DNA from: Caballeronia insecticola
GTDB lineage: Bacteria; Pseudomonadota; Gammaproteobacteria; Burkholderiales; Burkholderiaceae
Direction: 5' to 3'
DNA length: 64,000 nt
Assembly (NCBI RefSeq): GCF_000402035.1
Contig: NC_021294.1
Span: 1,031,715-1,095,714 of the forward strand
Under the pieces are notes generated by a model that saw only the letters and a program-made list of their open reading frames with translations, had not been told where the DNA came from and did not search any database. The translations under genes were made by a program, and so were the position numbers. Below are positions 1 to 64,000 of the stretch, one piece after another. The first letter of the stretch is position 1; the number at the start of each line of letters is the position of its first letter.

Positions 1-860
1 AGGCGCTCGACAAAGCGCTCGACCGCCGCATCGAAGGCCTGACGGCGTTCGTGCGCCGGATCGCTGCTTATGTCGTGCAGCCATTGATTCGCGCCGCGCA
101 CGAGGCCCGCCGCGAACTTGTTGCCGAGATCCTCGGCGTTCAGTCCGACGAAACCCAGCATGCCGATGAGCTTCGGATACTCCTCGCCCGCCACCGCGAC
201 GATGCGCGTCGCGAGCATCTCCTGCACTTCCGGCTTGTCGAGCCACGCGGCCATCTGCTTCAGGCCTTCGTCGAGCAACAACTGATGCCGCCGGTCCGAT
301 GTCAACGTGGACAGCACGCTGCCCGCCGCGCCCGCCAGATCGAAGGTGTCCGCGCGCCGGCGCAAGGTCTCGTAGAGCATAGTCTTGACGCGCTCGTCGT
401 CGACGAAAGACAGCAACTGGCCTACCGCCGTCACCGCCTTCCTGCCCAGCAGCTCGGCATTCTTCGGCTCGGCGAGCCACGCCGACAGACGGCTTGCCGG
501 ATCGAACGCGTTCACGCGCGCGACGAGCGCATCCGTGCCGAGGAAGCGGTCGCGCACGAAGACCGCCAGATTGTCGGCGACGCGCGCCTTGTTGGCGGGA
601 AGGATTGCCGTGTGAGGAATCGGCACGCCGAGCGGATGGCGGAACAGCGCGACGACCGCGAACCAATCCGCGAGCGCGCCGACCATCGCGGCTTCCGCGA
701 ACGACGCGACCCACGCCCACGCGCCCGCATCGTGCTGACTTTTCGCGAGCACGAACAACCCGCCGGCCGCGACGAGCAGCGCGGCGGCGAACCACTTCAT
801 GCGCCTGAGCGCGACGGCTTTGTCCTGCGCTGTGTCCTGCGCTTTTTCCAGCGTTTCCAT
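1..860 (-). CDS. DUF445 family membrane protein (C-terminus outside window)
   Basis: The frame is open from an ATG at 860 to the window edge, giving about 286 visible residues; the stop lies beyond position 1. The N-terminus is short and charged, followed by a membrane segment (residues 21-40). Next comes the family hallmark region around residues 47-75, with AEAAMVGALADWFAVVALF followed by RHPLG and PIPHTAI. The remainder looks like the helical body of DUF445 (YheB-like) inner-membrane proteins, whose function is not established. Its ATG directly abuts the TAG of the upstream ACT-domain gene, so the two are probably translationally coupled in one minus-strand operon downstream of uvrA. Confidence 0.85.
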   Translation of the reverse strand, partial: METLEKAQDTAQDKAVALRRMKWFAAALLVAAGGLFVLAKSQHDAGAWAWVASFAEAAMVGALADWFAVVALFRHPLGVPIPHTAILPANKARVADNLAVFVRDRFLGTDALVARVNAFDPASRLSAWLAEPKNAELLGRKAVTAVGQLLSFVDDERVKTMLYETLRRRADTFDLAGAAGSVLSTLTSDRRHQLLLDEGLKQMAAWLDKPEVQEMLATRIVAVAGEEYPKLIGMLGFVGLNAEDLGNKFAAGLVRGANQWLHDISSDPAHERRQAFDAAVERFVER

Positions 861-1295
861 CTATTTTTTGCTCTGCTGTTTCGAAGAGGCCGACAGCATA
901 GCAGCCGCCGCGCGCTGCAACGCGGCGAGCGCTTCCATGGCGCGTGTGGCGTCATCGGCGGGTACGAAGATGTGATCGTGATACGCCGCCGCGATCACAT
1001 TGCAGCTAATGCTCGCCTCGCCGAGCGCACGCGCGAACGCGGCCGTCAGACCGACCGCGTTCAGGTCCGAATGCACGGTCAGCGTGATCCATGCCGCGCG
1101 AAACAGCGGCGGGATGGCCGCCGCCCGCGCCGCGCCTTCCTCCATCACGACAGTCATGCCTTCGCGTTCGCGAAACGTCGCGACGATATCCGCACCGCTC
1201 GGCGCCGCGTCGTGCGGCAGCGATGCGAACACATACACGCCCGGCTGCAGCTCCGGCTCCATCGACGCGATCAGCGTATCGAGATCACGCAGCAT
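861..1295 (-). CDS. ACT-domain protein
   Basis: 144 residues. The fold pattern and length match small stand-alone ACT-domain proteins, with an N-terminal sheet-helix part (LQPGVYVFASLP) and a second ACT-like repeat (AWITLTVHSDLNAVGLTAAF). Such proteins are thought to bind amino acids and act as regulators, but the ligand here is unknown. The C-terminal tail is alanine- and lysine-rich. The start ATG at 1295 lies inside the 3' end of the double-UvrA gene (11-base overlap) and the stop abuts the DUF445 start. It is therefore the middle gene of a tightly packed three-gene unit. No catalytic function should be inferred. Confidence 0.75.
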   Translation of the reverse strand: MLRDLDTLIASMEPELQPGVYVFASLPHDAAPSGADIVATFREREGMTVVMEEGAARAAAIPPLFRAAWITLTVHSDLNAVGLTAAFARALGEASISCNVIAAAYHDHIFVPADDATRAMEALAALQRAAAAMLSASSKQQSKK

Positions 1296-4200
1296 TTTCG
1301 GCCTCGCGCGTACGTCCCAAAACCGGCCGCAGCGCCGCGCCCGTATGGCTGCGCGGATGCATCGCGAGCGTGTCCGGGTCCGCCGCCGCGACGATCGTGC
1401 CGCCGTTCACGCCGCCTTCCGGGCCGAGATCGAGCACCCAGTCGGCTTCGGCGATCACATCGAGATCGTGTTCGATGACGATCACGCTATGTCCGCCGTC
1501 CACCAGCCGGTGCAGCACGCGAATCAGCTTGGCCACGTCCGCCATGTGCAGGCCGACCGTCGGTTCGTCGAGCACATAGAGCGTGTGCGGCGGCTTCTGG
1601 CCGCGCCGCGTGACGTCATCGCGAACCTTCGACAATTCTGTGACGAGCTTGATGCGCTGCGCCTCGCCGCCCGAGAGCGTCGGCGACGGCTGGCCGAGCG
1701 TCAGATAACCCAGGCCGACGTCGCGCAGCAATTGCAGCGGATGCGCGATGCTCTGCATCGCCGAGAAGAACTCGACGGCTTCGTCGATTTCCATCGTCAG
1801 CACTTCGCCGATGTTCTTGCCGCGCCACGTCACCGCGAGCGTTTCCGGATTGAAGCGCTGGCCGTGGCAGACGTCGCACGGCACTTTTACGTCGGGCAGG
1901 AAGCTCATCGCGATGGTGCGCACGCCCTGGCCTTCGCACGTCGGGCAGCGCCCTTCGCCCGTGTTGAAGGAAAAGCGCGACGGCGTGTAGCCGCGCGCGC
2001 GGGCTTCGAGCGTGTCGGCGAACAGCTTGCGGATGGTGTCCCACATGCCGATGTAGGTCGCCGGGCACGAGCGCGGCGTCTTGCCGATCGGCGTCTGATC
2101 GACTTCGAGCACGCGGTCGATCGCTTCGAAACCGGTGACGCCCGCGCAGCCCTGCCACGCGTGCGTCACGTCGAACTTCGGCCGAGGCGCTTCGCGCGCG
2201 AGCACGCTGGCACGCGATTTCGCCGCGGGCTTGCCGGTGTCGGCGGCTTGCGCAGTACGGCGCGCGCGCCGCACCGCCGGCGACGACAGCACCGAGCGGC
2301 CGACCGCATCGAGCAGATTGGTCATCAGCACGTCGCGCGCGAGCGTCGATTTGCCCGAACCGGAAACGCCCGTGATTGCGACGAGCCGGTTCAGCGGCAC
2401 GCTCGCCGTGATGTTGCGCAGATTGTGCAGCGTCGCGCCTTCGACGGTCAGCCATTGCTCCGGCACGGCGGGACGCTTCGCGGTCGCCGGGCGCACATCG
2501 CGGCGCGGTTGCAGCGGATGCACGATCGGATTCGCGAGATACTGCCCGGTCAGCGACGCCTTGTGCGCCGCGAGGTCCGTCACGTTGCCCTGCGCGACCA
2601 CGGTGCCGCCGCGCTTGCCCGCGCCCGGCCCGATATCGATGATGTGATCCGCGCGGCGAATGGTGTCCTCGTCGTGCTCGACCACGACCAGCGTGTTGCC
2701 CTTGTCGTTCAGCTTGCGCAGCGCCGACAGCAGAATCAGGTTGTCGCGCGGATGCAGGCCGATAGTCGGCTCGTCGAGCACGTAGCACACGCCTTGCAGA
2801 TTGCTGCCGAGCTGCGCGGCCAGACGAATGCGCTGCGCTTCGCCGCCGGAGAGTGTCGGCGCGGCGCGATCGAGGCTCAAGTAGCCGAGCCCGACTTCCT
2901 CCAGAAACTGCAGACGTCCTTCGATTTCACTGACCACGTCGCGGGCGATATCCGCGTCGCGGCCCTTGAGTTTGAGCGTCGAGATCCATTCGCGCGTGTC
3001 GCTGACGGTCCAGCGTCCGACTTCCGTGATCGGATAATCGCCGAACGTGACGGCGCGCGCGACTTCGTTCAGGCGCGTGCCTTCGCAATCCGGGCAAGGC
3101 TGATCGACGATATCGTCCGGTTCCTGATCCACCGAGCCGATGCTCTGTTCGCGGCCGCGATCGTCCTGCGCGAAGAGCGTGTCGTCGAAGGCGGCGCGCT
3201 GCTCGCGCGTGAGCTTTACGCCCGTGCCGACGCAGGTGTTGCACCAGCCGTGCTTGCTGTTGTACGAGAACATGCGCGGATCGAGTTCGGGATAACTCGT
3301 GCCGCACACCGGGCACGCGCGCTTGGTCGAAAACACGCGCGTTTCTTCCTTGCCGCGACGCGCGCCGCCCTGCCACGAACCGTGCAGATCGTCGAGCGGC
3401 GCAAGCAGATGCATCACGCCCTTGCCGACTTCGAGCGTCTCGTCGAGCAGGCGGCGCAGGTCGGCTTCGTGATCGGCGGAAACGACAAGATCGGCGACCG
3501 GCAGTTCGATCGTATGTTCGCGGAAGCGGTCGAGCTTCGGCCACGGGCTTACGGGCAGAAATTCGCCGTCCACGCGCAAGTGCGTGTTGCCGCGCGCCTT
3601 CGCCCATTTCGCGAGATCGGTGTACACGCCCTTGCGGTTCACGACGAGCGGCGCGAGCAGGCCGACATGCTGGCCCTTGAAGTCGCGCATGATCTGCGCG
3701 GCGATCGACTCCGAGCTTTGCGACTGCACCGGCGTGCCGTCGTGGATGCAATGCTGGATGCCGAGCTTCACGTACAGCAGACGCAGGAAGTGCCAGACTT
3801 CCGAAGTGGTCGCGACCGTCGATTTGCGTCCGCCGCGCGAGAGCCGCTGCTCGATTGCGACGGTCGGCGGAATGCCGTAGACGGCATCGACTTCCGGACG
3901 CCCCGCCGGCTGCACGATGGAGCGCGCATACGCGTTCAGCGATTCGAGATAACGGCGCTGGCCTTCGTGAAAGAGGATATCGAACGCGAGCGTCGACTTG
4001 CCCGAGCCGGACACGCCCGTCACCACGTTGAATTTGTTGTGCGGAATATCGACATCGAGCGACTTCAGATTGTGCTCGCGCGCATTCACGATGCGCACCA
4101 CATCTTCGCCCTGCAACGCGCGGCGCGCGCTCGCGACTTCCGCCGCGAGTTGCAGCGGCACGCCCGCGCGCTTCTCGGCGGCGCCCGGCTGCATCGCTTC

Positions 4201-7125
4201 GTCGTAGTCGATCAGCGCGCGGCCCGTATGCGACTGCTCGCACGCGGCGACTTCATCCGGCGTGCCGACGCACACGACCTGGCCGCCGCCGTCGCCGCCT
4301 TCCGGACCGAGATCGATGATCCAGTCGGCCGCGCGAATCACGTCGAGGTTGTGCTCGATGACGATCAGCGAATGGCCGCGTTCCAGCAGACGCCGCAGCG
4401 CCTGCATCAGCTTGGCGATGTCGTCGAAATGCAGGCCCGTGGTCGGCTCGTCGAACATGAAGAGACGGCGTTCCTTCTCGCTGTCCTTGCTGCTTTTCTT
4501 CGTCTGCGAGGTCTCGGCGAGAAAGCCCGCGAGCTTGAGACGCTGCGCTTCGCCGCCGGACAGTGTCGGCACCGGCTGGCCAAGACGCACGTATTCGAGC
4601 CCGACATCGACGATAGGCTGCAACACGCGCAGCACTTCGGCATCGCCCGCGAACAACTCGACGGCTTCGCTCACCGTCAGTTCGAGCACGTCCGCGACGC
4701 TCAGATGACGCCCGCCGCGCTCGATCTTCACTTCGAGCACTTCCGCGCGATAACGCCGGCCGTCGCAATCCGGGCAACGCAGATACACGTCGCTCAGGAA
4801 TTGCATCTCGACGTGCTCGAAGCCTGAACCGCCGCACGTCGGGCAGCGGCCGTCGCCGGAATTGAAGCTGAACATGCTCGCGCTATAGCCGCGCTGCAAC
4901 GCGAGCGGCGCCTTCGCGTAGAGCTTGCGGATTTCGTCGAACGCGCCGACATAGCTCGCCGGATTCGAGCGCGCCGTGCGGCCGATCGGCGACTGATCGA
5001 CGAACACCACATCGCTCAGTTGATCCGCGCCCTTCAGCGCGCGAAACGCGCCGGGCGCCTCGGTCGCCTTGCCGAAATGACGCATCAGCGCGGGCGCGAG
5101 CACGTCCTGAATCAGCGTCGATTTGCCCGAGCCGGACACGCCCGTCACGCAGACGAGCCGTTGCAGCGGAATATCGACCGTGACGTTTTGCAGATTGTGA
5201 TCGCTCGCGCCTTCGAGCGTCAGGCGCGGCGTTTTGTCGTCGACTGCGCGGCGGTTCCAGTTCGATGCATGCGCGACATGTTTGCGGCCGCCGAGATAGG
5301 CGCCGGTCAGCGTGTCGGTGTTCTGGATCTCGGCGGGCGTGCCGTCGTAGACGATCTGGCCGCCGCGCTCGCCCGGCCCCGGTCCCATGTCGATGAGACG
5401 ATCCGCCGCGAGCATCACCGAAGGATCGTGCTCCACGACGACGAGCGTATTGCCCGCGTCACGCAGCCGGTGCATGGCCTCGACGATGCGGTTCAAATCG
5501 CGCGGATGCAGCCCGATGCTCGGCTCGTCGAGCACGAACAGCGTGTTCACGAGCGAGGTGCCGAGCGCGGTCGTCAGGTTGATGCGCTGCACTTCGCCGC
5601 CCGAGAGCGTGCGGCTCTGGCGATCGAGTGTCAGATAGCCGAGGCCGACATCGCAGAGATATTTGAGGCGCGTGCGCACTTCGGCGTGCAGCAGCTTGAG
5701 CGCTTCGTCGAGCAGCGTGGACGGCAGCGTCAGCGAATCGAAGAAGCGGCGGATGCGCTCGATCGGCATCAGCATCAGATCGTGCACGGTCAGGCCCGGC
5801 AGTGCTTCGAGCTGCGCGCGCGTCCAGTCGACGCCCTCCGGCATGAAGCGATTCGACGGCGACAGCACGGCGTCCGCCTGTTCCTTCGTGCCGAGACGCC
5901 ACAGCAGCGATTCGGTTTTCAGACGCGCGCCGGCGCAGACCGGGCACGTCGTATAGCTGCGATATTTCGACAGCAGCACGCGAATGTGCATCTTGTACGC
6001 CTTCGACTCCAGATAGTCGAAGAAGCGCTGCACGCCGTACCACTGGTTCTGCCACTTGCCGTTCCAGTCCGGCGAGCCCTTGATGACCCAGTCGCGTTCC
6101 TGTTGCGTCAGCTCGTTCCACGGCACGCCGAGACGGATGCCCGCCTTCGTGCCGTAGCGCACGAGATCGTCCTGATTCTCTTTCCACGCGGGCGTTTGCA
6201 GCGTTTTGACCGCGCCTTCGCGCAGCGTCTTGCTTTCGTCGGGAATGACAAGCCCGTAATCGACGCCGATCACGCGGCCGAAGCCCCGGCACGTTTCGCA
6301 CGCGCCATAAGCCGAGTTGAACGAGAACAGCGCCGGTTGCGGGTCCGCATAGCGCAGATCGCTTTCCGGGCTATGCAGGCCGGTCGAAAAGCGCCAGATG
6401 TCCGGCTCGCCTTCGTCCTTCAGCACGTAGATGTTCACGCGGCCCGTGCCGCGCAAGAGCGCGCTTTCGATGGCCTCCAGCGCGCGCGAACGCTCGGTGT
6501 TGTGCAGGCGAAAACGGTCCGCGACGACATCGAGCACCTGACGCGCGCCGGAATCCGTCTGCACATGGCGTTTGGCCTGCACGCGCGTGTAGCCGCTCGC
6601 GGACAGCCATTGTTCGACTTCTTCGTCACTTGCCGTATCGGGCAATTCGACCGGAAACGTGATCGCGAGACGCGGATCGCCGGCGCGGGTGCGCTCGAGC
6701 AGTTCGGCGTAGATCGTCTCGGGCGTGTCGTGGCGCACGCGCTGCGAGGTTTTCTTGTCGAAGAGTTCGGCGGCGCGCGCATAGAACAGCTTCAGATGAT
6801 CGTTCAGCTCGGTCATCGTGCCGACGGTCGAGCGCGAACTGCGCACGGGATTCGTCTGGTCGATGGCAATGGCGGGCGGCACGCCGTCCACGCGATCGAC
6901 CTGCGGGCGGTCCATCCGGTCGAGAAACTGGCGCGCGTAGGCGCTGAAGGTTTCGACGTAGCGGCGCTGGCCTTCGGCATACAGCGTATCGAACACGAGG
7001 CTCGACTTGCCGGAACCGGACGGGCCGGTCACGACCGTCATCTGGCCGGTGTGCAGGTCGAGATCGAGATTCTTGAGATTGTGCTGACGTGCGCCGCGAA
7101 TGCGGATTGCGTTATTCGATGCCAA
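1285..7125 (-). CDS. uvrA: Tandem double UvrA (excinuclease ABC subunit A, duplicated-fused form)
   Basis: About 1946 residues, twice the usual ~950 of UvrA. Two complete UvrA modules sit in one chain, giving four ABC ATPase cores. Walker A lysines (GxSGSGKS) fall near residues 40, 668, 1043 and 1592, and four LSGGE-type signatures are present. Each half keeps zinc-binding cysteine clusters (CPVCAGARL and CPTCGGSGF in the first; CPDCEGTRL and CPTCEGQGV in the second). UvrA normally dimerises to find DNA lesions and load UvrB, so a fused dimer is plausible. A LexA box lies at 7230-7249. The frame stays open to a TTG at 7260, but that start would put the box inside the gene. I prefer TTG 7125, just before the conserved NAIRIRGARQHNLKNLDL; no start has a good ribosome site. 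It is probably a second uvrA in this genome. Confidence 0.9.
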   Translation of the reverse strand: MASNNAIRIRGARQHNLKNLDLDLHTGQMTVVTGPSGSGKSSLVFDTLYAEGQRRYVETFSAYARQFLDRMDRPQVDRVDGVPPAIAIDQTNPVRSSRSTVGTMTELNDHLKLFYARAAELFDKKTSQRVRHDTPETIYAELLERTRAGDPRLAITFPVELPDTASDEEVEQWLSASGYTRVQAKRHVQTDSGARQVLDVVADRFRLHNTERSRALEAIESALLRGTGRVNIYVLKDEGEPDIWRFSTGLHSPESDLRYADPQPALFSFNSAYGACETCRGFGRVIGVDYGLVIPDESKTLREGAVKTLQTPAWKENQDDLVRYGTKAGIRLGVPWNELTQQERDWVIKGSPDWNGKWQNQWYGVQRFFDYLESKAYKMHIRVLLSKYRSYTTCPVCAGARLKTESLLWRLGTKEQADAVLSPSNRFMPEGVDWTRAQLEALPGLTVHDLMLMPIERIRRFFDSLTLPSTLLDEALKLLHAEVRTRLKYLCDVGLGYLTLDRQSRTLSGGEVQRINLTTALGTSLVNTLFVLDEPSIGLHPRDLNRIVEAMHRLRDAGNTLVVVEHDPSVMLAADRLIDMGPGPGERGGQIVYDGTPAEIQNTDTLTGAYLGGRKHVAHASNWNRRAVDDKTPRLTLEGASDHNLQNVTVDIPLQRLVCVTGVSGSGKSTLIQDVLAPALMRHFGKATEAPGAFRALKGADQLSDVVFVDQSPIGRTARSNPASYVGAFDEIRKLYAKAPLALQRGYSASMFSFNSGDGRCPTCGGSGFEHVEMQFLSDVYLRCPDCDGRRYRAEVLEVKIERGGRHLSVADVLELTVSEAVELFAGDAEVLRVLQPIVDVGLEYVRLGQPVPTLSGGEAQRLKLAGFLAETSQTKKSSKDSEKERRLFMFDEPTTGLHFDDIAKLMQALRRLLERGHSLIVIEHNLDVIRAADWIIDLGPEGGDGGGQVVCVGTPDEVAACEQSHTGRALIDYDEAMQPGAAEKRAGVPLQLAAEVASARRALQGEDVVRIVNAREHNLKSLDVDIPHNKFNVVTGVSGSGKSTLAFDILFHEGQRRYLESLNAYARSIVQPAGRPEVDAVYGIPPTVAIEQRLSRGGRKSTVATTSEVWHFLRLLYVKLGIQHCIHDGTPVQSQSSESIAAQIMRDFKGQHVGLLAPLVVNRKGVYTDLAKWAKARGNTHLRVDGEFLPVSPWPKLDRFREHTIELPVADLVVSADHEADLRRLLDETLEVGKGVMHLLAPLDDLHGSWQGGARRGKEETRVFSTKRACPVCGTSYPELDPRMFSYNSKHGWCNTCVGTGVKLTREQRAAFDDTLFAQDDRGREQSIGSVDQEPDDIVDQPCPDCEGTRLNEVARAVTFGDYPITEVGRWTVSDTREWISTLKLKGRDADIARDVVSEIEGRLQFLEEVGLGYLSLDRAAPTLSGGEAQRIRLAAQLGSNLQGVCYVLDEPTIGLHPRDNLILLSALRKLNDKGNTLVVVEHDEDTIRRADHIIDIGPGAGKRGGTVVAQGNVTDLAAHKASLTGQYLANPIVHPLQPRRDVRPATAKRPAVPEQWLTVEGATLHNLRNITASVPLNRLVAITGVSGSGKSTLARDVLMTNLLDAVGRSVLSSPAVRRARRTAQAADTGKPAAKSRASVLAREAPRPKFDVTHAWQGCAGVTGFEAIDRVLEVDQTPIGKTPRSCPATYIGMWDTIRKLFADTLEARARGYTPSRFSFNTGEGRCPTCEGQGVRTIAMSFLPDVKVPCDVCHGQRFNPETLAVTWRGKNIGEVLTMEIDEAVEFFSAMQSIAHPLQLLRDVGLGYLTLGQPSPTLSGGEAQRIKLVTELSKVRDDVTRRGQKPPHTLYVLDEPTVGLHMADVAKLIRVLHRLVDGGHSVIVIEHDLDVIAEADWVLDLGPEGGVNGGTIVAAADPDTLAMHPRSHTGAALRPVLGRTREAENAA

Positions 7126-7229
7126 TTTTTCAACCGGTTCAAAGAGTTGGGCGGCCAGGTCCGGTTTTGCCGGGACCGTGGGCGGCGTCGCGCGAGTGTT
7201 CGGAGGCGCGCACCGGCCGTAGCGAACAG

Positions 7230-7249
7230 TACTGTACACGCATACAGTA
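7230..7249 (-). promoter_or_regulatory. LexA (SOS) box upstream of uvrA
   Basis: The plus-strand sequence is TACTGTACACGCATACAGTA. It has CTGT and ACAG half-sites separated by 8 bases and flanking T/A, matching the classical gamma/beta-proteobacterial LexA consensus. On the minus strand it overlaps a candidate -10 (TACAGT, 7236-7231) that lies 18 bases after a -35-like TTGGCG (7260-7255). LexA binding here would block transcription of uvrA and the two downstream genes until DNA damage. Confidence 0.85.
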
Positions 7250-7341
7250 TTTGTCGCCAAACGTGATACAAGCGGTGATGCGACTGTTCGCTTCCGTTAC
7301 GCAAGACGCTCGCCCGGGCCGCGCTTCTTTTCACGCTTCTT

Positions 7342-8238
7342 TCACGCTGACTTCAGATGCGCGATCACCGCGTCCGCGACGGCGTTAGGCGCCTCACGCA
7401 GCGGAAAATGCCCCGCGCCGTCGATCACCACGCGCCTATAACCCGCCGTGAAATGTTCTTCCAGTCCTTCCGAACTTGCCGGTTCGTCGCATGAATCCGC
7501 GCCGCCCTGGATCATGAGCGCAGGCACATCGATGCGATCAACGGTCGCGAGCCGCGCGTAGAGGTCCGCGAGCGCCGGATCGGACGGCTGGTCGCCGCGC
7601 CAGCGCCGGCGATAAGCGTTGAGCGTGATCGGCACCCAGTCGGGATTATCGAAGGCGCGCGCGGTGGTTGCGAACTCGGCTTCGTCGAACCAGCCGGGCG
7701 GCGACCATGTGTCCCACTGAATGCGCGCGAAACCTTTGGGATCGGCAGCGACGGCGTCCGGGCCGCCATCGAGCGACATGAACCACTGGTACCAGAAGCG
7801 CCGCGCCTGCGAAAAATCGGGCAGTTCGAACGCGCCGCGCGGCTGATACGCCAGCGCGAGCGCGGCCATGCGGCGCACGCGCTCGGGAAACAGTGTGGCG
7901 ATCGTGTACGCGGCGCGCGCGCCCCAGTCGTGGCCGACGACATCGAACTTTGCGATGCCCAGCGCATCCGCGAGATCGACAGCATCGTTCGCCAGCGCGA
8001 CGCCCGAGCCGTCGCGCACGGTGTCGGCGGAGAGAAAGCGCGTGCCGCCCGCGCCGCGCAGTTCGGGCACGACAGTGCGATAGCCCGCCGCGTTGAGCCG
8101 CGCGGCCACTGCGTTCCACGCGCGCGCGGCGTCGGGCCAGCCGTGCAGCAGGATCACGACGGGACCGTCAGCGGGACCGGCATCGGCGTAGGCGATATCG
8201 AGCGTCGGCGTGCGCGCATGGCGTCCGAAGTCGAGCAT
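7342..8238 (-). CDS. Alpha/beta hydrolase, epoxide-hydrolase-like
   Basis: 298 residues, the normal length for the family. The oxyanion motif HGWPD is near residue 33. The nucleophile elbow GHDWGA near residue 104 has Asp as nucleophile, as in epoxide hydrolases and haloalkane dehalogenases rather than Ser esterases. An acid-bearing loop follows (QGGADSCDEP), and the catalytic His lies in GAGHFPLREAP near the C-terminus. The substrate cannot be told from sequence. A clear ribosome site (GAGGAG) precedes the ATG at 8238. It is a single gene, divergent from the tartrate dehydrogenase gene across a 120-base spacer that must hold both promoters. Confidence 0.85.
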   Translation of the reverse strand: MLDFGRHARTPTLDIAYADAGPADGPVVILLHGWPDAARAWNAVAARLNAAGYRTVVPELRGAGGTRFLSADTVRDGSGVALANDAVDLADALGIAKFDVVGHDWGARAAYTIATLFPERVRRMAALALAYQPRGAFELPDFSQARRFWYQWFMSLDGGPDAVAADPKGFARIQWDTWSPPGWFDEAEFATTARAFDNPDWVPITLNAYRRRWRGDQPSDPALADLYARLATVDRIDVPALMIQGGADSCDEPASSEGLEEHFTAGYRRVVIDGAGHFPLREAPNAVADAVIAHLKSA

Positions 8239-8358
8239 GGCGGGCTCCTCGAAAAGAGAAAAGTCATTCTAGCGAGCATGCAAGACACGCGCTCGGCATG
8301 GCGATCGATGAAATAATCGCCGTTCCACTCGCGTTACACGGACTCACAGGAGACACGC

Positions 8359-9426
8359 ATGACCCGCAATGCATACCGCATCGCCGTGATTCCCGGCGAC
8401 GGCATCGGCCGTGAAGTGATGCCCGAAGCCTTGCGCGCGCTCGATGCCGTCAGCAAGCGCTTCGGCATCGCGCTCGAATACACGCATATCGAATGGGCGA
8501 GTTGCGACTACTACGCAAAGCACGGCCAGATGATGCCCGACGACTGGAAAGCGCAACTACAGAACGCCGACGCGATTCTGTTCGGCGCGGTCGGCTGGCC
8601 GCAGACAGTGCCCGATCATATTTCGCTGTGGGGCTCGCTGCTCAAGTTCCGCCGCGAGTTCGATCAATACATCAACCTGCGGCCCGCGCGTCTTTTCGAC
8701 GGCGTGCCTTCGCCTCTGGCCAATCGCCGCGCGGGCGACATCGACTTCATGATCGTGCGCGAGAACACTGAAGGCGAGTACTCGTCGGTCGGCGGCGTGA
8801 TGTTCGAAGGCACCGAGCGCGAGTTCGTGTCGCAGACGTCGATCTTCACGCGTCACGGCGCGGAACGCGTGCTGAAGTTCGCGTTCGATCTCGCGCAGCG
8901 CCGCAAGAAAACGCTCACCGTCGCGACCAAGAGCAATGGCATTTCGATCAGCATGCCGTGGTGGGACGCGCGTGCCGCGGAAATCGCGCAGCAGTATCCG
9001 GATATCGAATGGGACAAGCAGCACATCGACATTCTGTGCGCGCGTTTCGTGCTCAATCCGGATCGCTTCGATGTGGTCGTCGCGACCAATTTGTTCGGCG
9101 ACATTCTGTCGGACCTCGGCCCCGCATGCACGGGCACGATCGGCATCGCGCCGTCGGCGAACATGAATCCGGAGCGCAACTTCCCGTCGCTGTTCGAGCC
9201 GGTGCATGGCTCGGCGCCGGATATCGCGGGAAAAGGCATCGCCAATCCGATCGCGATGATCTGGTCCGCCGCGATGATGCTCGACTTCTTAGGCGAACGC
9301 GCCGCGCACGATGCGATGCTTGCCGCCATCGAAAGCGTGCTGAAGGAAGGCCCGCATACCGGCGATCTGGGCGGCCGCGCGAACACCGCCGAAGTGGGCG
9401 AAGCGATCGCACGACGCCTCGCCTGA
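8359..9426 (+). CDS. Tartrate dehydrogenase / D-malate dehydrogenase (decarboxylating)
   Basis: 355 residues of the isocitrate/isopropylmalate dehydrogenase fold. The N-terminus IAVIPGDGIGREVMPEAL begins the family. The active-site region FRREFDQYINLRPAR and VRENTEGEYSS, the metal-binding aspartates (NLFGDILSDLGP) and the C-terminal EPVHGSAPDIAGKGIANP are all present. The pattern matches the TtuC/DmlA branch, which oxidises tartrate or D-malate with NAD+ and Mn2+, rather than LeuB. A ribosome site (GGAGA) precedes the ATG. The gene stands alone, convergent with the zinc deacylase gene and only four bases from its stop. Tartrate versus D-malate preference cannot be decided here. Confidence 0.9.
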   Translation: MTRNAYRIAVIPGDGIGREVMPEALRALDAVSKRFGIALEYTHIEWASCDYYAKHGQMMPDDWKAQLQNADAILFGAVGWPQTVPDHISLWGSLLKFRREFDQYINLRPARLFDGVPSPLANRRAGDIDFMIVRENTEGEYSSVGGVMFEGTEREFVSQTSIFTRHGAERVLKFAFDLAQRRKKTLTVATKSNGISISMPWWDARAAEIAQQYPDIEWDKQHIDILCARFVLNPDRFDVVVATNLFGDILSDLGPACTGTIGIAPSANMNPERNFPSLFEPVHGSAPDIAGKGIANPIAMIWSAAMMLDFLGERAAHDAMLAAIESVLKEGPHTGDLGGRANTAEVGEAIARRLA

Positions 9427-9430
9427 GGTT

Positions 9431-10567
9431 TTATGCGCCGATCAGCACGCCGCTTCTGATCGGCGTTTCGCCCGTCACGCGGCCCATCGGCGCGCCAGCG
9501 TAGACGAAGCGAATCGCGCGGCGCATGTAGAACACGCCGTCGTTGCTCGTGGTGACGGTCGTGACCGCGTCGGTCAGCGGATCGACGATATCGAACACCG
9601 CGTCGCCCGCTTTCAGCCGCGCGCCCACCTTCGCCCGATACACGACGATCCCGCTCACCGGCGCCGTCAGTTGCTGGCTGCCCGCGAGCGGCGTGGCGGG
9701 CTGCGCGAGCGGCGGCGCGTCCTGCGCGTTGCCGTCGATCACACCGCGCGCAATCAGATATTCGACGATGGCATCGGCATCGTGCGCGGCCGTGTCGTAA
9801 TCGACGTCGCGCTGGCCGCGATGCTCGATCGTCGCCGCAATGTTCGGCGCGCCGAGCGGAATGCCGTCGCCGAGACGCCCGCGCACTTCGTTCCACAGAA
9901 GCGCGTGCACTTCGTCGAAGGACTGGCCGCCGGAATCGCTTGCAAGCAGCACGCCGTTCGCGTGGAGATGGCGCGCAAGCGGCTCGATCGCGGGCCAGCT
10001 CGCGGGGCTGGTGTAGATGTGCATCGTCGCTTCGAGCGAGCAGTGCAGATCGAGCACGACATCCGCTGCCGACGCGAGCGTGAGCAACGTCAGCCGCAGC
10101 GATTCGAACTCGTTCTTCGCGGTCGTTTCGCCGAGCAGTTCGACGAGCGCGGCACGCAACACGCGCGCGTTGTGCGCGGCATCGGCGGATGAGAAGCGCC
10201 CGCCCGCGCGCTCGATCAGCGCGGCGGCCGACGGCAGCGGAAAGTTGCGGTTGAAGTTGTGTCCGCTGTTCGCCTCGAAGCGGCCGAGAAACTGACCGAG
10301 CACATGCTGCGACAAACCGATCGGATTCGCCACCGGCACGAGCACGACTTCGCCGCGCATGCGGCCTTCGGCTTCGAGCGCGGCCAGGCGCTGTTTGAGC
10401 GTCCACGCGGTGAGCATCGCGGGGGTTTCGTCGGCGTGCAGCGACGCCTGCACGTAGACCTTTTCGCGCCCGGCGTGTGCGTTGCCTGCGTTGCCGAAAT
10501 GAAAGCTGACAAGCTCGCGCGAAGTGCCGAGCGTTGTCGAGACGAGTGAATGGCGTTGGGTCAGCAT
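9431..10567 (-). CDS. Succinylglutamate desuccinylase/aspartoacylase family zinc deacylase
   Basis: 378 residues. The M14-like zinc site is visible as ASLHADE near residue 42 (His and Glu ligands) and LDLHCS near residue 170 (His ligand). FNRNFPLP and an internal EHRG complete the aspartoacylase-type core. From about residue 290 a beta-rich tail (LTAPVSGIVVYRAKVGARLKAG) resembles the biotinyl/lipoyl-like C-terminal domain of this subfamily. It likely removes an acyl group from an N-acyl amino acid. Its start is ten bases after the stop of the upstream amino-acid binding protein gene on the same strand. The two are therefore probably one operon for uptake and deacylation of an amino-acid derivative. 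Confidence 0.85.
   Translation of the reverse strand: MLTQRHSLVSTTLGTSRELVSFHFGNAGNAHAGREKVYVQASLHADETPAMLTAWTLKQRLAALEAEGRMRGEVVLVPVANPIGLSQHVLGQFLGRFEANSGHNFNRNFPLPSAAALIERAGGRFSSADAAHNARVLRAALVELLGETTAKNEFESLRLTLLTLASAADVVLDLHCSLEATMHIYTSPASWPAIEPLARHLHANGVLLASDSGGQSFDEVHALLWNEVRGRLGDGIPLGAPNIAATIEHRGQRDVDYDTAAHDADAIVEYLIARGVIDGNAQDAPPLAQPATPLAGSQQLTAPVSGIVVYRAKVGARLKAGDAVFDIVDPLTDAVTTVTTSNDGVFYMRRAIRFVYAGAPMGRVTGETPIRSGVLIGA
9436..9465. terminator. Stem-loop between convergent genes
   Basis: The 10-bp inverted repeat CGCCGATCAG / CTGATCGGCG has a 10-base loop and is followed on the plus strand by TTTCG. It lies just after the dehydrogenase stop and inside the last codons of the convergent deacylase gene. 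It probably ends the plus-strand transcript, although the T-run is short. Confidence 0.5.
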
Positions 10568-10577
10568 CGATGATTCC

Positions 10578-11348
10578 TCACTCGCCGTAGACGTCGAAAT
10601 CGAAATACTTGCGCGCGATCTTCTGATACGTGCCGTCCGCGCGCATGTCCTTCACGGCCTTGTCCACTTTGGATTTGAGCTGCGTGTCGTCCTGCCGCAA
10701 GCCCATGCCGACGCCGTGATCGCCCATCGAAAGCGGCTCGCCGACGAACGCGAAGCCCGTGCCGCGCGAGGTCTTCAGAAAGCCGTGCTCCGCTTCCACC
10801 GAGCCGAGCAGCGCTGCGTCGAGGCGTCCCGCGACGAGATCGTTGAACACGCCCTCCTGGCTCTGATACGCGACCACTTCGACGCCGCCCGGCTGCCAGT
10901 TTTTCATCGCACAGGTTTCGAACTGGCTGCCGCTCTGCACGCCGACACGCTTGCCGCGCAAGCCGTCCGCGCTCGCCTTCAGCGCCGCGCTTGGCTTCGC
11001 GATCAGGCGCGAGCGGAACTGAAAGAGCTTGGTGGAGAACGCGATCTGCTTCATGCGCTTGTCGGTGATCGCCATCGACGACATGATTCCGTCGATCTTG
11101 CGCGCCTGAAGCGCGGGAATCATCCCCGAGAATTCGAGCTCGACCCACTGGCAATGCATTGCGATGCGGCGACAGATTTCATCGCCGAGATCGACGTCGA
11201 AACCCGCGACGTGGCCGTCGGGCGTTTTAACGTCCATCGGCGGATAACCGGGGTCGATGCCGAGCCGCAACGTATCGGCGTCTTTAGCGTGAACCGGCGC
11301 GGCGGCGGCCAGCGCGGCCGCGAACAGGAGAGAGCTGAGTTTGAGCAT
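10578..11348 (-). CDS. Periplasmic amino-acid-binding protein (SBP family 3)
   Basis: 256 residues with a signal peptide (MLKLSSLLFAAALAAAAPVHA). The mature part starts DADTLRLGIDPGYPPMDVK and contains the family-3 solute-binding signature GFDVDLGDEICRR near residue 50. Overall it resembles lysine/arginine/ornithine or histidine-binding proteins of ABC importers. No permease or ATPase genes are adjacent, so it would depend on components encoded elsewhere. It is first in a minus-strand pair with the zinc deacylase, and divergent from a LysR gene that starts 105 bases away and is its likely regulator. Confidence 0.85.
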   Translation of the reverse strand: MLKLSSLLFAAALAAAAPVHAKDADTLRLGIDPGYPPMDVKTPDGHVAGFDVDLGDEICRRIAMHCQWVELEFSGMIPALQARKIDGIMSSMAITDKRMKQIAFSTKLFQFRSRLIAKPSAALKASADGLRGKRVGVQSGSQFETCAMKNWQPGGVEVVAYQSQEGVFNDLVAGRLDAALLGSVEAEHGFLKTSRGTGFAFVGEPLSMGDHGVGMGLRQDDTQLKSKVDKAVKDMRADGTYQKIARKYFDFDVYGE

Positions 11349-11452
11349 GGGCGCGAGAGTCCGAAGGTCGAGCGTCGATAGTACGAAGTCAAAACGCTCA
11401 CAAAAAGACGCACTTTGCTTATCATGATCACTTTTACTGATCGCTCGATATC

Positions 11453-12376
11453 GTGGAACTCACGCTGACGCAGTTGCGCATGTTCGTCGCCGTCGCGGAA
11501 TCCGGCAGCCTGCGGGCGGCGGCGCGGCGGCTCGATGTCGCGCAGAGCGGCATCACGCAGCAATTGCGCAGGCTGGAGGCGCAGGCGGGCGGTCCGCTTT
11601 TCGAGCGCGATGTGCGCGGCGCGCGTCTCACGGCCATCGGCGAGCGGCTGCGTATGCGCGCGGACCTGATTCTCGGGGAGTGCCGCAAGACGGAAGACGA
11701 AATGCGCCAGCTGCGCGGCGAACTGACGGGGCGCGTCTCGCTCGGACTGGCGGCGGAAGCGACGATGCGGCTCTTTCCCGCGCTGCTCGAAAGCTATCGC
11801 GAACGCTGTCCGCGCATCGACGTGCATCTGACGAGCGCGACCTCACGCGTACTGACATCGTGGGTTCGCGACGGCAGCCTCGACTTCGCGCTCGCGCTGA
11901 CCCCGCCGGACGCCGACATCCACGATATGGAAACGATGCGGCTCTTCGATTCCGATGTCGCCGTGATTGCCCGGCGCGGTCATCCGCTCGAACGCGCCCG
12001 CACGCTTGCGGATTTGCAGGATGCGCAGTGGGTCAGCACGCGTCAGCGCGGCGGCGGCGCCGCGCACAACAAGCTTTCGATGCTGTTCGATGCAGCGCAA
12101 CTCGCGCCGCCGCGCATCGCCGCGACGACCGAAGCCGTGTTCGACACGCTGCACTGCATCGCGGCCGGCGACTATCTCGGGCTGGAACCCGCGGGCCTCG
12201 CCGGCCATCCGTTTTTCCGCGAGCACGTCGCGGTCGTGCCGATCGTCGAGCAGGCCGCGAGGACGCCGGTCTGCCTGCTGCGGCGCGCGGGCGTGCCGCT
12301 CACGCCCGCCGCGCAGGAACTCGCGACGATGGCCGTTTCGTTCGCGCGAATGCTGCCCGCTCAGCGCGACGCGTGA
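11453..12376 (+). CDS. LysR-type transcriptional regulator
   Basis: 307 residues starting at GTG. The N-terminal winged helix-turn-helix is clear (LTQLRMFVAVAESGSLRAAARRLDVAQSGITQQLRRLE), followed by the linker and a LysR substrate-binding domain. It is divergently placed from the amino-acid binding protein and zinc deacylase operon, the usual layout for a LysR regulator and its target. Effector unknown. Its 3' end overlaps the convergent DUF6496 gene by 16 bases. Confidence 0.85.
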   Translation: MELTLTQLRMFVAVAESGSLRAAARRLDVAQSGITQQLRRLEAQAGGPLFERDVRGARLTAIGERLRMRADLILGECRKTEDEMRQLRGELTGRVSLGLAAEATMRLFPALLESYRERCPRIDVHLTSATSRVLTSWVRDGSLDFALALTPPDADIHDMETMRLFDSDVAVIARRGHPLERARTLADLQDAQWVSTRQRGGGAAHNKLSMLFDAAQLAPPRIAATTEAVFDTLHCIAAGDYLGLEPAGLAGHPFFREHVAVVPIVEQAARTPVCLLRRAGVPLTPAAQELATMAVSFARMLPAQRDA

Positions 12377-12873
12377 CGGGCGCGCGAGCCTTGCGATCCC
12401 TTCGACGCAGTGGCCGCACGCGCGCGGCGCGTCGCCCAGCCCTTCTTCGCGGCGGCTGAGCGGTCCGCGGCAGAACGCCGGCTCGCGGCTGCATGCGACT
12501 GCCGCGACAGCGCCTTGGGCGACGCCGCCTTCGTGCTCTCGCGTTTCAGCGCGCGCGTCGATGCGGCGGAACGCTTCGCCTTCGACTCGGTGCTCGGGCT
12601 CTTCTTCGTGCGATGCGCGGCCTTCGTGTCCTGCGCGGCTTTCTTGCGCGTCGCCTCGGACGCCGTGCCCTTCTTGGGCGACTTCATCTTCACGCCGGAA
12701 CGACGCGCCTCCGACAGCCCGATCGCGATGGCCTGCTTCGCCGACTTCGCGCCGTGCTTGCCTTCGCGAATGTGATCGATCTGTTCCTTCACGAATGCGC
12801 CCGCCTGCGTGCTCGGGGACTTGCCGGCGCGCTTCGCTTTCGTCGCGCGCTCGAGGGTTTGCTTTTCAGGCAT
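12361..12873 (-). CDS. DUF6496 domain protein with lysine/alanine-rich histone-H1-like tail
   Basis: 170 residues. The N-terminal ~60 contain the conserved block (STQAGAFVKEQIDHIREGKHGAKSAKQAIAIGLSEARRSGV in outline) of DUF6496. The rest is a low-complexity Lys/Ala/Ser/Arg tail resembling bacterial H1-like nucleoid proteins. The very basic composition suggests nucleic-acid binding, but this is inference. A ribosome site and start are clear at 12873, and the 3' end overlaps the LysR gene. It is divergent from the Tad pilus operon across a 377-base intergenic region. Confidence 0.75.
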   Translation of the reverse strand: MPEKQTLERATKAKRAGKSPSTQAGAFVKEQIDHIREGKHGAKSAKQAIAIGLSEARRSGVKMKSPKKGTASEATRKKAAQDTKAAHRTKKSPSTESKAKRSAASTRALKRESTKAASPKALSRQSHAAASRRSAADRSAAAKKGWATRRARAATASKGSQGSRARHASR

Positions 12874-13250
12874 GTCGGACCTCCGTATGAAGTGGACCTA
12901 CGTCGATAAGGCGAGCAACGCACGTGCCCGCATCATCGCTCGGCAAACGTTTGGCCAGCTTGCGACAACGTTTCAAATGCGTAAGCGATGCTTAACAGTC
13001 TGCGCCAGAGTCCCGCGACACAAGGCTCCCGGCGATATCGCCGAACTCGCGAATATTTGTGCGAATCGGTTAAAGCATCCCAAAGGTCTGCCGTTAACGC
13101 GCTTATCCATAGCACCCGGGTCGCTCTAATTGAGGCCTGTTTTGCCTCTTGTTCTTGCGTTTGGCTGGGGCCGCCGTGGATATGATCGAAACAGGTAAGC
13201 ACTTCCCCGCTGGCACTGCAAACCCAACCCTCACTCATCAAGGAAGCAAC
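12874..13250. other. Intergenic region upstream of the Tad operon
   Basis: No convincing gene is present. The region is AT-richer than its flanks and must contain the divergent promoters for the DUF6496 gene and for flp. A TATGAT element (about 13179) is a possible flp -10, and a small hairpin GAGGC...GCCTC lies at 13132-13148. I could not identify a clear sigma-54 or operator site. Confidence 0.4.
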
Positions 13251-13427
13251 ATGCAGAAAGTTCTCAAGGCATTCGTGCGCGACGAACGTGGCGTCAGCGC
13301 CATGGAATACGCCATTCTCGCCGGCATCGTCGTGGTCGCGCTGGTGGCCGTCGGTACGGCTTTCAGCACCAACATGCAATCCATCTTCACGAATCTGACC
13401 ACCAAAGTGAAGAACGCGGCGGGCTAA
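13251..13427 (+). CDS. flp: Flp-type pilin
   Basis: 58 residues, the usual size for a Flp major pilin. The short leader is followed by the conserved processing and assembly region DERGVSAMEYAILAGIVVVALVAVGTA, where a G/A-V-S-A-MEYA hydrophobic stretch forms the pilin helix. Prepilin peptidase CpaA, encoded next, would cleave just before the hydrophobic segment. The ATG at 13251 follows AAGGAAG. An upstream in-frame start at 13149 would add an unrelated 34 residues and is rejected. The pilin is first in the Tad operon and followed by a hairpin, consistent with its being made in excess of the assembly machinery. Confidence 0.93.
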   Translation: MQKVLKAFVRDERGVSAMEYAILAGIVVVALVAVGTAFSTNMQSIFTNLTTKVKNAAG

Positions 13428-13443
13428 GCATTCCGAGCCCTCA

Positions 13444-13470
13444 AGGTCCGGGTCGTCAACGCCCGGACCT
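13444..13470 (+). terminator. Stem-loop after flp (attenuator or mRNA stabiliser)
   Basis: The perfect 9-bp stem AGGTCCGGG / CCCGGACCT has a 9-base loop, 16 bases after the flp stop and 30 before cpaA. It has no T-run, so it is more likely a partial terminator or a 3' processing and stabilising element than a full terminator. Confidence 0.5.
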
Positions 13471-13500
13471 CGAACCGCCTTAACCCGAATCGAGCTTATC

Positions 13501-14010
13501 GTGACCGTACTGTCTCTCGTCATTCGTCTTGCCGTGCTGGGCGCCCTGCTGTGGCTCGCCGTCAGCGACGTGCGCACCCGGCGTCTGCCGACGAGCATCG
13601 TCCTCACGATCGGCGCACTGTTTTTCCTCGATGCACTCGTCACCGGCATGTCGCTCGACGATCTCGTCTCGCATCTGCTGCTCGCGGTCATCGTGTTTCT
13701 CGTCTGCCTGGTGTTGTTCGTCACGAAAATGCTCGGCGGCGGCGATGCCAAGCTCGCATCCGTCATCTTCCTGTGGGTGGGCTTCGGTCTTTCGCTCGCC
13801 ACGCTGACACTCGTCTCGGTGATCGGGACCGTGGTGTCGCTCGTGAGTCTCGCCACCCGCAACATGAATCCGTCTCAGCGCTTCGTGCCGCTGCGCGCGC
13901 TCGCGATGTTCTCCGCGGCACGCGGCGTTCCGTACGGCGTGGCGCTTGCCTTCGGCGGCGGCCTCGTCATCGTGCTGCCTGCCCTGCTGCACCTCATCCC
14001 GACGCGATAG
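13501..14010 (+). CDS. cpaA: Tad prepilin peptidase CpaA/TadV
   Basis: 169 residues starting at GTG; almost entirely membrane segments. Both catalytic aspartates of the type IV prepilin peptidase (A24) family are visible: one in the N-terminal AVSDVRTRRLP, the other in the GGGDAKLAS motif (GxGD) near residue 80. The short length without the methylase domain is typical of Tad systems. It would process the Flp pilin and the TadE/TadF pseudopilins at the inner membrane. It lies second in the operon after the flp hairpin. Confidence 0.9.
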   Translation: MTVLSLVIRLAVLGALLWLAVSDVRTRRLPTSIVLTIGALFFLDALVTGMSLDDLVSHLLLAVIVFLVCLVLFVTKMLGGGDAKLASVIFLWVGFGLSLATLTLVSVIGTVVSLVSLATRNMNPSQRFVPLRALAMFSAARGVPYGVALAFGGGLVIVLPALLHLIPTR

Positions 14011-14022
14011 GACGGCGTCCCT

Positions 14023-14976
14023 ATGTCCAATATCATCAAATTTGCCGTACTGCTGGTCGGCGCGCTTCTGATCGCGCTGATCGTGCGTGTGGTGGTCGCG
14101 AGCGCGTCGCGCCCGTCGAAGCCCGCCGAGACGAGCGATAAAGTGCTGGTGAGCGCGGCGAACCTGCCGCAGGGTCTGTTGCTGCGCGACGAGGATCTCG
14201 CCTGGAAGGAGATTCCGAAAGCGCAAGTGCCGCCGAACGCCATCGTCGCGGGCGTGGCGGAAGCGCCGGACCTCAAGGGCGCGCTGCTGCGCCATCCCGT
14301 CACGAGCGGCACCGTGCTCGTCTCCGACGACGTCTTTCTGCCGAGCGCCCCCGGCTTCCTCGCCGCCACGCTCAAGCCCGACATGCGCGCGGTCTCGGTC
14401 GCCGTCGACGATGTATCCGGCAACGCCGGCCTGATCCAGCCGGGCGATTATGTCGACCTGCTGCTCACCCAGCAGATGGACCGCCGCACCGATTCCCCCG
14501 AACTCGCCGTGTCGAGCGAAACGGTGGTCGAGCACGTGCGTGTGCTCGCCGTCGGCTCCGAAATCAAGCGGCCCAATAACAGCGGCGGCGACGCCGATGT
14601 CGCCGTAGTGCGCGCCCGCACCGTGACGCTCGAAGTCACGCCGCGCATGGGCGAAGTCGTCGCGGTCGCGGCGCGGCTCGGCAGCCTGTCGCTGGCGCTG
14701 CGCAGCTTCGCGACCGTCAGCCGCGATCCGGCAGCGCCCATGGGCGCATCGGCGCCCGAGCGCAAGCCCATCTGGGCCGGCGACATTTCACGCGCCGTGC
14801 GCGATCTGCCGCGCGCGCATCCGGTTCAGACCGGCGCGCCAAGCGCCGCGCCCGCGATGCCGCGCGTCGTGACCATTTACCGCGGTTCCGAGAAGTCGGA
14901 TACGTCGAGCGTCGCGCAGGCGGGCGCGCCGGCCCAGGGCGTTCCGCCGCTGCCCTCCGTGCCCGCGGAGCGTTGA
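14023..14976 (+). CDS. cpaB: Flp pilus assembly protein CpaB/RcpC
   Basis: 317 residues with an N-terminal membrane anchor (residues 7-28). A SAF-like domain follows (VLVSAANLPQGLLLRDEDLAWKEI in outline), then the CpaB/RcpC core including GNAGLIQPGDYVDLLLTQ near residue 140. The C-terminal ~60 residues are Ala/Pro-rich. RcpC-type proteins act in the periplasm next to the secretin. The start lies 12 bases after cpaA and is followed directly by the secretin gene. Confidence 0.9.
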   Translation: MSNIIKFAVLLVGALLIALIVRVVVASASRPSKPAETSDKVLVSAANLPQGLLLRDEDLAWKEIPKAQVPPNAIVAGVAEAPDLKGALLRHPVTSGTVLVSDDVFLPSAPGFLAATLKPDMRAVSVAVDDVSGNAGLIQPGDYVDLLLTQQMDRRTDSPELAVSSETVVEHVRVLAVGSEIKRPNNSGGDADVAVVRARTVTLEVTPRMGEVVAVAARLGSLSLALRSFATVSRDPAAPMGASAPERKPIWAGDISRAVRDLPRAHPVQTGAPSAAPAMPRVVTIYRGSEKSDTSSVAQAGAPAQGVPPLPSVPAER

Positions 14977-15022
14977 CCCCGTGCCCAAGTTCGAACGCGC
15001 GCCATCGCCAGGATTCACATTC

Positions 15023-16534
15023 ATGAAAACGCAGTTCAGTTGGAGCCGTATCGCGGGTCGTATGCCGGGTCGTATCCCGGGTGGTATCGCGGCGCTCGTC
15101 GCATGCGCCGCCGCTCACGCCGCGCCGCCCGCGAAGATGCCGCCGCATGCCGGCGCGGCCTCGCCCGTTCATGCGACGAACGCAGCGAACGCAGCCAATG
15201 CCGCGATGCTTCCCGCCGCGCCGCAAAGCCCGCTCGTGCTCGATGCCGGCAAGGGCACGATGTTGCAGCTCAACGAAAACGTCGTGTCGGTGTTCGTCGC
15301 CGATCCGGCCGTCGCCGACGTACACGTGCCTTCGCCCCGCGCGGTGTTCGTGCTCGGCAAGAAAACCGGCTCGACGACGCTCTACGTGCTCGGCGCCAAC
15401 AACCGCCCGCTCGTGCAGCGCACCATAGTCATTTCGCGCGACATGATCACGCTGCGCAGCATGCTCGCAGCGCGCTTCCCGAATACGAACGTGCAGGTCG
15501 CCACGGGCCAGGGCACGCTGATGCTGAGCGGCCAGGCGTCGAGTTCGGCGGACGCCGACGCTATCGTGCAGGCGGTCACGCCCTATCTCGCCGAGAAGGA
15601 AGTGCTCGTCAACCGCATGACGATCGACCGCCCGCTGCAAGTGCAGTTGCGCGTGCGCATCACGGAAGTGGATCGCAACGTCACGCAGCAGCTCGGCATC
15701 AACTGGCAGGCGATGGGTAACGCGGTCGGCAACTTCTATAGCGGCATCTTCAGCGGCCGCGCGATCTACAACCTGAATCAGCCGATCACGGGCGCGAACG
15801 GCGCCGTGACCTATCCGGTCAACCTGCCGACCAACAACGCCTATTCGATTTTCGGCGCCTTCAAGACGAATAACGTCGACATTCGCGCCCTCGTCGATGC
15901 GCTGAACCAGGAAGGCCTGCTCACGGTGCTCGCCGAGCCGAATCTCGTCGCGCTGTCGGGCCAGACGGCGAGCTTTCTCGCGGGCGGCGAGTTCCCGATT
16001 CCGGTCTCGCAGACCAACGGCGCGATCACGGTCGAGTTCAAGCAGTTCGGCGTCAAGCTCGATTTCACGCCGACCGTGATGAACGATCGCCGCATCAGCC
16101 TGAAGGTGCGCCCGGAAGTCAGCCAGATCGATACGACCGCGAGCGTCACGACCGGCGGCGTCACGGTGCCGGGCCTGTCGGTGCGCCGCGCGGATACGAC
16201 CGTCGAACTCGCGAGCGGCCAGAGCTTCGCGATCGGCGGCCTCTTGCAAAGCAATACCAGCGACGTCGTTTCGCAGGTGCCGGGACTGGGCTCGATTCCG
16301 GTGCTCGGCAAGCTGTTCTCGTCGACGAACTACCAGAACAACAAAACGGAGCTCGTGATCATGGTTACGCCGTATCTGGTCGAACCGACCGATCCGTCGA
16401 AACTGCGCACGCCGCTCGATTCGCTGATCTCGCCGTCGAGCGATGTCGAATACAGCTTCCGGCGCCAGAACGGCGGCGCGCCGCCTGAGGCCGGACAGCC
16501 GCGTCTCGTCGGCGCGGCCGGCTACGTTTATTGA
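15023..16534 (+). CDS. cpaC: Tad outer-membrane secretin CpaC/RcpA
   Basis: 503 residues from ATG 15023; a GTG at 14981 is in frame, but the ATG gives a better signal peptide (MKTQFSWSRIA... to AHA-AP) and has AGGA upstream. The N-terminal pilus-specific domain includes DPAVADVHVPSPRAVFVLGKKTGSTTLYV in outline. A BON/secretin N-domain follows, and the secretin C-domain occupies about residues 280-460 (VPGLSVRRADTTVELASGQ, VPGLGSIPVLGKLFSS, NKTELVIMVTPYLV). It forms the outer-membrane channel for Flp pili. Confidence 0.92.
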   Translation: MKTQFSWSRIAGRMPGRIPGGIAALVACAAAHAAPPAKMPPHAGAASPVHATNAANAANAAMLPAAPQSPLVLDAGKGTMLQLNENVVSVFVADPAVADVHVPSPRAVFVLGKKTGSTTLYVLGANNRPLVQRTIVISRDMITLRSMLAARFPNTNVQVATGQGTLMLSGQASSSADADAIVQAVTPYLAEKEVLVNRMTIDRPLQVQLRVRITEVDRNVTQQLGINWQAMGNAVGNFYSGIFSGRAIYNLNQPITGANGAVTYPVNLPTNNAYSIFGAFKTNNVDIRALVDALNQEGLLTVLAEPNLVALSGQTASFLAGGEFPIPVSQTNGAITVEFKQFGVKLDFTPTVMNDRRISLKVRPEVSQIDTTASVTTGGVTVPGLSVRRADTTVELASGQSFAIGGLLQSNTSDVVSQVPGLGSIPVLGKLFSSTNYQNNKTELVIMVTPYLVEPTDPSKLRTPLDSLISPSSDVEYSFRRQNGGAPPEAGQPRLVGAAGYVY

Positions 16535-16541
16535 GCCCGTC

Positions 16542-16916
16542 ATGAAACACACTCGACTGCTTTCGCTTCTCACAGCCGGCCTGTTCGCCGTGGCCGCCAG
16601 CGGCTGCTTCAAGCCGCCGCGCAACATGCCGAACGAAACGACGATCGGCTTCGACGGCATCTCCGCCGTGCCGCCCGACTGCGACAAGCTCGCGCGCCCG
16701 TCGCTTTTGACGGACGCGGGCATTCGCCGGCCGAGCATGCAATGGGGCTGCGCCACCTACACCAATCTGGCCGCGCAGCTCGCGCGTCCCGAAGACGCCG
16801 TGCATCCGCAGACGCTCGGCCCGGCGAACGCGGCGGTCGCGGCAAGCGCGGTGCGGCGCTACGAGACCGGCCACGTGATCCCGCTCGACCGATCGACCTC
16901 GCGCGACAGCAAGTGA
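16542..16916 (+). CDS. CpaD-like pilus lipoprotein
   Basis: 124 residues. The signal peptide ends in a lipobox (AASGC, Cys at about residue 23), so this is probably an outer-membrane lipoprotein. The central motif WGCATYTNLAAQLARPEDAVHPQTLGP matches the C-terminal signature of CpaD-family proteins (GCAT.NLA..V..P.D...P). The protein is shorter than Caulobacter CpaD and lacks most of its N-terminal domain. It sits between secretin and cpaE, the standard CpaD position, and likely serves secretin assembly. The ATG at 16542 starts the signal peptide; longer in-frame starts overlap the secretin gene. Confidence 0.75.
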   Translation: MKHTRLLSLLTAGLFAVAASGCFKPPRNMPNETTIGFDGISAVPPDCDKLARPSLLTDAGIRRPSMQWGCATYTNLAAQLARPEDAVHPQTLGPANAAVAASAVRRYETGHVIPLDRSTSRDSK

Positions 16917-16953
16917 TGCAACGCGCCACAGCCAGAGTCACACAAGGCCAGCC

Positions 16954-18171
16954 ATGAGCACAGAGTTCTCGTTTTCGAAGCCCAAGTCCGGCACGCGCAA
17001 CGCCGACTTCATCGCCTTCGTCTCCGATCGCAAGACCGAGCAGATCGTGAAGAGCTTCGTGCTCGAACAGGCGATGCCGCACGCGCATATCGTCGTGGGC
17101 AATGTCGACGACGCCATCGCGTATATCGCGAAGGTGGACCGCTCGCCGCTGTTCCTGCTGGTCGACCTTCAGGACTCGGTGATGCCGCTCTCCGACCTGG
17201 GCCGCTTAGCCGAAGTGTGCGAGCCGTCCGTGCAGGTGGTGGCGCTCGGCGAGCGCAACGATGTCGGCCTGTTCCGAAGCCTGCTCAAGATCGGCGTGCG
17301 CGATTATCTCGTCAAGCCGATCACGGTCGAATTGCTCAAGCGCACGGTCAACGTCTCCGAAGGCAAGGTCAGCCCGGTGATGCTTGCGCGCGCCGGCAAG
17401 ACAATTGCGTTCGCGGGCTCGCGCGGCGGCGTCGGCGTGACGACGCTCGCGCTCAATGTGGCGCGGCATCTGTCGGAGGACACGCATCGCCGCGTTGCCT
17501 ATGTCGATCTGAACCTGCACGGCGGCGCGGCCAACTCCATGCTCGGGCTGCAAAGCAACAACGGGCTCATCGACGTGCTGCAAAACGTGCATCGCCTCGA
17601 TCCGCAATACGTGGAGCGCACGCTCGTCGCCAAGGGCAGCCGGCTCTTCATGTTGTCGGCGGAACATGAATACGGCGCCGCGCGGCCGTTCGGCCCGGGC
17701 GCGCTGCCGCGCGTGCTCGAACTGCTGTGCGACAGCTTCCACTACGTGATTCTCGACATCGGCACGGTGACCGATCCGCTCGCGCAAGAAGCCTTCGATC
17801 ACGCCGCGCGCGTGTATCTCGTCGCGGACCGCTCGGTGCATTCGACGCGCGAAACGATCCGTCTTTTGCGACACATCGAGGACCGCGACAACAATCCGCC
17901 CACGTCGCTGCTGCTCAACAATCCGAACGCCGTGACCGGCGGCCGAGTGCAATCGAACGACTTCATGACTGCCATCGGCCGCACCGTGCTGTACGAAATT
18001 CCGTTCGAGGCGAAGTCGCTCGCGACTGCCGAAAACCTCGGTGAAGCGCCGAAAGAAAAAGCGGTGAACGGCTTCAATCAGATGATCACGCGCATCGGCG
18101 GTGATCTTACCGGCCAGCAAATGAACGCCGAACGCTCGTTCTTCCAGAAGCTCCGGCTCAGGAGAAGCTGA
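16954..18171 (+). CDS. cpaE: Pilus localisation/assembly ATPase-like protein CpaE/TadZ
   Basis: 405 residues. Residues about 20-130 form an atypical receiver-like domain. The remainder is a ParA/MinD-like P-loop domain (FAGSRGGVGVTTLALNVARHL) with the downstream YVDLNLHGGAAN and ILDIGTVTDPLAQ elements. The deviant Walker A normally reads KGGVGKTT. Here both lysines are replaced (SRGGVGVTT), so ATP hydrolysis is doubtful, although degenerate P-loops are reported for several TadZ proteins. TadZ places the Tad machinery at the cell pole. Its stop overlaps the cpaF ATG by one base. Confidence 0.88.
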   Translation: MSTEFSFSKPKSGTRNADFIAFVSDRKTEQIVKSFVLEQAMPHAHIVVGNVDDAIAYIAKVDRSPLFLLVDLQDSVMPLSDLGRLAEVCEPSVQVVALGERNDVGLFRSLLKIGVRDYLVKPITVELLKRTVNVSEGKVSPVMLARAGKTIAFAGSRGGVGVTTLALNVARHLSEDTHRRVAYVDLNLHGGAANSMLGLQSNNGLIDVLQNVHRLDPQYVERTLVAKGSRLFMLSAEHEYGAARPFGPGALPRVLELLCDSFHYVILDIGTVTDPLAQEAFDHAARVYLVADRSVHSTRETIRLLRHIEDRDNNPPTSLLLNNPNAVTGGRVQSNDFMTAIGRTVLYEIPFEAKSLATAENLGEAPKEKAVNGFNQMITRIGGDLTGQQMNAERSFFQKLRLRRS

Positions 18172-19574
18172 TGTTCGGACAGAAGCAGGTTCCCCGCCCG
18201 CCCGCCGACGCGGATGCCGCATCCGGCGCCGATGCCGCGCCGGTCGTGGAGGCGCCGCCGGTTGCGCCGGTTGCGCCGATTACGCGCTCACACGCGCCGG
18301 AAGGCAGCGAAGTGCTGGTGCGCTCGGACCTCTTCAGGGTGATCCGCAACGGCGTGTTCGCCGCGATGAATCCCTCGGCCGCCGTCGGCAAGACGCGCGA
18401 GCAGATGAAGCCCGCCGTCGAGCAACTCGTGCTGGATGTGGCGGAGCGCGAGCGGCTGAACGTGACGATCGCGGAGCAAGGGCAAATCGTCGGCGAATTG
18501 TTGAACGATATGTTCGGACTCGGCCCGATCGAGCCGCTGCTCGCCGACGACACCATCACCGACGTACTCGTCAACGGCCCCGATCAGGTATGGGTCGAGC
18601 GACACGGCCGGCTGGAACTGACCAACTGCAAGTTCCGCGACAACACGCACGTGACCAACGTCGCGCAGCGGATTGCGGCGGGCGTCGGGCGGCGCGTCGA
18701 CGAAAGCAGCCCCATGGTCGATGCGCGTCTCGCCGACGGCAGCCGCGTGAACGTCGTGCTGCCGCCGCTCGCGATCCACGGCGCGTCGATCTCGATTCGT
18801 AAATTCTCGAAGCGCAATATCACGCTTCATCGCATGGCGCAGCAAGCCAACATGTCGGCCTCGATGGCCACCGTGCTCAAACTCGCGAGCACTTGCCGCC
18901 TCAATGTGATCGTGTCGGGCGGCACGGGCTCGGGCAAGACGACGTTGCTCAACGCGCTGTCGCACTTTATCGGGCACGGCGAGCGCACCGTGACGATCGA
19001 AGATGCGGCCGAACTGCAACTCGTGCAGCCGCACGTCGTGAGTCTGGAAACGCGCCCCGAAAATGCCGAAGGGCTCGGCGCCGTGACGCAGCGCGATCTC
19101 GTGCGCAATGCGCTGCGGATGCGCCCGGACCGCATCATCCTCGGCGAAACGCGCGGCTCCGAAGCCTTCGACGTGTTGCAGGCGATGAACACCGGCCACG
19201 ACGGCTCCATGACCACGATCCACGCGAACACGCCGCGCGACGGCATCACGCGTCTCGAATCGATGGTGATGATGGCGAACGGCAACCTGCCGCTCCTGTC
19301 GATCCGCCGTCAGATCGCGAGCGCGGTGCACATGATCGTGCAGATCGAGCGCATGCGCGACGGCATGCGGCGCGTCACGCGTATCACCGAACTGGTGGGC
19401 ATGGAAGGCGACGTCATCATCACGCAGGATCTGTTCACGTTCCGCTACGACGCGAGCGCGTACAGCGAGGAAGTGAAAGGCGTGTTCGAAACGGGCGCCG
19501 TGCGTCCGGCCTTCGCCGCGCGCGCCGCGTACTACGGCCTCGAAGATGCGCTGCTGGAGGCGATGCGGCCATGA
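18171..19574 (+). CDS. cpaF: Tad secretion ATPase CpaF/TadA
   Basis: 467 residues of the type II/IV secretion hexameric ATPase family. After a Pro/Ala-rich N-terminus come the N-terminal domain ([21 protein letters not shown]), Walker A ([15 protein letters not shown]) near residue 252, the Asp box ([11 protein letters not shown]), Walker B ([13 protein letters not shown]) and the His box ([17 protein letters not shown]). All needed catalytic residues are present. It powers Flp pilus assembly from the cytoplasmic face. ATG 18171 overlaps the cpaE stop, and its own TGA overlaps the tadB ATG. Confidence 0.95.
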
Positions 19575-20545
19575 GTAACGTCGACCTCATCACGTTCTGC
19601 TCTTTCGCCGCCGTGCTGCTGCTCGGCATCATGCTGCTCGTGGTGCAGGACATGCGCCGCCAGCGCCCCGACGCGCGCATCCAGGCGCGGCTCCAGGCGG
19701 CCTTTCCCGCGACCGGTCCGAACGGACGCGAGACGCGCCACGACGATCCCGATCTCTTCACCTTCTCGCGCAACGACAACATCTTCAGCCGCTGGTTCGG
19801 CCCGAAGATCGCGCGCCTCAAGACCGTGGCGGGCGCGGGCGGCTTGCGCGTAGTGATCGTCACGGCAATCCTGGCCGAGGTCGTTGCGCTGCTGATGTCG
19901 AACCTGCTGCCGCTGCCCGCGCTCGCGACGCCCGTGCTGGTCATCGGCCTGCCGGTGCTGGGCGTCGTGCAGTCGTACCGGTTTCTCGTCGAGCGTTTCA
20001 AGCGGCGTTTTCTCGACGGCTTTCCCGATCTCATCGATCTGATCGTGCGTGCCGTGCGCTCCGGCGTTCCCGTGACGCACGTGATGAGCCTCGCGTCCGC
20101 CGAATGCGTCGAGCCGCTCAAAAGCGAATTCAGGCTGATGGGCGACGGGCTGAAGGTCGGTCTCGACCTCGAAGAAGTGTTGGCGACGGCGGTCGCGCGC
20201 ATCGGCATCGCGGATTTCTCGTTCTTCTGCGTCTGCCTGCTGTTGCAACGCGAGACCGGCGGTCAGCTTGGCGAGACGCTCGAAAACCTCTCGGGCATCG
20301 TGCGCAAGCGCCGCGAGATCCGGCAGAAGACGAAGGCGCTGACAGGCGAAGCGCGCATCACGACCAAGATTCTGGCTTCGGTGCCGTTCGTCATTCTGGG
20401 CAGCATGTTCCTGCTCAACCGTGCGTATCTGATGGTGCTGTTCAATACGTCGGCGGGTCAGAAAGTGCTGACGTGCGCGGCCATTTCGCTGACGCTGGGA
20501 CTGGGCGTCGTTCACAAGATGTCGAAACTGGATACCGCGCGATGA
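19571..20545 (+). CDS. tadB: Tad inner-membrane platform protein TadB
   Basis: 324 residues. It has an N-terminal membrane segment, a pair of central segments (about residues 95-140) and a T2SF/GspF domain with the conserved FPDLIDLIVRAVRSGVPV and LQRETGGQLGETLENLSGIVRKR stretches, plus a C-terminal membrane segment. It forms the inner-membrane platform with TadC, working with CpaF. The start ATG 19571 overlaps the cpaF stop as ATGA, and its end overlaps tadC the same way. Confidence 0.92.
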   Translation: MSNVDLITFCSFAAVLLLGIMLLVVQDMRRQRPDARIQARLQAAFPATGPNGRETRHDDPDLFTFSRNDNIFSRWFGPKIARLKTVAGAGGLRVVIVTAILAEVVALLMSNLLPLPALATPVLVIGLPVLGVVQSYRFLVERFKRRFLDGFPDLIDLIVRAVRSGVPVTHVMSLASAECVEPLKSEFRLMGDGLKVGLDLEEVLATAVARIGIADFSFFCVCLLLQRETGGQLGETLENLSGIVRKRREIRQKTKALTGEARITTKILASVPFVILGSMFLLNRAYLMVLFNTSAGQKVLTCAAISLTLGLGVVHKMSKLDTAR

Positions 20546-21501
20546 GTCAGGACAGCATCGAAACACTGATCAACCTGCTGATGCTGCTCGCGCTTGTCGT
20601 GGGCATCGTGCTCTGGTGGGCGACCAAGCATGGCGGAACGCGCGGGCGCATTGCAGAGCGCACGCGTCAGGCCGCGGTCGTGCAGCGCAACGAACGCGCG
20701 CTGCCGGAAGAAGAAGACGACGACGGCCGCATGGCGCGCTTCACGCAGCGCCTCGCCCGCCTCGGCGACCGCCTGCCGCTGTTCGACGCCAAGTACCGCG
20801 CGAAGCTGCGCACGCAGATGATCCGCAGCGGTTATCGCAGCCAGTCGGCGGTGTCGGTGCTGCTCGCGATCAAGTTCGTCGTCGGGCTCATCTGCGCCGC
20901 GTTCGCCGTGATGCTCGGCTCGCACATTCCCGTGGTGGGCGGTTATCCGGCGGTACGCGGCATCATGATGCTGCTCGTGTTCGTGGTCGGCATGATCCTG
21001 CCGGAATACGTGATCGCCTTCTTCGCGTCGCGGCGGCGCAAGGCCATGGCGTCATGTCTGCCGGATGCGCTCGATCTGCTCGTGATCTGCACGAACGCGG
21101 GCAACAGTCTCGGCGTGTCGATCCGGCGCGTCGCCGACGAGTTGAAGACCATCTGCCCGCCGCTCTCGAGCGAGTTCTCGCTGACCGCCGACGAACTGAA
21201 GCTCTCGGGCGACAGCACGCGCGCGTTGCAGGCGCTCGCCGATCGCATCGATCTGCCGTCGATCCGCGCGCTCATCTCCACGCTCACGCAGTCGATGCGC
21301 TACGGCACGCCGATCACGCAGGCGTTGCGCACGCTGTCGCACACCGAGCGGCTTGCGCACATCGTCTCGCTCGAAGAAAAGGCGGCCAAGCTCGCGCCGA
21401 AGATGGCCGTCCCGATGATGCTCTTCATCCTTCCCGCGGTGATGCTGATCGCCGCAGGCCCCGCCGCCATACAACTCATAAGCGTCTTTGCAAAAAAATG
21501 A
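20542..21501 (+). CDS. tadC: Tad inner-membrane platform protein TadC
   Basis: 319 residues, paralogous in design to TadB. It has an N-terminal helix, a charged segment (ALPEEEDDDGRMARF), a membrane pair near residues 105-155, and a T2SF domain with LPDALDLLVICTNAGNSLGVSIRRV and TLTQSMRYGTPITQALRTLSH in outline. It ends in a C-terminal membrane segment. ATG 20542 overlaps the tadB stop. Confidence 0.92.
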   Translation: MSQDSIETLINLLMLLALVVGIVLWWATKHGGTRGRIAERTRQAAVVQRNERALPEEEDDDGRMARFTQRLARLGDRLPLFDAKYRAKLRTQMIRSGYRSQSAVSVLLAIKFVVGLICAAFAVMLGSHIPVVGGYPAVRGIMMLLVFVVGMILPEYVIAFFASRRRKAMASCLPDALDLLVICTNAGNSLGVSIRRVADELKTICPPLSSEFSLTADELKLSGDSTRALQALADRIDLPSIRALISTLTQSMRYGTPITQALRTLSHTERLAHIVSLEEKAAKLAPKMAVPMMLFILPAVMLIAAGPAAIQLISVFAKK

Positions 21502-22388
21502 AGACCCTATCGCTTTCATATCCCGGCGTGCGCCGCCTGAGCGTGGCGGTCTGCTGCGCGACGCTCGCGATCGCGCTCGGCGCCTGCACGACGACCACCC
21601 GCCAGAGCGTCGACAGCCACCCCGTCATGCGCAATTCGGCGCCCAGCACGATGAGCGAAATGCGTATCGCCGACACGGCGCTCGATTCGGGCAACGTCGA
21701 ACTCGCGACCTCGCTCTACGAAAAAGCCGTGCAGGCGGACCCGCACTCGGTCGCGGGCCTGACCGGCCTCGGCAACACGCTCTACACGGTCGGTGACTTC
21801 ACGCGCGCGGGCGTCTATTACGATCGCGCCAGCAAGGCCGATGCGAACGCGCCGGCGCCGCTCGTCGGCCTTGCGCGCGTTGCGATCCGCCAGCGCCGCT
21901 TCGATGACGCCATCGCAACTTACCGGCGTCTGCTCACGCTGATGCCGGACGATCCGCTCGCCTCGGCCGGTCTCGGCGCCGCGCTCGACATGAAGGGCGA
22001 TCACAAGGGCGCGCAGACGGTGCTGCGTCAGGCGCTCGGAAAGAACGCCGGCGATCCGCTGATTTCCGTGAACCTCGGCCTGTCGCTGATTCTCGGCGGC
22101 GATCCGCGCGAAGGCGCGAACGTGCTGCTCGACGTGACGCGCTTCCCCGCCGCGCCGCCGCAGGCGCGTCAGGATCTCGCGCTCGCCTACGGTCTGCTCG
22201 GCAATCGCGAAGCGGCCGCCGAGATTCTGTCGCGCGATCTGCCGAAGGCGTCGGTCGAGGACAACCTGCGCTATTACGACATCCAGCGCGAACTGCTGGC
22301 GCGGCGCACGCCGTCCGTTTCGTCCGTATCGCCTGCGACGCCCGCCGCGATTCCGACGGCTCAAGTGCAAACGACGCGCCTCAAATGA
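21498..22388 (+). CDS. tadD: TPR lipoprotein TadD
   Basis: 296 residues with a lipoprotein signal peptide ending LGAC (Cys about residue 30). About five TPR units occupy residues 50-260 (SLYEKAVQADPHSVAGLTGLGNTLYTVGDFTRAGVYYDRASKADANAPAPLVGLARVAI in outline). TadD-type lipoproteins act as pilotin or scaffold for the secretin complex. The start overlaps the tadC stop as ATGA after a run of seven A, and the end overlaps tadE. Confidence 0.9.
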   Translation: MKTLSLSYPGVRRLSVAVCCATLAIALGACTTTTRQSVDSHPVMRNSAPSTMSEMRIADTALDSGNVELATSLYEKAVQADPHSVAGLTGLGNTLYTVGDFTRAGVYYDRASKADANAPAPLVGLARVAIRQRRFDDAIATYRRLLTLMPDDPLASAGLGAALDMKGDHKGAQTVLRQALGKNAGDPLISVNLGLSLILGGDPREGANVLLDVTRFPAAPPQARQDLALAYGLLGNREAAAEILSRDLPKASVEDNLRYYDIQRELLARRTPSVSSVSPATPAAIPTAQVQTTRLK

Positions 22389-22882
22389 AAGCGTCCGCGC
22401 GCCGCCCGCCCTTCGCGATGCAGCTTCTGCGCGACGAACGCGGCATCGCGTCGATCGAATTCGCGTTCGTCGCGTTTTTCGCGATGGTCTTCTTCATCGG
22501 CACGGTCGAGATCGCGCTTGAGATGATCGCCGATGCGTCGGTGCAGGCGGCGGCGCAAGCGGCGTCGCGCGTGGGCCTGACGACGATTGCGCCGAGCACG
22601 GGCAGCCGCGTGCAGAAGGCGCAGGCGATCGTCGAATCGATCCTCGGCGGATGGAAGAACGTCAACGGGACCATCACGGTCAGCGAGCTGAATTACGGCA
22701 GCTACGGCTACGGCAACGTCGCGAGCGCCACGTACACGCCGACGCAGGACATGGGCGGCTACGGCGACGTGGTCGTCTACAAGATCCAGCTCACGATGCC
22801 CGGCGTCACCGGCGTGCCCCAACTATTCGGCATCAACGAGCTGACCTTCGAGCGCAATTTCATCGTGCAGAACGAAAAATGA
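22385..22882 (+). CDS. tadE: TadE-like pseudopilin
   Basis: 165 residues. A short basic leader is followed by RDERGIASIEFAFVAFFAMVFFIGTVEIALEM, the conserved Glu-containing hydrophobic N-terminus of TadE-like minor pilins that prepilin peptidase processes. The periplasmic remainder is small and Gly/Tyr-rich. First of three consecutive minor-pilin genes; ATGA overlaps at both ends indicate strict translational coupling. Confidence 0.88.
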   Translation: MKASARRPPFAMQLLRDERGIASIEFAFVAFFAMVFFIGTVEIALEMIADASVQAAAQAASRVGLTTIAPSTGSRVQKAQAIVESILGGWKNVNGTITVSELNYGSYGYGNVASATYTPTQDMGGYGDVVVYKIQLTMPGVTGVPQLFGINELTFERNFIVQNEK

Positions 22883-23538
22883 GAACCGCCAGCGAAACAG
22901 CCCGATCCATCGCGGCGAGACTGCGCGGCCTGCTGCGCTCGGATCGTGGCAGCGTGTCCATCGAATTCGTGATCATCATCCCGATGATGCTGCTCGTGCT
23001 GCTCGGCTTCACCGAGATCTACCTGTATATGCGCGCGGTCACCGCCGTCGATCGCACGGCCTTCACGCTCGCCAATACCATCGGTCAGATGACCTCGATC
23101 ATCGCCGACAACAACGACACCACCGATGCGAACAGCTACGGCTCGCTGTGGCAGGACGCGGCGCTGCTCGCCGCACCGTATCAGTTGAAGGCGAACGGCA
23201 TGGTCTACGTGACGTTCCTGTGCGACCCGGACTCCAGCAACAAATGCAAGGACATGGACACCTCCATGACGGCGGTCACGCCGAAGATCCGCTGGACGGC
23301 CTCGCCGTCTTCATGGACCAACAGCAAAAGCTCGGGCATGGTGTCGAGGGTGTCGAGCACGAGTCCGCTGCCTACTTCGTGGCCGTTTCGCACCGGGGAT
23401 TCGGCGATCATCGTGGAAGTGTTTTTGTCGTACAACCCGTTCGTCATGACCTCCACGCTCATTTCGGGGATGCCGGGTCAGCAGACCGTGTACCGCCGCG
23501 TGTATGTGCGGCCGCGTGCGCCGCGAGCGTTCTACTGA
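22879..23538 (+). CDS. tadF: TadF-like pseudopilin
   Basis: 219 residues. The leader ends in LLRSDRGSVSIEFVIIIPMMLLVLLGFTEIYLYMR in outline, which has the same S-IEF-hydrophobic pattern as TadE but a longer extracytoplasmic domain with two cysteines near residues 114 and 121 (LCDPDSSNKC) that could form a disulfide. I assign TadF from order and architecture; it could equally be called a second TadE-like protein. The start overlaps the tadE stop. Confidence 0.85.
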   Translation: MRTASETARSIAARLRGLLRSDRGSVSIEFVIIIPMMLLVLLGFTEIYLYMRAVTAVDRTAFTLANTIGQMTSIIADNNDTTDANSYGSLWQDAALLAAPYQLKANGMVYVTFLCDPDSSNKCKDMDTSMTAVTPKIRWTASPSSWTNSKSSGMVSRVSSTSPLPTSWPFRTGDSAIIVEVFLSYNPFVMTSTLISGMPGQQTVYRRVYVRPRAPRAFY

Positions 23539-23593
23539 TGCTCGCGGGATCACGGACGCTCACATGCAAATCAAACGCAAAGGGTTCACGTTC

Positions 23594-25420
23594 ATGACGA
23601 TTTCGTCGACGCTCCGCTCATGCAGCCGTCTGCCGAAAGACGCAGAGGGCGGCGTCGCGATGATGTTCGCCATGTGCGCGAGCATCATGATCGGGTCCAT
23701 GTGCGTGGCGCTGGACTCGATCGACTACGTGATGACACAGGGCCATATGCAGATGGCGCTCGATGCGGCCACGCTGTCGTCGGGCGTCGATCTGCAACGC
23801 TACGGCAACACGCCGAGCGGCGCCAGCCTCGCCAACTGGCAGAAGGACGCGCGCGCGTACTACGACGCCAACAGTCCTTCCGGCATGATGGGCTTCACCA
23901 TGCCCGATGCCAACTTCTCGGCGAGCGTCTCGGGTGCGCCCGCCACGGGGCAGACCATTGCGCTGTCGGCGTCGGGATCGCTGCCTTTGCTCGCGCCGAA
24001 GGTTTTCACCCAGACCTCGGGCAGCGGCTCAGGCAGCGGCTCAGGCAGCGGCTCAGGCAGCGGTTCGGGCGGCACGCCCACGCCCGATACTTCGACGGTA
24101 TCCGCGAACAACACCGCCATGCGGCTGCCGCAAAGCACGCTGGAACTCGTGATGGTGCTGGACAACACCGGCTCGATGAACGATCCCGCCAACGGCAAGT
24201 CCGGCGCGAACAAGATGAGCGGCCTGAAGGATGCCGCCAATTCGCTGATCGGCGATCTCTTGCCGACCGGCACCACGACGAGCAAGAACTTTATCGGGCT
24301 GGTGCCGTTCGCGAGCACGGTCAACACGACGGGCGCGCTGCCGTCCACCGGCAGCTGGCTCAGTTCCGTGCTGCCGACCTACAACACGAGCGGCATCACG
24401 ACGGGCGCGTGGAGCGGCTGCCCGATCGAGCCGCGCACCGGCAACAATCTCTCGCCCGAGCCTTATTCGCCGACGGACTCGCGCAAATTCCAGCGCTACT
24501 ACTACAACGTGCCGCCGAGCAAGCTGCAGATCGTCACGTACAGTTCGTCGAGCCGGTACACCGCGTGCAACACGACGGGCAGTTCGTCGTCGTCCGTGTC
24601 GAGCGTTCCGGTGACGCTGGGCTCGTCGGGCTCGGCGAACAAGTGCAACAGTCCCGCCGCCGGTCAGGGCACCGGCATCGGCACGCAGTTCGACCAGACC
24701 AATACGAGCGGTCAAACGCTCACGCAGAATTCGAGTTGCCTCGCCACCTCGATGACCTTCCTCACGCAGAACGCGACGACGCTCACCACCGCCGTCGGCA
24801 AGATGACGCCGTCAGGCTCGACGATCATTCCGACGGGACTGCTGTGGGGCTGGCGCATGCTGGAGCCGTCGTGGTCGCAGAACCTGGCGGGCGCGAAAAA
24901 CGGCTGGATCTCGTCCGATCCGAGCCTGCCGAAACCGACCGACGGTTCCGTGCAGAATCTGCAGCGCGTGATGATCGTGCTCACCGACGGCCAGAACCAG
25001 ATCGGCGCGGCGGGCTCCATTCCGAATACGCTCTATTTCAACGGGCTCTCGGGCGTCGGGACCAACAGCCTCTCGGCGCCGACGGTGTTCCGGCCCGACG
25101 GCAGCAACATGTCGGACGCGCTCATGGACTCGTCGGAGTTGCACGGCGGCAATCCGATCGATACGTCGAGCGGCAACAACGCGGGCTATCCCGACGACGT
25201 GAACGCGTTCCAGTTAGCCATCTGCTCGGCGATCAAGGCGAGCGGCATCACGATCTATTCGATCACGTTCGGCGCATCGGCATCGAGTTCGAGCGCGCAG
25301 GTCACCATGCAGAACTGCGCGAGCCCGGGCAACTACTATCACGCGCCGGACAACACGACGCTCGACAACATCTTTCAGCAGATCGCCGGCAATCTGGGCG
25401 TGCTGCGCCTGACCAAATGA
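23594..25420 (+). CDS. tadG: TadG-like protein with von Willebrand A domain
   Basis: 608 residues from ATG 23594, which has AAGGG nine bases upstream; ATG 23564 is an in-frame alternative. The N-terminal helix (GGVAMMFAMCASIMIGSMCVALDSIDY) is followed by the TadG-type mQMALDAATLSSG segment. A Gly-Ser linker is encoded by a 12-base minisatellite at 24020-24067. The vWA domain begins with LELVMVLDNTGSMNDP (MIDAS DxTGS) near residue 185 and continues to the end, with TDGQNQIG near residue 465. Such tip or minor-pilin adhesins close many Tad operons. The 55-base gap after tadF is the first real spacing since cpaE. The next gene is on the other strand. Confidence 0.88.
   Translation: MTISSTLRSCSRLPKDAEGGVAMMFAMCASIMIGSMCVALDSIDYVMTQGHMQMALDAATLSSGVDLQRYGNTPSGASLANWQKDARAYYDANSPSGMMGFTMPDANFSASVSGAPATGQTIALSASGSLPLLAPKVFTQTSGSGSGSGSGSGSGSGSGGTPTPDTSTVSANNTAMRLPQSTLELVMVLDNTGSMNDPANGKSGANKMSGLKDAANSLIGDLLPTGTTTSKNFIGLVPFASTVNTTGALPSTGSWLSSVLPTYNTSGITTGAWSGCPIEPRTGNNLSPEPYSPTDSRKFQRYYYNVPPSKLQIVTYSSSSRYTACNTTGSSSSSVSSVPVTLGSSGSANKCNSPAAGQGTGIGTQFDQTNTSGQTLTQNSSCLATSMTFLTQNATTLTTAVGKMTPSGSTIIPTGLLWGWRMLEPSWSQNLAGAKNGWISSDPSLPKPTDGSVQNLQRVMIVLTDGQNQIGAAGSIPNTLYFNGLSGVGTNSLSAPTVFRPDGSNMSDALMDSSELHGGNPIDTSSGNNAGYPDDVNAFQLAICSAIKASGITIYSITFGASASSSSAQVTMQNCASPGNYYHAPDNTTLDNIFQQIAGNLGVLRLTK
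24020..24067 (+). repeat. 12-bp minisatellite encoding the TadG Gly-Ser linker
   Basis: Four tandem copies of GGCAGCGGCTCA (the last copy with two changes) are in frame and encode alternating Gly-Ser between the N-terminal pilin-like part and the vWA domain. Because the unit is a multiple of three, slippage would change linker length without breaking the gene. Confidence 0.9.
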
Positions 25421-25424
25421 CGCG

Positions 25425-25847
25425 CTAACGCTTCGGTTCGCGCTCGAACGACATGTCGATATCCGTGCTCGCCGAGCGCAAGTCGTCGCGCGCTTCCTGC
25501 GCGAGCTTTGCGTAACGCTTGCGGAACATCGCGAGGTCCTTTTCGTCGAGTTCTTCGAGATCGAGCAGCGCGTTATGCGCCTTGTCGACCGCGCGGATCA
25601 GTTCGTCGAGCTTGATCTGCATCGCGGCGGTGTCGCGATTCTGCGTGTTCTGGATGAGGAAGACCATCAGAAAGGTGACGATGGTCGTCGATGTGTTGAT
25701 GACGAGTTGCCACGTGTCGCTGAAGTGAAAGAGCGGACCGGAGGCGCCCCAGACGATCACCAGCAGCACCGCGATCACGAAAGTGGACGCGTGCCCCGCC
25801 ACCTGCGCGAGCCTGTTCGAGAACTTGAGGAACCACGAGGTCTTCAT
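25425..25847 (-). CDS. Low-affinity iron permease family protein
   Basis: 140 residues from ATG 25847 (AGGAG nine bases upstream); a longer frame exists upstream but is antisense to the glycosylase gene. Two membrane segments are visible (HASTFVIAVLLVIVWGASGPLF and WQLVINTSTTIVTFLMVFLIQNTQ). They are followed by the conserved NTQNRDTAAMQIKLDELIRAVDKAHNAL and a charged coiled region. This is the small bacterial version of the Fet4-like family; iron transport by bacterial members is not well proven. It converges on tadG, with four bases between stops. Confidence 0.88.
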   Translation of the reverse strand: MKTSWFLKFSNRLAQVAGHASTFVIAVLLVIVWGASGPLFHFSDTWQLVINTSTTIVTFLMVFLIQNTQNRDTAAMQIKLDELIRAVDKAHNALLDLEELDEKDLAMFRKRYAKLAQEARDDLRSASTDIDMSFEREPKR

Positions 25848-25928
25848 TCGGCGTCTCCTGAATCGTGCGTGGGTGCGTGCTTGAGTGCGTGCGTGCGGCG
25901 GCAAGGCGGCGCGGCTAGAATACCGCTT

Positions 25929-26501
25929 GTGAACAAGAAGCCCAAACCCATCGACTTTTACGCGCCTTCCGAGCAGGTCGCGCAACGCCTGATCGGCGCG
26001 ATCGTGACCGTCGATGGCGTCGGCGGGCGCATCGTCGAAACGGAAGCCTATGATCGCGAGGACCCCGCCTCGCATACTTTCTCCGGGCTTACGCCGCGCA
26101 ATGCGGCAATGTTCGGGCCGCCCGCGCATGTCTACGTCTACCGTTCCTACGGCATTCACTGGTGCATGAATTTCGTGTGCCGCGAGCCGGGTCATGGCGC
26201 GGGTGTGTTGATTCGCGCGATCGAGCCGCTCACCGGCATCGACGTGATGCGCGAGCGGCGCGGCCTCGAACCGGTCAAGCTGCTGTGCTCGGGACCGGGG
26301 CGTCTCGCGCAGGCGCTCGGCATCACGCACAAGAACAACGGCATGTCACTGGCGGAGCCGCCGTTTCATATCGAGCCGCCCGAGGAAGATTTCGCCGTGG
26401 TCAGCGGCCCGCGCATCGGGCTCACGAAGGCCGTGGATGTGCCGTGGCGCTTCGGGCTCGCCGGATCGAAATTCGTCAGCAAGCCCTTCCCGCGCGTGTG
26501 A
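25929..26501 (+). CDS. 3-methyladenine DNA glycosylase (AAG/MPG family)
   Basis: 190 residues from GTG 25929. The alkyladenine glycosylase core is clear: RLIGAIVTVDGVGGRIVETEAY carrying the catalytic Glu, then FGPPAHVYVYRSYGIHWCMNFVC with the intercalating Tyr region, and GPGRLAQALGIT with the substrate loop near residue 125. It removes alkylated purines in base excision repair. Long upstream in-frame extensions lie antisense to the iron permease gene and lack family similarity, so the short start is chosen. Its 3' end lies five bases before the convergent livK gene stop. Confidence 0.9.
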   Translation: MNKKPKPIDFYAPSEQVAQRLIGAIVTVDGVGGRIVETEAYDREDPASHTFSGLTPRNAAMFGPPAHVYVYRSYGIHWCMNFVCREPGHGAGVLIRAIEPLTGIDVMRERRGLEPVKLLCSGPGRLAQALGITHKNNGMSLAEPPFHIEPPEEDFAVVSGPRIGLTKAVDVPWRFGLAGSKFVSKPFPRV

Positions 26502-26505
26502 TCGC

Positions 26506-27711
26506 TCAGTCGGCGGGACGCAGCTTCTTCACTTCGTCGTCCGAGGGCTGCACGCTCGCGCCGTCGATATAACGGTACGACGTCATCACGCCGCGGCCGT
26601 CCTTCTGCGCCGTCACGCCGACATACGCGCCCATCGTCGATTGATTGTCCTGACGGCGAAACGTGATCGGGCCGAACGGCGTATCGACGGGCAAGCCCTT
26701 GAACGCGGCGGCGAGTTTGTCGGCGTCGGGCGAGCCGGCTTTCTTCAGGCCGTTGGCAAGCGACATCATCGCCGTATAGCCGACGACAGAGCCGAGGCGC
26801 GGGTAGTCGTGATACTTCGCCTGATACGCGGCGACGAATTTCTTGTTCTCGGGCGTGTCGATCGAATACCACGGATAGCCCGTCACGATCCAGCCGACCG
26901 GCGCTTCCTTCCCGAGCGGATCGAGATAATCCGGCTCGCCCGTCAGCAGCGATACGACCGCGCGATCCTTGAACAAGCCGCGCGTATTGCCCTCGCGCAC
27001 GAACTTGCCGAGGTCCGCGCTGAACAGCACGTTGAAGATGGCGTCGGGCTTCGCGTCGGCGAGCGCCTGCGTAACCGCGCCTGCATCGACATTGCCGAGC
27101 GGCGTCGCCTGCTCCGCGACGAACTCGACATCCGGCTGCGCCGCCTTCAGCAAACGCTTGAACGTGGCCACCGCGGATTGCCCGTACTCGTAGTTCGGAT
27201 AGACGAGCGCCCAGCGCTTTTTCTTGAGCTTCGCGGCCTCGGGCACGAGCATCGCGACCTGCATATACGTCGACGGACGCAGGCGATACGTGTACTTGTT
27301 GCCGTCCTGCCAGACGATCTTGTCGGTGAGCGGCTCCGCTGCGAGGAAGAAGATGTGCCGCTGCTTCGCGAAATCCCCGAGAGCCAGACCCGTATTCGAC
27401 AGATAGCCGCCGAACAACAGCTTCACCTGCTCGCGCGCGACGAGTTCCTGCGCGACGCGAACCGTGTCGCCCGGATTGCCGTTGTCGTCGCGCGAAATGA
27501 CTTCGAGCTTGTTGCCGTTGACGCCGCCCGCCGCGTTGATCTCGTCGAGCGCGAGATTCCAGCCGTTCTTGTAGGGCAGAAGGAACGCGGGCTGCGCCTT
27601 GTAGCTATTGATCTCGCCGATCTTGATGGTGTCGGCGTGCGCGGCGAACGCAACGCCCGCAGCGATGGTCATGATGGCGAGGCGCATCGGCGTGCCTGCA
27701 CGGATCGTCAT
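26506..27711 (-). CDS. Branched-chain amino-acid ABC transporter, substrate-binding protein
   Basis: 401 residues. The start ATG 27711 has AGGAG upstream; the signal peptide is MRLAIMTIAAGVAFAAHA after a short lead. The mature chain begins DTIKIGEINSYKAQPAF and shows the LivK/periplasmic-binding type 1 pattern with NAAGGVNGNKLEVISRDDNGNPGDTVRVAQELV in outline. It is last in a five-component import operon transcribed from 31139, an unusual distal position for the binding protein. The true substrate may be an amide, urea or aromatic compound rather than leucine; the sequence does not decide. Confidence 0.88.
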   Translation of the reverse strand: MTIRAGTPMRLAIMTIAAGVAFAAHADTIKIGEINSYKAQPAFLLPYKNGWNLALDEINAAGGVNGNKLEVISRDDNGNPGDTVRVAQELVAREQVKLLFGGYLSNTGLALGDFAKQRHIFFLAAEPLTDKIVWQDGNKYTYRLRPSTYMQVAMLVPEAAKLKKKRWALVYPNYEYGQSAVATFKRLLKAAQPDVEFVAEQATPLGNVDAGAVTQALADAKPDAIFNVLFSADLGKFVREGNTRGLFKDRAVVSLLTGEPDYLDPLGKEAPVGWIVTGYPWYSIDTPENKKFVAAYQAKYHDYPRLGSVVGYTAMMSLANGLKKAGSPDADKLAAAFKGLPVDTPFGPITFRRQDNQSTMGAYVGVTAQKDGRGVMTSYRYIDGASVQPSDDEVKKLRPAD

Positions 27712-27760
27712 GAAGTTCTCTCCTCTCTTGAATAGTCGGTTCGCTTGCTCGTTGGTTCGT

Positions 27761-28468
27761 TCAAACACCCAGAAACTCGCGGCGCGCGGCGTCGTCGCGT
27801 GCGAAGGCGTGCATCGCTCCGGAATGACGCACCTGTCCTTTCTCCAGCACATAGATGCGGTCGCTGACGAGTTCCGCGAAATGCAGGTTCTGCTCCGACA
27901 GCAGAATGGCCAGCCCCTCGCGCTTCAGTTCGAGAATCATGTCCGCCATTTGCTCGACGATCACAGGCGCGACGCCTTCGGAAGGCTCGTCGAGCAGCAC
28001 GAGGCGCGGATTGCCCATCAGCGTGCGCGATACGGTGAGCATCTGCTGCTCGCCGCCGCTCATGCGGCTCGCGCGCCGGTCGCGCATGGCGCCGAGATTC
28101 GGGAACACGCGAAACAGCTTCTCCGGCGTCCACGACGGCGCATGTTCGCGCGGCGGCTGACGGCCGGTATCGAGATTCTCCATCACGGTGAGGTCGCCGA
28201 ACACGCGCCGATCTTCGGGCACGTAGCCGAGTCCCTTGCGCGCGATCCGGTATGGCGCCATGCCCGCGATGTCTTCGCCCATGAAAGCGATCGACCCCGA
28301 GATGCGCGGTAACAGGCCCATGACAGCTTTCATCGTCGTGGATTTGCCGGCGCCGTTGCGGCCCATCAGCGCGACCACTTCGCCGCGTGCAACTTCGAAG
28401 CCGACGTCGAACAGGATTTGCGCGCGGCCATAGTACGCGTTCAATGCATCGACCTTCAGCAGCGTCAT
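27761..28468 (-). CDS. livF: Branched-chain amino-acid ABC transporter ATPase LivF-type
   Basis: 235 residues. Walker A (MGRNGAGKSTTMKAVMGLL) is near residue 36, the Q-loop region is VPEDRRVFGDLTVMENL, the signature is MSGGEQQMLTVSRTLM and Walker B is PRLVLLDEPSEG. The length and the VPE-VF-LTV-ENL pattern are typical for LivF. ATG 28468 overlaps the livG stop by four bases (ATGA). It energises the importer together with LivG. Confidence 0.92.
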   Translation of the reverse strand: MTLLKVDALNAYYGRAQILFDVGFEVARGEVVALMGRNGAGKSTTMKAVMGLLPRISGSIAFMGEDIAGMAPYRIARKGLGYVPEDRRVFGDLTVMENLDTGRQPPREHAPSWTPEKLFRVFPNLGAMRDRRASRMSGGEQQMLTVSRTLMGNPRLVLLDEPSEGVAPVIVEQMADMILELKREGLAILLSEQNLHFAELVSDRIYVLEKGQVRHSGAMHAFARDDAARREFLGV

Positions 28469-29262
28469 GCCGATTCTCCCGCGCTTAAATCCGCACTCAA
28501 GACCGCACGCGGCGCGAACGATGCGCCCGTGCCGAGATACACCTCGCGCACGCGCGGATCGCGACGGACGGTATCCGCATCGCCCTGCGCGATGAGCTTG
28601 CCGCGCGCAAGCACGATGAGCTTGTCCGCGTGCGAGAACACCACGTCCATGCTGTGCTCCGTGAAGAGCACGCCGATGTCGCGCTCCTTCGCGAGCTGCG
28701 CGGTGAGCGCCATCAGCGCGTTGCGTTCCTGCGGCGCCATGCCGGCGGTCGGTTCGTCCATCAAGAGAAGCTTCGGGCTGTTCGCGAGTGCGATCGCCAG
28801 CTCGACGCGCTTCACATCGCCGTATGCGAGCACCGCGCAACTGCGCTGCGCGTGCGCCGCCATGCCGACGAGATCGAGCAAGGCCAGCGCCTCGTCCTGC
28901 TTCCACGATGCGACCCGGCCGAAGAAGCTGAAGACGCGCCGCTCGTGCGACAACAGCGCCATCTGCACGTTCTCCAGCACAGTCATCGAATTGAAGGTCG
29001 CGGCGATCTGAAACGTGCGGCCCACGCCGAGCCGCCAGATATCGCGCGGACGCATGCCCGCGATGTCGCGGCCGTTCAGGCGGATCGCGCCCGAACTGGG
29101 CTTGAGTTGGCCGTTGATCATGTTGAAACACGTCGATTTGCCCGCGCCGTTCGGGCCGATCAGCGCCAGCAACTGGCCCGCTTCGAGATCGAACGAGACG
29201 GCGTCGACGGCCTGCACGCCGTCGAAGGCCTTCGTCAGATGTTCGATGGAAAGCAGCGTCAC
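28465..29262 (-). CDS. livG: Branched-chain amino-acid ABC transporter ATPase LivG-type
   Basis: 265 residues starting at GTG 29262. Walker A (IGPNGAGKSTCFNMINGQL), the LivG-typical GRTFQIAATFNSMTVLENV segment, a signature-like LAYGDVKRVELAIALA and Walker B (PKLLLMDEPTAGMAP) are in order. The signature LAYGD departs from the usual LSYGE. The C-terminal extension is about 15 residues longer than common. The start overlaps the permease stop as GTGA. Confidence 0.9.
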   Translation of the reverse strand: MTLLSIEHLTKAFDGVQAVDAVSFDLEAGQLLALIGPNGAGKSTCFNMINGQLKPSSGAIRLNGRDIAGMRPRDIWRLGVGRTFQIAATFNSMTVLENVQMALLSHERRVFSFFGRVASWKQDEALALLDLVGMAAHAQRSCAVLAYGDVKRVELAIALANSPKLLLMDEPTAGMAPQERNALMALTAQLAKERDIGVLFTEHSMDVVFSHADKLIVLARGKLIAQGDADTVRRDPRVREVYLGTGASFAPRAVLSADLSAGESA

Positions 29263-31139
29263 GGCGCCTCCGTGAAGAAGCGTTCGCGCACGAATCCGGC
29301 AATGCCTTGCGGAAACGCGATCACGAGCACGAGGATCGTCGCGCCGAGCAAGGCCTGCCAGTAATCGGTCTGACGCGCGACCACATCTTCCAGCCACGTG
29401 AACACGCTCGCGCCGACGATCGGCCCGGCGAGCGTCTGGATGCCGCCGAGCAGGACCATCACGAGACCGTCGACGGAGCGGCCCACGCTGATCGCTTCGG
29501 GCGAGATGTTGCCCTTCGAGAAGGCATAGAGCGAGCCAGCAAGCCCGCAGACGAGCGCGGCCACGACAAACGCCGCCCACTGCACGCGCGCGACGTCCAC
29601 TCCGATCGCCTCGGCGCGCAGCGGCGAATCGCGGCCCGCGCGCATCGCGAGGCCGAGCGGCGCGAACAACATGCGGCGCAGTAGCCATACGCCGACGGCC
29701 GCGAAGACGAGCGTGAGGTAGTAGAACGCGACGGGCGACGCGAGCCACGGCGACGGCCAGATGCCCAGAATGCCGTTGCTGCCGCCCGTCACCGCATCCC
29801 ACTGAAAGACGACCGACCAGACGATCTGCGCGAACGCGAGCGTGAGCATCGCCAGATAGACGCCCGAAAGGCGCACGCAGAACCAGCCGAACACGAGCGC
29901 GCCGATGCCCGCGAGAATCGGCCCCAGCACGAGCGCGACTTCCATCGGCCAGGCAAACACTTTGAGGAAAAGCGCCGCGCCGTATGCGCCGAGGCCGAAA
30001 TACGCCGCGTGGCCGAACGAATGCATGCCGCCCGGCCCCATGATGAAATGCAGGCTCGCGGCGAACAGCACCGCGATCATGATCTCGACGAACAGCACGG
30101 GCATGTACGGGAATGCGTCGGCCGCGAGCGGCGCGAGCGCCAGCGCGATCACGACCAGCACCGCCGCGATCTTCATGTTGCGCGTGGCGGGCCGCAAGGG
30201 TTGATCGGCGGGCGCGGCCGATCGCGCGAGCGCCTGCGCGCGCCCGAAGAGTCCCCACGGACGCAGCACGAGCACGACCGCCATCACGACGAACTCGGCG
30301 ACGAGCGTGAATTTCGACAACGAAAAGTCGACGCCCGCCACCGACACATGTCCGATGCCAATGCACAGCGCCTTGATCTCGGCGATCAGCAGCGCCGCGA
30401 CGAACGCGCCTGGAATCGAGCCCATGCCGCCCACCACGACAACCACGAACGCATTGCCGATGGTCTCGATATCGAGCGAGAGATTCGCCGACATGCGCGG
30501 CCCTTGCAGCGCGCCGCCGAGTCCGGCGAGAAACGCGCCCACGAAAAACACGCCGGTGAAAAGCCACGCCTGATTGACGCCGAGCGCCCCGAGCATCTCG
30601 CGGTCCGCGCTCGCGGCGCGCACGAGCGTGCCCCAGCGCGTGCGCGTGAGCGCATACCAGAGCGCGAGCAGCACCAGCGGTCCGATGACGATCAGCACGA
30701 GGTTGTAGGTCGGCAACGCGTGTCCGAGCCATTGCACGGCGCCTTCGAGATGCGGCGCGCGCGGCCCGAACAGGTCTTCCGGTCCCCAGAGATAGAGCGC
30801 GGCATCGCGAATGATCAGCACCAGCGCGAACGTGGCAAGCAAATGAAAGAGTTCGGGCGCGCGATAGATGCGCCTCAGCACGCCGACTTCGATCGCCGCG
30901 CCGACCGCCCCGACCACGAGCGCCGCGCCGACCACCGAGGCCCAGAAGCCCGCGACGCTCCCGCCGAGCCGGCTCGTCAGGCTGTAGGCGACATACACGC
31001 CGAGCATGTACAGCGAGCCATGCGCGAAGTTGACCATGCGCGTGACCCCGAAGATGAGCGACAGCCCGGAGGCGACCAGAAACAGCGCGCAGGCGTCGGC
31101 GAGACCGTTGACGAGTTGGACGAGCAGGTTGGCAAGCAT
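29259..31139 (-). CDS. Fused LivH-LivM permease of branched-chain amino-acid ABC transporter
   Basis: 626 residues, equal to LivH plus LivM. The N-terminal half has LivH features (LVNGLADACALFLVASGLSLIFGVTRMVNFAHGSLYMLG, and VVVVVGGMGSIPGAFVAALLI). A linker near residues 310-330 leads to a LivM half (IMGPGGMHSFGHAAYFGLGAYGAALF, LSGVYLAMLTLAFAQIVWSVVFQWDAVTGGSNGI, MVLLGGIQTLAGPIVGA). These two permeases are usually separate genes; here there is no stop or frameshift, so it looks like a true fusion. ATG 31139 is chosen because homology starts there; an upstream in-frame start at 31214 adds 25 unrelated residues. Confidence 0.88.
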   Translation of the reverse strand: MLANLLVQLVNGLADACALFLVASGLSLIFGVTRMVNFAHGSLYMLGVYVAYSLTSRLGGSVAGFWASVVGAALVVGAVGAAIEVGVLRRIYRAPELFHLLATFALVLIIRDAALYLWGPEDLFGPRAPHLEGAVQWLGHALPTYNLVLIVIGPLVLLALWYALTRTRWGTLVRAASADREMLGALGVNQAWLFTGVFFVGAFLAGLGGALQGPRMSANLSLDIETIGNAFVVVVVGGMGSIPGAFVAALLIAEIKALCIGIGHVSVAGVDFSLSKFTLVAEFVVMAVVLVLRPWGLFGRAQALARSAAPADQPLRPATRNMKIAAVLVVIALALAPLAADAFPYMPVLFVEIMIAVLFAASLHFIMGPGGMHSFGHAAYFGLGAYGAALFLKVFAWPMEVALVLGPILAGIGALVFGWFCVRLSGVYLAMLTLAFAQIVWSVVFQWDAVTGGSNGILGIWPSPWLASPVAFYYLTLVFAAVGVWLLRRMLFAPLGLAMRAGRDSPLRAEAIGVDVARVQWAAFVVAALVCGLAGSLYAFSKGNISPEAISVGRSVDGLVMVLLGGIQTLAGPIVGASVFTWLEDVVARQTDYWQALLGATILVLVIAFPQGIAGFVRERFFTEAP

Positions 31140-31342
31140 CGGGCTCGATGGAGCGTTTCGGGCGAAAGAGCCGACATTATCGATGAATTGGGAAACTTGT
31201 TCCCTCCAGGACAAAAAAGCTGCTCACAACCACGTTTAGTTTCCCATCCACTGCTAAAAAACTCAAAAAACAGAGAAATACAACCTTCAAGGTCAGAACA
31301 TTGCTCTACCGATACGAAAAACGACGATATGGCGCTCTAAGA
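31140..31342. other. Upstream region of the liv operon, AT-rich
   Basis: No gene is visible. The base composition turns AT-rich compared with coding DNA. It must carry the minus-strand promoter of the liv operon. Inverted repeat GGGAA...TTCCC at 31190-31204 and a second TTTCCC nearby (31241 region) could be regulator sites, but I cannot name one. The first peptide-cassette leader begins just after, at 31343. Confidence 0.4.
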
Positions 31343-31455
31343 TCGGAATTGTCTTGGGCATGACAGAAAGCTCAATTGATAGACTTCGCCCGATTCTTTA
31401 AGCATTTAATCAGCATATCGAATCGTTTTTCAAATCTTTCACCTCAAGATTCATC

Positions 31456-31626
31456 ATGCAAAAGATCAAACGCGCGGAACTGGGTAACGTTGATGTCCCG
31501 CTGGCCGGTGGTATTTCCACCTCTCATGTCAGCGTCACCGTGCAGCATGGCAGCACCGTGTACCACACCGAAAAGACCGTCACCGGCCATAACGTGTCCA
31601 CCACCGTGACCGTCAGACTGCCCTGA
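31456..31626 (+). CDS. Small peptide A with double-glycine-type leader
   Basis: 56 residues, not recognised as a named family. Residues 1-19 read MQKIKRAELGNVDVPLAGG, which fits the double-glycine leader pattern (hydrophobic and acidic positions ending EL....LAGG) of peptides cleaved and exported by C39-peptidase ABC transporters. The remaining 37 residues are Val/Thr/Ser/His-rich with alternating beta-strand periodicity, have no cysteine and are weakly basic. Codon use is normal, and the third-position pattern and conservation with peptide B support a real gene. The ribosome site is weak (CAAGAT). It is followed by a hairpin and a strong terminator, so it is monocistronic. No exporter gene is visible nearby. 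A bacteriocin-like, signalling or surface peptide role is inference. Confidence 0.72.
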   Translation: MQKIKRAELGNVDVPLAGGISTSHVSVTVQHGSTVYHTEKTVTGHNVSTTVTVRLP

Positions 31627-31636
31627 GCAGTTTGAA

Positions 31637-31664
31637 CCACTCAATCACCAATTTGCTCGGGTGG
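31637..31664 (+). ncRNA. Conserved 3' UTR hairpin, copy A
   Basis: The stem CCACTC / GGGTGG (one G-T pair) has a 16-base loop, 10 bases after the peptide A stop. The corresponding element in copy B is CGCACTC / GAGTGCG. The C-G pair of copy A is a G-C pair in copy B, so the pairing is kept while the bases change, suggesting a selected RNA structure. Confidence 0.5.
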
Positions 31665-31749
31665 CGTCGGACTCATTAGATGTCACCAACGGTTGTGCGA
31701 ACGCCTTAGGCGCTCGAAAGCAATAACAACTGCATTTTTGTGCCCTTAT

Positions 31750-31784
31750 AACAGGATCGCATTGCGTGCAGGCGATCCTGTTTC
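31750..31784 (+). terminator. Intrinsic terminator of peptide cassette A
   Basis: The 11-bp perfect stem AACAGGATCGC / GCGATCCTGTT has a loop of 11 bases and is followed by T-rich TCTTTG. It is nearly identical to the terminator of cassette B, and it ends a transcript of roughly 350 bases that carries only the peptide gene. Confidence 0.85.
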
Positions 31785-31905
31785 TTTGTGCGGCCTCTCC
31801 CATTAGTCAAAAACGCGCTTTGAAGCCGTTGTGACTTGCATGCATTTTCCGCAGTGACGCAGTTAGTAATTCGTAATGTCTTGACGAAAGTCAATTTCTC
31901 ACGCC

Positions 31906-32110
31906 GTTCGATTCGCCATTCTGATGATCTATCAGGAACGCGAAATCATTGATCTCGGAGTGAACATGCTGCCCCACCCAATTTGCGCGGCGCAGATGCA
32001 AATCAAATTCCCGCACAGCGGCGCGCCCAGCCTCGCGGACCGCATATTTCTCCAACCGCACGGTGCATGAGGCGACGCCGCACCGCAAGACATACGCAAC
32101 CTCCATTTCT
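31906..32110 (+). pseudogene. Decayed fragment of a glutamine-synthetase-like gene
   Basis: The plus strand aligns with codons about 173-240 of the intact synthetase at 33102. Examples are CAAQMQIKF against GAAQMEINF, SLADRIFL against NLADRVFL and, after a two-base loss, NRTVHEATPHRKTYAT against KRTVREAALRHKMYAT. The fragment contains two adjacent TGA codons near 31922 and further frame changes, and it lacks both ends of the gene, so it cannot be functional. It lies between peptide cassettes A and B, while the intact gene lies after cassette B. A 78-residue reading frame on the opposite strand here is only its antisense. Confidence 0.8.
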
Positions 32111-32255
32111 AATCCGATACAAAGCAATCCTTATCAATTATCGGAATTGTCGCAATGAAAATAGATGGTCGAATTGATAGAATTCAGGCTGATTCTTTAA
32201 GCCTTTTATAAGCATATCGAATCTTTTTTCCAAAAATCACCTTCTGAGACTCAAC

Positions 32256-32405
32256 ATGCAAAAAATCGAACGTACGGAACTGAACTCCGCTGCTCTGGCA
32301 GGCGGCGCTACGAAGGGTCAGATCGGCATCACCATCGCTGTTACCGGCGTGCCGACCGAATCGTCGTCCTCCAGCACGTCCAACACCGTCATCATCAAGA
32401 GCTAA
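32256..32405 (+). CDS. Small peptide B with double-glycine-type leader
   Basis: 49 residues, paralogue of peptide A. Residues 1-17 read MQKIERTELNSAALAGG and share MQKI, R, EL and LAGG with peptide A at matching places, with two residues fewer before the LAGG. The 32-residue core begins ATKGQIGITIAVTGV, again beta-strand-like, followed by a run of serines and a hydrophobic end (NTVIIKS). There is no cysteine. Conservation is strongest in the leader and weaker in the core, the pattern expected when an exporter recognises the leader. The ribosome site is weak (TGAGAC). It is monocistronic, with its own hairpin and terminator. No product class can be assigned with certainty. Confidence 0.72.
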   Translation: MQKIERTELNSAALAGGATKGQIGITIAVTGVPTESSSSSTSNTVIIKS

Positions 32406-32420
32406 GCGTTTATTGAGTCA

Positions 32421-32446
32421 CGCACTCACCGCTTCGGTCGAGTGCG
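32421..32446 (+). ncRNA. Conserved 3' UTR hairpin, copy B
   Basis: Perfect 7-bp stem CGCACTC / GAGTGCG with a 12-base loop, 15 bases after the peptide B stop. It is positionally equivalent to 31637-31664 in copy A, with compensatory base changes. Confidence 0.5.
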
Positions 32447-32535
32447 AGTCTGACTCAATTGACGTCACTCACGGCTAAGCCGAACGCCTCAGTCATGCCG
32501 AAGCAATAGCCCCTCATTTGCTTTCATGACGCAAC

Positions 32536-32572
32536 AACAGGATCGCACTGCATGCAGGCGATCCTGTTTCTT
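32536..32572 (+). terminator. Intrinsic terminator of peptide cassette B
   Basis: The 11-bp stem AACAGGATCGC / GCGATCCTGTT is followed by TCTTC. The stem sequence is identical to that of cassette A and the loop differs by a few bases. Confidence 0.85.
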
Positions 32573-33101
32573 CATTCCCCCTTAGCGCCCTCACCAGCCG
32601 CCCTCATCAGCCGCCCTCATCAGCCGAAAACGCGGCTTGACGGCATTTATGGCTCGTATATGCTCGTCGTAGGGAAATTGTCGGCATCACGCAATCTCCC
32701 CAACGGAAATCACTTTCCCAGACGAGTTCATCGTGAAAGTCCAAAGCCCTCTGGCACGTCGGCGCATACGCCGGCCCTGCGCCGATCGCTGCGGCATGCT
32801 TCCTGGTTGCCGCTTCCTGTCGGTTATCACCGTCCTGTCTCGCCGCAGCGTGCGGCGTCGCAATTCCGTTGCCGCGCGCGCGTTCATCGCGGTGGATTGC
32901 GTCGGCGCCGCTTCGCTGCTGCCGTAGCGCCTCTCTCCGTTTCCCTTCGCTGACCGATTGGTCCGCGCGCACGCGTCTGCACGCGTGAAACGCGCGCGCC
33001 GTCTTTCGCCGCGCCTTTGCGATGCGTCGCATGGGCCATGGCAGCGCGCGCCTGTCCGAAACGAAACGAAAGCGAAACGAAAACGCTACGAGAGAACCGC
33101 C
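32573..33101 (+). other. Gene-free region upstream of the synthetase gene
   Basis: No convincing gene is seen. It holds a 13-base tandem repeat CAGCCGCCCTCAT (32595-32607, 32608-32620 and a partial third to 32626). It also contains the homologous tail of the peptide cassette to about 32664 and then GC-rich sequence with short frames of shadow-like composition. The synthetase promoter should be here. A TGGCAC at 32753 is not followed by GC at the spacing a sigma-54 site needs. Confidence 0.4.
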
Positions 33102-34436
33102 ATGGAACGCATCGACGAATTCCTCCGAAAACACCGCATCACCGAGATTGAAGCCATCATTCCCGACATGGCCGGCACCGCGCGCGGCAAAATCATTCCG
33201 CGCAGCAAGTTCGAGTTGGGCGAATCGATGCGCCTGCCGCAAGCCGTAATGATGCAGACCGTCACCGGCGACTACCCCGACGACGGCCGCTTCAGCGGCG
33301 TCACCGATCCCGACATGGTCTGCGTGCCCGATCCCGCGACGATCCGCCTGATTCCATGGGCCGTCGATCCGACCGCGCAGGTCATCCACGATTGCGTGCA
33401 TTTCGACGGCACGCCCGTCGCCATTTCGCCGCGCCGCGTGCTGCGGCAAGTGCTGGAAATGTATGCGGAGAAAGGCTGGCGTCCCGTGGTCGCGCCCGAA
33501 CTCGAGTTCTTTCTCGTCGACATGAACCGTGATCCCGACTTGCCGCTGCAACCGCCTGTCGGCAGAACGGGACGCGCGGAAACCGGCCGCCAGGCGTATT
33601 CAATCGACGCGGTCAACGAGTTCGATCCGCTCTTCGAAGACATCTACGAGTACTGCGAGGTGCAGGAACTCGAAGTGGACACGCTGATCCACGAAGTCGG
33701 CGCGGCGCAGATGGAAATCAACTTCATGCACGGCGACGCGCTCAACCTCGCTGACCGCGTGTTCCTCTTCAAGCGCACGGTGCGCGAGGCGGCGCTGCGC
33801 CACAAGATGTACGCCACCTTCATGGCCAAGCCGATGGAGTGCGAACCCGGCTCGGCCATGCACGTGCATCAGAACATCGTCGATGAAGAAACGGGCCGCA
33901 ATCTCTTCACGAATCGCGGTGGCGAGCCGACCGGCCTGTTCTACAGCTACATCGCGGGATTGCAGAAATACACGCCCGCGCTCATGCCGATCTTCGCGCC
34001 GTATATCAATTCGTATCGGCGGCTCTCGCGTTTCATGGCCGCGCCGGTCAATGTGCAATGGGGTTACGACAATCGCACGGTCGGCTTTCGCGTGCCGCAC
34101 GCGTCGCCCGCGGCGCGGCGCATCGAGAACCGCATACCGGGCGTCGACTGCAATCCGTATCTGGCGATCGCGGCCACGCTCGCCGCAGGCTATCTCGGCA
34201 TGACGCAGCATCTGGAGCCGACCGCGCCGCTCGCGAGCGACGGTTATCGACAGCCTTATCAGCTGCCGCGCAATCTCGAAGAAGGCCTGACGCTGATGGG
34301 CGCGTGCGAACCGCTGGCCGCGATGCTCGGCGAGACCTTCGTGCGCGCGTATCTCGCGCTGAAGGAGACCGAATACGAAGCGTTTTTCCGCGTGATCAGT
34401 TCGTGGGAACGCAAGCATTTGCTGCTGCACGTCTAA
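33102..34436 (+). CDS. puuA: Glutamine-synthetase-family enzyme, probable gamma-glutamylputrescine synthetase
   Basis: 444 residues. The N-terminal GS beta-grasp domain (EIEAIIPDMAGTARGKIIP) and catalytic domain are complete, including metal ligands in PELEFFLVD, the EVGAAQMEINF segment and SAMHVHQNI. The ATP/ammonia region GYDNRTVGFRVPHASPAARRIENRIPGVDCNPYLAIAA is also present. The pattern fits the PuuA/SpuI branch, which joins glutamate to putrescine or other polyamines, rather than nitrogen-assimilating GlnA. A polyamine aminotransferase gene follows after 22 bases, supporting this role. ATG 33102 begins the conserved MERIDEFL; an in-frame upstream extension is rejected. A fragment of a second copy lies at 31906. 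Confidence 0.85.
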   Translation: MERIDEFLRKHRITEIEAIIPDMAGTARGKIIPRSKFELGESMRLPQAVMMQTVTGDYPDDGRFSGVTDPDMVCVPDPATIRLIPWAVDPTAQVIHDCVHFDGTPVAISPRRVLRQVLEMYAEKGWRPVVAPELEFFLVDMNRDPDLPLQPPVGRTGRAETGRQAYSIDAVNEFDPLFEDIYEYCEVQELEVDTLIHEVGAAQMEINFMHGDALNLADRVFLFKRTVREAALRHKMYATFMAKPMECEPGSAMHVHQNIVDEETGRNLFTNRGGEPTGLFYSYIAGLQKYTPALMPIFAPYINSYRRLSRFMAAPVNVQWGYDNRTVGFRVPHASPAARRIENRIPGVDCNPYLAIAATLAAGYLGMTQHLEPTAPLASDGYRQPYQLPRNLEEGLTLMGACEPLAAMLGETFVRAYLALKETEYEAFFRVISSWERKHLLLHV

Positions 34437-34458
34437 ACGTGAGACAAGGAGTCACGAC

Positions 34459-35835
34459 ATGAACGATCGATTCGACTCGACGGCGCATTACCGCGCGCTC
34501 GACGCCGCGCATCATCTGCATCCGTTTTCCGACATGGGCCCGCTCAATCGCGCCGGTTCGCGCGTGATCGTGCAGGCGCAAGGCGTGTACTTGCTGGACT
34601 CGGAGGGAAATCGCATCATCGACGGGATGGCGGGGCTTTGGTGCGTGAACGTGGGCTACGGCCGCCGCGAACTCGCCGATGCCGCGTTCCGGCAAATGCA
34701 GGAACTGCCCTACTACAACACGTTCTTCAAGACGACGCATCCGCCGGTGATCGAGTTGTCCGCGCTGCTCGCGCAACTCGCGCCTCCCGCGTTCAACCGC
34801 TTTCTGTATTGCAACAGCGGCTCGGAGGCGAACGATACGGCATTGCGCGCGGTGCATCGCTACTGGGCCGTGCGCGGGCAACCGACGAAGCGCTATGTGA
34901 TCGCGCGCAAGAACGCGTATCACGGCTCGACCATCGCAGGCGCCACGCTCGGCGGCATGAGTTATATGCACGAGCAGATGCCGTCGAAAATGGAACACGT
35001 CGCGCATATCGATCAGCCTTACTGGTTCGGCGAAGGCGGCACGATGGACGCCGATGCGTTCGGGCTCGCGCGGGCGCGTCAGCTCGAAGAGAAGATCGTC
35101 GAACTGGGTGCTGCGAATGTCGCTGCGTTCATCGGCGAACCGTTTCAGGGCGCGGGCGGCGTGATCTTTCCGCCCTCCACCTATTGGCCCGAGATCGAGC
35201 GCATCTGCCGGAAATACGACGTGCTGCTGATTGCCGATGAAGTCATCGGCGGATTCGGGCGCGTGGGCGAATGGTTCGCGCATCGGCATTTCGGTTTCGA
35301 GCCGGACGTCATCACGATGGCCAAAGGTCTCACGAGCGGCTATGTGCCGATGGGCGCGGTCGCGCTGTCGGACCGCATCGCCGATGCGATCGTCGAAGGC
35401 GGCGAGTTCTGTCACGGCTTCACGTATTCCGGGCATCCGGTCGCGGCAGCGGTCGCCGTCGCCAATCTGAAGCTGTTGCGCGACGAAGGCATTGTCGCGC
35501 GCGTCAAGGACGATGCGGGGCCGTACTTTCAAGCGCGCTTGCGGCAGGCGCTTGGCGAGCACCCGATTGTCGGCGAGATTGCGGGCGCGGGGCTCGTCGC
35601 GGGCATTCAGCTTGCCGAAACGCGCACGACCCGCAAACGCTTCGTCAACGGCGACGATATCGGCACGTTATGTCGCGACTTCGCATTCGCCGGCAATCTC
35701 GTGATGCGCGCGAGCGACGATCGCATGTTGTTGTCGCCGCCGCTCGTCGTCACGCATGATGAAATCGACGAGATCGTGGACAAGGCCCGCGCCGCCATCG
35801 ATGCAACCGCCCACGCGCTCAAGATTGACGCTTAG
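34459..35835 (+). CDS. spuC: Class III aminotransferase, probable polyamine (putrescine)-pyruvate aminotransferase
   Basis: 458 residues. Class III PLP enzyme with YCNSGSEANDTALR (phosphate-binding), the NAYHGSTIAGATLGG loop, IADEVIGGFGRVGEWF with the PLP-binding Asp, and the Schiff-base lysine in TMAKGLTSGYVPMGAV near residue 290. The N-terminal HLHPFSDMGPLNRAGSRVI matches the SpuC/putrescine-pyruvate group. It follows puuA by 22 bases with an AGGAG site, forming a two-gene polyamine-degradation operon. Other omega-amino acids are possible substrates. Confidence 0.85.
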   Translation: MNDRFDSTAHYRALDAAHHLHPFSDMGPLNRAGSRVIVQAQGVYLLDSEGNRIIDGMAGLWCVNVGYGRRELADAAFRQMQELPYYNTFFKTTHPPVIELSALLAQLAPPAFNRFLYCNSGSEANDTALRAVHRYWAVRGQPTKRYVIARKNAYHGSTIAGATLGGMSYMHEQMPSKMEHVAHIDQPYWFGEGGTMDADAFGLARARQLEEKIVELGAANVAAFIGEPFQGAGGVIFPPSTYWPEIERICRKYDVLLIADEVIGGFGRVGEWFAHRHFGFEPDVITMAKGLTSGYVPMGAVALSDRIADAIVEGGEFCHGFTYSGHPVAAAVAVANLKLLRDEGIVARVKDDAGPYFQARLRQALGEHPIVGEIAGAGLVAGIQLAETRTTRKRFVNGDDIGTLCRDFAFAGNLVMRASDDRMLLSPPLVVTHDEIDEIVDKARAAIDATAHALKIDA

Positions 35836-36728
35836 TGTTGACGATTCGCGAAGTAATCCGCCGCCATGTGCCGGAAGGCCGTGACGGCGGGATTGTCCTG
35901 ATCGGCGCGCCACGCCATGCTCATTTCGGCCTGAACGGTATTGCCGGCAATTTCGCGGAACTCGACGTTGTCGTAATGAAACCGTTGCGACGACGCCGGC
36001 AGGATCGACACACCCAGTCCCGCGCGAACGAGCGAGAGAATGGTCGGCGTCTGATCGATGTATTGCGTGAAATTCGGCTTCACTTCGCCGGCGGCGAACA
36101 TGCCTAGAATGCGATCGTAGAAATACTTGCCGTGCGTGGGCGAATGCATGATGAACGCCTGCTCGTGCAACTGCGCAAGTTCGAGCCGCTCGTATGCGCA
36201 CAACGCATGGCCCGCCGGCAGCGCGACGATCATCGGTTCGCGATCGACGAGCAGAAACTCTACCTTCTGCCGCGACGGCAACGGCCGCAGGAAGCCGAGA
36301 TCGATCGCGTTCGCCTCGAAGGCCTCGATCTGCGCGACGGAAATCATCTCGAGCAACACGACATCGATATCCGGCAAATCATGCTTCGCCGCGACCAGCA
36401 GTTCCGGTATCAGTTCATACCCCGCCGCACCCGTAAAGCCGATGCGCACGCGCCCGGTCTTGCCCTTGCTCGCGCGCCGCACCGTACTCTCGGCCTGCTC
36501 GGAGAGATTGAGCAGACGCGTGGCATCCGCGAGAAAGACGCGTCCTTCGGGCGTCAGCTTGACCGTGCGGCCGATCCGCTCGAACAGCAGCACGCCGAGA
36601 CTTTCTTCAAGCAGATGAATCTGCCGGGAAAGCGGCGGCTGCGTCATGTTGAGCAACGCGGCCGCGCGCCTGAAGTTCAGCTCCGTCGCGGCGGCCACGA
36701 AGCAACGCACTTGTCCGAGATCGAGCAT
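35832..36728 (-). CDS. LysR-type transcriptional regulator
   Basis: 298 residues with an N-terminal HTH (MLDLGQVRCFVAAATELNFRRAAALLNMTQPPLSRQI in outline) and a C-terminal effector domain. It lies downstream of, and on the same strand as, the 2-hydroxyacid dehydrogenase gene, which together with the divergent MFS gene is its most likely target. Its stop overlaps the convergent aminotransferase gene by four bases. Inducer unknown; the leading QVRCFVAVATELNF pattern is shared with regulators of aromatic or hydroxy-acid catabolism. Confidence 0.87.
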   Translation of the reverse strand: MLDLGQVRCFVAAATELNFRRAAALLNMTQPPLSRQIHLLEESLGVLLFERIGRTVKLTPEGRVFLADATRLLNLSEQAESTVRRASKGKTGRVRIGFTGAAGYELIPELLVAAKHDLPDIDVVLLEMISVAQIEAFEANAIDLGFLRPLPSRQKVEFLLVDREPMIVALPAGHALCAYERLELAQLHEQAFIMHSPTHGKYFYDRILGMFAAGEVKPNFTQYIDQTPTILSLVRAGLGVSILPASSQRFHYDNVEFREIAGNTVQAEMSMAWRADQDNPAVTAFRHMAADYFANRQH

Positions 36729-36795
36729 TCGTCATCGACATTGAAGGAGTAGCCGATCATTATAGGTTCGCCCCGGACACTGCGATGCGAATGCT

Positions 36796-37749
36796 TCAGG
36801 TCGTCAGGCTGCCTTCGGGACGCTGCCCCGCGAGCGCCTGCGCGATGCTCGCGAGCACCATCTCGCCCATCGCCGTGCGCGACTCCACGGTCGCACTCGC
36901 GCGATGCGCCTGCAGCACGACGCGATCCATGCCGAACAGTTCGACGGGCACATTGGGTTCATCGACGAACACGTCGAGCCCCGCGCCCGCGATCACACCG
37001 CGCAACAAGGCTTCGACGAGATCGCGCTCCACCACGAGCTTGCCGCGCGCGATATTGATCAGATAGCCGTCCTTGCCCAATGCATCGAGCACGGCGGCAT
37101 CGACGATGCCCTGCGCCTTGTCGGCTGCCGCGGCGAGTATGAGAATGTCGCTCTCGCGCGCGAGCGAAAGCAGATCCGGCACGAAGCGATAATCGATGTC
37201 GCTCATCTCGCGCACGTCCGTATAAGCGATCGGGCAACCGAACGCCGCGGCACGCTGCGCAATCGCGCGGCCCACTTTGCCGAGACCGACGATCCCCACG
37301 CGCTTGCCGCTGAAACGGCGCGACAACGGGATCGCGCTCGGGCTCGGGTTGTCGATCCACTTGCCGGTCTTCACGAACGCGTTGCCGGGACAGATTTCGC
37401 GCAGCGTCGTCAGGATCAGACCGATGGCGAGATCGGCGACATCCTCGGTCAATGCGCCGAACGTGCCGGTCACCGGCAGGCCGCGCGAACGCGCGAATGC
37501 GAGATCTACCGCATCGGTGCCGACGCCGTTCACCGCGATCACCTGCAACGCGGGCAGCCGCCCGATCATATCGTTGGAAATACCCGTGTGGCCGCCGGTG
37601 ATTACGCCGCGAATCGACGCGCCGTGTTCGCGGATATACGCGTCCTTGTCTTCCTGCTCGTACAGTCGATGCATCGTGTAGAGCGTGTCCAATTTCTGGT
37701 TGATCGCCGGTACGAGGATGGGGTTCAGTTGCAGAATGCTCGGCTTCAT
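36796..37749 (-). CDS. D-2-hydroxyacid dehydrogenase (hydroxypyruvate/glyoxylate reductase type)
   Basis: 317 residues. The NAD(P)-binding motif GKRVGIVGLGKVGRAIAQRAAAFG is near residue 150. The catalytic Arg is in NIARGKLV, the Glu in DVFVDEPNVP and the His in LQAHRASAT. Overall it is closest to the GhrB/hydroxypyruvate reductase group. The MFS carrier gene is divergent across 331 bases and a LysR gene follows, so uptake and reduction or oxidation of a hydroxy or keto acid is a reasonable inference. Confidence 0.87.
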   Translation of the reverse strand: MKPSILQLNPILVPAINQKLDTLYTMHRLYEQEDKDAYIREHGASIRGVITGGHTGISNDMIGRLPALQVIAVNGVGTDAVDLAFARSRGLPVTGTFGALTEDVADLAIGLILTTLREICPGNAFVKTGKWIDNPSPSAIPLSRRFSGKRVGIVGLGKVGRAIAQRAAAFGCPIAYTDVREMSDIDYRFVPDLLSLARESDILILAAAADKAQGIVDAAVLDALGKDGYLINIARGKLVVERDLVEALLRGVIAGAGLDVFVDEPNVPVELFGMDRVVLQAHRASATVESRTAMGEMVLASIAQALAGQRPEGSLTT

Positions 37750-38080
37750 GTGGCGTGCTCCTTATGACTCGTTCTCTGATGTGGAGCGGATGATCTCCGG
37801 TTTCGCGATGCGCGTCCAATCCCAAAACGCTATCAATTGATCCACGATTCGATGCCGAAAAAACGGGCGCGGAATCGATTCAATCCGGGAATCAGGTAAT
37901 AGCAATAAAAGATTGGACGCTCTTGCGCACCGTCTCCACAATTCGAAGCATCGGAAGGCACATCAATAAAAAAGCCTTTAAAAATGATATTGGAGACAAC
38001 AGCGTGAGCCTGCGCCCTACCTGCCATTTATCCGTTCCTCTTTGTCATACGGCCATGCCGCGCTCGATGGAGGACTCGCG
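37750..38080. other. Divergent promoter region between hydroxyacid dehydrogenase and MFS genes
   Basis: 331 bases, AT-rich in the middle (37850-38010), with no plausible gene. It must contain two divergent promoters and probably the binding site of the nearby LysR regulator. I see several partial inverted repeats but none good enough to name. Confidence 0.4.
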
Positions 38081-39466
38081 ATGAGCAACGCCGACGGCAT
38101 CATCGCTTCCTCGACGGCGGAACCCATCGCGGAGAAGCGCACGAAACATCGCTGGGTCGTCATGGGCCTGATCTTCTGCATCTGGGCCATTGCATGCGCG
38201 GATCGCGCCAATTTCGGCATCGCGCTGCCGTATCTGAAGAAGGAATATCACATCACCAATACCGAGGCCGGGCTGATTGTGAGCCTGTTCTCGTTCGCTT
38301 ACGGCTTCGTGCAGATTCCCGTCGGATTGCTCTTCAAGCGGCTCGGCGAGAAGACGACCGGCTTCCTGTTCGCGGTCTTCATGATCCTGACCTCGGTCTT
38401 CACGGGCTTAATGGGCACGACGTCATCGGTGTTTCTGCTGATGGCGTATCGCGTGGGACTCGGATTGTCGGAAGGACCGCTCGGAATCGGCTGCACGAAC
38501 GTCATCAACCGCTGGTTCCCCGCGCAGGAGAAAGGCACGGCCACGGGGCTGTGGATCGCGGCGTCGAAGCTCGGACCGCTGATCGTGCCTTCGGTGTGTT
38601 TGATCGTGATTCACTTGTGGGGATGGCGCGAGATCTTCTACGTCTTCGCGGTGCCGGGCATTCTGCTTGCGGTCGTCTGGATGCTGGTCGTGACGAACTC
38701 GCCGGGTGAGAACCGCTTCTGCTCGCCGGCCGAACGCCGCTATATCGCCGATGAAACCACGGTTCGCAGCAGCGCCGGCCAAACGCTCGCCCGCGCACAG
38801 ATGACGCCGATGCCCCGGCTCGACGCGATCAATCGCACGAAGCATGTGCCGCAGCTCGACACTATCCGTAAGGTTTTCGGCTCGTGGAATATCTTCGGCA
38901 TTGCGCTCGGCTACGGCTGCATGATCGGCATCAGCAACATCTTCATCTCGTGGATTCCGACTTACCTCATCACGGTGAAGGGCTTCGCTTCGGTGAAGAT
39001 GGGCTTTCTCGCATCGGCGCCTTTCATCGGCGCGGTTGCGGGCAACATGCTCGGCGGCATCATCTCGGATCGCCTGCTCGGCGGACGCCGTAAGCCGATG
39101 ATGATGGTAGGCGCGCTCGGCACGATGATCATGACCTTCCTGCTGATCGATGCACCCGACAGCGTCGGCTTTCTCGGCGCCGCGCTGATCCTGGCGGGCC
39201 TCATGCTGGGCATCGGCTTCGCGGGCTACTCCGCCTATCCGATGGGACTCGCGACCAAGGCGACGTACCCGACTGCATTCGGCATCGTGAACTCGGTGGG
39301 ACAGATCGGCGGCGCATGCGCACCGCTTGCAGTCGGCTTCCTGCTCGACAGCTACAGCTGGACCGCCGTGTTTCTCTACATGGTGGGCACCGCATTGCTG
39401 TGCTTCCTGCTGCTCGTGAGCGTGGTCGAGCCGGTGACCGGTGAGAATAATCGTTCGACGAAATAG
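38081..39466 (+). CDS. MFS transporter of the anion:cation symporter (ACS) family
   Basis: 461 residues from ATG 38081 with GGAGG upstream; an earlier in-frame ATG at 38042 lacks a ribosome site. Twelve membrane segments can be traced. The first is preceded by KRTKHRWVVMGLIFCIWAIACADRANFGIALPYL in outline, the ACS-family N-terminus, and GLSEGPLGIGCTNVINRWFPAQEKGTATGLW is the diagnostic loop. Members carry hexuronates, galactonate, glucarate, tartrate or phthalate. Placement suggests the substrate of the adjacent hydroxyacid dehydrogenase. A strong terminator follows. Confidence 0.88.
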   Translation: MSNADGIIASSTAEPIAEKRTKHRWVVMGLIFCIWAIACADRANFGIALPYLKKEYHITNTEAGLIVSLFSFAYGFVQIPVGLLFKRLGEKTTGFLFAVFMILTSVFTGLMGTTSSVFLLMAYRVGLGLSEGPLGIGCTNVINRWFPAQEKGTATGLWIAASKLGPLIVPSVCLIVIHLWGWREIFYVFAVPGILLAVVWMLVVTNSPGENRFCSPAERRYIADETTVRSSAGQTLARAQMTPMPRLDAINRTKHVPQLDTIRKVFGSWNIFGIALGYGCMIGISNIFISWIPTYLITVKGFASVKMGFLASAPFIGAVAGNMLGGIISDRLLGGRRKPMMMVGALGTMIMTFLLIDAPDSVGFLGAALILAGLMLGIGFAGYSAYPMGLATKATYPTAFGIVNSVGQIGGACAPLAVGFLLDSYSWTAVFLYMVGTALLCFLLLVSVVEPVTGENNRSTK

Positions 39467-39495
39467 GCGAAGCGAACCTGCGAGTCTTATCTTTG

Positions 39496-39522
39496 AAACG
39501 CGCCGCTGCATGCGGCGCGTTT
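39496..39522. terminator. Bidirectional terminator between MFS and TetR genes
   Basis: The 11-bp stem AAACGCGCCGC / GCGGCGCGTTT has a 5-base loop. The A-run on one side and T-run on the other let it serve both convergent genes. Confidence 0.85.
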
Positions 39523-39527
39523 TGCGT

Positions 39528-40163
39528 TCAGAGACCGTTCTCGACCATATCGAGCAAACGCCCGGCAAGCGCTTCGATTTGCTTGCGTCCCAATCCTTGT
39601 AGCGGACCTTCGATCACTAACAGCGCGAAGCCGTGGACCGCGCTCCATGCGAGATATTCGGCGTCGGGACGCCGCTTCACGGCGAGTGCGCCCGTTTCCG
39701 CCATGTCATCGAGCGCGCGGCTCAGCAACTGAAACGGATCGAGTCCGCCCGGACCCGCGCCGTACGATCCTTCGTGCTCGCCCCATTCCGCCTGCGGCGC
39801 GGCGAACGCGGTGCGAAAGAGCCCCGTTTCCGTCTGCGCAAAACATAGATAGCCGGTGCCGACGGCCCGGAGTCCGGCGCGCGCCGCATCGGCGCGGCGG
39901 CGCTTTCTGGGCAGCGCCGCGAGTTCTTCTTCCATCGCCTGCGCGACGCGCGACAGCGCCGCCGAACGCACCGCCGACAGCAACGCCTGACGACTCTCGA
40001 AGTGACGATACGCCGCGTTCGGCACCACGCCCGCGCGGCGCGTCGCCTCGCGCAGCACGATTGCATCCGGGCCGCCTTCGCGCGCCAGTTCGATGCCCGC
40101 ATCGATCAGCGCACGGCGCAGATCGCCGTGCCGATAAGTACTGCGCGGCTTGCCATTTGTCAT
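39528..40163 (-). CDS. TetR family transcriptional regulator
   Basis: 211 residues from ATG 40163; ATG 40187 is an equally possible start. The TetR HTH is clear (YRHGDLRRALIDAGIELAREGGPDAIVLREATRRAGVVPNAAYRHFESRQALL in outline). The C-terminal domain resembles the TetR_C-type WHG domain (AVHGFALLVIEGPLQGL). Two dyad sites at 40191-40203 and 40220-40236 lie just upstream, consistent with autoregulation and control of the divergent gene at 40341. The ligand is unknown. Confidence 0.87.
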   Translation of the reverse strand: MTNGKPRSTYRHGDLRRALIDAGIELAREGGPDAIVLREATRRAGVVPNAAYRHFESRQALLSAVRSAALSRVAQAMEEELAALPRKRRRADAARAGLRAVGTGYLCFAQTETGLFRTAFAAPQAEWGEHEGSYGAGPGGLDPFQLLSRALDDMAETGALAVKRRPDAEYLAWSAVHGFALLVIEGPLQGLGRKQIEALAGRLLDMVENGL

Positions 40164-40190
40164 ATTCGATTCGGCGGGGCTTGCCATATG

Positions 40191-40236
40191 TGGACACTGT
40201 CCATTATCTCTGCTACTTTTGTGGACGGTGTACACA
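40191..40236. promoter_or_regulatory. Paired TetR operator-like dyads
   Basis: TGGACACTGTCCA at 40191-40203 and TGTGGACGGTGTACACA at 40220-40236 share the half-site GTGGAC with opposing copies. Their centres are about 31 bases apart, close to three helical turns. Position between tetR and the divergent small-gene operon makes them likely operators. Confidence 0.55.
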
Positions 40237-40340
40237 AGCCGAAAAAATAGTTCTGCATCGACGCCTGCCGTTGCTTTGTCACGACGCAGCGGCATCGTAT
40301 AGAAGTGCGTGCTGTGCGCCGCCAACCGAAGGAGGCAGAC

Positions 40341-40772
40341 ATGTCCGAGCCGAACGATCGTACGCAAGCCAATGCGGATATCGCGCGCATCCGCGAGTTG
40401 ATCGAAGCGTGGCGGCAGGCCGTACTCGCGAAAGACGTCGATGCCCTCCTCAAGCATTACGCGCCGGACGTAGTCGTGTTCGACGTCGTGCCGCCTGCAT
40501 CGGTCGCGGGCCTCGCGCACTATCGCGAGAACTGGCAACGCTGGTTCGACAGCATGAAGGGCCCGCTCACGTTCGAGATGCGGGAAGTGGAAGTCGCCGC
40601 GAGCGGCGATCTGGCGTATGCGCACTCCGTCAACCACGTCGCCGTGGGCGAACAGGAGGACATCGTGCGTGCCACCGTGTGTTTCAGGAAGATCGACGGC
40701 GACTGGCGTGTCGTGCACGAACACGCATCGGTGCCGCTCATGATGGATATGGACCCCGACGAAACGTCATAA
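40341..40772 (+). CDS. NTF2-like/SnoaL-type protein (DUF4440-like)
   Basis: 143 residues from ATG 40341 (GGAGG upstream). The NTF2-like fold pattern is visible: an amphipathic helix (IRELIEAWRQAVLAKDVDALLKHYAPDVVVFDVVPP) then a sheet-rich half ending in FRKIDGDWRVVHEHASVP. Such proteins can be isomerases, lyases or ketosteroid-like enzymes; no catalytic assignment can be made. First gene of a plus-strand unit with the PhnB-like gene 14 bases on, and divergent from tetR, which probably controls it. Confidence 0.8.
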   Translation: MSEPNDRTQANADIARIRELIEAWRQAVLAKDVDALLKHYAPDVVVFDVVPPASVAGLAHYRENWQRWFDSMKGPLTFEMREVEVAASGDLAYAHSVNHVAVGEQEDIVRATVCFRKIDGDWRVVHEHASVPLMMDMDPDETS

Positions 40773-40786
40773 CGCAAGGAGCAAAC

Positions 40787-41239
40787 ATGCAAGTGCAACC
40801 CTATCTGTTCTTCGAAGGCCGCTGTGAAGAAGCGATCACGTTCTACCGCGAGAATCTCGGCGCACAAGTCGTCATGATGATGCGCTTCAAGGACAACCCG
40901 GACGCCGGCAAGCAAGGCGGCAGCGAAGCCGCAAGCGGCTGCAGCCTGCCCGCCGGATCGGAAGAGAAGATCATGCATGTGGCCTTCACCGTGGGCGAAT
41001 CCATGCTGATGGGCTCGGACGGCATGTGCAGCGGCAAGCCGGAATTCAAGGGTGTGTCGCTCTCGCTCACGGCCAGCGACGAACAGCAGGCGGAGAAGTA
41101 CTTCGGCGCGCTTTCGAACGGCGGCCAGGTGCAGATGCCAATGACGCAAACATTCTTCGCCAAGCGCTTCGGCATGGTCACGGACAAGTTCGGCGTGACG
41201 TGGATGGTGCTCGGCGGCGCCCAGCACACGCCTGCCTGA
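40787..41239 (+). CDS. VOC family protein, PhnB-like
   Basis: 150 residues from ATG 40787 with AAGGAG upstream. Two VOC modules are visible: VQPYLFFEGRCEEAITFYRENLGAQV at the N-terminus and KFGVTWMVLGG at the C-terminus. This matches PhnB/3-demethylubiquinone-methyltransferase-like glyoxalase-fold proteins, most of which have no known reaction. It forms a pair with the preceding NTF2-like gene. Confidence 0.85.
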   Translation: MQVQPYLFFEGRCEEAITFYRENLGAQVVMMMRFKDNPDAGKQGGSEAASGCSLPAGSEEKIMHVAFTVGESMLMGSDGMCSGKPEFKGVSLSLTASDEQQAEKYFGALSNGGQVQMPMTQTFFAKRFGMVTDKFGVTWMVLGGAQHTPA

Positions 41240-41312
41240 GCGCGCGCTGAATCGTCCGGGTGGAACGCCGCTTGCGCGCCTTTCATCGCATCATTTCGAA
41301 AGGAGAAGCGAC

Positions 41313-41516
41313 ATGAGCAACTACGCCGGACGTTCGCAGGAAGAGCGCATCGCGCAGCGCAAGGGCAAGCAGCAGACGTCGCAGGAACAGCCGGGCGGGC
41401 CCATGGCCCAGCCCGGCACGGAGCCGGACAAGGAGCACAGCAGCGGCGAGCTGTCCGAGGAAGGCAAGCGTGTGTGGCGCACGGGGTCGGGCATCGACGG
41501 GGGCGGCAAGACCTGA
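41313..41516 (+). CDS. Small hydrophilic conserved hypothetical protein
   Basis: 67 residues, strongly hydrophilic, rich in Gln, Glu, Gly and Lys, probably disordered; no membrane or signal segment. AAGGAG lies ten bases before the ATG. The protein is not recognised beyond resemblance to small stress-type hypotheticals in Burkholderia relatives. Confidence 0.65.
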   Translation: MSNYAGRSQEERIAQRKGKQQTSQEQPGGPMAQPGTEPDKEHSSGELSEEGKRVWRTGSGIDGGGKT

Positions 41517-41612
41517 CACCGAAAAACCCGACACTCATAGCGGGCTTCGGAAACATGAAACAATGGCGCGGTGCGAATTACACTGATCGCACTTGACTGA
41601 CAGGAGCTTTCA

Positions 41613-42263
41613 ATGAGCGCCCCGCGCAAAAACCATCTTTCAGGCTCGGACATTCCCGCTGATCAAGCCGATCGTCCGTCCCGCGAGGAAGCCGAAGCCG
41701 CCGTGCGTGTTCTGTTGCGCTGGGCCGGGGACGATCCGAATCGCGAAGGCCTGCTCGACACGCCCGCCCGCGTCGTGCGCGCGTATGAAGAATTCTTCGC
41801 GGGCTACGAACAGAATCCGCACGATATCCTCGCCCGCACGTTCTCCGAAGTGCAAGGCTACGACGAAATGATCGTCCTGAAGGACATTCGCTTCGAAAGC
41901 TATTGCGAGCATCACATGGTGCCGATCATTGGCCGCGCGCATGTCGCGTATCTGCCGAACAAGCGCGTCGTCGGCATTTCGAAGCTCGCGCGTCTCGTCG
42001 ATGCCTTCGCCAAGCGCCTGCAGATTCAGGAGAAAATGACGGCGCAGATCGCGGACACGCTGAACGAAGTGTTGCAGCCGATTGGCGTCGGCGTGATTCT
42101 CGAAGCCGCGCATCAATGCATGTCAACGCGCGGCGTGCACAAGGCGGGCGTCGCAATGGTCACGTCGCGCATGCTGGGCTCGTTCCGCGACGATCCATCG
42201 ACGCGTCGCGAGTTTCTTTCCATCGTCGGCAATTCGAACGCGTTCAGCGTGGCGAATACTTAA
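41613..42263 (+). CDS. folE: GTP cyclohydrolase I
   Basis: 216 residues. The conserved core includes [20 protein letters not shown], the zinc ligand and active-site [44 protein letters not shown] and [13 protein letters not shown] with the second zinc Cys. It converts GTP to dihydroneopterin triphosphate, the first step of folate synthesis. The N-terminal ~30 residues are variable. AGGAG precedes the ATG. The gene stands alone, convergent with a serine acetyltransferase gene. Confidence 0.95.
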
Positions 42264-42287
42264 AGAACGCGCGCGGTAGAAAGCTCG

Positions 42288-43277
42288 TCACGCGCCGAAG
42301 CCGTTGCCCGGCGCATCCGCGCCGCTGCCCTCGCGCACCTTGCCCTGCGACACATTGCTGCCCGGCGGTACGCTGTGCGTGAGCCACACATTGCCGCCGA
42401 TCACCGAGCCTTGACCAATGGTCACGCGGCCGAGAATCGTCGCGCCTGCGTAGATCACGACGTCGTCCTCCACGATCGGATGCCGCGCGTTGCCCTTCAC
42501 CAGCGCGCCGTCGCTCGTCGAAGGAAAGCTCTTCGCGCCGAGCGTCACGGCCTGATAAACGCGCACATGTTGTCCGATGATCGCCGTCTCGCCGATCACC
42601 ACGCCCGTGCCGTGATCGATGAAAAAACTCGGCCCGATGGTCGCGCCCGGATGAATATCGATGCCCGTCAGCGAATGCGCAATCTCGTTGATGAAGCGCG
42701 CGAGCAGCGGCACGCCGAGCTTGTGCAACGCATGCGCGAGCCGATGATGCGTCATCGCCCAGATGCCCGGATAGCACAGCAGGATTTCGGTGATGTGCTG
42801 CGCGGCCGGGTCGCCGCTGAACGCGGCCTGAATATCGCTCACCAACAGCGCGCGGATCGCCGGCAGTTGCGCGCCGAACTCGCGCGCGATCGCGAAGGCG
42901 CGCGCGCTGACATCGGCTTCGCTCGTGTCGCGATGCTCGGGCAGAAAGCGAAGCGCACGGCGAACCTGCTCGTGCAGCAAGCGCAAGGTGCTCTCGAGCG
43001 TCTGGCCGACGTAATAGTCGACGCTTTCGTCGGTCAGATCGGGCGCGCCGTAATGCGTCGGGAAAAGCGCGGAACGCAGGCCGTTGACGATCTTCAGGAT
43101 CGCGTCGCGCGACGGCAGCTCTCGTATGCCGAGCGGATGCCGCGTGCGATGCAGTTCCTCGCGCGACTGACGCAAGTCCGCGACGATGCGCGCCAGCCCC
43201 CATTCCTGCGGGGCGCGTGTGATGTCGTGAGTGGGTTCGAGCGGCGACGTGGCGCCAAACTCAGGCGTGTTCTGCAT
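42288..43277 (-). CDS. Serine O-acetyltransferase (CysE/EpsC type)
   Basis: 329 residues from ATG 43277; an upstream in-frame ATG at 43379 adds 34 unrelated residues. The N-terminal helical domain is followed by the left-handed parallel beta-helix with hexapeptide repeats (GIDIHPGATIGPSFFIDHGTGVVIGETAIIG, then VEDDVVIYAGATILGRVTIGQGSVIGGNVWL). The catalytic His/Asp pair lies in FFIDHGTG. It transfers acetyl from acetyl-CoA to serine for cysteine synthesis. The longer N-terminus places it with the EpsC-like branch rather than short CysE. Confidence 0.88.
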   Translation of the reverse strand: MQNTPEFGATSPLEPTHDITRAPQEWGLARIVADLRQSREELHRTRHPLGIRELPSRDAILKIVNGLRSALFPTHYGAPDLTDESVDYYVGQTLESTLRLLHEQVRRALRFLPEHRDTSEADVSARAFAIAREFGAQLPAIRALLVSDIQAAFSGDPAAQHITEILLCYPGIWAMTHHRLAHALHKLGVPLLARFINEIAHSLTGIDIHPGATIGPSFFIDHGTGVVIGETAIIGQHVRVYQAVTLGAKSFPSTSDGALVKGNARHPIVEDDVVIYAGATILGRVTIGQGSVIGGNVWLTHSVPPGSNVSQGKVREGSGADAPGNGFGA

Positions 43278-43411
43278 GGCGAGAATGATTCGGAATAAGC
43301 GGCCGCCGTGCGCGCACGGCGGATGAATCATCAAGCGTAACCGGTTTTTCGCGGACTTGCCGCGCGCCTTGCCGTTCAATGCGCCCGCGCCCGCGTGTTA
43401 CCCGAACGTCG

Positions 43412-43645
43412 TCATACCGTTACGTTACTTGCGTCGATCCAGCGCACGGCCCAGTCGCGCGCATGCGCAATGGCCTCTCCCTCTTCGCGGAATCGCAATT
43501 CCGACGGGAAGAAGCGGTTCGCAACGAGTTCGCCGTCGCTCGATCGCGAGATCACCACATACGGTTGGTAGCTGCCATCTCCGGCCCGGGCGGGCGCGCA
43601 GTTTAGAAGATAGCCTCGATGTGAAAAGGCTGCATCGTGTTGCAT
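43412..43645 (-). CDS. Small conserved hypothetical protein
   Basis: 77 residues. The pattern HRGYLLNCAPARAGDGSYQPYVVIS...AIAHARDWAVRWIDAS resembles a widespread Burkholderia small domain (similar to DUF6566-type proteins): a beta-rich N-terminus and a C-terminal helix ending in WIDA. Function unknown. The start at 43645 has GGGTGA upstream. It lies between serine acetyltransferase and a divergent hypothetical gene. Confidence 0.6.
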   Translation of the reverse strand: MQHDAAFSHRGYLLNCAPARAGDGSYQPYVVISRSSDGELVANRFFPSELRFREEGEAIAHARDWAVRWIDASNVTV

Positions 43646-43928
43646 GAGTCACCCGTGTGAAAGTGCCCTGCTCGTTCGAATGGCATTGCTCTTGTTCGAC
43701 GACTCTCGAAACGCGCTCTCCTGATTGCACGCGCGTCGCGTGTTGCGCTTTGTCGCCGACAGGTTCCAAATAATACTTGCAGGAAATAGGCTTGGGGTCG
43801 AAAAAAAAGCCCGAAATTTTCGCGCATCGATGAAGGCGCGCTGTAGCAAGGGCTGCAGTTCCGTCGCCAAATAACCGGAACGACTCTTGCGTGAGAGATT
43901 GGTCAGTTCAGGTCAACCGGAGCAATCG

Positions 43929-44537
43929 ATGAACAACGCCGAAGGCAACGAGTCGCAAGACAAGCAAAAGGATCGCGCCGCCGATAGTCCCGTAAAGACG
44001 CCGGCCGCCGAAACCGCGCACATCAACATGAGCGATGCCGCCAAGGCAGCCGCGGGCGGCGAGGCGCATGCGGGCGGAAACGTCTTGAGCGAGACCACGA
44101 AGGACGGCATGCATGTCGGTCCGCAAGGCCGCTACGAGAGGCCGCCGCGCGGCGTGGACGTCGCCAACGACGATGGCCCGGACGACACCGTCGATGCCGA
44201 CGCGAAGAACATTCACGCACGACGTGAAGCCGAAATGCGCGCGCACGATCCAGACTCCGTGATCAATTCGAATGCAACGAGCGTGAACAACGTGCCCGAG
44301 CCCGGCGACGGCCTCGGCGGCTTCGACAGCCGGCCTGCGCGCAACGGCTTGCTGCTGGCGCTGGAGCGCGGTTTTCGCATGATCGACCGGGGCATGGTCG
44401 CGCCTACGGTGCCCGAAGTGGAAGACAAAGTGCGCTTCGAAGGTCGCGATCCGCACGGGCACACTTTGCGCGGGCGCAAGCACTTCGCGCTGAATCATCT
44501 GCGTCCGTCGCGGCTTTTCGAACTCGAACGCAAATGA
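43929..44537 (+). CDS. Hypothetical protein, acidic and probably disordered N-terminus
   Basis: 202 residues from ATG 43929 (GGAG upstream). The first ~130 residues are hydrophilic, Asp/Ala/Gly-rich and probably disordered. The last ~70 contain a more ordered block (ARNGLLLALERGFRMIDRGMVAPTVPEVEDKVRFEGRDPHGHTLRGRKHFALNHLRPSRLF in outline). I do not recognise the family. There is no signal peptide. A bidirectional terminator follows at 44543. Confidence 0.65.
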   Translation: MNNAEGNESQDKQKDRAADSPVKTPAAETAHINMSDAAKAAAGGEAHAGGNVLSETTKDGMHVGPQGRYERPPRGVDVANDDGPDDTVDADAKNIHARREAEMRAHDPDSVINSNATSVNNVPEPGDGLGGFDSRPARNGLLLALERGFRMIDRGMVAPTVPEVEDKVRFEGRDPHGHTLRGRKHFALNHLRPSRLFELERK

Positions 44538-44542
44538 CATGC

Positions 44543-44571
44543 AAAGAGCCGCGTATCGAGCGCGGCTCTTT
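44543..44571. terminator. Bidirectional terminator
   Basis: The 11-bp stem AAAGAGCCGCG / CGCGGCTCTTT has a 7-base loop between the hypothetical gene ending at 44537 and the convergent small gene ending at 44596. Confidence 0.85.
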
Positions 44572-44595
44572 ATTGATGCAGCTAGACTGACCTGC

Positions 44596-44781
<186 letters not shown>

Positions 44782-44942
44782 TCACCCGCTAGTCAGGCAG
44801 CAACGCGTGTTCCAGCGCACGGCAAGGGCAGGCACGTTAAATGCGCTGTGGCTCGTCGACTGACGCGCCGCATCAAGAAAAATTCGCGGCCGTACAAGAT
44901 CACAAGGATCACGACGAGATCACGACGAAGGGGAAAGGCCAG

Positions 44943-45395
44943 ATGACCACGATTCATGCATACGACACCTATTCGAGCGACGACGAGGAACTGAAGGAAT
45001 TTCACGCTGCGCAGCCATCGGTTGCGCCGGAACAGCGCTTCACCTCCGCTCTCGCCTGTCTCGGCGCCGCCTACGCGCTGTCGTGGGCCGAGTTCGCATT
45101 GATGCTCGCGGTCGGACTTCCCGGCGATGCGTCGAGTCATCCGGTTGCCGCGTTGATCGTCTCTCGCGTGCTCATCGGGCTGCTCTACGTATGCGTGGCA
45201 TCGCGTCTGCAATGGGCGCGCTGGCTGACCGTGGCGCTCGGCTTCGTGTCGGTGGCGCTCGTCGCGCCGACCATCGCGATGCAATGGCATGCGTTTCCCG
45301 CAGGGGCGCTGGTATGCGGCGCCGCGCTCGTCTGCAAGCTGGCGGCGGCGCTCTACTTGCTCTCGCCGATGCCCGGCCGCCTCGCAGCCCGCTGA
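44943..45395 (+). CDS. Four-helix membrane protein, unknown function
   Basis: 150 residues from ATG 44943 (AAGGGGAAAGG upstream). The acidic cytoplasmic N-terminus (YSSDDEELKEFHAA) is followed by four membrane segments at about residues 42-62, 72-90, 95-115 and 120-142. No named family is recognised; I see no catalytic motif. It is followed by the SDR gene after 110 bases. Confidence 0.7.
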   Translation: MTTIHAYDTYSSDDEELKEFHAAQPSVAPEQRFTSALACLGAAYALSWAEFALMLAVGLPGDASSHPVAALIVSRVLIGLLYVCVASRLQWARWLTVALGFVSVALVAPTIAMQWHAFPAGALVCGAALVCKLAAALYLLSPMPGRLAAR

Positions 45396-45505
45396 GCATT
45401 CGAAACCGGCGGTTTGCAATCCTTGAAGCGGGCGCGGCTTTCTTTCGCGCCCGCAGGCTCGCACAATGCAAGGCCGTTCCTCAACCCAACGCTTGCGAGC
45501 CCATC

Positions 45506-46105
45506 ATGAAAATCGCTGTCATCGGTGCGACCGGCACGGTCGGCCAGGCGGTCTGCGCCGAACTGAAACTCCGTCATGAAGTCATCGAGATCGGCGCGAC
45601 GCGTGGCGCGCATCGCGTCGATTTGCGCGATCTCGGCAGCATCAAAAAGCTTTTCGACGAAATCGGCCGGGTCGATGCGATCGTCGCGACGGCGGGGCAC
45701 GTGCATTTCGGCGAACTCGTGAAGATGACGCCGGAGCAGTTCCGCATCGGCCTCGACGACAAGCTGATGGGCCAGGTCAATCTCGTCCTCACGGCGCGCG
45801 ACTATCTGAACGACGGCGGCTCGTTCACGCTGACGAGCGGCATCGTCGGCGCGGCGCCGATCCGTCAGGGCGCGAGCGCGGCGGCGGTCAACGGCGCGAT
45901 CGAAGGCTTCGTGCGCGGCGCCGCGATCGAGTTGCCGCGCGGCCTGCGCATCAACGTTATCAGCCCGACGATGCTCGAAGAAGCGCGCGAGAGCTTCGGC
46001 CCGTATTTTCGCGGTTTCGAAGCGGCGAGCGGCGCGCGCGTGGCGCTGGCGTATAGCCGCAGCGTCGAAGGCGCGGAGACCGGGCGCATCTACAACGTGC
46101 ACTGA
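45506..46105 (+). CDS. Short SDR-fold protein lacking the usual catalytic Tyr-Lys
   Basis: 199 residues. The Rossmann motif IGATGTVGQAVCAEL is at the N-terminus and VDAIVATAGHVHFGEL supplies the NAG-like motif (TAGH). At the place of YxxxK the sequence reads ASAAAVNGAIEGF, so the catalytic Tyr and Lys are absent, while the preceding Ser region (TLTSGIVG) is kept. This agrees with the Lin1944-like small SDR group. NAD(P) binding is likely; a redox reaction is uncertain. Confidence 0.8.
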   Translation: MKIAVIGATGTVGQAVCAELKLRHEVIEIGATRGAHRVDLRDLGSIKKLFDEIGRVDAIVATAGHVHFGELVKMTPEQFRIGLDDKLMGQVNLVLTARDYLNDGGSFTLTSGIVGAAPIRQGASAAAVNGAIEGFVRGAAIELPRGLRINVISPTMLEEARESFGPYFRGFEAASGARVALAYSRSVEGAETGRIYNVH

Positions 46106-46182
46106 CAGGCGCGAAGTGTGCATGGAGCACGGCGCATCGATCGCTTATTCTCGGCGCTTTATCACGGCCACGGAGCGGCACG

Positions 46183-46608
46183 ATGCAATGGATCCGAGAC
46201 GACTATCGGGTAAGCACGGAGATCGATGAATTCGATTTCGATGTCGTGCACCGTTACTTGAGCGAAGTGGCGTACTGGTCGCCGGGCGTCGCGCGCGAGA
46301 AGGTCGAGCGCGCCGCGCGCCATTCGCTCGCGTTCGGGCTCTTTCTGCGTGATAGACAAATCGGCTATGCGCGCATGATCACGGACAGCAGCACGTTCGG
46401 CTATCTCGCCGACGTCTTCGTGCTGCCCGAACATCAGGGCGCGGGCCTCGGCAAATGGATGATCGACTGCGTGATGGCGCATCCCGATCTGCAAGGGCTG
46501 CGCCGCATGATGCTCGTCACGTCCGACGCGCACGGCCTGTACGCGCGCCACGGCTTTGCAGCGAGCGCGCATCCCGAGCGCATCATGGAAAGGGTCGGCA
46601 AACCTTAG
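46183..46608 (+). CDS. GNAT family N-acetyltransferase
   Basis: 141 residues. The acetyl-CoA-binding motif VLPEHQGAGLGKWMIDCVM (Q/RxxGxG/A) is near residue 90, followed by RRMMLVTSDAHGLYARHGF, the GNAT motif B with Tyr. The N-terminal WSPGVAREKVERAARHSLAFGLF is typical of a compact subgroup of uncertain substrate. The short spacing to the SDR gene suggests possible co-transcription. Confidence 0.87.
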   Translation: MQWIRDDYRVSTEIDEFDFDVVHRYLSEVAYWSPGVAREKVERAARHSLAFGLFLRDRQIGYARMITDSSTFGYLADVFVLPEHQGAGLGKWMIDCVMAHPDLQGLRRMMLVTSDAHGLYARHGFAASAHPERIMERVGKP

Positions 46609-46624
46609 CCGAGGTCAGCCGCCT

Positions 46625-47563
46625 TCACCCGCCCCGCGCGCCTTGCGTGTTGACGTAGATCGCATACAGGCCGTGGCTCGCCGCCATGAACAGCCGGTTG
46701 CGATGCCGCCCGCCGAAGCACACGTTCGCGCAACGCTCCGGCAGGTCGATATGACCAATCGCTTCGCCTTGCGGCGTGAACACGCGCACGCCGTCGAGTT
46801 CGGCGTCGCCCATGCCCCAGCCGCACCACAGATTGCCGTGGATATCGATTCGAAAGCCGTCCGGCGTGCCCGGACCCGCATCGATCACGAGGCGCGGCTC
46901 GCCGAGCCTGCGGCCGCCGTCGAGCACATCGAACGCATAGATCTTGCGGGGCACCGAGCGCGACTCGACCACGTATAGGACCGCTTCATCCGGAGAAAAC
47001 GCGAGACCGTTGGGACCGATGAAATCGTCGATCATCATGGTGATCTCGCCGCTCTGGCCATCGACGCGATACACGCACGGCTTTAGCTGCGCCTCGCGCT
47101 TTTCGCCTTCGTAGAAGCCGTCGATACCGAAGCTCGGGTCCGTGAACCAGATCGAGCCGTCGGATTTCACGACGACATCGTTCGGTGAATTGAGCGGCTT
47201 GCCGTTGTAGCTGTCGGCGAGCACGGTGATCGTGCCGTCGTACTCGGTGCGCGTCACGCGCCGCGTCAGATGCTCGCAGGTCACGAGCCGCCCTTCCCGG
47301 TCACGCGTGTTGCCGTTCGCGTTATTCGACGGCTTGCGAAATACGCCGACCTGGCCGCTTTCCTCATCCCAGCGCAGGATGCGATTGTTCGGAATGTCGC
47401 TCCACAGCAGATAGCGGCCGTCGCCGAACCAGACCGGTCCTTCGGACCAGCGCGCGCCCTGATACAAACACTCCACCGATGCCGCCGCGACACGCAGTGC
47501 GTTGAAGCGCGGGTCGAGCACGCGTACGGCGGGGTCGGGATAGCGGCGCGAGTCGCTCGTCAT
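46625..47563 (-). CDS. SMP-30/gluconolactonase family lactonase
   Basis: 312 residues with six-bladed beta-propeller repeats. The metal-binding Glu is in WSEGPVWF near residue 40. NSPNDVVVKSDGSIWFTDPSFGI supplies the conserved Asn/Asp, and GPNGLAFSPDEAVLYVVE with GTPDGFRIDIHGNLWCG further ligands. It hydrolyses sugar or other lactones using a divalent metal. On the same strand as the downstream-oriented ketoglutarate-semialdehyde dehydrogenase gene, which suggests oxidative sugar-acid catabolism. Confidence 0.88.
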   Translation of the reverse strand: MTSDSRRYPDPAVRVLDPRFNALRVAAASVECLYQGARWSEGPVWFGDGRYLLWSDIPNNRILRWDEESGQVGVFRKPSNNANGNTRDREGRLVTCEHLTRRVTRTEYDGTITVLADSYNGKPLNSPNDVVVKSDGSIWFTDPSFGIDGFYEGEKREAQLKPCVYRVDGQSGEITMMIDDFIGPNGLAFSPDEAVLYVVESRSVPRKIYAFDVLDGGRRLGEPRLVIDAGPGTPDGFRIDIHGNLWCGWGMGDAELDGVRVFTPQGEAIGHIDLPERCANVCFGGRHRNRLFMAASHGLYAIYVNTQGARGG

Positions 47564-47742
47564 ATTTTTTTGTCTCCGATGAGGTAAGCAGTGTTTGGCG
47601 TGCCGACGCGATTCAATGCACGCCGTCGAAAAATCGCGCCGCCACCCGAAGCGAAAAACGCTTGGGCAGTTGCGCGAGGAATAAAGCTATGTGCGGAACG
47701 AATAAACCCCGTTCATTCGTCCAGGGAACCGAGGCAAGCGAC

Positions 47743-49317
47743 TCAGTTCGGTCCGAGCTGCCCGTCCCGCAGCCGCCACAGCAGCAACGGATTGTCGTCC
47801 GCGAGCGCCTCCGGCAGCAACGCCGCCGGCAAGTCCTGATAGCACACGGGGCGCAGGAAGCGCTCGATCGCCATCGCGCCGACCGAAGTCGAGCGGCTGT
47901 CGGACGTCGCCGGATAAGGCCCGCCGTGGACCATCGCATACGAGACTTCTACGCCGGTCGGAAAGCCGTTCGCCAGAATCCGCCCGACCTTGCGTTCGAG
48001 CACCGGCAGAAGCCGCCGCGCGAGTTCGACATCGTCCTGTTCCATCAGCAGCGTCGCGGTCAGTTGGCCTTCGAGACTACGCGCGACCGCGATCATCTCG
48101 TCCTCGTCGCGACACACGACGATCACCGACGTCGGCCCGAAAATCTCCTCCGCCAGTTGCGGCCGCGCGAGAAACTCCTCCGCGCTCACGCGATACAGCG
48201 CCGGCCGCGCGCCGCTCGCCGTCTCGCCCTTCGCGCCCGTCGCGATGCGCTTCGCGGCGCCATCGCGCTGCTTGATGCCGTCGGCGTAGGCGGAAGCGAT
48301 GCCCGCCGTGAGCATCGTCTGCACGCCCTTCTTTTCGAGCGCGGCGGCGGCGTTGTCGATGAAATCGTCGAGATCGGAGTCTTCCAGACCGATCACGAGA
48401 CCCGGATTCGTGCAGAACTGGCCGACGCCCAGCGTGACCGAATCGATATAGCCCGCCGCCAGCGTGTCGCCGCGCGCCGCGAGCGCGCCCGGCAGCACGA
48501 AGACCGGGTTGATGCTGCTCATCTCGGCGTACACGGGAATGGGCACTGGCCGCTTCGCCGCGATATCGACGAGCGCCAGCCCGCCGCGCCGCGAGCCGGT
48601 GAAGCCGATCGCCTGGACCGCGGGATGCGCGACCAGCGCCTCGCCGATCGCATTGCCCGCCCCGACGATCAGCGAGAACACGCCCTCGGGCAAGCCGCTG
48701 TCGGCGACGGCTTTCTGCACCGCGCGCCCGACCAGTTCCGACGTGCCGAGATGCGCCGGATGCGACTTCACGATGACCGGACAGCCCGCCGCGAACGCCG
48801 ACGCGGTATCGCCGCCCGCGACCGAAAACGCCAGCGGAAAATTGCTCGCGCCGAACACGACGACCGGGCCGAGCGGAATCTTTTGCAGGCGCAGGTCGGC
48901 GCGCGGCAGCGGCTTGCGGTCCGGCTGCGCGGAATCGAGCGTCGCGCATAGCCAGCGGCCCTCGCGCACGAGCGACGCGAACAGCCGCAACTGCCCGACC
49001 GTGCGCGCGCGCTCGCCTTCGAGCCGCGCCTTCGGCAGCGCGGATTCGGCCATCGCGCGCTCGATCAGCGTGTCGCCCAGCGCGATGATGTTGTCCGCGA
49101 TCGCTTCCAGAAACTGCGCGCGGGTTTCGAGCGGCGCGTGACGATAGTCGTCGAAGGCGGCGTCGGCGAGTTCGCACGCGCGCGCCACTTCCGCCGCGCC
49201 GCCGCCGCCGAACGCGGGCTCCAGATCGGCGTTGCGGGCGGGGTCGAACGCGCGGAGCGTGGCATCGGTGCCCCGCACGGCCGATGCGCCGATCAGCATT
49301 TCTCCGGTGATCTTCAT
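47743..49317 (-). CDS. Aldehyde dehydrogenase, probable alpha-ketoglutaric semialdehyde dehydrogenase
   Basis: 524 residues of the NADP-type ALDH family. The cofactor region is VVVFGASNFPLAFSVAGGDTASAFAAGCPVIVK, the active-site Glu region is VYAEMSSINPVFVLPGAL, and the catalytic Cys lies in GVGQFCTNPGLVI near residue 300. The N-terminus MKITGEMLIG and the C-terminal GVEVSYAMVHGGPYPATSDSRSTSVG are typical of KGSADH/AldH of pentose, glucarate or hydroxyproline pathways. The product would be alpha-ketoglutarate. It is followed, after 179 bases, by the SMP-30 lactonase gene in the same direction. Confidence 0.88.
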   Translation of the reverse strand: MKITGEMLIGASAVRGTDATLRAFDPARNADLEPAFGGGGAAEVARACELADAAFDDYRHAPLETRAQFLEAIADNIIALGDTLIERAMAESALPKARLEGERARTVGQLRLFASLVREGRWLCATLDSAQPDRKPLPRADLRLQKIPLGPVVVFGASNFPLAFSVAGGDTASAFAAGCPVIVKSHPAHLGTSELVGRAVQKAVADSGLPEGVFSLIVGAGNAIGEALVAHPAVQAIGFTGSRRGGLALVDIAAKRPVPIPVYAEMSSINPVFVLPGALAARGDTLAAGYIDSVTLGVGQFCTNPGLVIGLEDSDLDDFIDNAAAALEKKGVQTMLTAGIASAYADGIKQRDGAAKRIATGAKGETASGARPALYRVSAEEFLARPQLAEEIFGPTSVIVVCRDEDEMIAVARSLEGQLTATLLMEQDDVELARRLLPVLERKVGRILANGFPTGVEVSYAMVHGGPYPATSDSRSTSVGAMAIERFLRPVCYQDLPAALLPEALADDNPLLLWRLRDGQLGPN

Positions 49318-49541
49318 GTCAGTTCCTCATCTCTGTTGGCGGTAGGCCGCGAGCGCCGCGTGGCCGCACGCTAATGCGAAGACTCGCGGCCCGCGCGAGT
49401 GTTCCGTGCGAGGCGCCGTCGAGGACGTTGAAGCAAATGCGATGCACGGTCCGGCATCGTGCGCAAACCGCCTGCCCGGCGACGCAAAAACTATAGGCGC
49501 GCGGGACCGCTTATCAAAGAAAGTGCGCTCGGGACCCGTCT

Positions 49542-51128
49542 TCAGGGCTTCGCGACGGGCGTCGCCGGCTTGCGAAACGTGATATGCGCGATGCGCCGCA
49601 CCAGCAGCGCGGCGACCAGCGCCGCCACGGCCGTCAGCATGACGCCGATGTGGATCGCTTGCACGAGCGCGTCGCGGGCGGCGTCGAGCAGCGCGGGCGC
49701 ATCGAGACCGGCGGCGCCCAGTTCGGCGAGCAGATGTTCGCGCAGCGCCTCATCGACGAGAATGCGCGGATCGGACAAGCGCGGCGACCATTGCGCCGAC
49801 GCCGCCGCGCCCAGCACGCTGATCGTGCGCCCGACGACGCTCGCATAGTGATGCGCGACGATTGTCCCGACGATGCTCGTGCCCAGCATCCCGCCGACCA
49901 TGCGCGTCGATTGCAGCAGCGCCGTGGTGATGCCGAAGCGCTCGCGGCCCGCGATTTCCTGCCCGAACACGTTCATGTTGTTCAGCACGAAGCCGAGCCC
50001 GATGCCGACCGCGGCCATCGGAATTTCGATCCAGAGATGCGGCGTCGAGGCGCGCGCGAACGCCAGCGCGATCGAGGCGAGCAACAGCAGCGTGAAGCCG
50101 ATCGACAGAATGGTCACCGGGCGGCGCATGTGGATCACGATACGCGTGTTGATGAAGCTGCCGATGGCGATAAAAGCGGCGATCGGCGTCGCGAGCAGAC
50201 CGGCTTCCTGCGGCGACAGCCCGAAGCCGCCCTGCAGCAAAAGCGGCGCAAAAAAGATCAGCGAGAACATGACGAAGCCCGCCAGAAACGACAGCGTGAA
50301 CAGCGTGACGAGCTGCGAATCGCGGAAGATGTCGAGCGGGATGATCGGATGCGTCGCGCGCCGCTCGCAGATCAGCAGCGCCACCGCGCATACCGCGACG
50401 CCCGCGCCGAGCGCGAGATTGGCCGTCGTCGGGCCGTCCTTCGGCAGCGCCTCGATCAGCGCCTGAAAGCCGCCGAGCGCCAGCGCGACGAGCAGCGCGC
50501 CCGTCCAGTCGATCTTCACGCCACCCGCGCGCGGCCGGTGCAGGTTCGGCAGATGCGACCAGATGAAATACAGCGCCGCCGCGCCGACCGGCAGATTGAC
50601 GAGGAAGGTCGAGCGCCAGCCCCAGTGCTGACTTATCCAGCCGCCGAGCGACGGCCCCGCCGCCGTGCCGATGCCGTAAGCCGCCGCCAGCACGACCTGC
50701 CAGCGCACGCGGGTACGCGGATCGGGGAACAGATCCGGAATCGACGCGAACGCGGTGCCGACCATCATCCCGCCGCCGACGCCCTGCAGCCCGCGCGCGA
50801 GCACCAGAAACAGCATGCCGGGCGCGAGCCCGCACAGCACCGACGCCACCGTGAACGTGATCACCGCCGCGATCACGAAGCGCTTGCGCCCGAAATAATC
50901 GCCGAGCCGTCCGAACACCGGCACCGTCACGACCGACGCCAGCAGATACGCGCTCGCGATCCACGCGTAGTACTCGAAGCCATGCAGTTCCGCGACGATC
51001 GACGGCAGCGCGGTGCTGACCACGGTCTGATCCAGCGCCACGAGCATATTGACGAGGCCGATGCCGAGCATCGCGTAGAGAGCGGTTCGGAACGGCAGTG
51101 CGGGGGCGGCGTGCGGCGTCTGAGTCAC
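49542..51128 (-). CDS. MFS multidrug transporter, DHA2 (14-TMS) family
   Basis: 528 residues with 14 membrane segments. DHA2 motifs are present: LDQTVVSTALPSIVAEL in segment 1, SAYLLASVVTVPVFGRLGDYFGRKRF (motif A) and the segment-5 motif C (GTAAGPSLGGWISQHWGWRSTFLVNLPVG). Likely a proton-driven exporter of drugs or organic compounds; the substrate is unknown. Transcribed alone; divergent from the universal stress protein gene by 281 bases, and no dedicated regulator adjoins it. Confidence 0.88.
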   Translation of the reverse strand: MTQTPHAAPALPFRTALYAMLGIGLVNMLVALDQTVVSTALPSIVAELHGFEYYAWIASAYLLASVVTVPVFGRLGDYFGRKRFVIAAVITFTVASVLCGLAPGMLFLVLARGLQGVGGGMMVGTAFASIPDLFPDPRTRVRWQVVLAAAYGIGTAAGPSLGGWISQHWGWRSTFLVNLPVGAAALYFIWSHLPNLHRPRAGGVKIDWTGALLVALALGGFQALIEALPKDGPTTANLALGAGVAVCAVALLICERRATHPIIPLDIFRDSQLVTLFTLSFLAGFVMFSLIFFAPLLLQGGFGLSPQEAGLLATPIAAFIAIGSFINTRIVIHMRRPVTILSIGFTLLLLASIALAFARASTPHLWIEIPMAAVGIGLGFVLNNMNVFGQEIAGRERFGITTALLQSTRMVGGMLGTSIVGTIVAHHYASVVGRTISVLGAAASAQWSPRLSDPRILVDEALREHLLAELGAAGLDAPALLDAARDALVQAIHIGVMLTAVAALVAALLVRRIAHITFRKPATPVAKP

Positions 51129-51409
51129 GATCGGTTGGGCGGGTTGACTGCGGAAATGCTACAAAGAGAACGCGTCCGCGCGTATTAAGCGGATGCTGAT
51201 GTCGAGAACCACGAATTGTACGGGTTGCCTTGCGCTGGATCGACTTATCGCAAAAAAGCGGCGGCGCCGCGCGTCCGGCGCGCCCTATCATGCGGGAGTC
51301 GATCGGACGCAGGCATCGCGTGGGCTTCGCGCGGTTATCGCGCGGTTATCGTATCGCGAGCGGCCGTGTCCACCGTACGCCAATAGCGTCGTCATCTGGG
51401 GAAATCGCC

Positions 51410-51883
51410 ATGTTCAAACGCATTCTCGTCGCCATCGACGGCAGCCGGACCTCGCAGCGCGCCTTCGAGGCCGCGCTCGATCTCGCCGTCACGCATCAGG
51501 CGCTCGTTCAGCCCTATTACGTCGTGGAAAGCGGACCGATGTATCTCGACGTGCCCGGCTACGATCCGTCGATATTGCATTCGAGCCTGATGGAACAAGG
51601 CGCGTCGCTCGCCCGCGAAGCCGCCGACGCGATGAAGGCGCGCGGCGTCGCGGGCGAAGTCGTGTCCGTCGAGGCCACCGCGAGCGACGATGTGGCCACG
51701 CTCATCACCAAGGCGGCGAAAACCTTCGGCGCGGATCTGCTGATCATGGGCACGCACGGCCGCAAAGGCTTCCAGCGCCTGATCCTCGGCAGCGTGGCCG
51801 AACGTTGCCTGCGTCACGCGAGCTTGCCGGTCCTGCTGATTCCGTCCGCGTCCGGTGCGCCGCCGGAACACGGCAGCGCATGA
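51410..51883 (+). CDS. Universal stress protein (UspA family)
   Basis: 157 residues from ATG 51410; a longer frame upstream has no family similarity. The N-terminal FKRILVAIDGSRTSQRAFEAALDLA and the C-terminal ATP-binding signature GTHGRKGFQRLILGSVAERCLRHASLPVLLI (G2xG9GS) identify an ATP-binding Usp. It lies 103 bases before an FNR-type regulator, recalling the low-oxygen stress loci of Burkholderia where usp genes are FNR-controlled. No good FNR site is seen before this gene (TTGCG-N4-ATCGA at about 51228 is weak). Confidence 0.88.
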   Translation: MFKRILVAIDGSRTSQRAFEAALDLAVTHQALVQPYYVVESGPMYLDVPGYDPSILHSSLMEQGASLAREAADAMKARGVAGEVVSVEATASDDVATLITKAAKTFGADLLIMGTHGRKGFQRLILGSVAERCLRHASLPVLLIPSASGAPPEHGSA

Positions 51884-51960
51884 CGTAAGAAGTTTCAAAA
51901 CGTCGCCCGCCTGCGTCAATTTTTCACATTTGATGTCGGAGGCGCCGTGGGAAAATCGTT

Positions 51961-51974
51961 TTGTCAATCATCAA
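51961..51974 (+). promoter_or_regulatory. FNR-box-like site upstream of the fnr-type gene
   Basis: TTGTCAATCATCAA matches the FNR consensus TTGAT-N4-ATCAA at 8 of 10 defined positions. It lies only 12 bases before the ATG, where a bound regulator would repress, so negative autoregulation is inferred. Confidence 0.45.
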
Positions 51975-51986
51975 CAAAACGAAGCC

Positions 51987-52706
51987 ATGAGCGCCCTCTC
52001 AGACCCTTCCCGCACCCGGCGCAATGCGGCGCATTGTTCCAGTTGCGCCATGCGGCATCTGTGCATGCCGGAAGGCCTGTGCTCGAACGACATCGCCAAA
52101 CTGGAGAACATCATCTCGGCCACGCGCCGGGTGAAGCGCGGCGAAGCGTTGTTTCGCGTGGGCGAGCGCTTCGAAGCGTTGTTCGCGGTGCGCTCAGGCT
52201 CGCTCAAGACGGTCGTCACGCATGACGGCGGCCGCGAACAGGTCACCGGGCTGCTCCTGGCCGGCGACGCGCTGGGCTTCGAAGCCATCGAGGAAGGCAC
52301 GCATACGTGCGACGCCATCGCGCTCGAAGACAGTACCGTGTGCGTGGCGCCCTACCCGCTCTTCGAGCGCATGTGCCGCGAAACGGACGCCTTGCAAAGG
52401 CGCCTGAATCGCATGATGAGTCACGCGCTGAACCGCGAGGCGAACCACGTCGTGCGGCTCGGCATGCTGCGCGCCGACGAACGCGTCGCGGGTCTGCTGC
52501 TCGACATTTCGTCGCGGCTGTCCATGCGCGGTTACGCGTCGTCGGAATTTACGCTGCGCATGACGCGCGACGACATGGGCAGCTATCTCGGCATGACGCT
52601 CGAAACCGTGAGCCGCACGCTGTCCCGTTTCGACAAGGCGGGGCTCATCGAAACGCAGGGCAAGTTTATTCGTATCTGCGACTTCGACGGTCTGCGCGCC
52701 GTCTGA
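51987..52706 (+). CDS. fnr: FNR-type oxygen-sensing transcriptional regulator (Crp/Fnr family)
   Basis: 239 residues from ATG 51987. The N-terminal cysteine array CSSCAMRHLC has the C-x2-C-x5-C spacing of FNR. A fourth cysteine in STVCVAPYPLFERM lies where E. coli FNR has Cys122, so a 4Fe-4S oxygen-sensing cluster can form. The cyclic-nucleotide-like sensor domain (FEALFAVRSGSLKT) is followed by the dimer helix and an HTH with TLETVSRTLSRF, the E-xx-SR recognition pattern for TTGAT half-sites. A likely controller of the adjacent usp gene and of anaerobic metabolism. A longer in-frame start at 51855 adds unrelated residues and is rejected. Confidence 0.88.
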   Translation: MSALSDPSRTRRNAAHCSSCAMRHLCMPEGLCSNDIAKLENIISATRRVKRGEALFRVGERFEALFAVRSGSLKTVVTHDGGREQVTGLLLAGDALGFEAIEEGTHTCDAIALEDSTVCVAPYPLFERMCRETDALQRRLNRMMSHALNREANHVVRLGMLRADERVAGLLLDISSRLSMRGYASSEFTLRMTRDDMGSYLGMTLETVSRTLSRFDKAGLIETQGKFIRICDFDGLRAV

Positions 52707-52823
52707 CGGAACGTCGCGGTCGATTGTTTCCGGCAGCAGAATAATCGGCGCTCATATTTCAGTTGGCACGCGGTTCGCTACGCATTAGTCTTTTCGATTG
52801 GCCAGCCACGGAGATTGGGCGAC

Positions 52824-54125
52824 ATGAACCGCGAACCTTCCCTTCGACACCCGCTGCTGGAACGCCTCGCCGAGGCGCGCCGCGTCACTGACGAACTTTT
52901 CGACGTCGTCAAGCCCGAGCATTTGTACGACAGGCCGATCGCCGAGCGGCATCGCGTCGTGTTTTATATCGGGCATCTCGAAGCCTTCGACCGCAATCTT
53001 TTCGACCAGCGTCTCTTCAACGTACCCAGCATCAATCCCGAGTACGACCAGCTCTTCGCGTTCGGCATCGATCCGGTGGATGGCGGCCTGCCCGCCGACC
53101 AACCCGCCGACTGGCCGTCGCTCGAAGAAGTGCGCGAGTACAAAGAACGGGTCCGCGCCGATATCGACGCGCACTTCGATCCGGTCACGCTCGCCGCGTC
53201 GCCGGTTGCCGCCGACGCGTCGCCCACGCAGTTGCTCGAAGTCGCGATCGAGCATCGGCTGATGCATGCGGAAACGCTCGCCTACATGCTGCATCAATTA
53301 CCGGTCGACAGAAAAATCGCGCCCGCCAATGCCCGTTCCGAGCGCGCGTCCGAACGCGCGCTCGAACATGAAACCGTGCACGTGCCGGCGGGCAGCGCGA
53401 CGCTCGGCCTGACGCGCGACAGCGGCCGCTTCGGCTGGGACAACGAGTTCGGCGAGGAGCGCGTCGAGGTGCCGGCGTTCGAGATCGATCGCTATATGGT
53501 GACGAACGGCGATTATCTGCGCTTCATTGACGCGGGCGGTTACTGGAACCGTTCGCTCTGGGACGAAGCCGACTGGGCGTGGAAGGAGGAGCAGCGTATC
53601 GCGCATCCGGCCTTCTGGATTCCCGGCGACGACGACGACCCGCAAGGCGCATGGAAACTGCGCACGATGTTCGACGAGATCGCGCTGCCGCCCGACTGGC
53701 CTGTGTATGTGAGCCATGCCGAAGCGAAGGCTTATGCGCGCTGGGCGGGCAAGTCGCTGCCGACCGAGGCGCAATGGCAGCGCGCGGCGTCGGGTGCGCC
53801 GGGCGTCGCCGAGGGGAATTTCGATTTCCGCCGCTGGGATCCGTCGCCGGTGCAGGCTTATCCGGAGAATCGCAGCGAGTTCGGCGTCGAAGGGCAATTC
53901 GGCAACGGCTGGGAATGGACATCGACGGAATTCGGGCCGTTGAATGGCTTCGAACCGTTTCCGTTTTATCTCGGCTATTCGGCCAATTTCTTCGACGGCA
54001 AGCACTTCGTCATCAAGGGCGGCTCGCCGCGCACCGCCGCCTGCATGTTACGGCCGAGCTTCCGCAACTGGTTTCAGGCGCATTATCAGTACGTATATGC
54101 CGGGTTCCGCTGCGTGAGCAACTGA
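52824..54125 (+). CDS. EgtB/SenA-type non-haem iron sulfoxide or selenoxide synthase
   Basis: 433 residues from ATG 52824. The N-terminal DinB-like helical domain carries the iron-ligand pattern HRLMHAETLAYMLHQLP (HxxxHxE) near residue 150 and an earlier His (YIGHLEAFDRNLF). The C-terminal FGE/SUMF1-type domain runs from about residue 185 (HVPAGSATLGL) through ESLPTEAQWQRAA-like KSLPTEAQW and GNGWEWTSTEF to AGFRC. The architecture is that of EgtB (ergothioneine) and of the related SenA (selenoneine). No EgtD methyltransferase, SenB or SelD gene adjoins it, so the product is undecided. Confidence 0.82.
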   Translation: MNREPSLRHPLLERLAEARRVTDELFDVVKPEHLYDRPIAERHRVVFYIGHLEAFDRNLFDQRLFNVPSINPEYDQLFAFGIDPVDGGLPADQPADWPSLEEVREYKERVRADIDAHFDPVTLAASPVAADASPTQLLEVAIEHRLMHAETLAYMLHQLPVDRKIAPANARSERASERALEHETVHVPAGSATLGLTRDSGRFGWDNEFGEERVEVPAFEIDRYMVTNGDYLRFIDAGGYWNRSLWDEADWAWKEEQRIAHPAFWIPGDDDDPQGAWKLRTMFDEIALPPDWPVYVSHAEAKAYARWAGKSLPTEAQWQRAASGAPGVAEGNFDFRRWDPSPVQAYPENRSEFGVEGQFGNGWEWTSTEFGPLNGFEPFPFYLGYSANFFDGKHFVIKGGSPRTAACMLRPSFRNWFQAHYQYVYAGFRCVSN

Positions 54126-54150
54126 CCGCGCTGACAACGCTGAAGCAAAA

Positions 54151-54184
54151 AAACGCCGCATGTTCCTGCGAACATGCGGCGTTT
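54151..54184. terminator. Bidirectional terminator between EgtB/SenA and TonB-receptor genes
   Basis: The perfect 15-bp stem AAACGCCGCATGTTC / GAACATGCGGCGTTT has a 4-base loop, with an A-run before and Ts at the end. It serves both convergent genes. Confidence 0.92.
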
Positions 54185-54212
54185 GCTTGTGTCGAGATGC
54201 CTGGAAAGTCGA

Positions 54213-56423
54213 TCAGAAATCCGTTGTCATCGACAAGAGCACCGTGCGCGGCGCGCCTTGCGTCAGATAACCGCCGATCGTCGACGACCAGTACGACTTG
54301 TTCGCCACGTTGAGCACGCTCGCGCGGAACGTCGTCGGCTTGTTGAACAGCACGGTCGCGTAGCGCGCGCCGAGGTCGAAACGGTCCCACGCCGGAATTG
54401 ACAGCGTGTTCGTCACGTTCAGATACTGCGAGCCCGTGTGAATCCAGCGCGCCGTCAGCGTGAGGCCGTTCAGCACCGGCACGTCGTATTCCGCGTTGAC
54501 GTTGAACATCATCGTCGGCACGCCGATCGGCTTGTTGCCGTCGGTTGCGCCCGTGCCCGTGTCGTACTGCGTCGCGTGGATATAGGTCGCGCCCGCGATC
54601 AGGCGCACGCCGTGCACCGGCTCGCCGTAGATCGACGCCTCCAGCCCGCGATGCCGCTGCGTGCCGTCCGCCACGAACACGTTCGAGCTGTTCACGAACG
54701 TCAGCGGCCGCTCGATCTGGAACGCCGCGAACGACGCGCCGTACTGACCGTTGTCGTACTTCGCGCCGACTTCCCACTGCTTCGACTTAGCCGGCGGCAA
54801 CTGGTCGCCGAAGTTCACGGCGGTATTGGGCGCCGAATCGCCGATCGTCAGCGCTTCGCTGTGATTCGCGTAGATCGCGACATCCTGCATCGGCTTGACG
54901 ACGAGACCGAAGACCGGCGTCGTGATCGAATCGTTGTAGTTGCGCGTCTGAGCGCCGGTATAGGCGTAGGTGTTCGTCAGCAATTCCTGATGGCGCGCGC
55001 CGATCGTGAAGAGCACGCGGTCGTGCAGGAAGCCGAGCGTGTCGGAGATCGCAACGCTGCGCATCAGGTTGTACGACACCGTCTGCGGATCTGCGTTGTT
55101 GCCGCCCGTCAGCGTGGTCGCCGGAAACGGCACTTGCGGCGTGTCGTAGAGGCTCGTCGGGAACGAACTGCTGAACGTGAACGCCGACTTCGAATCGACA
55201 CGCACGATCGACGCGCCCGCCGTCACGAAGTGCGACACCGGCCCCGTGTTGAAGTGGCCGCGCACGCCGGCTTCGGCGGACGAACCGTCTTCCTTGTGCG
55301 GCACGCCGAGACGCGTTGCGGTCGTCGTGCCGTTCGCCTGAATGCTCGGCGACGAATATTCGCCGTGCTCGTCCGTGTGGCGCACGCCGCCCGTCACGTA
55401 AGCGGTCCAGCCCGGATAGAAGTCGTACTCGGCGCGCAGAATGCCGACGGTGTCTTCGATCGAACTGAAGCTCCACGTCTGCCCGTAGTTGTAGGTCGCC
55501 GACGGCGGCTCCGGAATGAAGTTGGCGAAGTCGTTGACGGTCGGACGTCCGCCGTTGATGCGCTGGCGCTGATACAGAAAATCGCCGTACAGACGCAGCT
55601 TGTCGCCGCGCCAGTCGAGCGATACGGCCGTGGTGTTGTCACGGCGATGTTCGCCGTCGATGCTCGTTTCGCCGTCGTGATTCGCCTGATTCACGCGAAT
55701 GCCGAACTGCCCTTCGCTGCCGAAGCGCCGGCCGATATCGACGTGCGCGCCGATCTCGCCCGATGCCGAGCCGTCGAGCGTCACGCGCGTGAGCGGCTTG
55801 TCGTCGGCGCGCTTCAATTGCAGGTTCAGGCCGCCGCCGATCCCCGAGCCGTTCGGCGATGCGCCGTTCAGAAACGCATTCGCGCCCTTGAACAGGTCCA
55901 CGCGTTCGAGCGCATCGGTCGCGACGAGCTGGCGCGGCGTGATGCCGTACAGGCCGTTCAGCGAGACATCGTCGCCCTGAAGCTGGAAGCCGCGAATGAC
56001 GTACGTCTCCGCGAAGTTGCCGAAAGCATAGGCCGTCCGGACGGCCGGGTCGTTCGCGAGCACGTCCGCGATCGTGCGTGCCTGCTGATCTTCGATCAGC
56101 TTCGACGTGTAGGTCGTCATGCTGAACGGCACGTCGATCATCTTCTGCTTGCCGAGCACGCCGAAGTCCGCGCCACGCGCGACCTGGCCGCCCGCGAATG
56201 TCGGTTCGAGATCGCCGGGCAACTGCTCCTTGGACGCCTGCACCCTGACGGCGGGCAGCGCACTCTCCTGCGGGGCGGCAGCGCCCTCGGCATTGCCCGT
56301 ATCGGACGACTGGGCGTGCGCCGACAGGGAGAAGACCATCGTCACGGCTGCGACGATGACGGCGCGATGAGCCAGCGCCTTCGCAGGCACGGCCTGCAAG
56401 GAGTGTGAACGGGATGCGGACAT
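54213..56423 (-). CDS. TonB-dependent siderophore receptor
   Basis: 736 residues with a signal peptide (to SLSAHA-QSS at about residue 37). The plug domain occupies residues 75-210 (IDVPFSMTTYTSKLIEDQQARTIADVLANDPAVR, then RVDLFKGANAFLNGASPNGSGIGGGLNLQLKRA in outline). It is followed by a 22-strand barrel ending RTVLLSMTTDF with the terminal Phe of outer-membrane proteins. It resembles ferrichrome/ferrioxamine-type receptors, but the ligand is not resolved. No signalling domain precedes the plug, so no sigma/anti-sigma control is expected. A Fur-like site lies upstream at 56560-56582. The PepSY membrane-protein gene lies upstream on the same strand. Confidence 0.9.
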   Translation of the reverse strand: MSASRSHSLQAVPAKALAHRAVIVAAVTMVFSLSAHAQSSDTGNAEGAAAPQESALPAVRVQASKEQLPGDLEPTFAGGQVARGADFGVLGKQKMIDVPFSMTTYTSKLIEDQQARTIADVLANDPAVRTAYAFGNFAETYVIRGFQLQGDDVSLNGLYGITPRQLVATDALERVDLFKGANAFLNGASPNGSGIGGGLNLQLKRADDKPLTRVTLDGSASGEIGAHVDIGRRFGSEGQFGIRVNQANHDGETSIDGEHRRDNTTAVSLDWRGDKLRLYGDFLYQRQRINGGRPTVNDFANFIPEPPSATYNYGQTWSFSSIEDTVGILRAEYDFYPGWTAYVTGGVRHTDEHGEYSSPSIQANGTTTATRLGVPHKEDGSSAEAGVRGHFNTGPVSHFVTAGASIVRVDSKSAFTFSSSFPTSLYDTPQVPFPATTLTGGNNADPQTVSYNLMRSVAISDTLGFLHDRVLFTIGARHQELLTNTYAYTGAQTRNYNDSITTPVFGLVVKPMQDVAIYANHSEALTIGDSAPNTAVNFGDQLPPAKSKQWEVGAKYDNGQYGASFAAFQIERPLTFVNSSNVFVADGTQRHRGLEASIYGEPVHGVRLIAGATYIHATQYDTGTGATDGNKPIGVPTMMFNVNAEYDVPVLNGLTLTARWIHTGSQYLNVTNTLSIPAWDRFDLGARYATVLFNKPTTFRASVLNVANKSYWSSTIGGYLTQGAPRTVLLSMTTDF

Positions 56424-56559
56424 GAATCAGGGAAACGTCGAAATGGTCGGTCTTCCGTCCCGGGGCATGAATGGAATCCGGGCGGCGTTATTCTGCGTCG
56501 CAAGACCGGTCGCGCGCGTGCGCGACGGATGGGACTAGCGTTATGCGCGGATTATAAAT

Positions 56560-56582
56560 TGAATAAGATTCGTTATCATTCA
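56560..56582 (-). promoter_or_regulatory. Fur-box-like element upstream of the TonB receptor
   Basis: The AT-rich dyad TGAAT...ATTCA contains GATAAC in an otherwise GC-rich area, 137 bases before the receptor start. It is compatible with a degenerate Fur site, but the match is only partial. Confidence 0.35.
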
Positions 56583-56707
56583 ATAACCTAAGGATTTGCG
56601 CGAACGCAACATCCCACCCGCGCGAGGGGTTCGCATCGAGCTTTATTCGAGCTATTGCGCTTGATTTCGACGCTGTCGCCAGCGCAGGCAGTAAAACGTT
56701 CAGGATG

Positions 56708-57922
56708 TCAGCGAGCGTTCCCGAGCGTGCGCGAGTTCGTCGCCGCCGCTGAGAGACGCCGCGCGGCGCGTTTCCTGAACCAGATGATGAGGCCGGTCGC
56801 GCTCAGCATCGCAACCGCAACGCCGACCGCGCTCACGAGAATGCGTCCGGCCACGCCCGCGATGCGGCCCGAGTGCAGCGGAAACTGCGCCTGCATGAAG
56901 ATGTCGCCGGCAGAACCGCGGCCCGGAATCGACGAGCCCGCGAGCGCGCCGGTATGGCCGTTGTAGTACAGCCAGGCATTGCCGAGACCGACGTCGCCGT
57001 GCTCGCGTCCGGGTGCGAAGAAGCCGACGCCGTACGCCTGAAACATCGGCGCGTAGTAGAGCGCGCCCATCGGACCGCTCAGGTTTTCGCGACGGGCGTC
57101 GCGCGCGGCCGCAGCGAGAATCTGCTCGCGCGTGGCGGGCGGCTGGCCGGGCGGACCGGCGCGCACGAGATCGGCGTTTTCGGTGAACGACGGCGTGAGC
57201 TTCGAGAACAGCGAGACGACGGGCCGCATCACCGGATCGGCGAGATTCATCGAGATCGACGTGAGCGCCATGACCAGCAGCAAACCCCAGATCCACACGC
57301 CGCCCGAGCGATGCAAATCGAACGTGAGCGCATAGCCGCCGCGCTTCACGCGAAACGCGAACGACTTGCGCCACGCCTTCACGCTCGGAAACGACAGCAC
57401 GAGCGCAATGCCGCTGTCGAACAGCCACATGATGCCGACGATGCCGATCAGCCACGTGCCGACATCGAACCCGCCGACGATCGGCAGATGCAGCGTGTAA
57501 TGCAGCTTGTAGAGAAACGGCATCAGGCCGATGCGCGCGAGCGACACCGCGCCCCACATGCGCTGCGCCTGCACGTGTCCCGTGGCCGGATCGACAGCGA
57601 TCTGGTTGTACGCGACGTCGTACGGCGCTTTCGTGGCCGGATCGGTGCGCGGCATGACCATCAGTTGCGCGGTGTGACCCGGCTCGACGCCGAGCGGCAG
57701 ATACGTCACCTCGACACGCGGATCGGCCGCCTCGACGCGCCGCGCGAGTTCGAGCGGCGGCAGCGCCGGTGCGTCGGTGCGCGCATGGAAGAACGACGGA
57801 TTCAGCAGCGCATCGATTTCGTGATCCCACGCGATGATCGCGCCGGTCAGCCCCGACACGAACAGAAAGAGCGCGGTCGCGACGCCCAGCCAGCGATGCA
57901 GGCGAACCAGAATCGGCCTCAT
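56708..57922 (-). CDS. PepSY-associated membrane protein (iron-uptake associated)
   Basis: 404 residues with four main membrane segments. The N-terminus ILVRLHRWLGVATALFLFVSGLTGAIIAWDHEIDALLNP is the family hallmark (LHRWLG.. and WDHEI). A periplasmic PepSY-like region follows (residues 45-130), then paired segments with KLHYTLHL and DLHRSGGVWIWGLLLVMALTSISMNL in outline, and a C-terminal segment. Such proteins (FecR-independent, sometimes with reductase activity) are commonly found next to TonB siderophore receptors. The preferred ATG is 57922; an earlier in-frame start is unlikely. A partial Fur-like dyad occurs at 57988-58003. Confidence 0.85.
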   Translation of the reverse strand: MRPILVRLHRWLGVATALFLFVSGLTGAIIAWDHEIDALLNPSFFHARTDAPALPPLELARRVEAADPRVEVTYLPLGVEPGHTAQLMVMPRTDPATKAPYDVAYNQIAVDPATGHVQAQRMWGAVSLARIGLMPFLYKLHYTLHLPIVGGFDVGTWLIGIVGIMWLFDSGIALVLSFPSVKAWRKSFAFRVKRGGYALTFDLHRSGGVWIWGLLLVMALTSISMNLADPVMRPVVSLFSKLTPSFTENADLVRAGPPGQPPATREQILAAAARDARRENLSGPMGALYYAPMFQAYGVGFFAPGREHGDVGLGNAWLYYNGHTGALAGSSIPGRGSAGDIFMQAQFPLHSGRIAGVAGRILVSAVGVAVAMLSATGLIIWFRKRAARRLSAAATNSRTLGNAR

Positions 57923-58228
57923 GCCCGCGAATCCTCAAGGCGATAGTGGTGCGCGACGGCAATCATGAATGCGGTTTCATGTAAATAGGAATTGTTCGCA
58001 TTCTATAGATGCCGGCGGTCACATACAAGGCTCTCGTAAGGTGATGCGACCTTATTCGTTCCGACGCCCCGACATACTTTGAAATAACTCCCGCGAAACG
58101 CCCGTCCCTTGTACCGCAAGGCTTTGCGGGCGGCGCGTGACATTCCATGAAATAGTTTGTGCGTGGTTTTTAACCGGGCCGGTCGCCAGAATGGGGTCAT
58201 TCGCAACTCACCCACCAAGGCGAACATC
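57923..58228. other. Divergent intergenic region (PepSY gene and fatty-acid hydroxylase gene)
   Basis: 306 bases without a convincing gene. It must contain the promoters of both divergent genes. The GGAATTGTTCGCATTC dyad at 57988-58003 could be a weak Fur site. Short frames here have no recognisable similarity. Confidence 0.4.
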
Positions 58229-59119
58229 ATGGAACTGCTCGGAAAAATCTCGCTGTACGCGATGGGCATCGTCCTCACCGCGTCGTTGATCGAAGCTGTC
58301 GTCCTGCATTTCAAGCACAAGGGCACCGACCGTGCCTTCGACTGGCACGAGACCTGGATCTCGCTCGCCGATCTCGTCGGCCGCAAGCTGCTCGCCTTCC
58401 TGCCGCTCTCGCTCGTGACGCCAGTGTTCAACTTCGCGTGGGAACATCGCATCCATACGGTCACGACGAACACCGCGCTCACGCTCTTCCTGCTCTTCAT
58501 CGGACAGGAGTTCTGCTACTACTGGTATCACCGCGCGTCGCACACGATCCGCTTCTTCTGGGCCAATCACGCGGTTCATCATTCGCCGAACCAGTTGACG
58601 CTCTCCTCCGCGTACCGGCTCGGCTGGCTGACCAAGATCGCCGGTTCGGCCATCTTCTTCACCCCGCTCGTGTGGTTTGGCGTAAAGCCCGACGTGGTGC
58701 TCGCTGTCGTGTCGATCAACCTGCTCTATCAGTTCTGGCTGCACGCCACCTGGATTCCGAAGCTCGGCTGGCTCGAATATGTGTTCAACACGCCGTCGGC
58801 GCACCGCGTGCACCATGCGTCGAACGCGACGTATCTCGATGCGAACTTCGGCGGCGTGCTGATCATCTTCGATCGCCTGTTCGGCACGTATGTCGCAGAG
58901 CGCGCCGACGAACCGTGCCGCTACGGCCTCACGACGCCGACCACGTCGCACAACCCGATCGTCGTCGAGACCGAGCACTGGGTGAGCCTCGTCCGCGACA
59001 TGATTCACGCGAAGAGCGTGTCGGATGCGGCCGGCTTCCTGCTCCGCCCGCCCGGCTGGCTGCCGAACGGCGAAGGGAAGACGACCGAAGAGTTGCAGAA
59101 GCGCGCCCTCGGGCACTGA
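58229..59119 (+). CDS. Sterol desaturase / fatty-acid hydroxylase family protein
   Basis: 296 residues from ATG 58229. Membrane segments are at about 5-25, 45-65, 80-100 and 140-180. The di-iron histidine clusters are YHRASH and NHAVHHSPNQ (residues ~118-140), and HRVHHASN near residue 200 completes the HxxxH/HxxHH set. It probably hydroxylates or desaturates a membrane lipid using oxygen. Substrate unknown. An imperfect hairpin follows and the MFS gene converges. Confidence 0.87.
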   Translation: MELLGKISLYAMGIVLTASLIEAVVLHFKHKGTDRAFDWHETWISLADLVGRKLLAFLPLSLVTPVFNFAWEHRIHTVTTNTALTLFLLFIGQEFCYYWYHRASHTIRFFWANHAVHHSPNQLTLSSAYRLGWLTKIAGSAIFFTPLVWFGVKPDVVLAVVSINLLYQFWLHATWIPKLGWLEYVFNTPSAHRVHHASNATYLDANFGGVLIIFDRLFGTYVAERADEPCRYGLTTPTTSHNPIVVETEHWVSLVRDMIHAKSVSDAAGFLLRPPGWLPNGEGKTTEELQKRALGH

Positions 59120-59140
59120 GCAGCGCGTGAGGCAGCAAGT

Positions 59141-59177
59141 CAGAATCCCGATGACCGGTCATGTCCGGCATCGGGAA
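59141..59177. terminator. Imperfect stem-loop between convergent genes
   Basis: GAATCCCGATGACCGG pairs with CCGGCATCGGGAATC (one bulge, one mismatch) around a 6-base loop, 21 bases after the hydroxylase stop and just before the convergent MFS stop. Likely terminator for both, although it lacks a clear T-run. Confidence 0.5.
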
Positions 59178-59180
59178 TCG

Positions 59181-60770
59181 TCATTTGCGCATGCGGATGG
59201 TCGCGGCCGCCACGCCCGCGGCGGCGAATCCGCATAACGCCGACAGCAGCGCGACGGCGCGCAGTGCGTCGGCCAGGGCCTCCGATTCCGCGCGCGCGAT
59301 CGTCGGCGATGCCGGTGCCGAAGCGGCATCCGCTTCGAGCAAACGCACGTCGGGGCGCGCCTCCATCGGCACATGCAGTCGATCGAGCCGCGCCGACAAC
59401 GCCGCGCCATGCGCCCACACGAACGCGATACCGAGCACGGCGATCGCCAGCAGGCTCGCGACGCGCGCCACGGCGTTATTGATGCCCGACGCCACGCCCG
59501 CGCGCTCGCCCGGCACCGACGCCATCACGGTCGTGGTGAGCGGCGCGACGGTGATCGTCATGCCGAGCGCGAGCACGACCAGCCCGGGAAAAAAGCCGCT
59601 CCAGTAACTTCCGGCGACGAACGGCCACGCGAGCATCGCGAAGCCGATTCCCGCGATGCACGGGCCGGCGGTCAAAAGCGCCCGCGCGCCATAACGGCTC
59701 GTCAGCCCGCCGGTGAAGCGCGACAGCAAGCCGATGATGAGCGGCATCGGCAGCACGGCCGCGCCCGCTTCGGCGGCGCTGTAGCCATAGGCGCGAATCA
59801 GCGTGAACGGCAGAAAAAACAGCACGCCGCCGAGCCCGAAATACAGCAGCAGCGTGACGACGTTGGCGCCGCTGAAATCGCGCGAACGAAACACGTCGAG
59901 CGGGACCATCGGATCGCGGCTTTTCGCTTCGATCGCGACGAACCCGATCAGCAGCAGCACGCCCGCCGCGATCATGGCGAGCACGCGCCAGTCGGCAAAA
60001 CCGCGCGCGGGCGCCTCGGTGAGCCCGTAGGTCAGCGCGGCGAGCCCGGCCGCCGCGCTCGCCGCGCCGGGCCAGTCGAGCGTGTCCGGCGCATCGGCTT
60101 TGTGGCTGTCGGGCACGGATGCTATCGCGAGCACGATCGTCGCGATGGCGAGCGGCAGATTGAGGAAAAAGATCGCGCGCCAGGAAAAGACATCGACGAG
60201 CCAACCGCCCGCCGCCGGCCCCAGCGACGACGTGATCGCGCCCACGCCGGCCCACGTGCCGATCGCCCGTCCGCGCGCCTCGCCTTCGAACACCGCACCG
60301 ATGATCGCGAGACTGCTCGGCACCAGCAGCGCCGCGCCGATGCCCTGCACCGCGCGCGCCGCGATCAGCCAGCCGGTGTTCGGCGCGAAGCCGCATCCCG
60401 CCGACGCCACCATGAAAATCGCGACGCCCGCGACGAACACCTTGCGCCGCCCGAGCTTGTCGCCCATCGAGCCGCCCACGAGAACCAGCGCGCCGAGAAA
60501 GAGCAGGTACGCGTTCACGACCCATTGCATCGCCGCGATGCTCGCGCCCAGTTCGTTCTGAATGGACGGCAGCGCGACGTTCACGACCGAGCCGTCGATG
60601 AACGCCATGCTCGACCCGAGAATCGTCGCGCTTAGCGCCAGGCGCTTGCGGGGGCATGGACGCGCGTCGTCGGCGGGCTGCGCGCGAATGACCTCCTCGT
60701 CGCAGGGACTCGCCGGCGATGCGACGGCGTGCCGCGCGTCCGGACGGCTATCGACAGGTCGGCTGATCAA
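59181..60770 (-). CDS. MFS transporter, DHA2 family
   Basis: 529 residues, 14 membrane segments. TTG start at 60770 with GGAG five bases upstream; the first ~40 residues are hydrophilic. DHA2 motifs are SMAFIDGSVVNVALPSIQNEL in segment 1, MGDKLGRRKVFV in the motif A loop and GPAAGGWLVDVFSWRAIFFLNLPLA as motif C. Likely exporter; possibly of a siderophore, because its start lies 91 bases from the Fur box that faces the other way, but this is inference. Confidence 0.87.
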   Translation of the reverse strand: MISRPVDSRPDARHAVASPASPCDEEVIRAQPADDARPCPRKRLALSATILGSSMAFIDGSVVNVALPSIQNELGASIAAMQWVVNAYLLFLGALVLVGGSMGDKLGRRKVFVAGVAIFMVASAGCGFAPNTGWLIAARAVQGIGAALLVPSSLAIIGAVFEGEARGRAIGTWAGVGAITSSLGPAAGGWLVDVFSWRAIFFLNLPLAIATIVLAIASVPDSHKADAPDTLDWPGAASAAAGLAALTYGLTEAPARGFADWRVLAMIAAGVLLLIGFVAIEAKSRDPMVPLDVFRSRDFSGANVVTLLLYFGLGGVLFFLPFTLIRAYGYSAAEAGAAVLPMPLIIGLLSRFTGGLTSRYGARALLTAGPCIAGIGFAMLAWPFVAGSYWSGFFPGLVVLALGMTITVAPLTTTVMASVPGERAGVASGINNAVARVASLLAIAVLGIAFVWAHGAALSARLDRLHVPMEARPDVRLLEADAASAPASPTIARAESEALADALRAVALLSALCGFAAAGVAAATIRMRK

Positions 60771-60860
60771 TTCGGCTCCGTGCTTTCATGCAATTCCGAT
60801 GCGTTAGTAGAGGCCAAAGGTCCGCCCATGTCCACGTCGGGAATGTGGTTGGCAAGCTCA

Positions 60861-60879
60861 AATGATAATGGTTATCATT
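60861..60879. promoter_or_regulatory. Fur box
   Basis: AATGATAATGGTTATCATT is a 9-1-9 palindrome differing from the consensus AATGATAATNATTATCATT at one base. It lies 64 bases before the start of the orfX-like gene and between it and the divergent MFS gene, so Fe-bound Fur should repress one or both. Confidence 0.9.
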
Positions 60880-60942
60880 AACCATCCCGAGTACGCAGAC
60901 ATCCAGGTCGACGCAAAGGGCGAAGGAACAGGAGCCCTCGCC

Positions 60943-61434
60943 ATGCATCAGCAAATAGCCGACCTCGCCCCCGACACTTCCCATTCCGAAGCGCCGAGCC
61001 TGCCGCTCTGGGAAGCGGCCATGCGCCAGGCCATGAAGGCCGAGCGAGAAAGCCGCATCGCGCTGGCGGCGGCCGGTTATGAGCGGGCGTTGTCGGTCGC
61101 GCTCCGGCTGATTGAAGCGCCGCCCGCGGCACGCACGGACGACTGCCTCGCGGCGCTCGTCGTGTCGCATCACAACCTCGCGGATCTGCGCGTGGCGCAA
61201 GGCGATCTCGATAGCGCAGCGCATCTGCTCGGCCGCGCGCATGCCGTGCTCGTCGCGCTTTCGCTCGCCGTCGACCGGCCCGCGGCGCTGCGTCAGGCCG
61301 CGCTGCGTCACAGCCGCGAAACGTATGTCGCGCTGATTCGCCACATCGCCCGCCATGGGCCTCATCCGCACATCACGCGCGCTATCGCCGACGCCGATGC
61401 CGCGCTCCATCCCGGCGGCACGACGCGGCACTGA
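60943..61434 (+). CDS. Small helical protein upstream of sodA (OrfX-like)
   Basis: 163 residues from ATG 60943; an earlier in-frame ATG overlaps the Fur box and is rejected. All-helical, TPR-like character (residues 20-110: [52 protein letters not shown]). This recalls the small orfX that sits between fumC and sodA in the iron-regulated operon of Pseudomonas, though the fumC partner is missing here. Function unknown. The sodA gene follows after 35 bases. Confidence 0.72.
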
Positions 61435-61469
61435 GCAGCCCACCTTCATCGACCCGACAGGAGCTTTCG

Positions 61470-62096
61470 ATGCCTCACGCCCTTCCTCCCCTTCCCTATG
61501 CCTTCGACGCGCTGGAACCGAACATCGACGCCCGCACGATGGAAGTCCATCACACGAAGCATCATCAGACCTATGTCAACAATCTCAATGCCGCGCTCGA
61601 CCAGTCGGATCAGAAGGATGTGCCGGTCGAGACGCTGATCGCGCGCATCGACGCGTTGCCCGAGGCGCTGCGGCTGCCCGTGCGCAACAACGGCGGCGGA
61701 CATGCGAACCATAGCCTGTTCTGGACGATCATGTCGCCCGACGGCGGCGGCACGCCCGAAGGCGAACTCGCCGCTGCGATCGATCAGGATCTAGGCGGCT
61801 TCGATGCGTTCAAGGACGCCTTCACGAAAGCCGCGCTCACGCGCTTCGGCAGCGGATGGGCGTGGCTCAATGTCGACCGGCAGGGCAAGCTCGCCGTCGA
61901 GAGCACCGCGAATCAGGATAGCCCGCTGATGGCCGGGATCGCGTCGGGCAATACGCCGATTCTCGGTCTCGACGTGTGGGAGCACGCCTATTACCTCAAG
62001 TACGAGAATCGCCGCCCGGAGTACATCGCGGCGTTTTATAACGTGGTGAACTGGCCGGAGGTGGCGCGTCGTTACAAGGCGGCGCGCGGCGCATAG
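61470..62096 (+). CDS. sodA: Manganese-type superoxide dismutase
   Basis: 208 residues. Metal ligands are visible: His in [17 protein letters not shown] (first at about residue 27), His in [11 protein letters not shown] near 81, Asp in [20 protein letters not shown] near 168 and His in the same segment (WEHAYY). The GGGHANHS and NQDSPL (Gln beside the metal) pattern favours manganese over iron. It detoxifies superoxide in the cytoplasm. Placed behind a Fur box with an OrfX-like gene, so it is probably induced under iron limitation when an iron SOD would be starved. AGGAG precedes the ATG. Confidence 0.93.
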
Positions 62097-62184
62097 GCGG
62101 ATGAGTAGGTAGGCGTCACGCAGGCGTCACGCGGCCAGTCCATGCAAAAATATCGCGACCTGGACAGCCACTCAAAGTCACCGC

Positions 62185-63167
62185 ATGCCTCTGACGGTCG
62201 ATATCGTCATCTATGACGGCTTCAAGGCGCTCGAAGCGATCGGCTCGCTCAGCGTCTTCACCTACGCGAATATCCATCTGACGCGGCGCGGGCTGGCCGG
62301 CCGCTACGATGTCAGGCTCGCATCGACGCGGCGCGGCGAGATCATGTCGGATACCGGCGTGCCGCTCACGGCCGCAAAACGCATCGATACGCTCGCGCTG
62401 CCGCACACGGCGATCATCGTCGGCGCGTGGCAGATCGAAGAGGCTGTGGGCGCCGCGCCCGAAATCGTGCAATGGGTCGAAGCGGCTGCGGGCCGCATGC
62501 AGCGCACGGCGGCGCTGTGCTCGGGCGCGTTCTTTCTCGCCGCCGCGGGTCTGCTCGATGGCCGCCGCGCGACGACACACTGGGCCGTCGCCGATGCGCT
62601 CAAGCAGCGTTATCCGGCGGTGCGCGTCGATGCGGACTGCATCTTTATCCGCGAGGGAAATCTATGGACGTCGGCGGGCGTCACGGCGGGCATCGATCTG
62701 GCGCTCGCGCTCGTCGAAGAGGATTTCGGGCTGGACGTCGCGCTGGATGTCGCGCGCGATCTCGTCGTGTATCTCAAGCGTCCCGGCGGACAATCGCAGT
62801 TCAGCTCGCATCTCGTAAGTCAGGCGACGCAAAATCCGGGCATTCGCGATGTGCAGGACTGGATTCTCGGCAACCTGCAACGCGAGCTTTCTGCGGCGGA
62901 TATGGCGGAACGTCTGTCGATGAGCGTGCGCAATTTCAATCGCTCTTTCAAGCGCGAAACCGGCACGACGCCCTCGACGTTTGTGACGCGCGCGCGCATC
63001 GAGGCCGCGCGCAGGTTGCTCGAAGAAGGCAATCTGCCCGCGAAGACGATTGCCGCCGACAGCGGCTTCAAGACTTACGAAGCGATGCGCAAGGCGTTTC
63101 AGCACGCGCTTGGCGTGACGCCGCTCACGTATCGCGAACGCTTCGGCATGGGCCGCCTGCAGCAGAA

Positions 63168-63174
<7 letters not shown>
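62185..63174 (+). CDS. GlxA-type AraC family regulator with DJ-1/PfpI-like domain
   Basis: 329 residues. Residues 1-175 form a class I glutamine-amidotransferase/DJ-1-like domain with the nucleophile-elbow Cys in AALCSGAFFLAAAGLLDGRRATTHWAVAD. Two AraC HTH repeats occupy the C-terminal ~100 (LSAADMAERLSMSVRNFNRSFKRETGTTPSTFVTRARIEAARRLLE, then IAADSGFKTYEAMRKAFQHALGVTPLTYRERF in outline). Such regulators often control catabolism of amino acids or aldehydes. The 3' end overlaps the convergent formaldehyde dehydrogenase gene by seven bases. Confidence 0.87.

Positions 63175-64000
<826 letters not shown>

What the first reader, a model, noticed from the sequence alone, without database searches (positions are those of the whole stretch)
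31343..32572. Two paralogous, monocistronic double-glycine-leader peptides in duplicated cassettes
Seen: two very short genes (56 and 49 codons) with matching leaders ending LAGG, different beta-strand-like, cysteine-free cores, the same upstream blocks at the same spacing, and near-identical terminators. Established: leaders ending GG after an EL motif are recognised and cut by C39-peptidase ABC exporters (PCAT/ComA/CvaB types). Inference: a family of exported bacteriocin-like, signalling or surface peptides, each expressed from its own short transcript and supplied by an exporter elsewhere in the genome. Conserved leader with divergent core is the expected signature. I know of no named family with these cores.
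Basis: partly seen in the sequence, partly recalled or inferred. Interest (0 to 1): 0.82.

Follow-up and report, generated by a model that had tools for sequence, protein, structure and literature searches.

The report
Two stray double-glycine export peptides
Two very short genes in an insect gut symbiont belong to a large, apparently undescribed family of small export-type peptides that in related bacteria travel with their own exporter and a fatty-acyl-transferase-like protein, but in this strain that exporter's genes are split apart.

Summary
Two small genes (31456-31626, 32256-32405) carry matching double-glycine leaders inside duplicated cassettes (68% over 424 columns), each followed by a terminator-like hairpin. 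The genome's size matches Caballeronia insecticola RPE64. The leader defines a family: about 120 distinct sequences in the loci I fetched. In 54 of 59 loci found through an LpxL-like protein (ACYL) the order is peptide, ACYL, HlyD adaptor, C39 ABC exporter, TolC. Lysine is third after GG in 112 of 121 peptides, and 55 of 57 peptide-bearing loci have a peptide starting with cysteine after GG. The window cores share the family's C-terminal beta-like motif, so they are less divergent than claimed. The pair sits in a 1.4-kb insertion absent at the same site in three relatives. In this genome the matching C39 exporter exists, but its HlyD gene is split: one part fused to a fimbrial usher, the other 711 kb away. 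Export of the pair is plausible, not assured. Most likely they are orphan members of an exported, probably surface-acting peptide family; acylation before export is an untested, interesting possibility. New variant of a known kind.

The parts
31456..31626 (+). peptide gene A, 56 aa; leader 31456-31512 (19 aa, ends LAGG), core 37 aa without Lys at +3
32256..32405 (+). peptide gene B, 49 aa; leader 32256-32306 (17 aa, ends LAGG), core 32 aa with Lys at +3
31374..31786 (+). cassette A (upstream block, gene, 3' region, hairpin)
   Evidence: blastn 68% to cassette B, E 5e-27
32172..32572 (+). cassette B
31392..31424 (+). upstream block of A, shared with B
32191..32223 (+). upstream block of B
31750..31782 (+). 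terminator-like hairpin of A, -18.8 kcal/mol
32536..32568 (+). terminator-like hairpin of B, -21.6 kcal/mol
31951..32118 (+). degenerate fragment matching the downstream gene at window 33666-33835 (glutamine synthetase-like, named from recall)
31197..32625 (.). inserted segment holding both cassettes; 41, 21 and 51 bases stand there in three relatives

Best explanation
The two genes are orphan members of a Burkholderiaceae family of very short secreted-type peptides. Shown: a common leader (MQKI[DE]R..L.....[VIL]AGG), a common core pattern, and in relatives a standing gene order of peptide, LpxL-like protein (ACYL), HlyD adaptor, C39 ABC exporter and TolC channel. Inferred: the precursor is bound by its leader, cut after GG by the C39 domain in the cytoplasm, and the core leaves through the HlyD-TolC channel; in relatives ACYL acts on the core's N-terminal Cys/Lys region first; the serine-rich, beta-strand-like cores act at or near the cell surface rather than as diffusible toxins. 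In this strain a cassette came to lie between two conserved genes and was duplicated (insertion shown, order of events inferred); the exporter operon is split, so whether the pair is still exported is uncertain.
For: Both genes score with a leader HMM built without this genome. 146 kept leader hits, 121 distinct, in the fetched loci. Seven strong copies in this genome: two in the window, five at C4:1209919-1213746. ACYL-anchored scan: 59 loci; 57 of 59 have a peptide and 54 of 59 the order peptide-ACYL-HlyD-PCAT-TolC by tblastn presence. Peptide (E<1e-5) and ACYL in the genus: 15 both, 3 peptide only, 1 ACYL only, 39 neither, of 58; Fisher p 4e-10, 1e-8 without the three seed genomes. dN/dS 0.04-0.18 for leaders and 0.13-0.33 for cores in three Caballeronia ortholog sets. 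C39 exporter in own genome aligned to PCAT1. Empty site in three relatives.
Against: HlyD of the matching exporter is split in this genome: residues 1-94 at L009, 218-396 fused to usher residues 1-278 at L012. The window pair has no ortholog, so its own selection cannot be measured. Peptide A is weak (E 0.0029), lacks Lys+3 and has a longer leader. No clear promoter. No transcript or peptide was seen. The surface role is inferred; a usher lies near only 17 of 59 loci. Core dN/dS was 0.66 in the one Paraburkholderia set of three sequences.
Confidence: 0.6

Rival explanations
1. The pair, and the whole system in this strain, is decaying: lineage-specific copies left without a working exporter.
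For: Split HlyD; no Cys+1 peptide among the seven copies, though 55 of 57 peptide-bearing ACYL loci have one; peptide A is among the weaker leader scores (1.2e-4; kept hits run from about 2e-12 to 7e-4); related genome G044 keeps peptides beside fimbrial genes with no ACYL, HlyD, PCAT or TolC match in the 9 kb held and no ACYL in the genome.
Against: Both frames, upstream blocks and hairpins are intact although the cassettes differ at 32% of columns; peptides outside the operon are also kept in relatives whose operon has all parts at full length by tblastn, such as G040 (L085, L160) and G048 (L086, L161); a second C39 transporter exists.
Confidence: 0.35
2. Bacteriocins of the class II microcin kind, used against rival bacteria.
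For: GG leaders with C39 transporter, HlyD and TolC, as reviewed for class II microcins (PMC10233263, passages).
Against: Of 57 clusters among 578 small ORFs around the first peptide, the 25 largest were examined and only two span Caballeronia and the other genera: the peptides themselves and an antisense frame inside ACYL (36 of 36); 38 of 57 gaps between last peptide and ACYL are at most 145 bases; cores of 32 and 37 aa are below the 5-10 kDa given for class II microcins; pairwise culture competitions of Caballeronia strains showed no clear antagonism (PMC12632191, passages).
Confidence: 0.25
3. Peptide signals read by neighbouring cells.
For: Short cores, dispersed copies, C39 export as in ComA-type systems (recalled).
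Against: Several near-identical paralogs per genome. I found no receptor, but most of the neighbour clusters were not annotated by family, so this is hardly tested.
Confidence: 0.1

Closest known systems
EbfG1-4 / PteB of Synechococcus elongatus (PMC4997328, passages; a matrix/amyloid paper PMC9981879 seen in the listing and start of abstract only)
   Same: Small GG-motif proteins, several redundant copies, C39 peptidase transporter, role in biofilm rather than killing
   Different: Precursors are 9-10 kDa; no ACYL partner mentioned in the passages; no sequence comparison was made here
Cdz system of Caulobacter (PMC5380434, passages)
   Same: Type I secretion of small leader-bearing proteins that stay on the producer surface
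   Different: Glycine-zipper cores, immunity protein CdzI, no obvious modification enzyme in the cluster
Selidamides and nostolysamides (PMC13060382, passages)
   Same: Ribosomal peptides whose core side chain near the N-terminus (Lys1) is fatty-acylated by a cluster enzyme
   Different: There the enzyme is a GNAT with a lanthipeptide synthetase; here an LpxL-like protein, acylation unproven
DAG-RiPPs (PMC12636315, passages)
   Same: Mature peptide with an N-terminal Cys
   Different: Those have a lipoprotein signal sequence and use Lgt/LspA/Lnt; here a GG leader and C39 exporter, lipidation unproven
Class II microcins (PMC10233263, passages)
   Same: GG leader, C39 transporter, adaptor, TolC
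   Different: Smaller cores; no recurrent immunity gene found
Lipid A acyltransferases LpxL/LpxM (PF03279)
   Same: C-terminal half of ACYL matches an LpxL-type profile weakly
   Different: Catalytic HX4E/D (recalled) reads HX4Y in 24 of 24 ACYL

Membership tests
GG-leader substrates of C39 exporters | Leader ending in GG or GA after a conserved hydrophobic/EL pattern | tested here: met
GG-leader substrates of C39 exporters | C39 transporter in the same genome | tested here: met
   (2 matches over cut-off)
GG-leader substrates of C39 exporters | Complete export complex in this genome | tested here: inconclusive
   HlyD of the matching system split; second C39 transporter present
GG-leader substrates of C39 exporters | Cleavage after GG and export | not testable with these tools
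   needs biochemistry
Class II microcin | Adjacent immunity protein of 51-216 aa | tested here: inconclusive
   none spans both genera among the 25 largest of 57 clusters; lineage-limited candidates remain, such as a 22-locus cluster with a hydrophobic start, and immunity proteins need not be conserved
Class II microcin | Mature size about 5-10 kDa | tested here: not met
   cores 32 and 37 aa; size range from PMC10233263
Class II microcin | Kills related bacteria | not testable with these tools
   -
NHLP/NHLM export system | Transporter over the NHLM_micro_ABC1 cut-off | tested here: not met
   343.6 and 346.5 bits against 853.3
Selidamide-like acylated peptide | GNAT acyltransferase in the cluster | tested here: inconclusive
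   ACYL shows no GNAT family; other neighbours were not all annotated
Selidamide-like acylated peptide | Acylable side chain near the core N-terminus | tested here: inconclusive
   Lys+3 in 112 of 121, in peptide B, not in A
LpxL/LPLAT acyltransferase (for ACYL) | PF03279 over cut-off | tested here: not met
   13.3 against 22.3 bits for the first member; 3 of 24 members match at E<=1
LpxL/LPLAT acyltransferase (for ACYL) | HX4D/E catalytic motif (recalled) | tested here: not met
   HX4Y in 24 of 24; opposite HX4E of two own LpxL proteins
LpxL/LPLAT acyltransferase (for ACYL) | LPLAT fold | not tested

The most novel reading that the evidence does not exclude
The family is a new class of lipidated ribosomal mini-peptides: ACYL, an LpxL-related enzyme with HX4Y in place of HX4E, puts a fatty acid on the core's N-terminal Cys1 or Lys3 in the cytoplasm, the C39 exporter then trims and ships the lipopeptide, and Cys1 members anchor or nucleate while Cys-free members such as the window pair add on as beta-strand subunits.
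Probability: 0.28. Interest if true: 0.78.

Novelty: new variant of a known kind. Interest (0 to 1): 0.58.

Why it matters
It outlines a widespread, unnamed export-peptide system in Paraburkholderia and Caballeronia, with a partner protein that I know from no other peptide exporter. If ACYL acylates the cores, it would be a new route to ribosomal lipopeptides. C. insecticola is a model gut symbiont; a split operon beside retained orphan peptides makes loss, use of another exporter, or replacement directly testable.

Tried and rejected
Tried without result: Pfam, NCBIfam and PADLOC for the window peptides (nothing over a cut-off; two NCBIfam matches at 0.02-0.09 to enzymes taken as chance); Rfam over 31200-32700 (0); PDB sequence search with the ACYL profile at E up to 10 (0); hhalign of ACYL against a single LpxL (probability 0.3, no support). 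Against 28 LpxL-type sequences hhalign gave E 7e-4 but a probability of only 27% over the C-terminal half, reversed control E 0.1, so relatedness is likely, not strong; at least three of the 28 rows look like wrong-frame picks. In one search the invariance of Y150 is circular for 55 of 79 rows, which I chose by that motif, and the 28 LpxL rows were chosen by HX4D/E; I rely on the 24 rows. The scan also used a pattern holding this motif. The leader HMM was seeded with leaders that include the two window genes and used a nominal database size, so its E-values are not independent; one search repeats the test without this genome.

Rejected: chance ORFs; a dispersed repeat (block found only twice in the genome); unrelated cores; NHLM system; the SCIFF match of one typed peptide (19.7 bits against a cut-off of 50). 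Rows dropped from the census: three of 149; one kept row (L132, minus strand) is noise, so Lys+3 is 112 of 120 without it. The ten paper searches listed no title or abstract start describing this family; most subscription papers are not held.

Full report
Where it lies. The window is G000:C4:1031715-1095714 of a genome of 6,964,487 bases in 5 contigs, C4 being 1,465,356 long. These are exactly the genome and chromosome 2 sizes printed for Caballeronia insecticola (PMC10809759, passages), the bean-bug gut symbiont; I take the genome to be RPE64.

The observation. Both genes, leaders, cores, upstream blocks and hairpins are as described. The two cassettes are one duplicated unit: 290 of 424 aligned columns identical, E 5e-27. 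A leader HMM built from 90 leaders of other genomes ranks them first and second of 1872 ORF starts in the window, B at 1.4e-7 and A at 0.0029; the next real ORF is at 3.4 and the best shuffled one at 0.45. Between the cassettes lies a 168-base fragment resembling the downstream gene at 33666-33835 (76%; 74-75% to the same gene in three relatives). In those three relatives the flanks of this site stand 41, 21 and 51 bases apart, against 1429, 1409 and 1439 in the window. None of the 57 other genomes of the genus matched the peptide parts of the query, with five candidates scored per genome. So the pair is a lineage-specific insertion; that duplication followed insertion is inferred.

The family. 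The same genome has five further copies at C4:1209919-1213746; two of them lack an ATG at the usual place and start at TTG or an upstream GTG in my reading. A profile of seven peptides, three loci of which are from this genome, found hits at E<1e-5 in 18 of 58 genus genomes. In the protein search 15 hits passed, and the two with an organism name are Caballeronia cordobensis, hypothetical or uncharacterized. Next to copies in relatives stood a gene with no Pfam family, which I call ACYL because some sources name its relatives lauroyl/myristoyl or lysophospholipid acyltransferase. It occurs in 16 of 58 genus genomes, three with a stop inside the match; in 37 of 299 family genomes in 4 of 25 genera, three of the 37 being weak matches that make up the fourth genus; and in 1 of 274 drawn across the class, this genome itself. 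A scan of genome contigs with 24 ACYL sequences gave 59 loci, by record title mainly Paraburkholderia, Caballeronia and Burkholderia sp., with one Cupriavidus and one Rhodanobacter.

Anatomy in relatives. Of 59 loci, 57 carry at least one leader hit within 6 kb on the same strand (misses: L088, a broken locus, and L136, whose candidate ends AGA), and 54 show the order peptide-ACYL-HlyD-PCAT-TolC by tblastn presence, which does not test intactness; 76-310 bases lie between last peptide and the ACYL match in 55 of 57. Pfam confirms HlyD, Peptidase_C39 with ABC domains, and OEP in the one locus sent (L013). A chaperone-usher match lies within 10 kb in 17 of 59.

Core grammar. Among 121 distinct peptides Lys is third after GG in 112 and Cys is first in 60: 59 of 88 from ACYL loci, 1 of 31 from other loci, 0 of 2 in the window; 44 of the 88 begin Cys-Cys. 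At least one Cys-first peptide is present in 55 of 57 peptide-bearing loci; the exceptions are L102 (Cys second) and L141, whose ACYL and TolC match only in pieces. Against a strict link, L138 is also in pieces and keeps its CCK peptide. Caballeronia adds Cys-free peptides; cores without Cys at +1 hold 50% Ser/Thr/Asn against 29% in the others. A beta-like motif by my loose pattern is in 67 of 121. A protein search with 16 Cys-first peptides gave 72 hits among 947 candidates, partly the same genes; the names shown are hypothetical or uncharacterized, once 'Six-cysteine peptide'.

Selection. In three Caballeronia ortholog sets the leader dN/dS is 0.04, 0.18 and 0.04 and the core 0.24, 0.13 and 0.33; in three Paraburkholderia sequences leader 0 and core 0.66. 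The family is real coding sequence; the window pair has no ortholog to test.

ACYL. All 24 aligned members have PFH[YF]VSQY (H145, Y150) where two LpxL proteins of this genome have HX4E. Pfam Lip_A_acyltrans is only hinted at (13.3 bits against 22.3). That ACYL is an acyltransferase is inferred; that it acts on the peptide rests on gene order and the conserved Cys1/Lys3.

State of the system here. L012 holds FimA, chaperone, a 490-aa frame made of usher residues 1-278 and HlyD residues 218-396, then PCAT, TolC and TetR matches; L009/L010 hold tip and fimbrial matches, five peptides, ACYL and HlyD residues 1-94, 711 kb away. After the HlyD stub I read a transposase by eye; the frame I sent to Pfam there gave no family, so this is unverified. 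No copy in this genome is Cys-first. A second C39 transporter of 1040 aa exists and could in principle serve.

Judgement. For this strain function is doubtful. I favour surface-acting exported peptides over bacteriocins because cores are small and conserved, no immunity gene was found that spans both genera (weak evidence), and the nearest studied parallels, EbfG and Cdz, work at the surface; this is inference.

Noticed in passing
L012:8357-9829: In-frame chimera of fimbrial usher N-terminus and HlyD C-terminus, 490 aa, the scar of a rearrangement that split the exporter operon.
   Followed up: partly
window 31951-32118: Degenerate fragment of the downstream glutamine-synthetase-like gene (name recalled) between the two cassettes.
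   Followed up: partly
L157:6253-6462, L156, L168, L169: A distinct orphan sub-family with the same leader; three of the four share the tail ATSVITVNGQQVINQTVTF and L156 a variant of it.
   Followed up: no
L066, L068, L071, L162-L164: Single orphan peptides of one type (MIKI/MINI... STKSSSS or alike); in L066, L068 and L071 an eda-like frame (named from recall) lies beside them.
   Followed up: no
L088, L138, L141: Symbiont genomes (by record title) in which parts of the peptide-export operon match only in pieces.
   Followed up: partly
L011:7676-10798: A 1040-aa C39 ABC transporter with a long N-terminal part, a second C39 system of this genome.
   Followed up: no
window 23504-25420: 638-aa ORF with a run of Gly-Ser repeats, a possible length-variable tract.
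   Followed up: no
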